36,519 nucleotides of DNA, from assembly GCA_020073545.1 (NCBI GenBank), contig JAIQEZ010000038.1:1-36519 (forward strand). Reading direction: 5' to 3'. Both the position numbers and the translations under genes were made by a program. Below are positions 1 through 36,519 of the stretch, in pieces; the first letter of the stretch is position 1; every line of letters starts with the position of its first letter. The notes beneath the pieces are model-generated. The model did not search any database. It was not told the DNA's origin and worked only from the letters and a program-made list of their open reading frames with translations. The stretch comes from Terriglobia bacterium. Its GTDB lineage: Bacteria; Acidobacteriota; Terriglobia; UBA7540.

Positions 1-38
1 TTACTCACCTGCCCGGGGAAAAGAAGAGAAAAGCCAAA

Positions 39-59
39 CCTCTACCCGCCGTGTAGGGG
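39..59 (-). terminator. Candidate rho-independent terminator after the lipoprotein gene
   Basis: Read on the minus strand, CCCCTAC and GTAGAGG form a 7-bp stem with one mismatch around a 7-nt loop. A pyrimidine-rich stretch containing TTT and TTTT follows. It lies a few bases past the stop of the minus-strand lipoprotein gene, where a terminator is expected. The stem is short, so the call is moderate. Confidence 0.5.
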
Positions 60-63
60 GGCG

Positions 64-1590
64 CTATTGCAGCCGATGGACCTGCTTGGCCTGCACCACC
101 AGTGTGCCTGCCGGGATGGAAACGCCATTGATCGTGCTGGCTTGCGGCTCAAAGAAGGGCATGCCTTTGACGAGCAAGGAGTCCTGCGGCGTCAGGCCGC
201 CCAACCCGGTCACGTTCACGAAGGTCGTCTGGTTGCTGGTCAGGACGTAGATCGGCGCTCCCTGCAGAAGTGTGCAGCAGGGATTGAGAACGAAGGCCCC
301 CGTAAGGTCGTCTGACCCGATCTGCACGACCGAACCCAAGGTCCCCTGCAGCGACTGTAACTTAAGGAAGATGGCCGTGGGCGCTATGGTGCCCGGCAGC
401 TTCGGATTCGATCCCGTCGTCGCCACGGGCTTGGTGTACGCCCCGTGTACGACCACTTCCTGGCCCACGGCCAGATTCGTCGGTCCAAAGGCGAGGTTTG
501 CAGAGTTCGGTCCCAGAGCTGAAACCTGAAAGGTCGGATTGGAGGAAAGGTTGACCTGGAAAATGGAGTCCAAGGTGATATTGAAAAAGTCCTGCGGCTC
601 TGCGTCCCGCACCCACAAGTCGAACTGCGTTGGATTCCCCACCTGATCCGTCGTGATCGAAACGATCGGGCCGATAAAGGCCGTACTGGGAGTTATAGAG
701 GACGTCCTAGGATAGGGGTTCTCGACCGCCTGGATTTCGACCGTCTTCGCCCCCAGGTTGCCCTGGCTGTCCACCGTGGCGTCCACTTCCACGTAACTAT
801 TCGTCACGAGGTGGGGAAGATCGACGAAACCGACCTTGTTGGTATCCGCAGTCAAATTCACACTTACTGCCGGGGCACCGGACGTGGAAGGAGAAAGGAG
901 CTGCATCAGGAAACTTCCCGTGTAGATGGGATTGCTGGTGGTGTTCGCGGGCGAGACGGTTCTCACAAACCCCGACAGGTCGTCCAACTCGCCGAATCCA
1001 TTCGCGCCACTTGCGGTCAATTGTGCGGCGCTTATTACGGGTGAGACGCTGCCGGTGAGCTGTCCCGTTGAATTCGCCTGGAGCATGCGCAGGACGTCAA
1101 AATCCAGGCGCAGGACATTCGCTTGCCCTGCGGTGATCACCAGGGGAGGATTAAGGGTTACCGTGGGCCTGGTCTCGGTCAGGGCGCTGGTGAGGAACTT
1201 TATGGGTGGGTTCAGGCTCGGCTCGTAAGTCGCTACCTGCGCCAGTTGAAGAGCGAAATTCGCCTGCTTGTAGCTTCCTTCAGGGACACTGAACACATAA
1301 AGGATGGTGGTGAAATCCCGGAGCTGTTGCAGATTAAGCCGAATCGAAGGGGCAAAGGAAACCGTGCTCCCAATATATCCCACGTTTGAGCCCCCCGCGA
1401 CCGGCGTCAGACTCAACCCCGTGATGGTGACGGTCGAGGAAATCGCATCGCAAATTGGTGCGTCCTCTACAAAGGTGATCAAGCTCCCCTGGGCGGGGAC
1501 AGGTGTCGTGGGCTTGGAGGAACCACAGCTGGTCAGAAATCCGGCGACAAGTGCCATTGCGAAAATCTTCGCCAGGGTACGTTTGGGCAT
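64..1590 (-). CDS. Secreted lipoprotein, DUF4382/DUF5666-like
   Basis: About 508 residues. The chosen ATG at 1590 is preceded by AAGGAG about 13 nt upstream; an upstream in-frame GTG at 1632 lacks a Shine-Dalgarno sequence. The start gives a clean lipoprotein signal: a basic N-terminus, a hydrophobic stretch, then the lipobox LTSC with Cys22 as the lipidation site, followed by a Ser/Thr/Pro-rich linker. The rest is beta-rich, with a segment (about 30-170) resembling DUF4382 carbohydrate-binding-like lipoproteins and later repeats resembling DUF5666 beta-barrel modules. I infer an envelope-anchored, possibly ligand-binding protein; no catalytic motif is visible. It lies downstream of ftsZ on the same strand but is separated by about 360 bp containing hairpins, so it is probably its own unit. 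The family call is from resemblance only. Confidence 0.75.
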   Translation of the reverse strand: MPKRTLAKIFAMALVAGFLTSCGSSKPTTPVPAQGSLITFVEDAPICDAISSTVTITGLSLTPVAGGSNVGYIGSTVSFAPSIRLNLQQLRDFTTILYVFSVPEGSYKQANFALQLAQVATYEPSLNPPIKFLTSALTETRPTVTLNPPLVITAGQANVLRLDFDVLRMLQANSTGQLTGSVSPVISAAQLTASGANGFGELDDLSGFVRTVSPANTTSNPIYTGSFLMQLLSPSTSGAPAVSVNLTADTNKVGFVDLPHLVTNSYVEVDATVDSQGNLGAKTVEIQAVENPYPRTSSITPSTAFIGPIVSITTDQVGNPTQFDLWVRDAEPQDFFNITLDSIFQVNLSSNPTFQVSALGPNSANLAFGPTNLAVGQEVVVHGAYTKPVATTGSNPKLPGTIAPTAIFLKLQSLQGTLGSVVQIGSDDLTGAFVLNPCCTLLQGAPIYVLTSNQTTFVNVTGLGGLTPQDSLLVKGMPFFEPQASTINGVSIPAGTLVVQAKQVHRLQ

Positions 1591-1949
1591 CCGTCTCAAG
1601 GGTCTCCTTCTGTTCACGTCTGGAATAGGCACTCGGTTGCGGCTGCAGGGGGATTCAGGCCCCCACCCAGGTTGCCGTGGGGGTTGTTCGCCAAAGACCC
1701 GCGCCTCTTCCTCAGATGATGTCAGCCCGCAATGGGGTTATCCGCACGCTGGGGCCGCCGGCCCCTCGGGCCAAGCTTCCGATAAATACAGTGAATTGAC
1801 CGCAGAAGGCAAGAAGTATTCCAGCGAGAAGACTTCCGGCAAAGCCGCCGCCGGACGTTGCACCGTCCCTCACCGGCCCCGCGGCTCGCGCCCCTCCCCA
1901 CACTGGCCTCGCGAAGCTCCAGTGGGGAATTTCGCCACGGGTGAGACAC
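1591..1949. other. Intergenic spacer with two hairpins
   Basis: No convincing gene. Two stem-loops are visible: CCCCCAC/GTGGGGG at 1660-1683 (perfect 7-bp stem, 10-nt loop) and CCCCACACTGG/CCAGTGGGG at 1896-1927 (9 paired bases with a 2-nt bulge). The second begins about 22 nt past the ftsZ stop and may end or stabilise the dcw transcript, but no U-tract follows. AAGGAG near 1604-1609 is the ribosome binding site of the lipoprotein gene. Confidence 0.4.
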
Positions 1950-3128
1950 TCATTTCTGCTCGACCTTGCGGCGGCGGATGAAGGCCGGAACCTCCAGGTC
2001 GTCCTCCTGGATCCCCGCGTTCAGGGTGGCGGGTTGCGCCTCGACCGGCAGCTTCTCTTTCCTCGCCAGGACGGTCTTTACGCTCTGTTGGGCGGTGCGC
2101 AACGCGGGAGAAAATGCGGGGAGCGGCTTCACACCCATTTTCTCGGATTTGATGCCGGTGGCAATCACCGTCACCTTGACGGCATCTCCCATCGACTCGT
2201 CATGGACGGCGCCGAAAATAATGTTGGCGTTGTCCGCGGCGGCCTTTTGCACGATGGTCGAAGCCTCGTGCACCTCATAGAGCGTCAGCTTGCTCGAGCC
2301 GGTAATGTTGAGCAAGATGCCCTGGGCTCCGTTGATGCTCGCATCTTCGAGCAAAGGGCTGGCGATGGCGCGGTTGGTGGCTTCCACGGCGCGGTTCTCT
2401 CCTCTGGCCACCGCCGTGCCCATCACTGCATAGCCCATGCCTTCCATGATGGTTTTGATGTCCGCAAAATCGCGATTGATGATCCCCGTAATGGTAATGA
2501 TATCGGAGATTCCCTGCACCCCCTGCCGCAGGATGTCGTCCGCGATGCGGAATGCCTCGAAGAAGCTCGTCCCCTTGTCGACGTACTGCATGAGACGTTC
2601 GTTGGGAATGCAGATGAGCGTATCCACGGCCTGGCTCAATTCTGCCAGGCCCTGCTCCGCCTGCACCATGCGGCGCTTGCCTTCGAAGGCGAAGGGCTTG
2701 GTGACCACGGCCACCGTCAGTGCGCCGAGTTCGCGCGCCAGGCTGGCCACGATGGGTGCGCCACCCGTCCCCGTCCCGCCGCCCAGGCCCGCGGTGACAA
2801 AGGTCATGTCAGCGCCTTCCAGTGCTTCGATGATCTTTTCGGTGTCCTCGAGCGCCGCACGCCGCCCAATTTCCGGGTTGCCCCCCGAACCCAATCCCTT
2901 GGTCAGCTTGGTGCCGAGTTGAATCTTCAGCGACGCTTTGGAAGCCTGCAACGCCTGCGCGTCGGTGTTGGCCACGAGAAAATCCACGCCTTTCACATCG
3001 GCCGAGATCATCCGGTTGACGGCGTTGCCTCCACCCCCACCAACCCCGATGACTTTGATCTTGGCGCCGTGGCGCAGCTCGTCGGAGAAATCCACCCGGA
3101 GGTCGCCCATGCCAGTTCCGCTCGCCAT
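1950..3128 (-). CDS. ftsZ: Cell division protein FtsZ
   Basis: Bacterial tubulin homologue of about 392 residues; it polymerises with GTP into the cytoplasmic Z-ring. The N-terminal GTPase domain shows the glycine-rich [11 protein letters not shown] loop and the tubulin signature [10 protein letters not shown]. The [15 protein letters not shown] segment is characteristic of the GTPase/C-terminal domain junction. A short variable linker leads to the C-terminal peptide [12 protein letters not shown], the docking site for FtsA and other partners. Start: ATG at 3128, preceded by AAAGGAG with about 5 nt spacing. An open frame continues upstream but overlaps ftsA and lacks this site. It is the last gene of the dcw cluster, 23 nt after ftsA, and a hairpin lies just beyond its stop. 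Length is normal for the family. Confidence 0.98.
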
Positions 3129-3151
3129 TATGGCTCCTTTGCTCCCAGTCT

Positions 3152-4381
3152 TTAGGTCCCCTTGCCGCGCAGGCTTTCCCAGAGCTTCCCGAACCATCCC
3201 ACGGAGGCTCGCGAGTCGCGCAGCAGGCGCCGGCGGTTCCCGTGGACCGCTAAGCCCACGGCGGTCGCGAATGCCGGGTCGGGAAGGGTTTCACCCATGC
3301 GCTCGAGCCCGAACGGGACGCCAGCCCGCACGGGCATGCCCAGAGTTTGTTCTGCAAGCCCTGCCAGACCGCCTAACTTCGCTCCGCCCCCCGTCAGCAC
3401 GACACCCGCACCCAACTGCTTCTCGCACCCCGAGCGGCCAAGTTCCGCTCGGATCAATTCCATCAGTTCCGCGGCGCGAGGCTCGATGACCTCACTCAGC
3501 ATGGCGTAACTTACCACGCGGGAGGGCCGGTCCCCCACGCTGGGGACTTCCAACAGCGTGCCGGCGGGCTTGGCAAGGTCGCGCTCGCCCCAGGCTTTTT
3601 TCATCTTTTCCGCCTCGGGAATCGGTGTGCGCAGTCCCACCGCGATATCGTTGGTGAAGTGCTCGCCTCCCACAGGAATTACGGCAGTGTGTCGCGCCAC
3701 CCCCGCATGATAGACGATCAGGTCGGTCGAGCCACCCCCGATGTCCACTAGCGCCACACCCAGCTCGCGCTCGTCGGCCGTCAGGCAAGCCTCCCCCGAG
3801 GCGAGCGGTTCAAAAACCGTGTCTTGCACCACCACCCCTGCCCGGTTCACCGCCGTCACCACGTTCTGGGACGCGGAGGCCGACGCCGTCACGAGGTGGA
3901 CATCCACTTCCAGCCGAGCCCCCACCATGCCGACGGGGTCCCGGATGCCGTCATGGGAATCGAGCAGGAACTTTTGCGGCAGGACATGCAGAAGCTGGCG
4001 ATCCTCCGGCAAGGTGATACCCTGGGCCGTCCGAATAACCCGCCGAACGTCCTCGCGTTCAACCTCCCGCGTCGCGGCGGGAGTCTTCCCCAGCGTGATC
4101 GCACCCCGGGAATTCACTCCCTTGATATGCGCGCCTGCCACGCCGACGTAAGCGGAATCGATGGACACTCCCGCGGCGGCCTCGGCTGCCTCCACGGCTT
4201 TCTTCACCGCCAGCCCTGTCAGGTCGAGATTTACAATCAAGCCTTTGCGCCAGCCCTTCGATTCGGCCACGCCCAGGCCCGCGACTTCCAGCTTCCCTTC
4301 CTCGTTCGGCTTGCACACGAGCGCGCAGGTCTTCACACTGCCCAGGTCAAGCCCCACGATGGTGTGACCTTTGCGCGCCAA
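3152..4381 (-). CDS. ftsA: Cell division protein FtsA
   Basis: Actin-fold ATPase, about 409 residues, that tethers FtsZ filaments to the membrane and recruits later divisome proteins. Visible motifs: phosphate-1 [13 protein letters not shown] near the N-terminus, phosphate-2 [14 protein letters not shown], and the adenosine motif [13 protein letters not shown]. The SHS2-like 1C subdomain lies between the first two. The C-terminus ends with a Trp/Leu/Lys-rich amphipathic stretch ([11 protein letters not shown]), the usual membrane-targeting helix. The start appears to be TTG at 4381, 7 nt after the ftsQ stop; no ATG lies near the conserved N-terminus. AAAGGA sits inside the end of ftsQ, so translation may be coupled. 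ftsQ-ftsA-ftsZ is the classical order. Confidence 0.96.
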
Positions 4382-4388
4382 GTTTTCT

Positions 4389-5309
4389 TCAGTCCTTTCG
4401 CTCGCCGTTGGCGGGCACCGCTGGCTCCGCCGCCGGAACGGGTGGCTGCGGGTTCACCACAATCTGATTGCGATACCGCAAATCAACGGAATCAAGTCTG
4501 GGGTTCGATTTCCGCAACTCCGGGAGCAACGACAGGAAACTCCGGAACCGTGCAAGAAAATCCTGGTGGCCGAAGTGCACCTGCACCGTGTGTTGTCCCA
4601 AAATGAGCAGCGCCTTCAGGTCCTCAGGGTCGGTCAGGTCCACTTCCGAAATCATCCAGCCGGGGCGAGGTGCCTCCGCTTCCAGTTGCTGCATGAACTC
4701 CTGGTAGAGGGCCAAACGACTGCGGCGCTCCTCCACGCTGGCAACATTTTCCAGGCCACTGATCACGGGGAAGTCGAAGACTCCGTTCTCCGGTTTCTCG
4801 AGCAGCATGCCGTCACCGTCTACCAGGCTCACCCGCCCGCCGAGGGTGGCAAAGGCCACGGGTGTGCGCTCGGTGATGTGGACCAGCAGTCCGTGAGGCA
4901 GTAGGCGCGTCACCGCCGCCGTCCTTACCCAAGGCAGAGTTTCCACCATTAGCCGCTTGGTATCCAGGGAAATGCGGAAGACATTGGTACCCGCTTTCAC
5001 ATTCCCCGTCAAAGGCAATCCCAGCGCACCCAGGACTTCCTCGCGCGAGACGACCCGGTTTCCTGTGATCACAATGTCTTCCTGCGAACTCAACACGAAG
5101 CACGGCGAGGCAAGTGCGAAGGCGGCGAGGAAGTAGCCTGCGACACCGACGGGGAATAGGATGCCAAGCGCCAATAGAACCCAGCGAAGGCGTCGCGACG
5201 TCCGGCTGCGTCGCACCGAGACGAGGCTCTGCCGCCGCAGATAAGGGGATTCCTGCTCGGATTCCAACTCATCTGGCAGCGCTGGTGCGTCCTGTTGCAG
5301 CAATTCCAT
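4389..5309 (-). CDS. ftsQ: Cell division protein FtsQ/DivIB
   Basis: Bitopic inner-membrane protein of about 306 residues in the FtsQLB complex that gates septal peptidoglycan synthesis. A basic cytoplasmic tail with an acidic, Gln-rich first 25 residues precedes one transmembrane helix at about 43-68. A POTRA domain follows, with the typical ITGNRVVSREEVLGALGL start, then the FtsQ beta domain with WVRTAAVTRLLPHGLLVHI and a late DLRYRNQIVV strand. Start: ATG at 5309 with GAGGGAGC close upstream. It ends 7 nt before ftsA. The proline-rich tail is unremarkable. In many bacteria murB and/or ddl sit between murC and ftsQ; here only about 116 nt separate them. Confidence 0.92.
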   Translation of the reverse strand: MELLQQDAPALPDELESEQESPYLRRQSLVSVRRSRTSRRLRWVLLALGILFPVGVAGYFLAAFALASPCFVLSSQEDIVITGNRVVSREEVLGALGLPLTGNVKAGTNVFRISLDTKRLMVETLPWVRTAAVTRLLPHGLLVHITERTPVAFATLGGRVSLVDGDGMLLEKPENGVFDFPVISGLENVASVEERRSRLALYQEFMQQLEAEAPRPGWMISEVDLTDPEDLKALLILGQHTVQVHFGHQDFLARFRSFLSLLPELRKSNPRLDSVDLRYRNQIVVNPQPPVPAAEPAVPANGERKD

Positions 5310-5315
5310 GCTCCC

Positions 5316-5408
5316 TCAAGAGGTCCAGTAGGCCCGCGCCCGCGTGACCTTGTCTTCCACCCTGGCTTGCGCGAGGTGGCCTGGCAGCTCTTCCTCTGCT
5401 ACCAACAT
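5316..5408 (-). CDS. Possible 30-residue leader peptide before ftsQ
   Basis: A small ATG-started frame fills most of the murC-ftsQ spacer. Its TGA stop directly abuts the GGGAGC ribosome binding site of ftsQ, so translation could be coupled. The peptide is Glu/Arg/Ala-rich and I recognise no family. Its own start has no good Shine-Dalgarno sequence, and open frames this short occur by chance in GC-rich DNA. It could equally be non-coding. Confidence 0.2.
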   Translation of the reverse strand: MLVAEEELPGHLAQARVEDKVTRARAYWTS

Positions 5409-5425
5409 CCGAATCGGTGCCAGCC

Positions 5426-6835
5426 TCAGTGCGGAACCACTCCCGACCGGGCAGCCCGGCGGCCAATCGCCTCCGCCAGCGCCTCGCCGATCTTCCACAC
5501 GTTTCCCGCTCCGATGGTCATGACCAGGTCGCCCGGCCGCGCGGCGTGCAGGAGTTCTTGTACCACCTGCTGGTCTGACGGCGCGTATCGCGCGTTGCTT
5601 AGGCCCAATTCGTGCATACGCGCTACCAAGCGTTCGGAAGTCACACCCGGGATCGGCGGCTCACTGGCCGCATAGATATCCAGCACGTAAACGCGGTCGC
5701 AACCCGTGAAGCAACTTGCCAGGTCATCCAGCAAGAACTTGGTGCGCGTGTAGCGATGCGGCTGAAAGATGGCGATGACGCGTTTCGCCCCCTGCAGGCG
5801 CGCGGCGTCGAGCGTGGCGCCGATTTCCGTGGGATGGTGACCGTAGTCATCCACAATGGTGATGCCCTCAAGCTTCGCTTTGATCTGAAAGCGGCGGTCG
5901 GCGCCGTGAAAATGTTCCAGGCCCTGGCGAATCTGCTCGGGGGCGAGTTCCAGTTCCAAGCCCACCGCCACCGCCGCAAGAGCGTTTTGCACGTTGTGCC
6001 GGCCAGGGACATGGACCGAAAAGCGCCCCAGCTCCTTCCCTTTCACGACCGCGTCAAACGTCGAGCCGGACGGCGCGAGCTCGTGGATCTTGCCCTGGAT
6101 GTCCGCGCCTGGCTCGAGACCGTAAGTGACCACGCGACGGCGAAGCTGCGGCGCCAGGGTTTGCATCAGCGCGCGCCAGGGTGGGTCGAAACACGCCACC
6201 ACGGCACCGTAGAAGGGAACCTTGTTCATGAAAGAGACAAAAGCCGCGGCGATCTCGTCGAGGTCGTGGTAGTGGTCCAGGTGCTCGCGGTCAATGTTGG
6301 TGACCACGGCAATCGAAGGCAGCAGGTGGAGGAACGAGCGGTCACTCTCATCCGCCTCGACCACCATCAAATCACCTTTCCCCAGCCGGGCGCTTGACCC
6401 AAAAACATCCAGTCGCCCGCCGATCACCGCCGTGGGGTCGAGCTTCGCCTCCGCCAACATCACGGCGATCATGGAAGTGACCGTGGTCTTGCCGTGCGCG
6501 CCCGCCACCGCCACGTTAAACTTCAGGCGCATCAATTCCGCCAACATCTCAGCACGCGGTATGACGGGGACTTGCCGCCTCTTGGCTTCGCGGATTTCAG
6601 GATTGTCCCCCGGCACGGCGGAAGACACCACCACCACCTGTGCCTCACTCGCGTTCGAGGCCGCGTGGCCTTCGAAAACGCGCGCCCCTAGGCTTGCCAA
6701 GCGCGCGGTGACGGGGGTCGCTTTCAAGTCGGAGCCCGAAACCTGAAATCCCAGATTGAGCAACACCTCGGCAATGCCGCTCATGCCGATGCCGCCGATC
6801 CCCACAAAATGAATCTTCCGAATCTTTCCCAGCAT
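5426..6835 (-). CDS. murC: UDP-N-acetylmuramate--L-alanine ligase MurC
   Basis: Cytoplasmic ATP-dependent Mur ligase of about 469 residues that adds L-Ala to UDP-MurNAc, the first amino acid of the stem peptide. The N-terminal Rossmann motif [17 protein letters not shown] binds the UDP part. The central ATPase domain has the P-loop [11 protein letters not shown] and the [10 protein letters not shown] and [10 protein letters not shown] motifs typical of MurC. The C-terminal domain has [11 protein letters not shown] and FQPHRYTRT. Start: ATG at 6835; a TTG two codons upstream is possible. Spacing from murG is 70 nt and is filled by a heptad-repeat hairpin whose outer arm ends 13 nt before this start, so ribosome access may depend on that structure. 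Confidence 0.97.
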
Positions 6836-6848
6836 CTTCAAGCTTCTC

Positions 6849-6907
6849 AGCTGTCAGCGTTCAGCGCTCAGCCAAAGCATTAAGCTGATTGCTGAACGCT
6901 GATCGCT
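6849..6907. repeat. Heptad inverted repeat (TCAGCNN) at murG/murC junction
   Basis: The left arm 6849-6872 and right arm 6884-6907 are 24 nt each and are complementary at all but about four positions. Each arm is made of 7-bp units of the form TCAGC plus two variable bases. The 11-nt loop is CAAAGCATTAA. The murG TAG stop (6906-6908) overlaps the outer end of the right arm, and the murC start lies 13 nt past the left arm. The same architecture, with a related loop, is found at 13999-14071. Confidence 0.88.
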
Positions 6908-8111
6908 ATTTCCTCGCCAAGGCTTCGACCAAGTCTGCGATGCGTGCTGCCGCATCCGGTCGCGCCAAGCGGCGGGCGCACGCTTCCATCTGACCGAGCG
7001 TTTCGGGGACCCCTAGTAACCCGCGGATTTCCCTCACCAGCCGCTCCGGCGTCAGTTCCGACTGCACGAGGACGCGCGCCGCTCCCGCACGCTCCAGAAC
7101 CCGGGCGTTTTCCAGTTGGTGCTGATCCGTAGCGGCCGGAAAAGGAATCAGCAACGCGGCCCTTCCGGCGGCAGCCAATTCGGCCACGGCCGTCGCGCCC
7201 GCGCGCGAAACCACCAAGTCGGCCTGCGCCAGCACCCCAGGCATGTCCTCGAGAAAGGCGTGAACCTCGGCGAGGAAGCCTCGCTCCTGATAGGCCTTGC
7301 GAACTTCATTATAGTCGGGTTCGCCGGTTTGGTGGACGATTCTGATCCGCCCCGCCTCGCGCGCAAAGATCGGCAGACTCGCCACCACCGCTTGGTTGAT
7401 CGCCCTCGAACCCTGGCTCCCCCCCACGATCATGACCGTGAAGGGCGGCATGTGCGGCTTGGGCGGAATCTCGAAAAACGCCCTGCGCACAGGATGCCCC
7501 GTCAGATGAGCCTTGCCACCATAGAAGCGCGCCGTTTCCTCAAACCCCACCGCCGCCGCGCGCACCACCGGCGCCAGAACGCGGTTCGTGAAACCCGGCC
7601 GGGCGTTCGGTTCAATCAGCACCGTGGGAATGTCCCGGAGCGCCGCTTCCAGCATCACCGGTCCCGCCACGTAGCCCCCCACGCCCACCACCACGTGGGG
7701 CTGAAACTCTCGCAGAATTGCTGCTGCCTTTACCGCCGTGTAGGGTAAGACCAGGAAATTGCGCAGCCTTCGCACACCCCCAATTCCCTTCAAGCCGGCC
7801 GCCTCGACTACGCGTAGCGGAAAACCCGCCGCGGGAATCAGTTTCGATTCGAGCTGGCGACGCGTCCCTACGAATTCGATCGCGTAACGCGTCGAATTCC
7901 AGCCGCCGCGCTCGCTGCGCGTGCGCAACTCCTCGGCCACCGCGAGGGCCGGAAAAATATGGCCACCTGTTCCCCCGGCCACCATCAGGATGCGCGCCGT
8001 TCGCGGGGCCGGTTCTGCAGGTCCGGATTTGTCGCCGCTAACCGCATCCGCGGCCGCGTCAGGATCTCCGCGCCCCGCCTCTTCGATCCGCTCGTGCACG
8101 GTGTTCAACAC
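6906..8111 (-). CDS. murG: Lipid II synthase MurG (GlcNAc transferase)
   Basis: GT28 glycosyltransferase of about 401 residues. It transfers GlcNAc from UDP-GlcNAc to lipid I on the inner face of the membrane, giving lipid II. The N-domain has the glycine-rich loop GGTGGHIFPALAVAEEL and VVGVGGYVAGPVMLEA. The C-domain has MIVGGSQGSRAIN, the nucleotide-sugar motif VVSRAGATAVAELAA, and PFPAATDQHQLENA. The start is GTG at 8111, with GAGG only 4 nt upstream; the next codon, TTG at 8108, is better spaced. Either way the protein has an N-terminal extension of about 40 Ala/Asp/Glu-rich residues before the usual start of the fold. It begins a few bases after the ftsW stop. Its TAG stop lies inside a heptad-repeat arm. 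Confidence 0.96.
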   Translation of the reverse strand: MLNTVHERIEEAGRGDPDAAADAVSGDKSGPAEPAPRTARILMVAGGTGGHIFPALAVAEELRTRSERGGWNSTRYAIEFVGTRRQLESKLIPAAGFPLRVVEAAGLKGIGGVRRLRNFLVLPYTAVKAAAILREFQPHVVVGVGGYVAGPVMLEAALRDIPTVLIEPNARPGFTNRVLAPVVRAAAVGFEETARFYGGKAHLTGHPVRRAFFEIPPKPHMPPFTVMIVGGSQGSRAINQAVVASLPIFAREAGRIRIVHQTGEPDYNEVRKAYQERGFLAEVHAFLEDMPGVLAQADLVVSRAGATAVAELAAAGRAALLIPFPAATDQHQLENARVLERAGAARVLVQSELTPERLVREIRGLLGVPETLGQMEACARRLARPDAAARIADLVEALARK

Positions 8112-8116
8112 TTCCT

Positions 8117-9208
8117 CTAGCTCGCGTGTTGTGAAATATTCAGCAATATCCCCACGGCCGCCAGGCTAACCAGCAAGGATGATCCGCCATAGCTTACGAA
8201 CGGCAGGGGAATACCCTTCGTGGGGAGCAATCCCAGCACGACGCTCATGTTCACCAGCGCCTGGCCCACGATCATCACTGTCAGCCCAATAGCCAACAGG
8301 CGCCCGAAGTCGTCCGCGCAGCCGGTGCTGGCGCGCAGTCCCCGCAGCAGGATCAGGGCGAAGACGGCCGCAATCGCCAGTGCGCCAATCAAGCCCAGTT
8401 CCTCTCCCACGACTGCGAAAATGAAATCTGTCTGAGGTTCCGGCAAGAAAAAGAGCTTCTGCCTGCCTTCCATCAGCCCCACACCGGTAATGCCACCGGT
8501 TCCGATCGCGATGTAGGACTGCAGAATCTGGAAACCTTTCCCCAGCGGGTCGGCGTAAGGATTCCAAAACGCCAGCAGACGGTTGTGGCGATAGGCCGAC
8601 TGGGAAATCAGCCCGTACAGCAGGGGCACCGCGGAGAGTCCTGCCAGCGCAAAAGAGCGGAGCGGCAAGCCCGCCGCAAAAAGCATCGTCGCCACTACCA
8701 AGCCGAGCGCCAGGGCCGTCCCGAAGTCGGGCTCCGCCAGCACCAACCACCCCGTCACGCCGGCAACCAACGCGATCGGCAACAGGGTATGCTTCCAGTC
8801 GTTCACCTGCCCCTTGCGAAGATCCAGGAAAAAGGCCAGGAAAAGGGGGAGGACGATTTTCGCGAGCTCCGAAGGCTGAAAGCTGACGGCTCCCAGGTGA
8901 AACCAGCGATGCGTGTGGTGATTGCGGTCGGCGAAGAGCACCAGCACGAGTAGAATAAACTGCCCAGCCAGAGCGGGAAAAACCACCAGCGGGCTCGCCA
9001 GCCGCCGGTAGTCCACATGCATCATGACCACCAGGGCGATAAACCCCACCACCGCCCAAGCCAGTTGTCGCCAGAGAAAATAATAACTGTTATCGTGTTT
9101 TTCCGACGCCAATACCGCCGAGGCGCTAAAGATCATCAGTGCGCCGAAAAGAACCAGGCCCACCACGGCGCCAAACAGGACCTTGTCCGATTGGAGTTGT
9201 CTCGCCAT
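8117..9208 (-). CDS. ftsW: Septal peptidoglycan polymerase FtsW (SEDS family)
   Basis: Polytopic membrane glycosyltransferase of about 363 residues, with roughly ten transmembrane helices. SEDS proteins polymerise lipid II with a partner class B PBP, here the FtsI at 15662-17764. SEDS landmarks include RWFHLGAVSFQPSELAKI, the EPDFGTALAL segment whose acidic residue is required in the family, and the C-terminal GIPLPFVSYGGSSLLVSL signature. Start: ATG at 9208, 7 nt after the murD stop; the ribosome binding site is weak, suggesting coupling. FtsW rather than RodA is favoured by its place between murD and murG. Confidence 0.95.
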   Translation of the reverse strand: MARQLQSDKVLFGAVVGLVLFGALMIFSASAVLASEKHDNSYYFLWRQLAWAVVGFIALVVMMHVDYRRLASPLVVFPALAGQFILLVLVLFADRNHHTHRWFHLGAVSFQPSELAKIVLPLFLAFFLDLRKGQVNDWKHTLLPIALVAGVTGWLVLAEPDFGTALALGLVVATMLFAAGLPLRSFALAGLSAVPLLYGLISQSAYRHNRLLAFWNPYADPLGKGFQILQSYIAIGTGGITGVGLMEGRQKLFFLPEPQTDFIFAVVGEELGLIGALAIAAVFALILLRGLRASTGCADDFGRLLAIGLTVMIVGQALVNMSVVLGLLPTKGIPLPFVSYGGSSLLVSLAAVGILLNISQHAS

Positions 9209-9215
9209 GCGCTAG

Positions 9216-11015
9216 CTAATCCAGTCCGGGTAGTCGCGCCTGCGCTTCCGCTGACGAGCGCGGCGCGTCCCGGTCGTCAGCGGTCTTGCTACGCCCCTTC
9301 CCTTTCGCGGCGTCTTTCTTGGCGGCGGGGCTCGCCACACCCGCGGTCTCCCCGCGCGCCTCAAAAGGCAGCGGTTCGTCGGCGAGGGCCTCCGTTTCGC
9401 TCGCGCACGGGGAGACCGCAGGTTCTTCCTCTGGTGAGATCTGCGCTTCCATCTCCGTCGGAGGCGTTTCTACCGCGTCAACTTCGTATACATAGCTCAG
9501 TTCCCGGTGACCCGGGGGTGGTTCGACGACCCTCGAGGGAGATTCTGAAGGCTTTTCGGTTTCCACCGGCTCCACTGGCTCAACTACCCCCGCGGGGGTC
9601 GAGGGCGGTTCCGGCGCAGCCGCGTCTGAAAGCTTCTGCCGGGCGATTGCACCCGCCGAGACATCTCTCGCGAGTCGTTTTACCAGCTCCTTGAACACGC
9701 GGCCGCGCTGTTCATAATCTTTGAACTGATCGAAGCTCGAACAGGCGGGCGCCAGCAGCACCGTGTCACCAGGACGCGACCGGATAAAGGCCGCACGCAC
9801 GGCGGTCGCCAGATCGCCCGCGTGAACGAGTTCCCCGGAGCCCGCGAGTTGCTTCGAAATCACCGGGGCGGCGGCTCCGATCAGCAGGACTTCGCGCACC
9901 CGCTCCTTGATCAGCGGGATGAGCGGCGTGTAAGGCGCGCCCTTGTCTTTCCCGCCCAGAATCAAGTGGACGCCGCGCTCGAAGGCTCCCAGCGACTTCA
10001 CGGTGGCGTCGACGCTGGTGGCCTTGGAGTTGTTGTAGAAATCCACGCCCTGGACTTCCCGCACGAATTCCAGCCGATGCTCAACGGCCCGAAATTCCCG
10101 CAAGGCCTTCCGAAGCGCAGCAAAATCCGCGCCCAGCACACACGCCGCGGCGGTGGCCGCCAGCACGTTCTCCAAATTGAAATCGCCGCGCAAGGGCACG
10201 TCGCGGGTTTCGAACAGCACGCGCTCCAGGTGCCGCGCGCGATAGTAGATCTTGCCTCCGGAAACGAAGACACCGTTCGCGAGTTCACGCTGGCGGCTGA
10301 AAAGTACCGACCGGCTGGAGACTGCCGCAGGGAGCGCGGCCACCCAGGGATCGTCGGCATTCAGGATGGCAAAATCCCGGCCACGCTGATTGCGGAAGAT
10401 CTGCCGCTTGGCCTCCGCATAAGCTTCCAGATTGGGGTGCCGGTCGAGATGGTTCGGCGAAAGATTGAGCATCACCGCCACGTGCGGGTGGAGTTCCTGA
10501 ATGCCTTCCAGTTGAAAGCTGCTCAACTCCGTGACGAACATCGTGCCGGGCGGGGCGTGGTCAACCGCGGAGCTCAGGGCGTTCCCGATATTGCCGCCCA
10601 CGAACGTGGGGAACCGGGAAGCCCGCAGCATATCGCCGAGCAGCGCGGTCGTGGTGGTCTTGCCGTTCGACCCCGTGATGCCCACCAGCGTGCCTTCCAG
10701 AAACCAGGTCGCGGCCTCAACTTCGGGATAGATCGGAATCTGCTGCTGGCGCGCGGCTTGAAGCTGCGGTAGGTCCCAAGGCACACCCGGGCTGATGACA
10801 ATGACGTCTTGGCCAAGGAACGTCTCCTGGCGTTGCGAGCCGAGCTCCAACCCGATCTTCCCCTTGAGGAGCGGCGGCAGGAGATCCCGGAACTCTGAAG
10901 GGGGCTTGAGATCGGTCACGGTCACAACCGCGCCATGGCGGGCCAAAACCAGAGCCACCGAGAAACCGCTGCGAGCGAGTCCCACGACCAGCACGCGTTT
11001 GTCGCGCACATCCAT
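9216..11015 (-). CDS. murD: UDP-MurNAc-L-Ala--D-Glu ligase MurD with long C-terminal tail
   Basis: Cytoplasmic Mur ligase that adds D-Glu to UDP-MurNAc-L-Ala. The N-terminal Rossmann region [17 protein letters not shown], the P-loop ITGSNGKTTTTAL, LNLSPNHLDRH, FYNNSKATSVDATV and LLAPACSSFDQFKDYEQRG are all present within the first 450 residues. The protein then continues for about 150 residues (599 in total, against about 450 for the family) with a Pro/Glu/Ala-rich, low-complexity tail that contains a compact segment HRELSYVYEVDAVE and ends in basic patches. The tail is predicted by eye to be disordered. Start: ATG at 11015, overlapping the TGA of the ribbon-helix-helix gene as TGATG, with GGAGG 8 nt upstream, so the two are translationally coupled. 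Confidence 0.95.
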   Translation of the reverse strand: MDVRDKRVLVVGLARSGFSVALVLARHGAVVTVTDLKPPSEFRDLLPPLLKGKIGLELGSQRQETFLGQDVIVISPGVPWDLPQLQAARQQQIPIYPEVEAATWFLEGTLVGITGSNGKTTTTALLGDMLRASRFPTFVGGNIGNALSSAVDHAPPGTMFVTELSSFQLEGIQELHPHVAVMLNLSPNHLDRHPNLEAYAEAKRQIFRNQRGRDFAILNADDPWVAALPAAVSSRSVLFSRQRELANGVFVSGGKIYYRARHLERVLFETRDVPLRGDFNLENVLAATAAACVLGADFAALRKALREFRAVEHRLEFVREVQGVDFYNNSKATSVDATVKSLGAFERGVHLILGGKDKGAPYTPLIPLIKERVREVLLIGAAAPVISKQLAGSGELVHAGDLATAVRAAFIRSRPGDTVLLAPACSSFDQFKDYEQRGRVFKELVKRLARDVSAGAIARQKLSDAAAPEPPSTPAGVVEPVEPVETEKPSESPSRVVEPPPGHRELSYVYEVDAVETPPTEMEAQISPEEEPAVSPCASETEALADEPLPFEARGETAGVASPAAKKDAAKGKGRSKTADDRDAPRSSAEAQARLPGLD

Positions 11016-11197
11016 CAAGCAAGCCTCCGCCGTCTGGGTTGACCGTTCTTGCGGAAATGCACGTCCAGGATTTCCGAGACAACTTCCGAAAGCGACCGCC
11101 GGACCTGCCGCGCCGCGCGGCGAGCCTCGACCAGCGTTTCCCGATTGAGGGTCAGGCTCACGCGCGTGGGATTACGGAATGATTTCGGTCTCCCCAT
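11015..11197 (-). CDS. Small ribbon-helix-helix DNA-binding protein inside dcw cluster
   Basis: Sixty residues. The pattern TRVSLTLNRETLVEARRAA followed by RRSLSEVVSEILDVHF is that of a ribbon-helix-helix fold: one beta strand that would enter the DNA major groove, then two helices. Basic ends (MGRPKSFRN and QPRRRRLA) fit DNA binding. Such proteins bind operators as dimers, as in the MetJ/Arc and CopG-type antitoxin families. No toxin gene is adjacent; the next gene is murD, whose start overlaps this stop. A near-consensus promoter lies directly upstream and would give a very short leader without a Shine-Dalgarno sequence. I infer a local transcription regulator, perhaps autoregulatory, but the target is unknown. 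Confidence 0.75.
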   Translation of the reverse strand: MGRPKSFRNPTRVSLTLNRETLVEARRAARQVRRSLSEVVSEILDVHFRKNGQPRRRRLA

Positions 11198-11212
11198 AAT
11201 TGGTTAGTGCGT

Positions 11213-11241
11213 ATTTTATGCGCGAAAAGTCAGTTCGTCAA
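11213..11241 (-). promoter_or_regulatory. Internal sigma-70 promoter before RHH-murD
   Basis: The minus strand reads TTGACG (11236-11241), a 17-nt spacer, then TAAAAT (11213-11218). This is close to the consensus with ideal spacing. Initiation about 7 nt downstream would leave a leader of roughly 8-11 nt before the ATG at 11197. It would let murD, ftsW, murG, murC and ftsQAZ be transcribed separately from the mraZ-mraY half. Confidence 0.7.
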
Positions 11242-11255
11242 ATAAAGTCGGCGGG

Positions 11256-11392
11256 CAGTTGTCAGTTCTCAGTCATCAGTTTTCAGTAATCCCTTCTCCG
11301 CTTCTGCCGCGATGCCGGGAAAATCCGTCAAAGTCGCAAGACGCTCTGCCGTAAGTTCTCACTGATAACTGAGAACTGATGACTAACAACTG
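11256..11392. repeat. Long heptad inverted repeat (TCAGTNN) between mraY and RHH-murD
   Basis: The 32-nt arms at 11256-11287 and 11361-11392 are highly complementary and are built of 7-bp TCAGTNN units. They enclose 73 nt of non-repeat sequence with no gene. The element starts 14 nt upstream of the internal promoter and ends 20 nt after the mraY stop. It could act as a transcriptional insulator or processing site, or be a MITE-like mobile repeat. Confidence 0.85.
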
Positions 11393-11412
11393 ACTCCGGA
11401 CTCCTACCTCCC

Positions 11413-12543
11413 TCAGCGCAGTTTCAGCGTGGTCAAGGCAAAGAGCGCGAAGACCAATGCGGCGATCCAAAAGCGCGCAATGATTTTCGATTCCTTCCAG
11501 CCGCCCAATTCAAAATGATGATGCAGTGGCGCCATGCGAAAAATGCGCTTGCCACGCAGCTGGAATGAGCCCACTTGCAGAATCACGGAAAGGGCCTCGA
11601 TCACAAAAATCCCGCCGATAAAGGGCAGCAGCAGTTCCTGCTTGATGATTACCGCTACAGCAGCCATCGCGCCCCCCAGCGAGAGCGAGCCCACATCGCC
11701 CATGAAGATCTCCGCGGGATAGGCGTTGTACCAGAGGAAACCGAGACTCGCACCCACCATCGAGCCGCAAAAGATGGTCAGTTCGCCTACGCGCGGCAGA
11801 TGTTCCAGATCGAGATACTCGGAAAGCACCGCGTGCCCGCCGACGTAGGTCAGCACGGTCAAAGCGGAAGCTGAGATCACCAGGCACCCGATCGCCAGGC
11901 CGTCCAGCCCATCGGTCAGGTTGACGGCGTTGGATGACCCCACCAAGACCAGAACAACAAAAAGCAGGAAGGGGAGAAACGCCAAGGGATACGTCCAGAC
12001 GTTCCCCAGGAAGTGCGAGATCAAGAACGTGGGGCGGAAGCGCTTGAAGAAAGGAAATATCAGGGTGGTGGAGTAAAGCCCTCGCGCCGACAAGAAAACC
12101 AGAATGACGCCGAAGACGAAACTGACCAGGATCTGCAGCAGGAACTTCCCCCGCGCGGTCAGGCCCAGGTTCTGGCGGCGCCGGACTTTCTGGTAATCGT
12201 CCCAGAAACCGATGGCGGCAAAGGCCAGGGTCGTCCCCAGCGTGAGCCAAACGAAGACGTTGCTGAGGTCCGACCAAAGCACCGTAGGAACAACGATACA
12301 GAGAATGATGAGCACGCCGCCCATGGTGGGCGTGCCCGCCTTGGTTTGGTGAGCTTGCGGCCCGTCTTCGCGGATGTACTGACCAACCTGGAATTCCTTG
12401 AGCTTCCGCACCAGCCACGGCCCCAGGACGAGCGAAAGGAGCAGAGCCGTCAGACTGGCGTAAGCCGTGCGAAAGGTGATATACCGAAATAGATTGAAGA
12501 TGTGAAATTCGAAATGGAGTTTGAGGTAGAGGTAATAGAACAT
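11413..12543 (-). CDS. mraY: Phospho-MurNAc-pentapeptide translocase MraY
   Basis: Integral membrane enzyme of about 376 residues with roughly ten transmembrane helices. It moves phospho-MurNAc-pentapeptide from UDP to undecaprenyl phosphate, giving lipid I. Family motifs: [19 protein letters not shown] with the paired aspartates, [25 protein letters not shown], and the histidine motif [17 protein letters not shown]. Start: ATG at 12543, 10 nt after the murF stop, with no clear Shine-Dalgarno sequence, so coupling to murF is likely. About 215 nt separate it from the next gene; that gap holds a heptad inverted repeat and a new promoter. Confidence 0.97.
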
Positions 12544-12553
12544 GGAATTGTGT

Positions 12554-13993
12554 TTAGGTTGCCGGCTCCGGGTTGGGCCGCGGGGCAGCCCCCGCAGCTA
12601 CCGCCGAAACGCGTAGCAATTCAATCGCTGTCTCCAAATGCACTCCGCGTGAGCCCTTCACCAAGACGACGTCGCCGGGTGCGACCAGGGCCTGGCAGAA
12701 CTCTCCCGCTTGTTTCGCGTCGGGGAAAAAGCGCAAGTGCGCAGGCGGAATCCCACCCTCTGCCGCGCCTTCCAGGAAAAACTGCGAATCTCCTTGTACC
12801 GCAATCAACCAGGACACTCCGCTTTGCGCGCACCTGCGACCAATGGCCCGGTGCAACTCAGGCGAAGTGGGCCCCAGTTCCAGCATCTCGCCCGCGACCA
12901 CGACACGCCGGCGTGCCCGCGGCCATGCCGCGAGCACCTCGAGCATGCGTTCCATGGCCAGCGGGCTGGAGTTATAGCAATCGTTGACAACCGTGACCTC
13001 GCTGGGAAGTGTAAGAATTTCACCGCGCTGATGTAAACCCTGAAATTCTGCGAGGGCGTGACGAATCTCGCCCGGGGGAATTGAGAAGAGGCTTGCCGCG
13101 GCCATCGCCGCGAGGGCGTTCTGGATGTTGTGCCGGCCCGGCAGAGGCAGCGTGAACTCGGCCTCCCAATCCGGAGTTGTCACTCGAAAGGCACTTCCGA
13201 CCCCCGCACTCGCGTGAATCTGGGCGGCGCGAAAAGCTGCTTTCTCGGAAAGCCCAAACGTCACGACACGGCCGGGAAATCCTTCCGCGAATTTTCGCAC
13301 GCGCTCGTCGTCTTCGTTCAGGACGGCCACTGTGCCCTCGCCCGTGGTCGTGAGGTAATCGATCAGTTCGCGTTTGGCGTGGGCGATCGAATCGACAGAA
13401 TCAAAGAACTGCAGGTGCACGGGAGCGACGTTGGTGACCACGCCGACCTCAGGCTCGGCCAGGCGCGCCAGGCGCGCAATTTCGCCGGCGGCCGACATCG
13501 CCAACTCCATCACGGCAACCTCGTGCTCGGGTTCCAGGGCCAACAACGCCAACGGCAGTCCATAATCATTGTTCAAGTTTCCTGGTGAGCGCAACACGCG
13601 GAGCCGCCGGCCGAGGAGGGCGCCAATCATTTCCTTGGTGGTGCTCTTGCCGGTGCTACCGGTGACGGCAATGAGCCGCTTGCCCCAGTGGCGGCGAACT
13701 TCGCGTCCGAGCGTTTGCAGCGCGCCGCGTGTGTCCGCGACGGCTACGAGCGCCGAGCGCCATTGCGCCGGAGCCTCGGCGGCGAAAGGTTGCTCGACCA
13801 CCGCGCCGGCGGCGCCGCCTTCCAGGACTCGACCCACAAACTGGTGGCCGTCAAAGCGCGGCCCGCGAAGGGCGAAAAAGAGCTGGCCAGGCCCAATCGA
13901 GCGCGAGTCGATCGAGTAACCCTCCACAAGGCGGTCCGGCGCGCCACAGGAAGCGCCTAGCCACCCCGCCACCTTGCCCATCGTCAGTTTCAT
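12554..13993 (-). CDS. murF: UDP-MurNAc-tripeptide--D-Ala-D-Ala ligase MurF
   Basis: Cytoplasmic Mur ligase of about 479 residues that adds D-Ala-D-Ala and completes UDP-MurNAc-pentapeptide, the MraY substrate. It shows the N-terminal [20 protein letters not shown], the P-loop [33 protein letters not shown], the NDCYNSSP motif typical of MurF, and [12 protein letters not shown] near the end. The C-terminal tail is Ala/Pro-rich. Start: ATG at 13993, only 5 nt after the outer arm of a heptad-repeat hairpin that occupies the murE-murF junction and would cover the ribosome binding region. No ddl gene is nearby to supply D-Ala-D-Ala. Confidence 0.97.
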
Positions 13994-13998
13994 GTTCT

Positions 13999-14071
13999 AG
14001 CTTTCAGCGATCAGCTTTCAGCATTCAGCTAAGGTTTTACGCTGACCGCTGAATGCTGACCGCTGATCGCT
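13999..14071. repeat. Heptad inverted repeat (TCAGCNN) at murE/murF junction
   Basis: The left arm 13999-14029 and right arm 14041-14071 are 31 nt each, both built from 7-bp TCAGCNN units. They are complementary at all conserved positions, with an 11-nt loop (TAAGGTTTTAC). The murE TAG stop (14070-14072) overlaps the right arm end, and the murF ATG is 5 nt past the left arm. Loop length and several loop bases match the element at 6849-6907, implying a common origin. Confidence 0.88.
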
Positions 14072-15545
14072 AACTGCGGCCGTAGCCCATCTCCCTGAGG
14101 ACCCGACGGGCCACTTCCCGGTCGTCGAAATCAATCTTCCCATCCTTAAGAACCTGATAGGTCTCGTGCCCCTTGCCCGCCAGGACCACCACGTCGCCCT
14201 CCCGCGCTTCTTCCAGCGCCTTGCGGATCGCGATCCCGCGATCGACCTCCGCGAGGTAGGGCTTGCCGGTGCGCTGCAGCCCGACCAGCGCGTCGGCCAT
14301 GATCAGCAGCGGGTCTTCACTGCGAGGGTTGTCGGAGGTGAGCACCACGAAATCCGCCAGCGCGCCCGCGGCCTCCCCCATGCGGGGGCGCTTGGTGCGG
14401 TCGCGTTCGCCCCCGCAACCGAATAGAACCATCAGGCGATGGCGCGTCAGCTCGCGCGCCGTCTTCAGGACGTTTTTCAGGGCGTCATCAGTGTGGGCAT
14501 AATCCACGACGACCAGGAACGGCTGCCCCTCGTCGATGCGCTCAAAGCGCCCCGGCACGGCCTGCAAATTGGCAACGCCCTCCTCGATCTTGGCATTCGA
14601 AATTCCCATGGCCACCCCCGTGGCGATTGCGGCCAGAATATTGGCCAGATTGGCGCGCCCCAACAGGGCGGAAGAGATCTGCAGCTTCCCTGCGGGCGTC
14701 GCGATGACAGCTTGCGTTCCACTTGGACTGGACCCGACTTGCTTGGGCACGACCTGCGCGTCGCCGTTCAGGCCATAAGTCAGGCGATGCGCATACGGCA
14801 ATTCCAGGAGCCGTACGCCCCACGGGTCGTCAGTGTTGATCACCGCCCAGTCCGGCGGCGGTGCGCCCAGACCCTCGAAGAGGCGACGCTTGGCCTGGAA
14901 GTAGTGCTCGAAGTCTTTGTGATAGTCCAGATGGTCCTGCGTCAGGTTGGTGAAGACGGCAACGGCGAAGTGAAATCCCCAGACGCGTTCCTGGGCGAGT
15001 GAGTGCGAGGAGACTTCCATGACCGCAACCTTGCCGCCCGCTTTCACCAGTTCGGCAAAGTAGGAAAGCAAATCGATGGATTCCGGTGTGGTATTCGTGG
15101 CCGTTTTGGTCCTGCCGCCCATGCGGTATTCAATGGTGCCGAAGACGCCGCAAGGGACGCCCGCTGCCTGCAGAACGCTTTCCACAAGGTAGGAAGTGGT
15201 CGTCTTGCCGTTGGTACCGGTGATGCCGATGAGTTGGAGGTGCTGTTCAGGATGGTCGAAGAGGGCTCGGCCCGCGTCGGCAAGGGCCCGGCGTATGGCC
15301 GGGACCTGAATCCAACAGCCTGCCAGCTCGGGCGGGGCAGCCCGCTCGCTCACCACCGCCACGGCGCCACGCTCGAGGGCCCGCGGGACATAGACGTGGC
15401 CGTCGGCTTTCTCACCTTGAATGGCAAAAAAGAGCGTTCCCGGGCGGACTTCACCGGAGTTGTAGGCCAGAGAGAGAATCTCCGACGCGCCATCTGCGCC
15501 CACCTGCAGAACCGGCAGCTCCCGAAGCAGTTCGCCTAGTTTCAT
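14070..15545 (-). CDS. murE: UDP-MurNAc-L-Ala-D-Glu--meso-diaminopimelate ligase MurE
   Basis: Cytoplasmic Mur ligase of about 491 residues that adds the third stem residue. The motif TSDNPRSEDP carries the DNPR signature of enzymes using meso-diaminopimelate rather than L-lysine, so the wall is expected to be DAP-type. Other landmarks: SLAYNSGEVRPGTLFFAIQG at the N-terminus, the P-loop GITGTNGKTTTSYL, EVSSHSLAQERVWG, FTNLTQDHLDYH, VVDYAHTDDALKNVL and LAGKGHETYQ. Start: ATG at 15545; a TTG two codons earlier is also open. It lies 116 nt after ftsI, a plain spacer. Its TAG stop lies within a heptad-repeat arm. Confidence 0.97.
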   Translation of the reverse strand: MKLGELLRELPVLQVGADGASEILSLAYNSGEVRPGTLFFAIQGEKADGHVYVPRALERGAVAVVSERAAPPELAGCWIQVPAIRRALADAGRALFDHPEQHLQLIGITGTNGKTTTSYLVESVLQAAGVPCGVFGTIEYRMGGRTKTATNTTPESIDLLSYFAELVKAGGKVAVMEVSSHSLAQERVWGFHFAVAVFTNLTQDHLDYHKDFEHYFQAKRRLFEGLGAPPPDWAVINTDDPWGVRLLELPYAHRLTYGLNGDAQVVPKQVGSSPSGTQAVIATPAGKLQISSALLGRANLANILAAIATGVAMGISNAKIEEGVANLQAVPGRFERIDEGQPFLVVVDYAHTDDALKNVLKTARELTRHRLMVLFGCGGERDRTKRPRMGEAAGALADFVVLTSDNPRSEDPLLIMADALVGLQRTGKPYLAEVDRGIAIRKALEEAREGDVVVLAGKGHETYQVLKDGKIDFDDREVARRVLREMGYGRS

Positions 15546-15661
15546 TTCCAACTCGCGTCATAACATCGGCAGTGTCTTAGCAGCGACAAAATACCTCCTG
15601 GTGGATGACCGAAAAGACCTCGGCTGTCTAACCGCGGGGCTGAACGCCCTTCCGTACAGCC

Positions 15662-17764
15662 TCACCGTGCCATGCGCACCCACACGCGCGTGCCGGAGGG
15701 CACCTTCATGCCGGCGACGGGATTTTGCCCGACGGCCAGACCGGTCCCGGTCACGTTGAGATCCAGGCCCAATCGTTCACACTCTTCCGCCACGCGGCGC
15801 GCGGCCCAACCGGAAAAATCCGGGACGGTCACGAGGGGGCCGTCACCCAGAACCACGATGCTGGAAGCCACGCCGCCTTCCGGCGGGCGGTCCAGGGCGA
15901 GGCCGCCGGAGGACCCTCCCCTAGAGTAGGATGCCGACTGAACGGGTGATGTGGCAGCTCCCGGGAGTCCACGATCCGGAGGAAGGAACCCCGTGAAGTC
16001 TCCGCGCTTCTGGCTGGGAGCCCTCGCGGGTGGGGACGTCACTACCTGAGGCCACCGGGAGGGATTGTCTTGCGGGACGGTCAGATAACCAAGAGTCTGC
16101 TCTGCGATGGATCGGAACACAGGAGCTGCCACGTCGGTCCCGTAGTAAGCTCCCACCGGCGAGTCGATGACTACCAGAATAGTCACCGCCGGCCGTGTGG
16201 CGGGAGCAAAGCCGATGAAGGAAGCTACGTAGTGCGATTTCGAGTACGTGCCGCTGCCATCAATCTTCTGCGCAGTGCCGGTCTTGCCGGCGGAAGTGTA
16301 TCCGGCCAGTTGGGCCGGCTTGCCGGTGCCGTAATCCACAACCGCAGCGAGGATTTGGCGCATCATCTCCGCCGTCCGCTCACTGATCACGCGACGACCG
16401 GAAGCTGGAGGCAGGGCAACATGCTGCGCGCCGAGGAACACATCGTGCACGATGCGGGGCTCGAAGAGGATTCCGCCGTTGGCGACGGCGGAAAACGCCG
16501 TGACCATCTGCAGCGGCGTCACGCCGATTTCCTGCCCCATGGAGATTTCCCCGACCGAGATCCCCGACCAGCGGCTCGGAGGCTTCAGCAAACCGCGCTC
16601 TTCGCCGGGCAGATCGACGCCGGTCTTCGCCCCAAAGCCGAAGCTGCGAATATAGCGATGCAGGCGGTCTTCGCCCAGTCGCAAGCCCAACTTAATGGCG
16701 CCCACGTCACTCGATCTGGCCATCACCTCGGTCACGCTGAGGTCACCGAAGGGCCGGTGGTCGTGAATGGTGTGACCCGCCACCACGATGCTGCCGTTCT
16801 GGCAATTGATGACCTCTTGAGGATTGGTCAGGTTCTCCTCGAACGCGGCGGACATGCTGATCAGCTTGAAGGTCGAGCCCGGTTCGTAGACCCAGCCTAC
16901 GGCGCGGTCCAGGCGGGCGGCCGCGGAACTAGCACTGAAATCGTTGGGATCGAAGGTCGGTTCATTGGCAAGAGCCAGGATTTCACCCGTACTGGGATTT
17001 TGGACGATCGCCACGCCACTCGCGGCGTGCGAGTTTGCCACGGCTTCTGACAGAGCTTTCTCGGCGATGTACTGGATTTTTTCGTCGAGCGTCAGGACAA
17101 CGTTTTTGCCCGGAATCCCGGGCCATTCGGTGCTGTGGAAAGTGCGGTGACGCGCGTCCGAGGCCAGCAGCACGCGGCCGGGCTTGCCCTTGATCTCGTC
17201 GTCCAGGGCGTACTCGATCCCTCCCAGGCCCTGGTCATCCAGGCCGACGTAGCCGACTGCCTGGGCGGCCAAATTACCCTTGGGGTAGAAACGCTTGGGT
17301 TCGTGCTGGAAGTAGATGCCCTTCAGGTCCAAGTCGCGCACCCGCGCAGGTTCTCCCGCTGTAACCTTGCGCTTGACCCAGCAGAAGGAGCGTTGCCCCT
17401 GGAAACGGCCGAACAGGTCGTTCGCGTCCAGCCCTAGGACCGGCGCGAGCGACGTGGCCACCCTCTTCGGCTCTGCGAGCTCGCTGGGCACGGCGTAGAC
17501 CGATTCCACGCTTAGGCTCATGGCCAGGGGATTCATCTGCCGGTCGTAGATGGCGCCGCGCTGGGGGGCGACCTCAATGGTGCGCTGCTGCTGGCGCTGG
17601 GCGCGCGCCAGCAGATCCACATACTGAATGACCTGGAGGTAGTAAAGACGGGCGGCAACGCAGCCGAACCACAAAAAGCAAATTACGCCCACCATCAGTC
17701 GCCGCCCCTCCAGGCGAGACCGATCGGGCTTCGCCACGCGAGATTGCGGCTTGCGTCGGCCCAT
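15662..17764 (-). CDS. ftsI: Septal transpeptidase FtsI/PBP3 with PASTA domain
   Basis: Class B penicillin-binding protein of 700 residues that crosslinks septal peptidoglycan in the periplasm, partner of FtsW. One transmembrane helix at about 22-44 follows a basic tail. The N-terminal pedestal domain starts with QRGAIYDRQMNPLAMS. The transpeptidase domain shows the active-site serine tetrad STFK (Ser297), a second motif SSD at 351-353 in place of the usual SxN, and KTG at 494-496. A Ser/Pro-rich linker (about 570-635) leads to one C-terminal PASTA domain (about 636-700), as in Spo VD/PBP2x-like enzymes. SSD with aspartate at the third position is also known in class B PBPs. Start: ATG at 17764, 5 nt after the ftsL stop, implying coupling. 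Confidence 0.96.
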   Translation of the reverse strand: MGRRKPQSRVAKPDRSRLEGRRLMVGVICFLWFGCVAARLYYLQVIQYVDLLARAQRQQQRTIEVAPQRGAIYDRQMNPLAMSLSVESVYAVPSELAEPKRVATSLAPVLGLDANDLFGRFQGQRSFCWVKRKVTAGEPARVRDLDLKGIYFQHEPKRFYPKGNLAAQAVGYVGLDDQGLGGIEYALDDEIKGKPGRVLLASDARHRTFHSTEWPGIPGKNVVLTLDEKIQYIAEKALSEAVANSHAASGVAIVQNPSTGEILALANEPTFDPNDFSASSAAARLDRAVGWVYEPGSTFKLISMSAAFEENLTNPQEVINCQNGSIVVAGHTIHDHRPFGDLSVTEVMARSSDVGAIKLGLRLGEDRLHRYIRSFGFGAKTGVDLPGEERGLLKPPSRWSGISVGEISMGQEIGVTPLQMVTAFSAVANGGILFEPRIVHDVFLGAQHVALPPASGRRVISERTAEMMRQILAAVVDYGTGKPAQLAGYTSAGKTGTAQKIDGSGTYSKSHYVASFIGFAPATRPAVTILVVIDSPVGAYYGTDVAAPVFRSIAEQTLGYLTVPQDNPSRWPQVVTSPPARAPSQKRGDFTGFLPPDRGLPGAATSPVQSASYSRGGSSGGLALDRPPEGGVASSIVVLGDGPLVTVPDFSGWAARRVAEECERLGLDLNVTGTGLAVGQNPVAGMKVPSGTRVWVRMAR

Positions 17765-17769
17765 CGGAG

Positions 17770-18264
17770 CTATGGCTCGTGAGGATTTTCTCCGCCACCC
17801 GCGGAGAAGTTACGCGCGAGCTCCGGGCTTTCCGAGATGGCCGCGGCCGGCTCGGGCTCGCCCACGCGAATCACCTGCTGCGGGCTGGGCGAGACCATGC
17901 CGAGCCGGGTCCTCGCCAGCGTGTCGATCCTCTGAGGATCGGCCAGCGACGCCTGCTCGAGCCGAAGCTGGTGGTTCCACTCATCCAGGGCCGCGCGCTC
18001 GGTCTTGAGCTGTTCAACCTGATAGCCGTACCGCACACACTGGAAATGCTGCCACGCGAACAGGAGCACAAAAAGAAAAACCAGAACGCCCAATCCCAGG
18101 AGACTGAAACATTCACGGCGACGCTCCACGTCAACTTCCCGCACCAAGTGAGAATTGTCGATGTGCTTGACAAAGTAGAATTCCGGGAAACTCGCCCGGC
18201 CCGCGGCCGGAACGTTTCTCGGACGCCGTCTGGTTCTCGGTAATGTGACTGCTGCGGTTGCCAT
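17770..18264 (-). CDS. ftsL: Cell division protein FtsL
   Basis: Small bitopic protein of about 164 residues of the FtsQLB complex. A basic, Pro/Arg-rich cytoplasmic start precedes a transmembrane helix at about 53-74 (LLGLGVLVFLFVLLFAW). A short periplasmic coiled coil follows, with EQLKTERAALDEWNHQLRL, then the typical DPQRIDTLARTRLGM segment. The tail of about 40 residues is Pro/Glu-rich. Start: ATG at 18264, consistent with family length; the frame stays open upstream to 18456 but that part overlaps rsmH and is translated heptad repeat. GAGAG lies just before the ATG, directly beside the arm of the hairpin at 18273-18338. Confidence 0.9.
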   Translation of the reverse strand: MATAAVTLPRTRRRPRNVPAAGRASFPEFYFVKHIDNSHLVREVDVERRRECFSLLGLGVLVFLFVLLFAWQHFQCVRYGYQVEQLKTERAALDEWNHQLRLEQASLADPQRIDTLARTRLGMVSPSPQQVIRVGEPEPAAAISESPELARNFSAGGGENPHEP

Positions 18265-18272
18265 GGAACTCT

Positions 18273-18338
18273 CGGGTTTCGGGATTCGAGCTTCGAGGTT
18301 CCCCGACGCGAACCCCGGACCCCGAACCCCTAATCCCC
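18273..18338. repeat. Heptad inverted repeat (TTCGGNN) at rsmH/ftsL junction
   Basis: The left arm 18273-18301 and right arm 18310-18338 are 29 nt each, with 21 of 29 positions complementary and an 8-nt loop. Units are 7 bp with a TTCGG-like core. The rsmH stop TAG (18330-18332) is formed by repeat sequence inside the right arm, so the last residues of RsmH are partly repeat-encoded. The ftsL ATG is 8 nt past the left arm. Confidence 0.82.
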
Positions 18339-19283
18339 GCTTCTCTCTGCCGCTCGCAACTTGCCGCTGCGCGCGCGTGGGTTGGCCCGTACCTCTTCTT
18401 CCGTGGGCCGAACCACTTTGCGCGTCAGGAGGCGCGCGCGGCCTTCGCGTCGCCAAAGCTGGAAGGCGTGCTTTACCCTGCGATCTTCCAGCGAGTGAAA
18501 ACTCAGGATCACGACCCGCCCTCCGGGCCGGAGGACGGGCAGGACCCGGTCAAGAAACTGCTCGAGATTCTCGAGCTCGCGGTTCACGGCCAGGCGCAGG
18601 GCCAGGAAAGTGCGCGTGGCCGGATGAATCTGGTGGAGGCCCGCCCGGGAGGGGATCGCTCGCGTCACCACCTGCGCCAGTTCGGTGGTTGTTCGATTCG
18701 GGCGGGCCTTCACAATAGCTCGCGCAATCCTGCGCGAGTGGCGCTCTTCCCCCAACTGGTAGATAAGATCTGCTAGGTCCCGCTCGCTGGTTCGGTTCAC
18801 GATGTCGGCCGCAGTTGGGCCGGAATTGGGACCCATTCGCATGTCAAGGGGACCTGGCAAACTGAAACTGAATCCGCGCGAAGCGTCTTCGAGCTGCAGC
18901 GAGCTGACGCCCAAGTCAGCCAGCACGCCATCGGCGGGTGGGAGGCCGCTCGCGGCGTGCAGGACGTCGATTTCCGCGAAGTTTCCTTCCAGCATCGTCA
19001 GCTTCTCGCTAAAACCCGCGAGCCTTTCGCCGGCTACTTCCAGCGCCTGAGGGTCGCGGTCCAGGCCCAAAAGCCGGCCGCGCTCCAGGCGCCTTAGAAT
19101 CTCTTCCGCGTGCCCGCCGGCGCCGAGCGTCGCGTCGATGTAGATGCCATCGGGCCGGACCGCGAGATATTCGATCGCCTCGCGGACGAGCACGGGGACA
19201 TGCCCGAACCGGGATTCGGAGATCGGGATTCGGGGTTCGGGATCGGGGGTCGGGCTTTCGCGCTGCGCGTCATCGTGGTGCAC
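18330..19283 (-). CDS. rsmH: 16S rRNA m4C1402 methyltransferase RsmH (MraW)
   Basis: SAM-dependent enzyme of about 317 residues that N4-methylates C1402 of 16S rRNA. The conserved start of the fold, GHVPVLVREAIEYL, is followed by the SAM motif DATLGAGGHAEEIL, DRDPQAL, DGVLADLGVSSLQLED, RGFSFSLPGPLDMRM, LALRLAVNRELENL and LSFHSLEDRRVKHAF. The start is uncertain: GTG at 19283 is preceded by AGGGATGG, while TTG at 19319 lies 10 nt after the mraZ stop. Either way, residues between the start and GHVPVL (about 9-27) are encoded by tandem 7-bp repeats at 19206-19254. The C-terminus also ends inside a heptad repeat. No in-frame start lies between the repeat and the fold. Confidence 0.95.
   Translation of the reverse strand: MHHDDAQRESPTPDPEPRIPISESRFGHVPVLVREAIEYLAVRPDGIYIDATLGAGGHAEEILRRLERGRLLGLDRDPQALEVAGERLAGFSEKLTMLEGNFAEIDVLHAASGLPPADGVLADLGVSSLQLEDASRGFSFSLPGPLDMRMGPNSGPTAADIVNRTSERDLADLIYQLGEERHSRRIARAIVKARPNRTTTELAQVVTRAIPSRAGLHQIHPATRTFLALRLAVNRELENLEQFLDRVLPVLRPGGRVVILSFHSLEDRRVKHAFQLWRREGRARLLTRKVVRPTEEEVRANPRARSGKLRAAERSGD
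19206..19254 (-). repeat. Seven tandem heptads inside the rsmH coding start
   Basis: On the minus strand there are exactly seven consecutive 7-bp units of CCGANNC type (CCCGACC, CCCGATC, CCGAACC, CCGAATC, CCGATCT, CCGAATC, CCGGTTC), 49 bp in all. They are translated as a Pro/Glu/Ser/Arg-rich leader of RsmH. A change of one unit alters the frame, because 7 is not a multiple of 3. Confidence 0.85.
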
Positions 19284-19329
19284 GGTTTTTCCATCCCTAC
19301 CTCGAATCGTTGGCTGCAATCCAAAATCG

Positions 19330-19770
19330 TCAGATACCCAAATTGCTCAGCGCCTGCTCGTCTTCGCCGGTGAGTGGCTCGCGCTCCAGGTGCTCGCGAT
19401 AGCGCTCCATGTTCCAGACTTCCAGGTAGTTCAGGTAGCCGAGCACGGCCACTTCCCCATGCATGCCGGCCGACTCTCGCAACAGCGCCGGTATCAACAC
19501 GCGACCCTGTGTGTCGGCGCGCGCTGTCTGACCCCAGTAGTTCGTCCGGTCCAGGAAGCGTTTCTTGGCCTTATTCATGCTAGGCAAGACAGCTAGCTTA
19601 TCTTCGATCTCACGCCAGACCGGAAATGGGTAGATGCGCGCCGACTGACCATCAAGGCTAGTTACAAAGAAGTCCTGCCCGTAGTTCTCGTCCAGGTCGG
19701 CCTTGAAGGCGGTCGGAATCTTCAACCGACCTTTGCCATCCACCGTCGCCGGGTAGTTCCCGCGTAGCAT
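19330..19770 (-). CDS. mraZ: Transcriptional regulator MraZ
   Basis: 146 residues with two SpoVT-AbrB-type DNA-binding motifs, DGKGRLKIP near residue 11 and DTQGRVLIP near residue 85, the hallmark of MraZ. MraZ forms ring-shaped oligomers, is associated with the nucleoid, and represses its own dcw promoter by binding short repeats with GTG/TGG cores spaced by 10 bp. Such repeats lie just upstream (19820-19854). Start: ATG at 19770 with GAGG about 9 nt before. It is the first gene of the cluster, and rsmH follows immediately, the usual order. Confidence 0.97.
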   Translation of the reverse strand: MLRGNYPATVDGKGRLKIPTAFKADLDENYGQDFFVTSLDGQSARIYPFPVWREIEDKLAVLPSMNKAKKRFLDRTNYWGQTARADTQGRVLIPALLRESAGMHGEVAVLGYLNYLEVWNMERYREHLEREPLTGEDEQALSNLGI

Positions 19771-19819
19771 CGGACTCGCCTCGAACCTTCTGAAAAGCCC
19801 GTTATCGTGACTCCTGAAT

Positions 19820-19854
19820 TACACAATCTTCTACTTGTCACCACTTTTGGCCAC
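19820..19854 (-). promoter_or_regulatory. Likely MraZ operator: four GTG boxes at 10-bp period
   Basis: On the minus strand, GTGGC (19850-19854), GTGGT (19840-19844), GTAGA (19830-19834) and GTGTA (19820-19824) start exactly 10 bp apart. The first two keep the full GTGG core. The array begins 2 nt after the promoter -10 box, so bound protein would cover the start site. MraZ operators in other bacteria are short GTG/TGGG repeats with 5-bp spacers. Confidence 0.7.
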
Positions 19855-19856
19855 TG

Positions 19857-19885
19857 ACTATAAGCCCGTGTCTTAAGCTTGTCAA
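19857..19885 (-). promoter_or_regulatory. Main dcw promoter upstream of mraZ
   Basis: Minus strand TTGACA (19880-19885), a 17-nt spacer, then TATAGT (19857-19862): a perfect -35 and a 5/6 -10 at optimal spacing. Predicted initiation near 19850 gives a leader of about 80 nt. The palindrome AGGGG/CCCCT at 19905-19920, followed by an AT-rich stretch on the minus strand, lies upstream and could be a weak terminator for the TPR gene. Confidence 0.8.
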
Positions 19886-20018
19886 GAGTTATTTCATGAA
19901 TTTTAAGGGGTTATAGCCCCTCGGTGGCTCCCCTGCCCTTGGGGGCTCGTTCGGCCACAAAATACCACCGGTTGGGGCCTAGGAATCGGGTGACCGGCTC
20001 ATCGGGTGATTGAAAAGC

Positions 20019-20107
20019 GGGGTTTGGGGTTCGGGACTTGCGCGTTTCGCTTCTCGTGTTTCGCTTTTCGTGTTTCTATTTTCGTATCTTGAGTTTCGAT
20101 TTTCGTC
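20019..20107. repeat. Tandem heptad array (TTTCGNN) upstream of the mraZ promoter
   Basis: From 20045 to 20107 nine consecutive 7-bp units can be read on the plus strand, consensus TTTCGNN (seven of nine keep TTTCG or differ at one base). GGGGTTT/GGGGTTC-type units at 20019-20037 precede it. No inverted partner is visible. It lies in the 440-bp spacer between the TPR gene and mraZ; the rest of that spacer (19886-20018 and 20108-20210) shows no gene. Confidence 0.8.
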
Positions 20108-20210
20108 CCTCCTTGGAAGGTTGCGAGAAATGCTCTGGGGCGGCGGAGCGGAAATCGGGGAATTGGGCCGTCGGGTGGAGGAAAGTGCGGTGGCCCTTCC
20201 CTACCCAGGG

Positions 20211-21257
20211 TCAGGGCTTCGGAGGGACGGGCGGTGCGGCCTGCTCGGACGGATTGTGAACCGCGCCCGCCGCCTCGAGCTGATGCATGAGGCTTTTGAG
20301 TTGAGGGGCAAACCGGCCTTCGGGTTCGGCCTGCAAGTACGCTTGCATCTCGGCGTAGGCCTTTTCGGAATTACCTTCCCGCAGGTAGGCCGTGGAGAGC
20401 TTGGCGTGAAGCTCGGGCGGCGCCTCAGGATTAATTTCCTCAACCCGGAGCCATTCCTCTCTGGCTTGCGGGTAGAGCCCCAGACTGTAGTGCGCTGCAG
20501 CCAGTTGGTCGTACAGCCCCCACGCGCTGGGAGACAGCCGCAGCCCCTGCTGGAGGATCGCCACGCTTTCGGTGAATCTCCTCTCGCTGTTCAGGACGCG
20601 CCCGAGCCAGACAAAGCCCTCATAGAAGTTCGGATCACACTGGATGGCCTTGTGAAGCGCAGCCTCAGCGGCCGGCAAGTCACGCCCCCCAATGAGCAGC
20701 GCGGCCAAACCCGTCTGGGCGCGGGCGTAACAGGGATACACGGCGACGGCCTCTGAAAAGTCGCGCTGGGCGTCGGGTAGGTTGTGAGCTTGGACCGCCT
20801 GCACACCTTTTTCATAAGCCTTGCGCGCCTTGCGCGGGGCGATTTGGTCCGTAAGTGTCAGCAGGGCTTCGCCGGCCCGCTTGGCTCCCGGAATGGGCGT
20901 GAGCACCGCGCGGATCGGAACGGCAAGGATCGCCGAGCGGACGTCCAATTCTTGTTGAATGGGATAGTAACCCGCGGCCTTGATCGTGAGGCGGTACGAG
21001 GCCTTGGTGGGAACGAGAGTGACACGGAACTCCCCCTGCCCATTGACAGCGACTTCGCCTAGGCGCTTGCCGTCGAAGGTTTCCACGGAGACCGTCACCC
21101 CGCGGGGAACACCCTGTTCTCCTTCCGCGGTCACATTGCCGACGACGGAAATTGCCTTCTGGGGAGCGGCCTGCGCCTCGCGCAGAATCCCCACTGTCAT
21201 GAGACAGGCGGCTGCGATGAGTTGTGTGACCAAGCGCCCTGCATGTGTCCGCGGCAC
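20211..21257 (-). CDS. Exported TPR protein with carboxypeptidase-regulatory-like domain
   Basis: About 348 residues. The chosen GTG at 21257 has GGAGGG 4-5 nt upstream and yields a proper signal peptide (hydrophobic LIAAACLMTVGIL, cleavage expected after AQA); a more distal GTG at 21317 gives an implausibly long N-terminus. After the signal, about 30-110 is a beta-sandwich segment like the carboxypeptidase regulatory domain (GVTVSVETFDGKRLG, GQGEFRVTLVP, AAGYYPIQQEL). From about 140 to 320 there are five or so TPR units (for example CYARAQTGLAALLIGGRDLPAAE). It ends in a Pro-rich tail. It probably scaffolds protein contacts in the periplasm; no enzyme motif is seen. It lies upstream of mraZ on the same strand but is separated by repeats and the dcw promoter. 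Confidence 0.8.
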   Translation of the reverse strand: MPRTHAGRLVTQLIAAACLMTVGILREAQAAPQKAISVVGNVTAEGEQGVPRGVTVSVETFDGKRLGEVAVNGQGEFRVTLVPTKASYRLTIKAAGYYPIQQELDVRSAILAVPIRAVLTPIPGAKRAGEALLTLTDQIAPRKARKAYEKGVQAVQAHNLPDAQRDFSEAVAVYPCYARAQTGLAALLIGGRDLPAAEAALHKAIQCDPNFYEGFVWLGRVLNSERRFTESVAILQQGLRLSPSAWGLYDQLAAAHYSLGLYPQAREEWLRVEEINPEAPPELHAKLSTAYLREGNSEKAYAEMQAYLQAEPEGRFAPQLKSLMHQLEAAGAVHNPSEQAAPPVPPKP

Positions 21258-21479
21258 AAACCCTCCGCCAGCGGGGACAAGCTCTGGGGGGAACTGCTCG
21301 TTTCGTGAGGATACCACTCGGCCCAGTGGGAGGCAATCGAAGATTCGGTGATGAGGCTGCGACCAGCCTGCGGAGGTGCCGTTCTGGAGGCGCGAACCTT
21401 GTGCGCCCGCTCGCCGTTGGGCCGTGCCATTTAGGGCCTCCGCAGGGATTGTCTACGCGGAGTTCACCGGCCCGGTGCG

Positions 21480-22136
21480 TCACTCGAACTGCTTCTTGAA
21501 CTCTGCAAACTGCTGTTGCAGATCGGCGAGCTGGCGCTTCAGTTCCTCGACCTCGGTTGCGAGGCGAGGGATGCGCTCGTCGGCCTCCTGAAGGGCCGAA
21601 ACGGCGGTGGGCTCCGCGGCGGCGGCCGTCCACTCGGGTTGATCACCGGCCAGCAGGTGCGCGTAGCGCGATTCCTTGGTACCGGGCAGCCGGGGCAGTT
21701 TCTTCACCAGCGGCGGCTGGCGCTCACCAAGCTTCTGGAGTGTGGCCTCGAGGCTTTCGAGATTGTCGAAGCGGTACATGCGCTCGGCGTGCCCGCGCAG
21801 CTCGCCGAGCGTCTGTGGGCCGCGCAGCATGAGTTCGCACAGGAGGGCCGTCTCGCGCCGGTCGAAGTTGAAGACCTCCTGCCAGCGGTGTGCAAACTTG
21901 ATCACGCGGCTTTCGGCGCTCGAGGCGGGTCCGGCCAGGCCCTTCTGATTCAGGATGTCGAGCGCATCCCGCACCGTCTGCTCGTCGAGCGCCATGACCG
22001 GGTGGCGGTTCGACTTCTGATCGCAGGCATTGGTGAGCGCGTTGAGCGAGAGCGGATAATAGTCCGGCGTGGTAATTTCCTTCTCGATCAGGGCTCCGAG
22101 GACGCGCACTTCCCGGTCCGATAAGAGCAGCTCCAC
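21480..22136 (-). CDS. yceH: YceH/DUF480 (UPF0502) family protein
   Basis: About 218 residues, the family's usual length. The hallmark start LLSDREVRVLGALIEKEITTPDYYPLSLNAL and NACDQKSNRHPVM are characteristic of DUF480, which folds into two winged helices. A second winged-helix part contains ETALLCELMLRGPQTLGELRGHAERMYRF. The last about 35 residues form a coiled coil (EVEELKRQLADLQQQFAEFK). Start: GTG at 22136 with AAGGAAGG 4 nt upstream; the open frame beyond it is not conserved in character. Function is not established in the family; a DNA- or protein-binding role is inferred from the fold. It is divergent from the beta-propeller gene at 22456. Confidence 0.88.
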   Translation of the reverse strand: MELLLSDREVRVLGALIEKEITTPDYYPLSLNALTNACDQKSNRHPVMALDEQTVRDALDILNQKGLAGPASSAESRVIKFAHRWQEVFNFDRRETALLCELMLRGPQTLGELRGHAERMYRFDNLESLEATLQKLGERQPPLVKKLPRLPGTKESRYAHLLAGDQPEWTAAAAEPTAVSALQEADERIPRLATEVEELKRQLADLQQQFAEFKKQFE

Positions 22137-22455
22137 AAGACCTTCCTTTCGCACCCGCGCGGAACCTCCCGCGCGAGGAATGGGCAAAAGACAGCAACCT
22201 ATTATAAAGTGCGCTCGCCGATTCTGCGAGAAGACTGCCGCAGGCGGGGTGAGATCGAGTGACTCCCTGGGCGACGACCTACGCCGGTGGGGTTGGGCTA
22301 ACAGACTCGCCCACTGCCGCCGTGCGCAGCGGGGCAAGCCAGCCGCAGAATGAATCATTCCGGCGCCAGTTCTTCCTTGAACTTCCTGGAACCCCGTGCG
22401 AGCATCGGTCGCACTTTATGACGAAACCACATCTCTCGTTCACAAAGGACTCCAC
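22137..22455. promoter_or_regulatory. Divergent intergenic region with a candidate -10 for yceH
   Basis: The spacer holds no gene I can support. TATAAT on the minus strand at 22201-22206 is a perfect -10 hexamer 65 nt before the yceH start, but no good -35 is visible 16-18 nt upstream. On the plus strand only the AAAGGA ribosome binding site of the next gene (22445-22450) is clear. Confidence 0.4.
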
Positions 22456-23796
22456 ATGCGTCGCGCAAAAAGAACGTTCCTCCCCGGACTTCTGATTCTC
22501 CTCAGCTTCGGAGCGCCGGCGTGGGCCGACTCCCAGCCCGCGATGTTCCGCGGCGGGCCGGAGCACACGGGCGTCTATCCCGGCGCAGGCCTCACCGATT
22601 TCGGGGGAGTTCAATGGAAGTTCAAAACCCGTGGCCACGTGCTCTCGTCGCCGGCCGTCTACGCGGGCACCGTGTATGTGGGCAGCGACGACCGCAACCT
22701 TTACGCGCTCGACGCCGCCACGGGAGCTGAGAAGTGGCATTTCGAAACCCAAGGAGGAGCGATCAATTCCTCCCCTGCGGTCTCGACCAACGCTGTCTAC
22801 TTCCTGAGTGCCGACGGCAGTTTCTACGCGCTCGACCCACCAACGGGCAAGCAGCTCTGGAAGTTCGAAACCGAAGGCGAGCGCCGCTTCGAGGCAAAAG
22901 GCCTGCATGGCGTCACCCCGCACCAGCAGACGATTCCCGACCCCTGGGATTTCTATCTCTCCTCACCAGCGCTGTATGACGGCGGGGTGTACTTCGGCTG
23001 CGGCGACGGCAATGTTTACGCGCTCGATGCCCAGACGGGACGACTGAAATGGAAGTTCCATGCGCACGGAGTCGTCCATTCCTCGCCGGCCATATCCGCG
23101 GGTATCGTTTACATCGGCAGTTGGGACAGCTACCTCTACGCTCTCGACGCGGCGACAGGCCAGGAGAAGTGGAAATTCAAGACGGGCGAGGATCCCAAGA
23201 TCTTTAACCAAGTCGGCATTCAATCCTCCCCGGCCGTCGCCGAGGGCACGGTTTACTTCGGCTGCCGTGACGCGCACCTTTATGCCGTCGACGCTAAGAC
23301 GGGGCAGCAGAAATGGAACTTCCCTACGCAGGGTTCCTGGGTGATTGTTTCGCCAGCGATTCGGGACGGCGTCGTTTATTTCGCAACCTCCGATAGCGCG
23401 CTATTTCATGCCGTCGATGTCGCAACGGGAAAGGAGCGCTTCACACTTCCCACCGGGATGTTCGTCTTCTCCTCGCCCGCTGTCGCCGGCGACATGGCCT
23501 ACTTTGGCGTCTTCAACGGCAAGCTGCTCGCCGTGGACCTGAAGGCCGGCAAGCAACGCTGGGAGTTCCAGACCGACGCCAGCAAGACGAGCCTGCCCGC
23601 CTTGCTCCTCCCCGATGGCAAGCCGGACTACGCAAAAATCTTCGTCTCCGAATTCTGGGAAGACATGGTCGTGGCCGTGCGCAAGCTCTTCGCGCTCGGG
23701 GCAATTGTTTCTTCGCCCACCGTGGCGGACGGCGTCCTCTATGTGGGAAGCGCCGACGGGTACGTCTACGCCTTGAAACTGGCAGCCGTACGATAA
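22456..23796 (+). CDS. Exported PQQ-like beta-propeller protein
   Basis: About 446 residues. ATG at 22456 is preceded by AAAGGA with ideal spacing. A signal peptide (basic start, LLILLSFGAPAWA, cleavage after AWA) directs export. The mature part is eight copies of an approximately 40-60-residue blade with the pattern SSPAV, G-x-VY-x-GS, LYALDAxTG, KWxFxT, the repeat of PQQ-dependent dehydrogenases and BamB. Long insertions lie after the second blade and before the last. The catalytic PQQ and calcium ligands of true quinoprotein dehydrogenases (for example a Cys-Cys pair) are not evident, so I infer a structural or binding propeller rather than an oxidase. It is monocistronic by context. Confidence 0.88.
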   Translation: MRRAKRTFLPGLLILLSFGAPAWADSQPAMFRGGPEHTGVYPGAGLTDFGGVQWKFKTRGHVLSSPAVYAGTVYVGSDDRNLYALDAATGAEKWHFETQGGAINSSPAVSTNAVYFLSADGSFYALDPPTGKQLWKFETEGERRFEAKGLHGVTPHQQTIPDPWDFYLSSPALYDGGVYFGCGDGNVYALDAQTGRLKWKFHAHGVVHSSPAISAGIVYIGSWDSYLYALDAATGQEKWKFKTGEDPKIFNQVGIQSSPAVAEGTVYFGCRDAHLYAVDAKTGQQKWNFPTQGSWVIVSPAIRDGVVYFATSDSALFHAVDVATGKERFTLPTGMFVFSSPAVAGDMAYFGVFNGKLLAVDLKAGKQRWEFQTDASKTSLPALLLPDGKPDYAKIFVSEFWEDMVVAVRKLFALGAIVSSPTVADGVLYVGSADGYVYALKLAAVR

Positions 23797-24023
23797 GCAT
23801 GCCGTTCAAGGCCGGGAGACTACGCCTATGCGTTCAGGATTTCACCGGTAGATCCCGCCCCGGACGGCAAGTAGAGGCTGGAAGGGTGAAAGGCCGGCGG
23901 GTAAGAATGTAGGCTTCACCTCGGCGTAACAATGGCTTAACGATTTCGCCGCCATGATAGCGGCTGGCAGGGCTAGCCGCTGCACCGCTTTTCCAAGAAT
24001 CTCAACACCCAGAGCAGAAGAGC

Positions 24024-24428
24024 ATGGCGATCGGGATTATCCAAAAGGAGTTGCACGGAATCATTATCCTGGAGCTGGCAGGCCGGTTGGTGTTGGGGCA
24101 GGAGAACATGGACTTCCGCGCAAAAATCAAAGAGGTGCTCGACAACAGCGACTGGTTCAAGGAAAAGTGGGGCTGGGAAACGCGCATCGTGTTGGACCTG
24201 GGGAACGTCAGCTTCCTCGGCAGCGCCGGCCTGGGAGCGCTGATCGCCGCCCGCATCTCAGCGATGAACCGGGGCGCTGGAATGAAGCTGGCAAATCTGA
24301 CCAAGAAGATCAAAGACCAGTTGCATATCACTAAGCTGGTTACAGTGTTCGACGTTTACGACAGTGTGGAAGCGGCAGTCAATTCCTTCCCACAGGCCAT
24401 AACTACCACCGGGACAGCGCCCGCATAG
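24024..24428 (+). CDS. STAS-domain protein (anti-anti-sigma factor type)
   Basis: 134 residues, essentially one STAS domain. The pattern IIILELAGRLVLGQEN, then IVLDLGNVSFLGSAGLGALIAA, matches anti-sigma-factor antagonists of the SpoIIAA/RsbV type, which release sigma factors from a kinase/anti-sigma partner when unphosphorylated. Ser67 in FLGSAGLG aligns with the phosphorylated serine of SpoIIAA, but the preceding aspartate of the usual DSSGLG is a glycine. An insertion of about 8 residues (DWFKEKWGWE) precedes the central strand. AGAAGAG lies before the ATG. No anti-sigma kinase or phosphatase lies in the window, so the partner is unknown. About 227 nt upstream holds no gene. Confidence 0.88.
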   Translation: MAIGIIQKELHGIIILELAGRLVLGQENMDFRAKIKEVLDNSDWFKEKWGWETRIVLDLGNVSFLGSAGLGALIAARISAMNRGAGMKLANLTKKIKDQLHITKLVTVFDVYDSVEAAVNSFPQAITTTGTAPA

Positions 24429-24439
24429 TCTGCGGCCAC

Positions 24440-24568
24440 CTACCTCTTCAACGAGTCCAGCACCACGCTGGTCATGGCCTTCACACCCGTCCGAATCGTC
24501 GGTTCCGGCACCGGCGCCCACAGACTGGATTGCAGGCCCAGCAGCGGCGTCCCCGTGCGCCGGCTCAC
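24440..24568 (-). CDS. Possible small protein of 42 residues, or gene remnant
   Basis: A GTG-started frame on the minus strand is preceded by GGAGG with a 5-nt spacer, an ideal ribosome binding site. The reading frame remains open about 14 codons upstream of this start before a TGA, and the composition looks protein-like (ending KAMTSVVLDSLKR). This fits either a short gene or the 3' remnant of a longer decayed gene. I recognise no family. It lies between convergent stops of the STAS gene and the membrane TPR gene. Confidence 0.35.
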   Translation of the reverse strand: MSRRTGTPLLGLQSSLWAPVPEPTIRTGVKAMTSVVLDSLKR

Positions 24569-24634
24569 AGAGTCCTCCAGGTTAACGGGTGGTTCACGAA
24601 CGCCAGCCTCTCAAAGCTATTCACTCCCGGGCCA

Positions 24635-26485
24635 TCATGGGCGCCCGGCCCCGGAAGCGGAATTCCCCTTCAACGGATTCTCAATTTCCTTGACCTGCTC
24701 AGCCGCTGCCTGTTCTCCGGGGTTGTTGGCCAGTTCCGCCTTGAATTCCCGGAGGGCGCCGTTCAGGTCCCCCTGCGTTTTCAGCATGATGCCGAGTGCG
24801 AAATGGTAACCATACCCGTTGGGGCGAATCGCAATGGCCTGCTGCACCGAGGCAATGGCTTCTCCCGTTCGGCCCATCTTGAAACGCGTCATCCCCAAGT
24901 ACAGGTACTCCTGCGGTTTGTTGGGATTGATGCCGATGGCCTCCAGGAAGTACTTTTCCGCTTCGGGCAGCCGTCCCAGTTTGTAGTATGTGTAAGCAAG
25001 GTTGTAGGTCGCAGGCCAGAAGGTCGGATACCGGTTCACCACGTCGGTGAAGCTCTCGAGAGCGGGACCATACATCCCACCCTCACCCAGCACGGTTGCA
25101 TAGTTTGACTCAGCGTAGCGATTATGTGGCGCCTTGGCCAGGTTGTATGCGTAAAAAGTCAGGTTGTCGTTGAAGTAGAAACTCTCCGTGATCGTCCCGT
25201 AGCTGAGACCGGCGGCCAAACATGTGGCGGCGACGAGCAGGGATGCCGGCATCCCCAACCATCGCGGCTGACCCACACACACCTTCTTCAGGCCTATCGC
25301 AACGAGAACTGCCAGACCGACCGAGGGGAGGTAAAGGTACCGGTCGTGGGCAAAATCATCCGCGACAAAGACGCGGATATTAAGGAGAGGAATCAAAGGC
25401 AGCGCCAGCCACATCACAAAGAAGGCGACGGCACGGGAGCGCCAAGCGCAGGCGACCAGCACAATCCCCGTACAGACATCCAGGATGGCAGGCAGAATGA
25501 AATTCCTCAGAGTCGGATGGACCACGGCAGGAAAGTCATAGAAGGTGCTGAGGCCGACGGGCCACAGCAGGTGACGAATCCAGAACCAAAGGAGCGAAGG
25601 CCAGGTAAAGAGTAATTGCTCGGTACGGAGAGGCGTCACCGGGTGACTGAACCCCTTGAGAGCATGAATCCGCACCGGAAAGTAGAGGAGTATAAGGAAA
25701 AGGTAAGGCCAGATCCTCCGGAGTGCTCCTCCGCTCCACGTGAGGATTCTCCTATCGCGCGGCGGTCTTCCCCACTCCGGCCCGCAGATCCACTCATAAG
25801 CAAGTAGGAAACCGGGAAGGACCAGGGCGGTCTCCTTCTCCAGCATGGCCAGGGCAAATAAGACCAGGGAGATGAGCTTCCACTTGAGAACGCATTCCCC
25901 GTCACGCCGCGCCTGAAGGTAACAAAGGAACGAGGCAAGGAGAAGGATACCCAGCAAAGGCTCAGTTACGCCCGAAACCCAGGCGACGGCCTCGATGTGT
26001 GCGGGATGGAGGCCGAAAATCAGCGCTGCCAGAACCGCGACATCGCGGCTTGTCCCCACTCGCCAGGCCAGGAGATACACGAGAAAAGTGGTTAGAAGGT
26101 GTGCCAGGATCGTGGTGAGATGCCAGGCCCACGCCTGGTTTCCGAAAATCGCGTCGTTGATTCTCAGCCACAGCAGGAAAAGCGGGCGGTAATAGTTCCC
26201 AAGCTCCTCCGGGTAAATCGCTGCCCAGACGTGCGACGTGAAGTAGCTAGGAACGGCATGCCAGGAATGAACCGCGGGATTCTCCACGATCTGGCCGCGG
26301 TCATCGAGGACAAACTGGTAGCGAAGCGTCCGGCCATAAACCGCAAACGTCAAGGCAAGAACCACTGCGATCCCCAACCAGAAAGAAAGGGTCCCAGCAA
26401 TTGCCGGAATCTTCGCGGGCTGGTCCTGGACCGTCACCCGCTCGCGCGAGGGCGAGCAAGCATTTGTGGAGATCTCATCTGGCAT
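24635..26485 (-). CDS. Multispanning membrane protein with C-terminal TPRs (TMTC-like)
   Basis: 616 residues. Roughly eleven to twelve transmembrane helices span about 30-435, then a soluble C-terminal part of about 180 residues carries four TPRs (for example PATYNLAYTYYKLGRLPEAEKYFLEAI). Soon after the first helix comes FVLDDRGQIVENPAV, the Asp-Asp motif between the first two helices of GT-C fold glycosyltransferases and TMTC proteins; HPAHIEAVAWVSGVTEPL is also typical of this TPR-linked group. By analogy it may transfer a sugar from a polyprenyl-phosphate donor to a protein, but that is inference. Start: ATG at 26485 with a weak ribosome binding site. It is monocistronic in this window. 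Confidence 0.82.
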   Translation of the reverse strand: MPDEISTNACSPSRERVTVQDQPAKIPAIAGTLSFWLGIAVVLALTFAVYGRTLRYQFVLDDRGQIVENPAVHSWHAVPSYFTSHVWAAIYPEELGNYYRPLFLLWLRINDAIFGNQAWAWHLTTILAHLLTTFLVYLLAWRVGTSRDVAVLAALIFGLHPAHIEAVAWVSGVTEPLLGILLLASFLCYLQARRDGECVLKWKLISLVLFALAMLEKETALVLPGFLLAYEWICGPEWGRPPRDRRILTWSGGALRRIWPYLFLILLYFPVRIHALKGFSHPVTPLRTEQLLFTWPSLLWFWIRHLLWPVGLSTFYDFPAVVHPTLRNFILPAILDVCTGIVLVACAWRSRAVAFFVMWLALPLIPLLNIRVFVADDFAHDRYLYLPSVGLAVLVAIGLKKVCVGQPRWLGMPASLLVAATCLAAGLSYGTITESFYFNDNLTFYAYNLAKAPHNRYAESNYATVLGEGGMYGPALESFTDVVNRYPTFWPATYNLAYTYYKLGRLPEAEKYFLEAIGINPNKPQEYLYLGMTRFKMGRTGEAIASVQQAIAIRPNGYGYHFALGIMLKTQGDLNGALREFKAELANNPGEQAAAEQVKEIENPLKGNSASGAGRP

Positions 26486-26595
26486 CCGTCTCTACCCGTC
26501 CACCATCATCGAGAACTACGCAATTCGAGCCGCTTGAGCCCCTGGTCCGGATGTGTTGGTTCAGCCGGAAATGGCGAGTCGTCGTTCGTTGAAAG

Positions 26596-26701
26596 CTAGG
26601 AGCGTGCCCGAATAATGTCAAAACGAGCTTATCGTGGACGAAGATCCAAGAGCTTCCAACGCGAGAATAGCTGAAAACTGAATTCTCGGGCACGCTCCTA
26701 G
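26596..26701. mobile_element. MITE-like element with 12-bp terminal inverted repeats
   Basis: GAGCGTGCCCGA at 26600-26611 and its exact reverse complement at 26686-26697 bound a 98-bp AT-richer core without coding capacity. CTAG flanks both sides (26596-26599 and 26698-26701), so a 4-bp target duplication is possible, although CTAG is itself palindromic and could be part of the repeat. GAG ends and a YTAR target are features of IS5-group insertions, so a non-autonomous relative is one reading. Confidence 0.65.
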
Positions 26702-27173
26702 TCCGCCCCTTCGGAGTAGGTAAATTCAAGGCACGAGGGTCTTTCGCTCTTCTGCGTTCAGAGGAGTCGGCTTGGGGAAATGACCTCAAACTTTGGAGTC
26801 CGGCCCCCCGGCCCTCATCGTCACGATGAGCCCAGCGTCTCGCGCTGCGGAATGGGAGGTCGCCGCCTCGACCGCGCCCGCAGAGCCGGCTTCTGTTTCA
26901 CCCGGCCCCCTGAGTGTAGCCTCCCGCCCGGCGTTCCGCCAGTCGCACGCGGCTCTTTCGGCAGCGGGACGCCCCTCCGGCCACGCGGCCCGCCGCCCGG
27001 AGGCACCAGTGCCCAAAGTGCCCTCCAGTGTGTGAGGTTCTGGGCTGCGCGGAGCGTCTTCCGCACGGGGTTCGGACCGTGCCGTCCGGCGTGGCAGGCA
27101 ACGCCGCTTGTGGTGAACAACCGGCCGCGTAACTCTCGACGCCCGTCAGCGCGAGTGGTATTGTCGGTGTCCC
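26702..27173. other. GC-rich spacer without recognisable gene
   Basis: Open frames here have no homology I recognise and look like GC-rich chance frames. A perfect dyad CTCATCGT/ACGATGAG with a 1-nt centre lies at 26814-26830 and could be an operator. The region has several GC stems, but I cannot match it to a known RNA family. Confidence 0.35.
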
Positions 27174-27944
27174 ATGCAACCTGACCTCGCGCCTTACTAC
27201 GATGCGGTCATCAACTGGAAAAAGCGTTTGGCGCGGGAAATGCCCCTGCTCGAAGAACTGGCGCGCGCGGCGGGGGGGAAGATTCTGGTTCCGGCTTGCG
27301 GCACGGGCGGTCACGTGGTGGCGATCGCGCAGCGCGGTTTCGAGGTGCTGGGTTTTGACGCCGATGCGGGCACCATGGAGTTCACGCGCCGGCGAATCGA
27401 CTCCGCCGCCAGCGCCATCGCTGCCGCGGGTGGAAAAGCCGAGGTCCGGCTGCTCGCCATGGAGAACGCCGCCGACCTCCACGCCGAAATCGACGCGGCG
27501 TTCTGTTTGGGTAATGCCCTTCCCGGCCTTTCGGCCGAGGGCCAGCTATTGGCCGCGCTGCGCTGCGTGGCAAGCACACTGCGCCAAGGCGGAGTCTTTC
27601 TGACGCAGAATTTGAACTACGATCTGCGCTGGCAACAACGGGCCAGCGAGTTTCCGCTCCTCGCTGGCCAGACTCCCCGGGAAGAAATCCTGCTGGCCAA
27701 GTTTGCGGACTACCATGCGGATCACATCAACTTCCACGCCGTGTTTCTGGCGCGCGAAAAGCCGGCGGGAAAATGGCAAGCGCATGCGCGAACTTCCCGG
27801 CAGATCCCTCTCTTCCAGAAGCTGCTGACGGATCTCGCGGCCCAGGCCGGTTTGGGCGAGTTCAGTTTCTGGGGCGACTACGCCCGCTCCCCTTTCGACC
27901 CCGAAAAATCCCACGACTTGATCCTCGCCGCCCGCAAACTCTAA
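27174..27944 (+). CDS. Class I SAM-dependent methyltransferase
   Basis: 256 residues. The N-terminus LAPYYDAVINWKKRLAREMP leads into the SAM-binding motif I KILVPACGTGGHVVAIAQRG, followed by the acidic end of strand 2 in VLGFDADAGTM, and motif-III-like AAFCLGNALPGLS. Later comes VFLTQNLNYDLRW. This is a seven-strand Rossmann methyltransferase of the general methyltransf_11/25 type; the substrate cannot be told from the sequence. Start: ATG at 27174, in a C-rich context without a strong ribosome binding site. It stands alone, facing the sigma/anti-sigma operon. Confidence 0.85.
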   Translation: MQPDLAPYYDAVINWKKRLAREMPLLEELARAAGGKILVPACGTGGHVVAIAQRGFEVLGFDADAGTMEFTRRRIDSAASAIAAAGGKAEVRLLAMENAADLHAEIDAAFCLGNALPGLSAEGQLLAALRCVASTLRQGGVFLTQNLNYDLRWQQRASEFPLLAGQTPREEILLAKFADYHADHINFHAVFLAREKPAGKWQAHARTSRQIPLFQKLLTDLAAQAGLGEFSFWGDYARSPFDPEKSHDLILAARKL

Positions 27945-28073
27945 CCCTCGTGTGTGTCGCTTTGCCACATTCAGTTCAGACTTCATCCGCAGAGCAGGTG
28001 GCTTGGTGAGTGGGCCTGCCTGCGAGGGCAGGGTCCCGCAGGGCGGTATCGACGCTCGCCACACTTCTGGTTC

Positions 28074-28089
28074 CAGCCCCGCGGGGGCG
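28074..28089. repeat. REP-like GC palindrome next to DUF3106 stop
   Basis: CAGCCCC-GCGG-GGGCG forms a short GC hairpin immediately after the DUF3106 stop on the minus strand. The same CAGCCC...GGGCG core appears in both halves of the split palindrome at 31420-31599, so this may be a partial copy of that family. Confidence 0.5.
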
Positions 28090-28092
28090 CAG

Positions 28093-28737
28093 CTATTCTT
28101 CGGGCTCCTCGGGCGGGCTCGAAGGGGAATTCGGCAGGAGTTTGTTGAGCCCCTCGAGCACGTGGCGCTCCTGCGGAGAGAACCGCTGCTGAACCTCGGG
28201 ACTGGCCAAGTAACGCTGCCGTTGGTCGGGAGGAAGGTCGCGAAGCTGCCGGAAAGCTTGCATAACGGCTTGGCGGCGGTCGGGCCTGAGCTCGCGCCAC
28301 TCGGGGAATACGGCGCGCGCTTCTTGTCGCTGGGCAGGAGAAAGGCCTCGAAAGATCCCTTCGCGCTCGCGAAACAGATCCTGCTGCTCGGGGGTCAGGG
28401 CATTCCAGCGCCGCAACCGCTCGCGGATAAGCCGTTGACGCGCCGGAGGCAGCCGCCGGAACCGAGGATTCTCCGCCATAAAGCGTTCCTGCTCGGCGGG
28501 CGGCAGGTCACGCAGTCGCCGGAAGAATCCCGCTCGCTGGCCGGCCAGTGGCCCGCGGCCCTGGCCCATGCGGGGAGCTTGCACCGGGTACCAACGAGCA
28601 GCTCCCATGTCCCGCTGGCCAGCAAGCAGGGTTGGGGCCAGAAGGAACGCGAGCAGTAAGACCGTGGCCAGTTCTGGACCGCACTGGCGGCGCCGTTCTT
28701 TCCCACCCGGAGAGGTTGCCGCCAGCTCAGTTAGCAA
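28093..28737 (-). CDS. Exported DUF3106 repeat protein
   Basis: About 214 residues. A signal-like segment ATVLLLAFLLAPTLLAGQ follows a basic stretch. The mature part consists of repeated Arg-rich units of about 20 residues with the pattern LPPAxQRxxI / LTPEQQDLFRER / LSPAQRQEA, characteristic of DUF3106, a family of unknown function that resembles Spy/CpxP-like helical proteins with repeated LTxxQ motifs. The tail is Pro/Glu-rich. The start is uncertain: TTG at 28737 overlaps the anti-sigma gene by 11 nt and fits the signal peptide. Its place as third gene of an ECF sigma operon suggests an envelope-stress sensor or chaperone, which is inference. Confidence 0.78.
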   Translation of the reverse strand: MLTELAATSPGGKERRRQCGPELATVLLLAFLLAPTLLAGQRDMGAARWYPVQAPRMGQGRGPLAGQRAGFFRRLRDLPPAEQERFMAENPRFRRLPPARQRLIRERLRRWNALTPEQQDLFREREGIFRGLSPAQRQEARAVFPEWRELRPDRRQAVMQAFRQLRDLPPDQRQRYLASPEVQQRFSPQERHVLEGLNKLLPNSPSSPPEEPEE

Positions 28738-29326
28738 CCCTGGCGCCTTTCTTGGGAAGCTCCGAAAGTACATCGAAGTCCGCGACCAAATCATAATCAT
28801 CCAACGCCCGGGCGTCTTCGTCTTCGCTCGGGGAAACACCCGCCGATTGCAGCTCCGTCGCCGGCATCCTTGGCTTCTCGGTCTGACGGGGCGTAACGGC
28901 CCGAGGATTCAGCTTCGCCACTTCTGCGGGAGCTTGCGCGGCGGTCGTCTGAGGGGGCTGCTGCGTCGCCAGCGTCGAAGGGGTGGAGACCGATCGATGC
29001 CTGTGGGTGAGCCACGCCACCCCGGCAATGACCAAAACCCCCAGCGAAGCCAGCGCCAAGCCTCGGACCCAGCCCAGACCCCAGAAACCCCGGGCCGCCC
29101 GGCGTGCTTCCTGCGCTTCCACGGCTTGGCGCACGCGCGCGTCAAACCAGGCCGAGGGCTCCTGGGGCTTCCACTCCTGCAGCACGGCGTCGAGCCGCTC
29201 GTAGTGATTCACGGCCTCGCGACACTGGGAGCATTCTCCCAAGTGCGTGCGGACCTGGGCCGCTTGCTGCTCCCCCAGCAGGCGGTGAGCGTAATTAAAC
29301 AGACGTTCGCGATCAAGGCAATTCAT
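28727..29326 (-). CDS. Zinc-finger anti-sigma factor
   Basis: 199 residues. The N-terminal ZAS domain shows the H-x3-C-x2-C zinc motif (His28, Cys32, Cys35 in RTHLGECSQC), which in this family clamps the cognate ECF sigma factor. One transmembrane helix at about 88-105 (ALASLGVLVIAGVAWL) anchors it. The outer part of about 95 residues is Pro/Thr/Glu-rich, ends with an acidic stretch (SEDEDARALDDYDLVADFDVL) and probably senses envelope state. Start: ATG at 29326 overlaps the sigma stop as ATGA, with GGGAGGG 7 nt upstream, giving a 1:1 coupled sigma/anti-sigma pair. The DUF3106 gene overlaps its end. Confidence 0.9.
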   Translation of the reverse strand: MNCLDRERLFNYAHRLLGEQQAAQVRTHLGECSQCREAVNHYERLDAVLQEWKPQEPSAWFDARVRQAVEAQEARRAARGFWGLGWVRGLALASLGVLVIAGVAWLTHRHRSVSTPSTLATQQPPQTTAAQAPAEVAKLNPRAVTPRQTEKPRMPATELQSAGVSPSEDEDARALDDYDLVADFDVLSELPKKGARVAN

Positions 29327-29904
29327 ATCTGGCCCTCCCGGAGCAGCGGCTCGAGGCGCAAGCGGAGCGTTTCGTAGGCCCGAAAGAGCAGCGATTTCAC
29401 GGCGCTTTCGGAGACACTCAGAATTTGGGCAATCTGGCGGTAATCCGCTTCCTGGTACTTGTGCAGGATGACCGCCGCACGCTGATTCGCAGGCAAGGAT
29501 TCTACGGCTTGGCGAATCAGGCGTTGACGGTCGCCCTCGAGCAGCTTTTGCTCAGCCGTCGGCTTAGGGTCGACGAACCGTTCGAAGGCAGGCCCACGAT
29601 CAAGATCCTCGCTCGCGGGCTCAGGAACCTCGTCTTTCCGGTCCCGAATGGCATTGAGTGCCAAGTTCGTGGCGATGCGATAGAGCCAGGTGGTAAAACG
29701 CGCCTCGGGCTGGTAGCGCTCCCGCGCCCTGTAAATGCGCAGAAAAGCCTCCTGGGCCAGGTCTTCCGCCAACGCGCGGTCGCGCACCATGCGATGGAAA
29801 AAGCCCACCAGCGGGAGGCGGTAACGGCGCAGCAGCGTCTCAAAGGAGGCGGCATCACCGGCGCGGACCCGCAGCATCAGCTCGAGGTCGGACTCCATGG
29901 CCAT
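29323..29904 (-). CDS. ECF-type RNA polymerase sigma factor
   Basis: About 193 residues. Sigma region 2 is clear: ETLLRRYRLPLVGFFHRMV, DLAQEAFLRIYRARERY, FTTWLYRIATNLALNAIRDRK. An acidic linker follows, then region 4 with LPANQRAAVILHKYQEADY and the recognition helix VSESAVKSLLFRAYETLR. It should direct RNA polymerase to an extracytoplasmic-stress regulon, controlled by the adjacent membrane anti-sigma factor. The start is ATG at 29904 or 29898; a GTG at 29913 is unlikely because it abuts the -10 box TATAAT at 29914-29919. There is no Shine-Dalgarno sequence, so the message may be nearly leaderless. Confidence 0.92.
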   Translation of the reverse strand: MAMESDLELMLRVRAGDAASFETLLRRYRLPLVGFFHRMVRDRALAEDLAQEAFLRIYRARERYQPEARFTTWLYRIATNLALNAIRDRKDEVPEPASEDLDRGPAFERFVDPKPTAEQKLLEGDRQRLIRQAVESLPANQRAAVILHKYQEADYRQIAQILSVSESAVKSLLFRAYETLRLRLEPLLREGQI

Positions 29905-29913
29905 GGTTGCCAC

Positions 29914-29919
29914 ATTATA
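29914..29919 (-). promoter_or_regulatory. Perfect -10 box for the ECF sigma operon
   Basis: TATAAT on the minus strand ends 9 nt before the ATG at 29904. No good -35 is visible; CTTTCA sits 16 nt upstream. Initiation would fall within a few bases of the start codon. The remaining spacer up to the GAF gene (29920-30216) shows no gene. Confidence 0.5.
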
Positions 29920-30216
29920 TACAACACTTTGCCCGTGAAAGAGTTGCGGAGATTGCGCAAAAATCCGGAGACCGTAGTCAAGTTATCGTGCCCGGGGACG
30001 ACGAGCCATCTGATTGGCGCCGGATCTGGACAAATGTGCCATGTTCTCCGCCTGGGAAGGGCAGCCGGAACCCGAGACTGAAGCCCACTGGGATCGCACT
30101 GACAAATAGTCGACGACGCGGGCCGCCGCGGCCAGCCTGACCGCTACCCCTTTCTGCTCCCATCGCGTATCATGCCATGGGGATTAGACGCGCTCATCCA
30201 GCGCCGGGGCTCTCTC

Positions 30217-30666
30217 ATGACGAATAACGCCGAAGTCCTGAATTCCATTCGAAGAATCGCCTTGACCGCGCCGGACGCGCCTTCGCTGTTGACCGAGGTC
30301 GTCAAGTTGTTGCAGCGCGAGCGGCCGCATTACCACTGGGTGGGCGTCTACTTGCTTCAGGGTCAGGAACTCGTCCTGGGTCCCTACGTGGGCAAGCCCA
30401 CGCCCCACACCCGAATCCCCCTGAACAAAGGCGTTTGCGGCGCGGCGGCCTCCACGGGCGAGACCATCATCGTGGACAACGTGAACTCCGACCCGCGTTA
30501 CCTGGCGTGTAGCCTCGAGACGCGCTCGGAAATCGTCGTCCCCATCAGCCACGAGGGCCGCATTCTGGGCGAGATTGATATCGACAGCGACGCGCCCGGC
30601 GCGTTCACGCCTGATGATCGGGAATTGTTGGAGGCCGTAGCGGGACTCATCGCTGGGAAGATCTAG
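30217..30666 (+). CDS. GAF-domain protein of free methionine-(R)-sulfoxide reductase type
   Basis: About 149 residues, one GAF domain. HWVGVYLL, HTRIPLNKGVCGAAA, DNVNSDPRYLACS and TRSEIVVPI match the fRMsr/YebR group, which reduces free methionine-R-sulfoxide. Cys74 and Cys98 align with Cys94 and the catalytic Cys118 of the E. coli enzyme; the position of Cys84 is His64, a variant common in related GAF proteins, so recycling of the active site may differ or activity may be absent. The start chosen is ATG at 30217; an in-frame ATG at 30172 adds 15 residues. Neither has a strong ribosome binding site. It is near MutT, another oxidative-damage enzyme. Confidence 0.82.
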   Translation: MTNNAEVLNSIRRIALTAPDAPSLLTEVVKLLQRERPHYHWVGVYLLQGQELVLGPYVGKPTPHTRIPLNKGVCGAAASTGETIIVDNVNSDPRYLACSLETRSEIVVPISHEGRILGEIDIDSDAPGAFTPDDRELLEAVAGLIAGKI

Positions 30667-30852
30667 TCCGCCGCCCTCGAACTTCGGGGGGACGAGGCGC
30701 CCTTGAAGGGCGGCATCGCGGTTTCGTGAACTGCAGGACAACTCCCGGCTAGCAAGCTGCCGCACTCCAACCATCGCCCGCCATTAAGACCGGCGAGTCT
30801 CGGGCCACGGCGACCATCCTCGGAACGACAAGCTGGCCGGCAGCACGACTGG

Positions 30853-30893
30853 ATTCCCGCTGGAGCCTGCCCCGACTGCTTCGGGGCGGGAAT
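30853..30893. repeat. ATTCCCGC...GCGGGAAT hairpin repeat
   Basis: ATTCCCGC (30853-30860) and GCGGGAAT (30886-30893) are perfect complements. Inside lies a second perfect stem, GCCCCGA/TCGGGGC. This resembles the widely spread intergenic palindromes of the ATTCCC(N)GGGAAT type known in several bacterial groups. It sits 8 nt before a heptad array. Confidence 0.65.
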
Positions 30894-30900
30894 GACTGTT

Positions 30901-30925
30901 GCTGATCGCTGAAAGCTGATTGCTG
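30901..30925. repeat. Short heptad array (GCTGANN)
   Basis: Three and a half units of 7 bp, GCTGATC, GCTGAAA, GCTGATT, GCTG. This is the reverse-complement form of the TCAGCNN units found at the dcw junctions. Only one arm is present. Confidence 0.7.
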
Positions 30926-30964
30926 CTGGGAAACCAGCCTTCCCCACCGCCCGAGCCTTTCCTC

Positions 30965-30973
30965 TGCTACAAT
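30965..30973 (+). promoter_or_regulatory. Extended -10 promoter for mutT
   Basis: TGC followed by TACAAT gives a TGn-extended -10 box, which can work without a -35. It ends 11 nt before the mutT ATG, so the transcript would have a very short leader, in line with the lack of a Shine-Dalgarno sequence. Confidence 0.5.
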
Positions 30974-30984
30974 CTCTTGCCCTG

Positions 30985-31389
30985 ATGACCGAGCAGAAAC
31001 CCATCCTGGTCACGGCCGGCATCATACGGAGTGGCGACCGCATCCTGATCTGCCAGCGCCACCGCTCAGACGCCTACGGGCTCCAGTGGGAGTTCCCGGG
31101 TGGCAAAGTGAGACACGCAGAGGAACTGCCCGCCTCGCTCGCCCGCGAACTGGAAGAAGAACTGGCCATTCAGGCGGAGATCGGCCCGGAAGTTTTTCGC
31201 CTGCGCCATCGTTATCCGGACCGTTACGTGGAAGTTGTGTTTTTCGGGATTGCCCGCTACCGCGGCGAGGTGCGCAACCAGGTTTTCGAAGCCATTGAAT
31301 GGGCGCATCGATCGAGACTCGCTGAGTACAACTTCCTGGAAGCTGACCGTGAACTGGTAAACCGCATTTCCAAGGGGGAGATTGTCTAG
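30985..31389 (+). CDS. mutT: MutT-type Nudix hydrolase (8-oxo-dGTP diphosphatase)
   Basis: 134 residues. The Nudix box runs from Gly40 to about residue 62 (GGKVRHAEE, then RELEEEL), matching Gx5Ex7REUxEE except that the late glycine is alanine. It is preceded by LQWEFPGGK, typical of MutT, and by VTAGIIRSGDRILICQR. The enzyme hydrolyses oxidised dGTP to keep it out of DNA; metal-binding glutamates Glu55, Glu58 and Glu59 are present. Length and motif favour MutT over other Nudix types. A TGn-extended -10 box lies 11 nt before the ATG. Monocistronic; downstream is a palindrome carrying a MITE-like insertion. Confidence 0.92.
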   Translation: MTEQKPILVTAGIIRSGDRILICQRHRSDAYGLQWEFPGGKVRHAEELPASLARELEEELAIQAEIGPEVFRLRHRYPDRYVEVVFFGIARYRGEVRNQVFEAIEWAHRSRLAEYNFLEADRELVNRISKGEIV

Positions 31390-31419
31390 TGTCGTGAGTC
31401 CGAAGTTCGTTGATCAACT

Positions 31420-31599
31420 CAGCCCGCATAGCGGGCGAAAGAAGGTAGCCCACGGCGTGAGAGTCTGTGTGAAAACCTCAGATTTCACGCCTTCGCGAAC
31501 AGAGATTCAATGACTTGCATTGTGGAAAAGGACGAAAAACCGAGTTTTCACACAGACTCTGACGCCCTGGGCTACGATCTTGCGCCCCTAACGGGGCTG
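31420..31599. repeat. REP-like palindrome split by an insertion
   Basis: The left half 31420-31460 and right half 31563-31599 are reverse complements over about 40 bp: CAGCCC...GGGCG, AAGA, then GTAGCCCA(C/G)GGCG. Joined through one TGA they would form a single 78-bp palindrome of the REP type. The halves are now separated by the element at 31461-31559. Confidence 0.75.
31461..31559. mobile_element. MITE-like insertion with TGA target duplication
   Basis: A 99-bp element is bounded by perfect 16-bp inverted repeats starting GAGTCTGTGTGAAAAC. TGA occurs directly on both sides (31458-31460 and 31560-31562), as expected of a 3-bp target duplication. There is no coding capacity. GAG ends and a TNA target are known for some IS5-family groups, so a non-autonomous relative is likely. 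Size is nearly the same as the element at 26600-26697. Confidence 0.78.
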
Positions 31600-31682
31600 C
31601 GGGACCGACCCCCGAAGCGAGACTCTGTCAGCTAGCTTCTGACTCAGGACACCAGAAATCTCAGCTCGCGAAGTTGGTGTGA

Positions 31683-32810
31683 ATGAATCGAGTTTTCCAT
31701 CCCCGGTCCGACGCCGCGCGGCCCGCACGGCGCGTGAGGAGAACCTGGTGCACGGGTCTCTTCGTCACGGCTGCCGTGTTTTTGCACGCCGCAATTCTGT
31801 GCGCTCAAGTCGAGACGGTGGAGAATCCCCGCTCGGCCCCCATCTGGGTCAGCCGCCTCGGCCGTGTCGAGGGACATCTAGCTTTGAACTATTCCTCGAA
31901 CGGGGCCTTCTCGCCTGACAGTTCCCTGCTCGCCGTTGCGAGTGAAGACAAAGTGGTTCTGATGAACCTGCGCACGGGCGACCTCCAAAGGGTCTTGAAG
32001 CCGCACCTGCCGGAGATCGAAGACCTGGACATCCGCTCCGCCGATTTTCTCGCCTCCAATCAGCTTTTTCTCCTGGCCAACGGAGTGTTTCACATCAAGG
32101 GCAAGGGGCAGGCAGCTCCCACTCCTCTGCTGGCGTTCCAATGGGACACCCTAGAGGACCGCCAGAGCGGGAAGCTGAACGTGGTCGGCGCCAAAGGCGG
32201 ATTCAGTCCGGCGCGATACTTCCCGCAGATCGGCTATCTGGCGCTTTACAAGGACAGCAGCTTCGACCTTTGGAATCCGCGCACGGGCGGCGGTGGGCGC
32301 CTCACCGTCTCCGGCCTGACCCAGATTGCCAACCTGTACGAGTTTTCTCCGGACGGCCATTGGCTGCTGCTGGCGCAGATTCAAACCAGCTCGACCGCTG
32401 ATCCCACGGTGGTGGAATTGAAGGACCACAAGTTTGTGGACTCCCTGCGCGGGCACCAGGGGACTGTCTTGAGCATGGCCTTCTCCCGCGACAACAAAAA
32501 AGTCGTGACCGCGTGCGAAGACGGCAAATTGCGCGTCTACTCGGTTGGCGACTGGAAGCTGCTCGAAACCCTCACAGGACATCAGGGGCCGGTACACCGG
32601 GCGGAGTTCTCTCCCAACGGGGAGTGGATCGCCTCGGCTGGGGAGGACCAAACCGTGCGCGTGTGGTCGGCGGAAGATGGGTCATTGCTGCAGACCTTAC
32701 AGGAAAGCCGGGAACCACTGCTCAGCGTGGCCTTTTCCCCGGATAGCAGGTACATCGCAGCATCCTCAGAAAAAGTCGTGCTCGCCTGGGAGCGGCAGGG
32801 CGGGAATTAG
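31683..32810 (+). CDS. Exported WD40 repeat protein
   Basis: 375 residues. A basic start and hydrophobic segment (LFVTAAVFLHAAILCAQ) form a signal peptide, with cleavage near AQV. The mature protein is a beta-propeller: clear WD40 units in the C-terminal half (GHQGTVLSMAFSRDNKKVVTACEDGKLRVYSV, split here as GHQGTVLSMAF and ACEDGKLRVYSV; GHQGPVHRAEFSPNG with DQTVRVWS) and degenerate blades before them (AFSPDSSLLAVASEDKVVLM). It probably binds partners in the periplasm; no enzymatic motif is present. The ribosome binding site is weak. The gene ends with TAG, and a heptad array begins with the next base. Confidence 0.85.
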   Translation: MNRVFHPRSDAARPARRVRRTWCTGLFVTAAVFLHAAILCAQVETVENPRSAPIWVSRLGRVEGHLALNYSSNGAFSPDSSLLAVASEDKVVLMNLRTGDLQRVLKPHLPEIEDLDIRSADFLASNQLFLLANGVFHIKGKGQAAPTPLLAFQWDTLEDRQSGKLNVVGAKGGFSPARYFPQIGYLALYKDSSFDLWNPRTGGGGRLTVSGLTQIANLYEFSPDGHWLLLAQIQTSSTADPTVVELKDHKFVDSLRGHQGTVLSMAFSRDNKKVVTACEDGKLRVYSVGDWKLLETLTGHQGPVHRAEFSPNGEWIASAGEDQTVRVWSAEDGSLLQTLQESREPLLSVAFSPDSRYIAASSEKVVLAWERQGGN

Positions 32811-32999
32811 TCGGGGCTCGGGGTTGGGGACTAGGGATTCGGGCAAAACCCGCAGCGGGAATCCCTGAGCGGGCGCCGCCATTGCGCGTCAAGAAAGCGC
32901 GCCTCCCGGTGCCGCTGACCAAGAAAGGGCCACGGATTCGGGGGCGGGTTTCGGATTCTCCGATTTTCCGAATCCCCAATCCCGAAGCCCGAGTCCCGA
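32811..32999. repeat. Long heptad inverted repeat (TTCGGNN) between WD40 gene and rimO
   Basis: The left arm 32811-32843 and right arm 32967-32999 share 27 of 33 complementary positions and consist of TTCGGG/ATTCGGG-type 7-bp units. They enclose 123 nt, which carry a further partial array at about 32934-32960. The left arm starts immediately after the WD40 TAG stop. No gene lies inside. Confidence 0.8.
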
Positions 33000-33010
33000 A
33001 TGTCGACTTG

Positions 33011-33019
33011 TGCTAAAAT
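33011..33019 (+). promoter_or_regulatory. Extended -10 promoter for rimO
   Basis: TGC plus TAAAAT forms a TGn-extended -10 box. It lies 12 nt after the right arm of the heptad repeat and gives a leader of about 40 nt before the rimO ATG at 33066. No -35 match is visible. Confidence 0.5.
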
Positions 33020-33065
33020 TGCGTCTGATCAAGCAATTCAAGGGCTCGCGCAAAGCAGAATCCTT

Positions 33066-34535
33066 ATGCCCAAAATTGGGATGGTGAGTCTGGGTTGCCC
33101 CAAGAACCTTGTGGACAGCGAGGTGATGCTGGGAATTCTGGCGCGCCAGGGTTACGAGCTGACGCCGCGCCCCGAACAGGCCGACGTCATCATCGTCAAC
33201 ACCTGCGCCTTCATCGAGCCCGCCAAGCGGGAATCCATCAACTCGATCCTGGAAATGGCCGAGTACAAGAAATTTGGCGCCGCTAAGAAGCTAGTGGTGG
33301 CCGGATGCCTGGTGGAACGATATTGGCAGGAAATTCTGAAGGAAATTCCGGAAGTGGATTTTGTGATCGGCACGAACGAGCTTGAGCGCGTGCTGGAAGC
33401 CTGCGGAGACTCAGGCACCCGGCGTTCCGCGGACGCGCCCGCGGAGCCTTACCTCTATCACGAGTTCACGCCGCGCCTGCTCTCCACGCCGGCTTATTCC
33501 GCGTACCTGAAGATCGCCGAGGGGTGCGACCATCCGTGCTCTTTCTGCGTAATTCCGCAGATGCGCGGCCGCTTCCGCTCGCGGCGCTTCGCTTCGGTGA
33601 TTCGCGAGGCCGAGAACCTGGCGCGGCAGGGGGTGCGGGAAATCACCATCGTCGGCCAGGACACCACGAGCTACGCTGAAGACCTGGGGCTCCGCGACGG
33701 CTTGGCTTCCCTGCTGCGGGAACTGGGGAATATTCCGGAGCTCGTCTGGGTGCGCTTTCTCTATTGCTATCCAAACCGGGTGACGGAAGCCTTGATCGCT
33801 GCCGTGGCGGAAACCCCGAAGGTGGCGAAGTATCTCGACATTCCGCTGCAGCACTCGAGCGCCCGCGTCCTGAAACTGATGCGCCGCGGCTCCAGCGGCC
33901 GACAATTCCTGCGCATGCTGGAGAAAATCCGCGCCGCCATCCCCGGCGTGGCGCTGCGGACATCGTTTATCGTGGGCTTTCCCGGCGAGAGCGAGGACGA
34001 TTTCAAGGCGCTGCTGGATTTTGTCGCGGCGGCAGAGCTTGACCATCTGGGCGTCTTCCTCTATTCCAACGAGGAAAGCAGCAGGAGTTTTGAGTTGTCG
34101 GACCAGGTGGCGCCACAAGTGGCCCGCCGGCGCCAGAGGCAATTAATGGCGATGCAGCGGAAGATTTCTCGGTGTAAGTTGCGGAGGATGGTGGGAGAAT
34201 CCCTGCCGGTGCTGGTGGAAGGGCGGTCGGAGGAAACCGAGTTGCTCTATCAGGGCCGCAGCGAGCGGCAGGCGCCGGGAATCGACGGCAGCGTGCTGAT
34301 CAACGATTTCGCCGGTCCTGCGCCACAGGCAGGGGATTTCCGCTGGGCTACCGTCACGGGGGCGGGCGACTACGATCTGGTCGCGCGCCTGGAAGCACGA
34401 GTTTTTGCCGAGAGGCCGACTCCGGCAACGCCCGTACCGGCCGGAAGCCCGCTGGTGCCGTTCCAACCTAATCCGCCGATGTGTGGCCCCTTCAGTCTGC
34501 GCGGCCAGAAGGATGGCCCTTCGCAGAGAGGTTAG
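33066..34535 (+). CDS. rimO: Ribosomal protein uS12 methylthiotransferase RimO
   Basis: About 489 residues. The N-terminal signature MVSLGCPKNLVDSE is specific for RimO among MiaB-like enzymes. Cys11, Cys47 and Cys81 bind one iron-sulfur cluster, and the radical-SAM motif C-x3-C-x2-C (Cys154, Cys158, Cys161, in EGCDHPCSFC) binds the other. The enzyme adds a methylthio group to an aspartate of ribosomal protein S12. A TRAM domain follows at about 375-440. The last 40 residues are a Pro-rich extension beyond the usual end of about 440. ATG at 33066 matches the family start; the frame stays open upstream. It heads a plus-strand run with yacG, pgpA and a propeller gene. Confidence 0.96.
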   Translation: MPKIGMVSLGCPKNLVDSEVMLGILARQGYELTPRPEQADVIIVNTCAFIEPAKRESINSILEMAEYKKFGAAKKLVVAGCLVERYWQEILKEIPEVDFVIGTNELERVLEACGDSGTRRSADAPAEPYLYHEFTPRLLSTPAYSAYLKIAEGCDHPCSFCVIPQMRGRFRSRRFASVIREAENLARQGVREITIVGQDTTSYAEDLGLRDGLASLLRELGNIPELVWVRFLYCYPNRVTEALIAAVAETPKVAKYLDIPLQHSSARVLKLMRRGSSGRQFLRMLEKIRAAIPGVALRTSFIVGFPGESEDDFKALLDFVAAAELDHLGVFLYSNEESSRSFELSDQVAPQVARRRQRQLMAMQRKISRCKLRRMVGESLPVLVEGRSEETELLYQGRSERQAPGIDGSVLINDFAGPAPQAGDFRWATVTGAGDYDLVARLEARVFAERPTPATPVPAGSPLVPFQPNPPMCGPFSLRGQKDGPSQRG

Positions 34536-34607
34536 GTAAGACAGGTTGGAACGGCACTGGTTCTGGTCCAATCGCCGGCGGCGGCCCCGTCGAGCTGATG
34601 TGCGGCC

Positions 34608-34805
34608 ATGCGTTGCCCTATCTGCAGGAAAAGCGTGACGTGGGAGGGCAATCCGTTCCGCCCCTTCTGTAGTGAGCGGTGCAAGCTGATCGATCTGGAC
34701 AATTGGTTGGCGGAACGCTACCGAATCTCGCCGCCCGTCGAAACCGGGGAGAAGAACGCGTCCGCGGAGAATCCCGTGCCCGACACCGAGGGGGATCGTG
34801 ACTGA
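34608..34805 (+). CDS. yacG: Zinc-binding DNA gyrase inhibitor-like protein YacG
   Basis: 65 residues. Cys3-x2-Cys6 and Cys21-x3-Cys25 (FCSERCK) form the zinc site of YacG, and [15 protein letters not shown] is the conserved segment after it. In E. coli YacG binds GyrB and inhibits gyrase. The tail of about 25 residues is acidic and variable. Start: ATG at 34608. The stop overlaps the pgpA start by 8 nt, showing one transcript. Confidence 0.9.
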
Positions 34806-35280
34806 AAGGCGCGCGGGGTGGGCCGTCTGGATTGCGACCGCGGCAGGTGCGGGTTACTTTCCCATTGCGCCGGGCACGGCGGGATCCGCGGTGGGTGTCG
34901 TCCTCGTTGTGGGCCTGGCCCGGTTGCACCTGGAGCGTGCCTGGCCCAGCATCATACTCGGTGGCGTTTCTCTGCTGCTGTTTGGGTTGGGAGTGTGGGC
35001 GGGGGGAGAAGCGGAAAAGTTCTTTGGCCGCGTCGACCCTGGCCCGGTCGTAATCGACGAAGTAATGGGCCAGATGTTGACGTTTCTGCTGGTCCCGCAC
35101 GCCACGTGGAAATGGCTGCTGGGTGGATTCCTATTGTTCCGCGCCTTCGATATTGTCAAGCCGTTTCCAGCCCGGCAGGCAGAGCGAATTCCGCGAGGGT
35201 GGGGTATCATGATAGATGACGCAGTCGCGGGCCTGTACGCCCTGGCCGTGCTGACCGTGTCGAAATTGGTCTTGCGCTGA
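34798..35280 (+). CDS. pgpA: Phosphatidylglycerophosphatase A
   Basis: 160 residues, a small membrane enzyme with about four hydrophobic helices. It dephosphorylates phosphatidylglycerophosphate to phosphatidylglycerol. Family motifs are all visible: [23 protein letters not shown] with the acidic pair, [16 protein letters not shown], and IMIDDAVAG. Start: GTG at 34798, preceded by GAGGGGG at good spacing within the end of yacG, so the two genes are translationally coupled. Confidence 0.94.
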
Positions 35281-35316
35281 GTTTGTGGAGAATAGGGGGA
35301 GAAGCCAGAACACTCT

Positions 35317-36357
35317 ATGGGCAAAGCAGGAGGAACAGCGAAGGACCGGCCTCACATCGCCAGCGTCATACCGCGCGCCGCCATACCGGGAGGAGAGATT
35401 TCCATCCTAGGGAGCGGTCTGGCTGAGGACGGCCGCCGTCGGCCGCTGGTGCGCTTTGGCGATCAGCCGGGCAGCTTGCTGCTCAGTTCTCCGAGCCGCT
35501 TGGTTGTTCGCGTCCCGGATGACGTGGTCAGCGAGAACCTGACCGTGGACACCGGCTCCGCGGTGAGCGCCCCCGCCTCGGTCGTGGTGGGCGTGACCAT
35601 TGCCGAAAACCTGCACCCCGTGGCCAACCCTGCGCTGGATCCTGCCGGCAATGTCTTCACGACTTTCAGTGGCAGCCGGGGACAGAAAGTTGCGACTTCC
35701 GTGTTCAAGATCGATTTGAACAGGGTGACGCATCCGTTTCTGCATGAGGTGATGAACGCCACGGGCCTGGCCTTCGACCGCGAGGGATACCTCTACGTGT
35801 CGAGCCGCGTGGAAGGGGCGATTTACAGGGTGACGCCCGACGGCCAGCACTCCGCGTACGCTGAGGGGATGGGCGTGGCGACCGGAATCGCCTTCGATCA
35901 GGAACACAACCTTTACGTCGGCGACCGCACCGGCACGATCTTCAAGATCAGCCCTGATCGCCAGATTTTTGTGTTCGCCACCATCGAGCCTAGCCTGGCG
36001 GCTTACCACCTGGCCTTTGGCCCTGACGACCATCTCTACTTGACGGGGCCCACGACTTCCAGCTTCGATCACGTGCTACGTGTCTCTCCGGCGGGTAAGG
36101 TCGAGTCTTTCTATCGAGGCCTGGGGCGACCGCAGGGATTGGCCTTCGACGTGGAGGGGAATCTTTATGTGGCGGCTTCGCTGGCAGGAAAGCGCGGCGT
36201 GGTGCGCTTGACCCCCGATGCCGAGGCGGAGTTGGTCGTCTCCGGGTACAACATCGTCGGCTTGGCCTTCGGCCGCCATGGATCGATGATCCTCGCCACC
36301 AATAGTTCGCTGGTCGATGTCCCCATGGGCGTCGAGGGCAGGCCGCTGGTGAAGTAG
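35317..36357 (+). CDS. TIG-like domain plus NHL/SMP-30-type beta-propeller protein
   Basis: 346 residues. About residues 10-90 resemble an IPT/TIG immunoglobulin-like domain (SVIPRAAIPGGEISILGSGL, with LVVRVPDDV). From about 95 to 340 there are six blades with the pattern NATGLAFDREGYLYVSSRVEGAIYRV (shown here as GLAFDREGYLYV and GAIYRV), GIAFDQEHNLYVGD and GLAFDVEGNLYVAA, as in NHL or SMP-30/gluconolactonase propellers. No signal peptide is evident from the ATG at 35317, which is unusual for this type and leaves location open. GGGAG lies rather far upstream. It follows pgpA by 36 nt and is probably in the same transcript. Ligand unknown. Confidence 0.8.
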   Translation: MGKAGGTAKDRPHIASVIPRAAIPGGEISILGSGLAEDGRRRPLVRFGDQPGSLLLSSPSRLVVRVPDDVVSENLTVDTGSAVSAPASVVVGVTIAENLHPVANPALDPAGNVFTTFSGSRGQKVATSVFKIDLNRVTHPFLHEVMNATGLAFDREGYLYVSSRVEGAIYRVTPDGQHSAYAEGMGVATGIAFDQEHNLYVGDRTGTIFKISPDRQIFVFATIEPSLAAYHLAFGPDDHLYLTGPTTSSFDHVLRVSPAGKVESFYRGLGRPQGLAFDVEGNLYVAASLAGKRGVVRLTPDAEAELVVSGYNIVGLAFGRHGSMILATNSSLVDVPMGVEGRPLVK

Positions 36358-36405
36358 CTTGCTCATGCTTATCCGGTTGTTTCAGCAAGCCCCAATTAGT
36401 AGTAT

Positions 36406-36519
36406 ATGGGCATGCCGCGCCCAGCGTTTCCGAAAACCTTGCGCGAGTTTCAGTCGATGTTCGCTACCGAAGAGGCTTGCCAGAAGTATCTGGCTGAGTG
36501 CCGCTGGCCGGACGGCTTC
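36406..36519 (+). CDS. IS1595-family transposase, N-terminal part (cut by window end)
   Basis: The 38 codons visible encode FPKTLREFQSMF, then TEEACQKYLAECRWPDGF, the typical start of IS1595/ISXO2-like transposases, in which RWPDGF precedes a Cys-x2-Cys zinc ribbon. The frame runs off the window. ATG at 36406 or 36412 may start it. The terminal repeat of the insertion sequence could not be defined in the 48 nt upstream. Confidence 0.82.
   Translation, partial: MGMPRPAFPKTLREFQSMFATEEACQKYLAECRWPDGF

Follow-up and report, generated by a model that had tools for sequence, protein, structure and literature searches.

A small ribbon-helix-helix gene inside the dcw cluster of an acidobacterial family and its putative operator

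Introduction

The dcw cluster is among the most conserved gene clusters of bacteria, and, to our knowledge, dedicated regulators encoded inside it have been little described other than MraZ. Among the very small ribbon-helix-helix (RHH) proteins, CopG controls the copy number of a plasmid, pMV158. MraZ, in E. coli, represses its own gene and other dcw genes (PMC8475190). In haloarchaea, CdrS is an RHH protein of 55 aa thought to be co-transcribed with ftsZ2, and CdrL binds exclusively upstream of cdrS-ftsZ2 (PMC7439475); the title of another paper names CdrS of Haloferax volcanii a global regulator (PMC8406309). A literature search, which left most subscription papers outside its reach, found no paper joining the dcw cluster with a ribbon-helix-helix protein.

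The window analyzed here is a stretch of 36,519 nucleotides from a Terriglobia bacterium (contig JAIQEZ010000038.1), which carries a small RHH gene, called rhh in the following, inside its dcw cluster. A sequence-only reading of the window had proposed that this gene might encode a regulator acting locally, either on murD to ftsZ or on its own promoter. The proposal is supported by conserved synteny, by an invariant palindrome at the promoter, by a count of one exact site per genome, and by the joint loss of gene and site. The reading preferred here, with a probability of about 0.8, is that rhh would encode a dedicated autorepressor with a single target and CopG-like logic, which would determine the output of an internal promoter serving rhh-murD-ftsW-murG-murC-ftsQ-ftsA-ftsZ.

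Locus and gene order

The features of the locus are collected in Table 1, in which the names of ftsW, murG, murC, ftsQ, ftsA and ftsZ derive from translations and gene order. The 60-residue reading frame between mraY and murD was confirmed, as was its reported overlap with murD, which begins inside the rhh stop codon. The genes downstream of rhh, of which those beyond murD span 1950-9208, all share one strand; no gap between them exceeds about 116 nt, and terminator-like sites show no excess among them. From this gene order, we infer co-transcription from rhh through ftsZ.

Two other traits of the region were observed. Between mraY and the rhh promoter lies a long imperfect inverted repeat of the ACTGAGAACTGA type (11246-11402), with arms of 31-42 nt that are 72-80 nt apart, and short stretches resembling it occur at six further places in the genome. 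MurD has a C-terminal extension (9216-9700) of about 150 aa past the ligase domains, which is rich in P, E and A.

Table 1. Features of the locus, in window positions (nt) or in residues of the rhh protein
Feature	Position	Strand	Remarks
ftsZ	1950-3197	minus	part of the proposed transcript
ftsA	3152-4381	minus	part of the proposed transcript
ftsQ	4389-5309	minus	part of the proposed transcript
murC	5426-6841	minus	part of the proposed transcript
murG	6906-8111	minus	part of the proposed transcript
ftsW	8117-9208	minus	part of the proposed transcript
murD	9216-11015	minus	start overlaps rhh stop as TGATG; extra C-terminal tail
rhh	11015-11197	minus	60-aa ORF with ATG start; RHH protein
5' leader	11198-11206	minus	very short; putative start at invariant AA after second box
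Proposed RHH operator	11208-11224	minus	here CGCGCATAAAATACGCA; family consensus TGCGCA-TAAAA-TGCGCA
-10 element TAAAAT	11213-11218	minus	identical in 22/22
-35 element TTGACG	11236-11241	minus	TTGAC in 22/22 relatives, spacer 17-18
mraY	11413-12543	minus	upstream of rhh, same strand
mraZ	19330-19770	minus	usual dcw regulator, head of same cluster; Pfam MraZ E 7.3e-20
rhh basic N-terminal arm			MGRPKSFRNP
rhh expected strand	residues ~11-17		TRVSLTL; by alignment to CopG
rhh helix A	residues ~19-32		low-confidence monomer model
rhh helix B	residues ~36-50		low-confidence monomer model

Promoter and putative operator

Of the promoter-like sites in the region, TTGACG-17-TAAAAT (11241-11213) is the best. 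As a pattern alone it is weak, with two such sites in the region versus 0.7 in shuffles, a difference that is not significant; its conservation in 22 of 22 relatives makes the observation much stronger by comparison, and the near-consensus promoter of the sequence-only reading thereby stands. All 22 copies share the consensus TTGAC, 17-18 nt, then TGCGCATAAAATGCGCA.

A conserved inverted repeat overlaps this promoter in every carrier. In the consensus it is made up of two TGCGCA boxes, each a palindrome in itself, placed on either side of the -10 at a distance of 11 bp. The spacer is followed in all carriers by GCG(C/T)ATAAAAT(G/A)CGC, usually with T before and A after it. The spacer and the flanks vary in sequence, and the six positions of the GCG and CGC arms are identical in 22/22; since the arms are not needed for a promoter and are nevertheless invariant, they argue for an operator. 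Two positions of the 15-mer do vary, with T replacing C in the first box and A replacing G in the second; they mirror each other, and in one genome, G026, which carries both substitutions, the symmetry is preserved.

The exact core 15-mer, GCGCATAAAATRCGC, was found at 20 sites in 61 genomes, every one of them at an rhh promoter, and its reversed control gave no site in the same genomes. The two remaining carriers differ from it, G026 having GCGTATAAAATACGC and G036 having GCGTATAAAATGCGC. The window contains a single copy of the operator. Neither the palindrome that surrounds the -10 nor its uniqueness in the genome was part of the sequence-only reading, which had pointed to the promoter and to its leader. 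Of the latter it had said that there is almost none: this holds for the window, where the leader would be about 8 nt long given a transcription start at the invariant AA that follows the -10, but not for all relatives. The start codon lies 7-11 nt past the 15-mer in 16 of the 22 genomes and 65-121 nt past it in the other six, so a short leader is not a fixed feature. These six relatives (L013, L016, L017, L019, L021 and L025) fall in two clades, and their long leader looks unconserved. No Shine-Dalgarno sequence was seen in the leader of the window.

The RHH protein

Assignment of the protein to the RHH (MetJ/Arc/CopG) superfamily, already made in the sequence-only reading, is supported by profile searches. 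Pfam DUF6364 matches all 22 members (best E 5.6e-7) and RHH_1 matches seven of them, weakly (best E 0.0011), while the protein of the window taken alone reaches 21.8 bits with DUF6364, below the Pfam cut-off of 27.3 bits. Among solved structures, the best RHH match of the 22-member profile is CopG, a weak one (E 0.02) that covers the RHH core only; a homeobox match of the same profile (E 0.011) spans just 22 residues and was not taken as meaningful. Pfam scans of rhh gave no match to MraZ (PF02381), and an NCBIfam search returned nothing. The AlphaFold monomer model is poor (pLDDT 64.6), with both helices as expected and the strand modeled as helix; loss of the strand is itself expected, as it forms only in the dimer, and the model leaves the fold unproven.

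Alignment of the 22 members revealed 19 invariant residues, which include those of the arm (M-x-RPKS-x-R-x-P) and R12, L15, T16 and L17, with S14 nearly invariant. RHH proteins contact DNA through every second residue of the strand, and the conservation of R12, S14 and T16 is a point in favor of the proposed RHH regulator. That the protein binds DNA is further suggested by the invariant palindrome, which occurs only together with the gene.

Distribution, gain and loss

Acidobacterial dcw clusters were searched for the gene at this position, a check proposed along with the sequence-only reading. Across 61 genomes, rhh was present in 22 of the 37 from the family, which belongs to the soil Acidobacteria, and in none of the 24 from outside it. 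When 347 genomes from across the phylum were searched, the gene of the window itself was the single close match, and outside the family the matches were weak and limited to the RHH core; tblastn found no match in phage and plasmid collections either, and an origin from these two sources was rejected on this ground. In all 22 carriers rhh and murD are neighbors on one strand; mraY lies upstream in every case where the contig extends that far (that of L012 ends before mraY), at a variable spacing of 51 to 319 nt from rhh. The overlap or near-overlap with murD is kept in most relatives; L019 departs from this in that MurD can be aligned only from 134 nt past the rhh stop onward, but there, too, an ATG overlaps the stop codon. 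With a median pairwise pN of 0.15 versus a pS of 0.65, the gene is under purifying selection.

The family genomes without rhh were examined through mraY. Fifteen non-carriers were covered in this way, two incomplete genomes without a match (G061 and G062) having been left out, and an assembly gap was rejected as the cause of absence, as a single contig holds both mraY and murD in 15/15. The exact 15-mer is missing from all 15, and none has an intact operator. When placed on a MraY-MurD tree, with the losses grouped on the assumption of no regain, this distribution is best read as a gain of rhh on the family stem followed by at least five losses, the operator being gone each time. One loss accounts for seven genomes of the genus of the window, and one each for G028, G035 and G017; one or more further losses lie among G009, G022, G018, G031 and G023, whose order is poorly supported on the tree. 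The remnants show gene and promoter decaying together: in G017 a 48-nt deletion removes helix A and the -10 is changed to TAATCT, and in G035 the promoter-operator is gone and the reading frame has diverged. Both decaying remnants (L043 and L044), the one with the internal deletion and the one without promoter, still end at the murD start.

Absence from close relatives, with no residues conserved, had been named beforehand as a point against a regulatory role. The gene is indeed absent from the seven genomes of the same genus; however, the operator is absent there too, and the 19 residues are invariant across the rest of the family. The 15 genomes without rhh indicate that the gene is not essential. 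In these genomes murD is presumably transcribed by read-through from mraY, which would make the internal promoter an addition rather than a necessity.

Alternative explanations

The weak profile matches found in family genomes and across the phylum are mostly RHH proteins of 75-100 aa encoded directly upstream of toxins, and such toxin-antitoxin pairs often overlap by 4 nt, much like rhh and murD. Twenty-six of these loci were fetched, and 25 gave an RHH ORF in a re-scan. A toxin neighbor (PIN or PemK) scored above the curated Pfam cut-off in 13, L111 has a PIN_3 match below the cut-off, and several further loci, outside the Pfam scan, look alike. With mostly antitoxins as its nearest RHH proteins elsewhere, rhh might be the orphaned half of a type II system, persisting without its toxin, with its old self-repressing promoter and with no benefit for dcw expression. 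Such a useless relic would be expected to decay, as it has in G017 and G035, whereas rhh keeps the same place and promoter across the whole family under strong purifying selection; it is about 60 aa long, without the longer tail of the antitoxin relatives, and no toxin gene adjoins it in any of the 22 loci, as had been noted for the window, murD following directly or nearly so. The orphan origin without function is for these reasons considered quite unlikely.

A role as a wider regulator, acting mainly elsewhere and merely autoregulated at the dcw site, would agree with the regulons of some RHH regulators, with the title given to CdrS of H. volcanii (PMC8406309), and with looser sites (two mismatches) that occur in every genome. 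Yet carriers and genomes without rhh have similar numbers of these looser sites, near the control, and with counts so close to background a wider regulon was rejected; within carriers the exact site occurs at no other place, and rhh itself is always in dcw, which leaves this role a little less credible again. Activation of the promoter instead of its repression would also explain the joint loss of gene and site, but it is very unlikely and the least probable of all, as the boxes flank the -10, where the polymerase must open the DNA, and both the -35 and the -10 are already near consensus.

Proposed regulation of murD to ftsZ

Under the preferred reading, that of an autorepressor with a single target, rhh would be the first product of a transcript initiated at the internal dcw promoter and extending through murD, ftsW, murG, murC, ftsQ, ftsA and ftsZ. 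Two RHH dimers might then bind cooperatively, one per TGCGCA box, separated by one turn of the helix with the -10 between them, and would keep RNA polymerase off the promoter. The output of murD to ftsZ would be held near a set point and recover as growth dilutes the repressor. Repression is favored by the position of the boxes on both sides of the -10, in a promoter that is near consensus as it stands; this mode of action, like DNA binding itself, the two dimers and the read-through to ftsZ, is a prediction. With 60 residues there is no room for a ligand-sensing domain, which makes homeostasis or simple feedback likelier than a response to a signal. Thus, rhh probably acts as a thermostat for the expression of murD to ftsZ, which make up the second half of the cluster.

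As to origin, recruitment of rhh from an antitoxin, with murD in the place of the toxin, is plausible; since RHH antitoxins are abundant, the likeness is one at the superfamily level and leaves descent unproven. A fuller scenario, in which an antitoxin-type RHH repressor was domesticated in the family ancestor, its toxin replaced by the essential murD, and one-site feedback came to set the dose of murD to ftsZ beside the older MraZ control, is tentative and has somewhat less than even chances.

In this case the proposed regulator and its operator are both defined, one target is predicted, and some relatives have naturally lost gene and site alike, so that the importance of dose feedback on murD to ftsZ becomes directly testable.

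Comparison with known systems

With CopG and similar RHH autorepressors, rhh shares the very small single-domain RHH protein, the position as first gene of the transcript thought to be controlled, and a palindromic site at its own promoter. It differs from CopG in being chromosomal, vertically inherited and coupled to murD, and the sequence match is weak and limited to the RHH core. The RHH antitoxins of PIN and PemK/MazF systems have in common with it the RHH domain and a leading RHH gene that overlaps the next one; unlike them, rhh has neither a toxin nor a C-terminal toxin-binding tail, and its next gene is murD.

MraZ is encoded in the cluster under its control, and rhh likewise lies in dcw, control being predicted. 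However, MraZ belongs to another family (PF02381 in Pfam), its gene heads the cluster, and it is widespread; here it is present alongside rhh. The CdrS/CdrL system is archaeal and concerns a single division gene, not half of a dcw cluster, the likeness being again at the level of the RHH superfamily; the parallel suggests that tiny RHH proteins may have been recruited repeatedly to control division genes. By analogy, MraZ and the archaeal CdrS/CdrL-ftsZ2 system appear to be the closest functional parallels of rhh.

Follow-up and report, generated by a model that had tools for sequence, protein, structure and literature searches.

Read from its sequence, the palindromic locus studied here is a nest of mobile elements: a 99-bp gene-less transposon remnant (MITE) has been inserted at the tip of a hairpin, and the hairpin itself sits inside another small transposon. 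The window, that is, the whole 36,519-nt stretch of DNA that was analysed, is contig 26 (C26) of a draft genome of 5.28 Mb in 261 contigs; C-numbers denote contigs of this genome, G-numbers other genomes and L-numbers loci. We consider it quite likely that the locus records three mobile layers, in which an IS630-type MITE would have been followed by the 99-bp MITE, entering the hairpin loop and duplicating it, and then by divergence of the loop copies. The unit lies between a MutT-like gene (30985-31389), whose NCBIfam matches stay under the family cut-offs, and a second gene (31683-32810), whose product is propeller-like and has weak NCBIfam matches only. The features are listed in Table 1.

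Table 1. Predicted features of the nested locus, in positions of the window
Feature	Positions	Strand	Remark
Outer palindromic MITE, IS630 type	31387..31654	.	268 bp, or about 165 bp when the insert is left out; TIRs like TAGTGTCCTGAGTCAGAAGTT at both ends
Outer TIR, left	31387..31407	+	First three bases, TAG (31387-31389), double as the stop codon of the MutT-like gene
Outer TIR, right	31634..31654	-	
REP-like core, left arm	31420..31460	+	Comprises a small hairpin followed by one half of the central hairpin
REP-like core, right arm	31560..31599	+	
MITE, most likely IS1182 type, 99 bp	31461..31559	+	Nine genome matches; two 132-bp relatives with the same ends
MITE 16-bp TIR, left	31461..31476	+	
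MITE 16-bp TIR, right	31544..31559	-	
4-nt hairpin loop, left copy	31457..31460	+	GTGA
4-nt hairpin loop, presumed right copy, altered	31560..31563	+	TGAC

The 99-bp MITE carries no transposase gene and has several dispersed copies in its own genome. Its two 16-bp ends, GAGTCTGTGTGAAAAC and GTTTTCACACAGACTC, are identical when inverted, exactly as the original prediction had it. Allowing up to three mismatches, the 16-bp end occurs at only two places in the window, both exact, against 0.16 expected; two matches were also reached in 2 of 100 shuffles of the window. Chance as the origin of the MITE ends and of their placement in hairpins was rejected after shuffle tests. Together with the adjoining arms, the MITE forms an inverted repeat of 44 nt at 89% (31433-31476 with 31544-31587). 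Among the nine matches in the genome, seven are 95-100% identical over 99 bp, one is 80% identical (100 bp) and one 71%, and the 132-bp relatives with the same ends lie at C84 and C152. A strict search of the genome contigs for the exact two-ended pattern (87-117 bp) returned no stretches.

The MITE is a nested insertion because the genome holds both palindromes without it and copies of it elsewhere. Used as a query against the genome, the 180-bp stretch matched 53 times, with some places counted on both strands. Uninterrupted palindromes, with lengths cut at the BLAST match ends, are present at C210 and C62 (77 bp each), C138 (76 bp) and C250 (75 bp), and other places have a different interior between the arms. 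When folded as single-stranded DNA, the empty palindromes of C210 and C250 form a 4-nt tip loop, with z of -5.5 and -4.3. Removal of the insert and one TGA does restore 78 bp, as had been claimed; removal of the insert and four bases leaves 77 bp (180 - 99 - 4), the size of the C210 and C62 copies, which makes a 4-bp duplication a slightly better fit. The MITE or a relative occupies the central REP hairpin at C26, C87, C70 and C84, a hairpin of another family at C45, C113 and C152, and sites outside both families at C244, C72 and C50. Thus, the insert is neither a part of every palindrome nor restricted to it. Of the original prediction, which had read an insert with MITE-like features into a REP-type palindrome and proposed that the REP came first, both parts gain support from these observations, but the suggestion that the two are mobilised together is not supported: the C70 MITE has the opposite orientation, and only four of the ten own-genome copies compiled are in the REP hairpin.

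The order of events is also reflected in divergence. The MITEs of C26 and C87 are identical at 97 of 99 positions, and the REP arms at 66 of 75 and 41 of 46. Given 2/99 differences in the MITE versus 9/75 and 5/46 in the arms, the MITE probably postdates the split between these palindromes, although conversion between the MITEs could also lower their difference count.

The original prediction missed a further layer: the 'REP' forms the centre of a larger MITE of IS630 type. Ends like TAGTGTCCTGAGTCAGAAGTT occur at 29 places in the genome with up to three mismatches, and the reversed control pattern at none; the window ends each have two mismatches to the consensus. By the positions of the TIRs, uninterrupted outer elements measure 164 bp at C210 and 167 bp at C250. 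Two 1162-bp elements in related genomes (G015:C43 and G002:C746) have 21-bp ends matching the consensus at 21 and 20 bases each, and both hold a transposase frame; the G015 protein scores 268.7 bits with NF033545 (IS630), for which the cut-off is 100. Since such ends accompany an IS630 transposase in G015, the REP-like core is, judged by this homology, part of a MITE of IS630 type. Of the eight other genomes of the same genus, seven (all but G007) yielded the MutT locus, and in all seven the outer element is missing from the spacer between the MutT-like gene and the propeller gene, where its end finds no closer match than one with 8-10 mismatches of 21. In the unoccupied site of G002, the sequence runs on directly from GTCTA with a single TA, and the window element has TA at its left end and CA at its right. 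The MutT-like gene of G002 stops with TAA at this site. The spacer of G008 (L256), also without the outer element, contains a run of short GAAATTCGAAA-like repeats.

The source of the inner MITE can be sought in the IS1182 family. A 1392-bp element of the same genome (C54:2440-3831) encodes an IS1182 transposase (NF033551, 330 bits, cut-off 270), and its ends, GAGTCTGTGTGGCAAC and GAGTCTGTGTGATAAC, agree with the MITE end at 14 and 15 of 16 bases, so that the MITE is most likely of IS1182 type. The search for an IS with GAGTCTGTG ends, proposed at the outset, was therefore answered within the genome itself. Moreover, an IS1182 fragment at G002:C715 starts with AAGTCTGTGTGAAAACTCGG, which agrees with the right end of the MITE at 19 of 20 bases. 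In the own genome, 28 stretches match the IS1182 model; among the copies compared there, none is a whole IS1182 element that ends in exactly the 16 bp of the MITE. With at most one mismatch, the MITE end is present in 23 of the family's 39 genomes, a count that includes the own genome. One member of the family, G032 (a 2.8-Mb draft), has 136 such matches. Of its two-ended copies, 30 were analysed, 19 of them 120-122 bp long, and no IS1182 match over the cut-off was found in this assembly, which is 89% complete (two lower matches, 40.8 and 29.6 bits). These two negative results count against the course of events favoured below.

Separately, at 21 of 26 IS1182 ends in the own genome (L082-L084, L092-L099, L159, L160, L163-L170, L173), which fall into two end types, CCCTCTCCC or CCCTCGCCC lies no more than 25 bp away, i.e. 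one type of GC-rich hairpin appears to have been struck repeatedly. At C20 the right end of an outer MITE adjoins an IS, and at C43 a REP-like left arm does.

To characterise the targets, we assembled 82 loci, from which 53 copies with both ends and both flanks were obtained; 30 loci were dropped because they yielded no copy complete at both ends with sufficient flanking sequence. A smaller set of 62 loci, 21 of them dropped likewise, provides the figures given for 42 copies. The 53 copies come from G032 (30), the own genome (14) and seven other genomes or records (9); 47 are MITE-sized and six are full IS, including that of C115, admitted with seven end mismatches. As a control, left flanks were joined to right flanks of other copies in 5000 rounds of shuffled pairing. 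An exact 4-bp direct duplication flanks 27 of 53 copies (shuffled mean 2.5, maximum 9; 0/5000 reach 27), namely 25 of 47 MITEs and two of six full IS, and two of the 27 duplicated 4-mers are self-complementary. With one mismatch allowed, the count rises to 37. At least seven of the ten positions outside the 4 bp pair as a stem in 15 of 53 copies (shuffled mean 3.0, maximum 9; 0/5000 reach 15), and the earlier idea that the element prefers hairpin tips is supported by this enrichment. These 15 strong-stem copies comprise eight direct duplications, six mirror-type copies (defined below) and one that is neither. Five of the eight are exact: GTGA/GTGA at C87 (in REP orientation), GTCA/GTCA at C70, GCCGACC-TGAA/TGAA-GGTCGGC at L302, GCCGGGC-TTCA/TTCA-GCCCGGC at L309 and GCCGCCC-TAAA/TAAA-GGGCGGC around a full IS1182 element in G011:C117. 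The three with one mismatch are C84, L340 and L348. Taken together, the target sequences suggest a preference of such elements for hairpin tips, the four tip bases often being copied on insertion; with weak stems in 38 of 53 copies, hairpins are preferred rather than required.

Several controls locate the insertion point. When unequal offsets were applied to the two sides, only 1-3 of 53 copies reached 7/10 pairs, and the insertions therefore lie on the hairpin axis. Equal offsets of 0 to 8 on both sides gave 18, 16, 18, 17, 15, 14, 11, 8 and 7 strong stems. Since the counts for offsets 0-4 are similar, stem pairing fixes the axis and not the loop size, and it is the duplications and the uninterrupted hairpins that set the loop at 4 nt. 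In the smaller set, a stem run of at least four around a 4-nt loop was found in 12 of 42 copies versus 0.5% of 18514 other sites in the same loci. A second target type is represented by empty GCGGGGC-NNNN-GCCCCG hairpins, whose loops are mostly TTCA/TGAA or TTTA/TAAA. Searching for these with a 4-nt loop returned 21 exact matches, both strands counted, and further ones with a single mismatch; the patterns, with up to one mismatch, matched 42 and 34 times versus 19 and 16 for reversed controls, and a pattern ending in AAGCCCCG had no matches.

Such targets are also palindromic as duplex DNA, and here sequence symmetry and hairpin shape are therefore inseparable. It is quite conceivable, though we lean the other way, that the transposase prefers a palindromic duplex sequence with GC-rich arms and a T..A core and does not act on an extruded hairpin. 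The 42 insertions indeed share a weak symmetric consensus (C at -5 in 29, T at -4 in 27, A at -1 in 31 and G at +5 in 29), and the many weak-stem copies point the same way. On the other hand, in the duplicated strong-stem copies both the loops (GTGA, GTCA, TAAA, TGAA, TTCA) and the stems vary, and the duplication is still centred on the axis. We infer that the transposase recognises the extruded hairpin rather than the palindromic duplex.

The window copy departs from the exact pattern. Its two flanking 4-mers are unequal, differing at four of four positions in direct comparison and at one of four when one is inverted, so that they are one substitution away from a mirror pair. TGA, originally taken as a 3-bp duplication, does occur on both sides of the insert, but in view of the perfect 4-bp duplications at C87 and C70 it probably belongs to a 4-bp loop duplication that has been altered; a 3-bp duplication as the rule was rejected because other copies show 4 bp. 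The window insertion would thus have duplicated its own loop. Mirror-type copies, in which the left and right 4-mers are reverse complements with at most one mismatch and do not match better directly, make up nine of the 53, six of the 15 strong hairpins and three of the 38 weak ones (direct versus mirror, Fisher P=0.015, post hoc). Exact mirror pairs, taken alone, lie within shuffled pairing (6/53, two of the six also direct; shuffled mean 2.9; 287/5000 reach 6), and repair across the quasipalindrome is therefore an explanation that we only infer.

The unequal loops (TTTA/TAAA, TTCA/TGAA and GTGA/TGAC) could instead have arisen by recombination between MITE copies at different sites. Tobes and Pareja, in the accessible part of their text, propose such hybrids for ISRm22, and the unexceptional number of exact mirror pairs agrees with this origin. 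Even so, we find it somewhat unlikely: the flanks in the window belong to a single gene spacer, collinear in seven relatives, and to a single outer MITE, which disfavours recombination between distant copies, and mirror-type copies are relatively commoner in strong hairpins. Loop repair after insertion may have made the window copies unequal.

A different outcome of insertion would be the stem-loop replacement of IS1272, in which the element is inserted bluntly into the stem, the tip is lost and nothing is duplicated. IS1272 belongs to the same family and uses hairpin targets, the arms are complementary up to the element at C45 (TTTA/TAAA) and C152 (TTCA/TGAA), and none of the full IS1182-family copies with both flanks in the own genome has the 4-bp duplication (C54, C115 and C200 have two, three and two mismatches). 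Yet across the 53 copies only the hairpin target of the IS1272 type recurs (15 versus 3.0); instead of a lost stem-loop, 27 copies have an exact duplication, and at the REP and GGGGC hairpins the mirror-type copies keep 4+4 bases inside the stem where the empty ones have one 4-nt loop. Replacement is thus an improbable account of the set, although single copies, such as these full IS of the own genome, may have arisen by it. Finally, that the nested unit is a single compound element moved whole, as the shared nesting of C26 and C87 over 180 bp at 96% and in equal orientation might suggest, is very improbable and was rejected, given the palindromes without insert, the MITE copies in other hairpins and at weak-stem sites, the reversed MITE of C70 and the smaller divergence of the MITEs than of the arms.

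The course of events that we favour, with loop duplication rather than replacement or wholesale transfer, would be as follows. First, an IS630-type MITE of about 165 bp with a REP-like hairpin core would have entered a TA at the end of the MutT-like gene. Later, the 99-bp MITE would have been placed, most likely by an IS1182-family transposase acting in trans, in the 4-nt loop that caps the central hairpin, and this loop would have been duplicated. The two loop copies would then have diverged, perhaps via templated repair between the hairpin arms. Such repair corresponds to quasipalindrome-associated template switching as outlined in the accessible literature and would yield mirror-type copies; the MITE ends extend the target stem and leave the doubled loop as a bubble, which makes mirror-type loops explicable in this way. 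A more general proposal, which we put forward tentatively and consider doubtful, is that a branch of IS1182 inserts in the single-stranded tip of extruded hairpins and duplicates the loop, as opposed to the stem deletion of IS1272; the insert ends would extend the stem, replication repair would mirror the bubble of the doubled loop, and each insertion would lengthen the palindrome for the next.

The window case is thereby explained in kind, and loop duplication by an IS1182-type element is a variant of target use. According to the accessible parts of the reports on IS1272 and TnSha1 (PMC5678879, PMC4923244), these IS1182-family elements enter hairpins of unrelated sequence, as here, but delete the stem-loop without duplication, whereas in about half of our copies the 4 bp are kept and doubled; a model figure in PMC5678879 includes loop duplication as one pathway. 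MITEPye1 of Paracoccus yeei (PMC11578231) is likewise a MITE with IS1182-like ends and 4-bp direct repeats, but its accessible passages mention no hairpin target, and its main text contains 'palindrom' 0 times. A 4-bp target repeat is described for ISPse1, and MITEs related to ISMac2 are assigned to the IS1182 family, in the accessible sources. The 4-bp duplication of ISPse1 and MITEPye1 characterises our set (27/53 exact) but not the window copy. ISPsy8 and ISRm22 (PMC1525189, accessible text) also insert at the symmetry axis of REPs with short direct repeats, but they are full IS of the IS3 and IS4 families, not MITEs. We found no report of an IS1182-type element duplicating the loop of its hairpin target in the literature searched, with most subscription papers and ISfinder outside that search. 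Should hairpin tips prove to be the true target, small palindromes would act as gene-sparing landing sites, and the nesting of palindromic repeats in bacterial genomes would become easier to understand. The element may also offer a natural counterpart to IS1272, sharing family and hairpin targets with the opposite fate of the loop, so that the choice between duplication and stem deletion becomes testable.

As for the core itself, repeated hairpins are a feature of the REP/REPIN systems with their Y1 transposases (PMC3116915 and PMC3733652, accessible parts), unlike which the core here lies within a MITE of IS630 type. The core may plausibly derive from a REP, since similar hairpins (one regular expression) lie within about 1.5 kb of two of the nine Y1_Tnp loci. 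The protein encoded at C110 scores 19 bits with the RAYT model (cut-off 80) and 58 with IS200/IS605 (cut-off 55). In the central-hairpin copies of the own genome (L009-L042), a single pattern recovered 19 4-nt loops, about 17 of which are GCAA, GCGA or GTGA when read on one of the strands. These loops fit GNRA, the pattern of stable RNA tetraloops. Long forms of the palindrome (L017, L019, L027, L029, L031 and L039) have an extra GC-rich palindrome (CCCTCACCCC...GGGGTGAGGG-like) between two hairpins in the place of the short form's single one, resembling a further insertion into the central hairpin.
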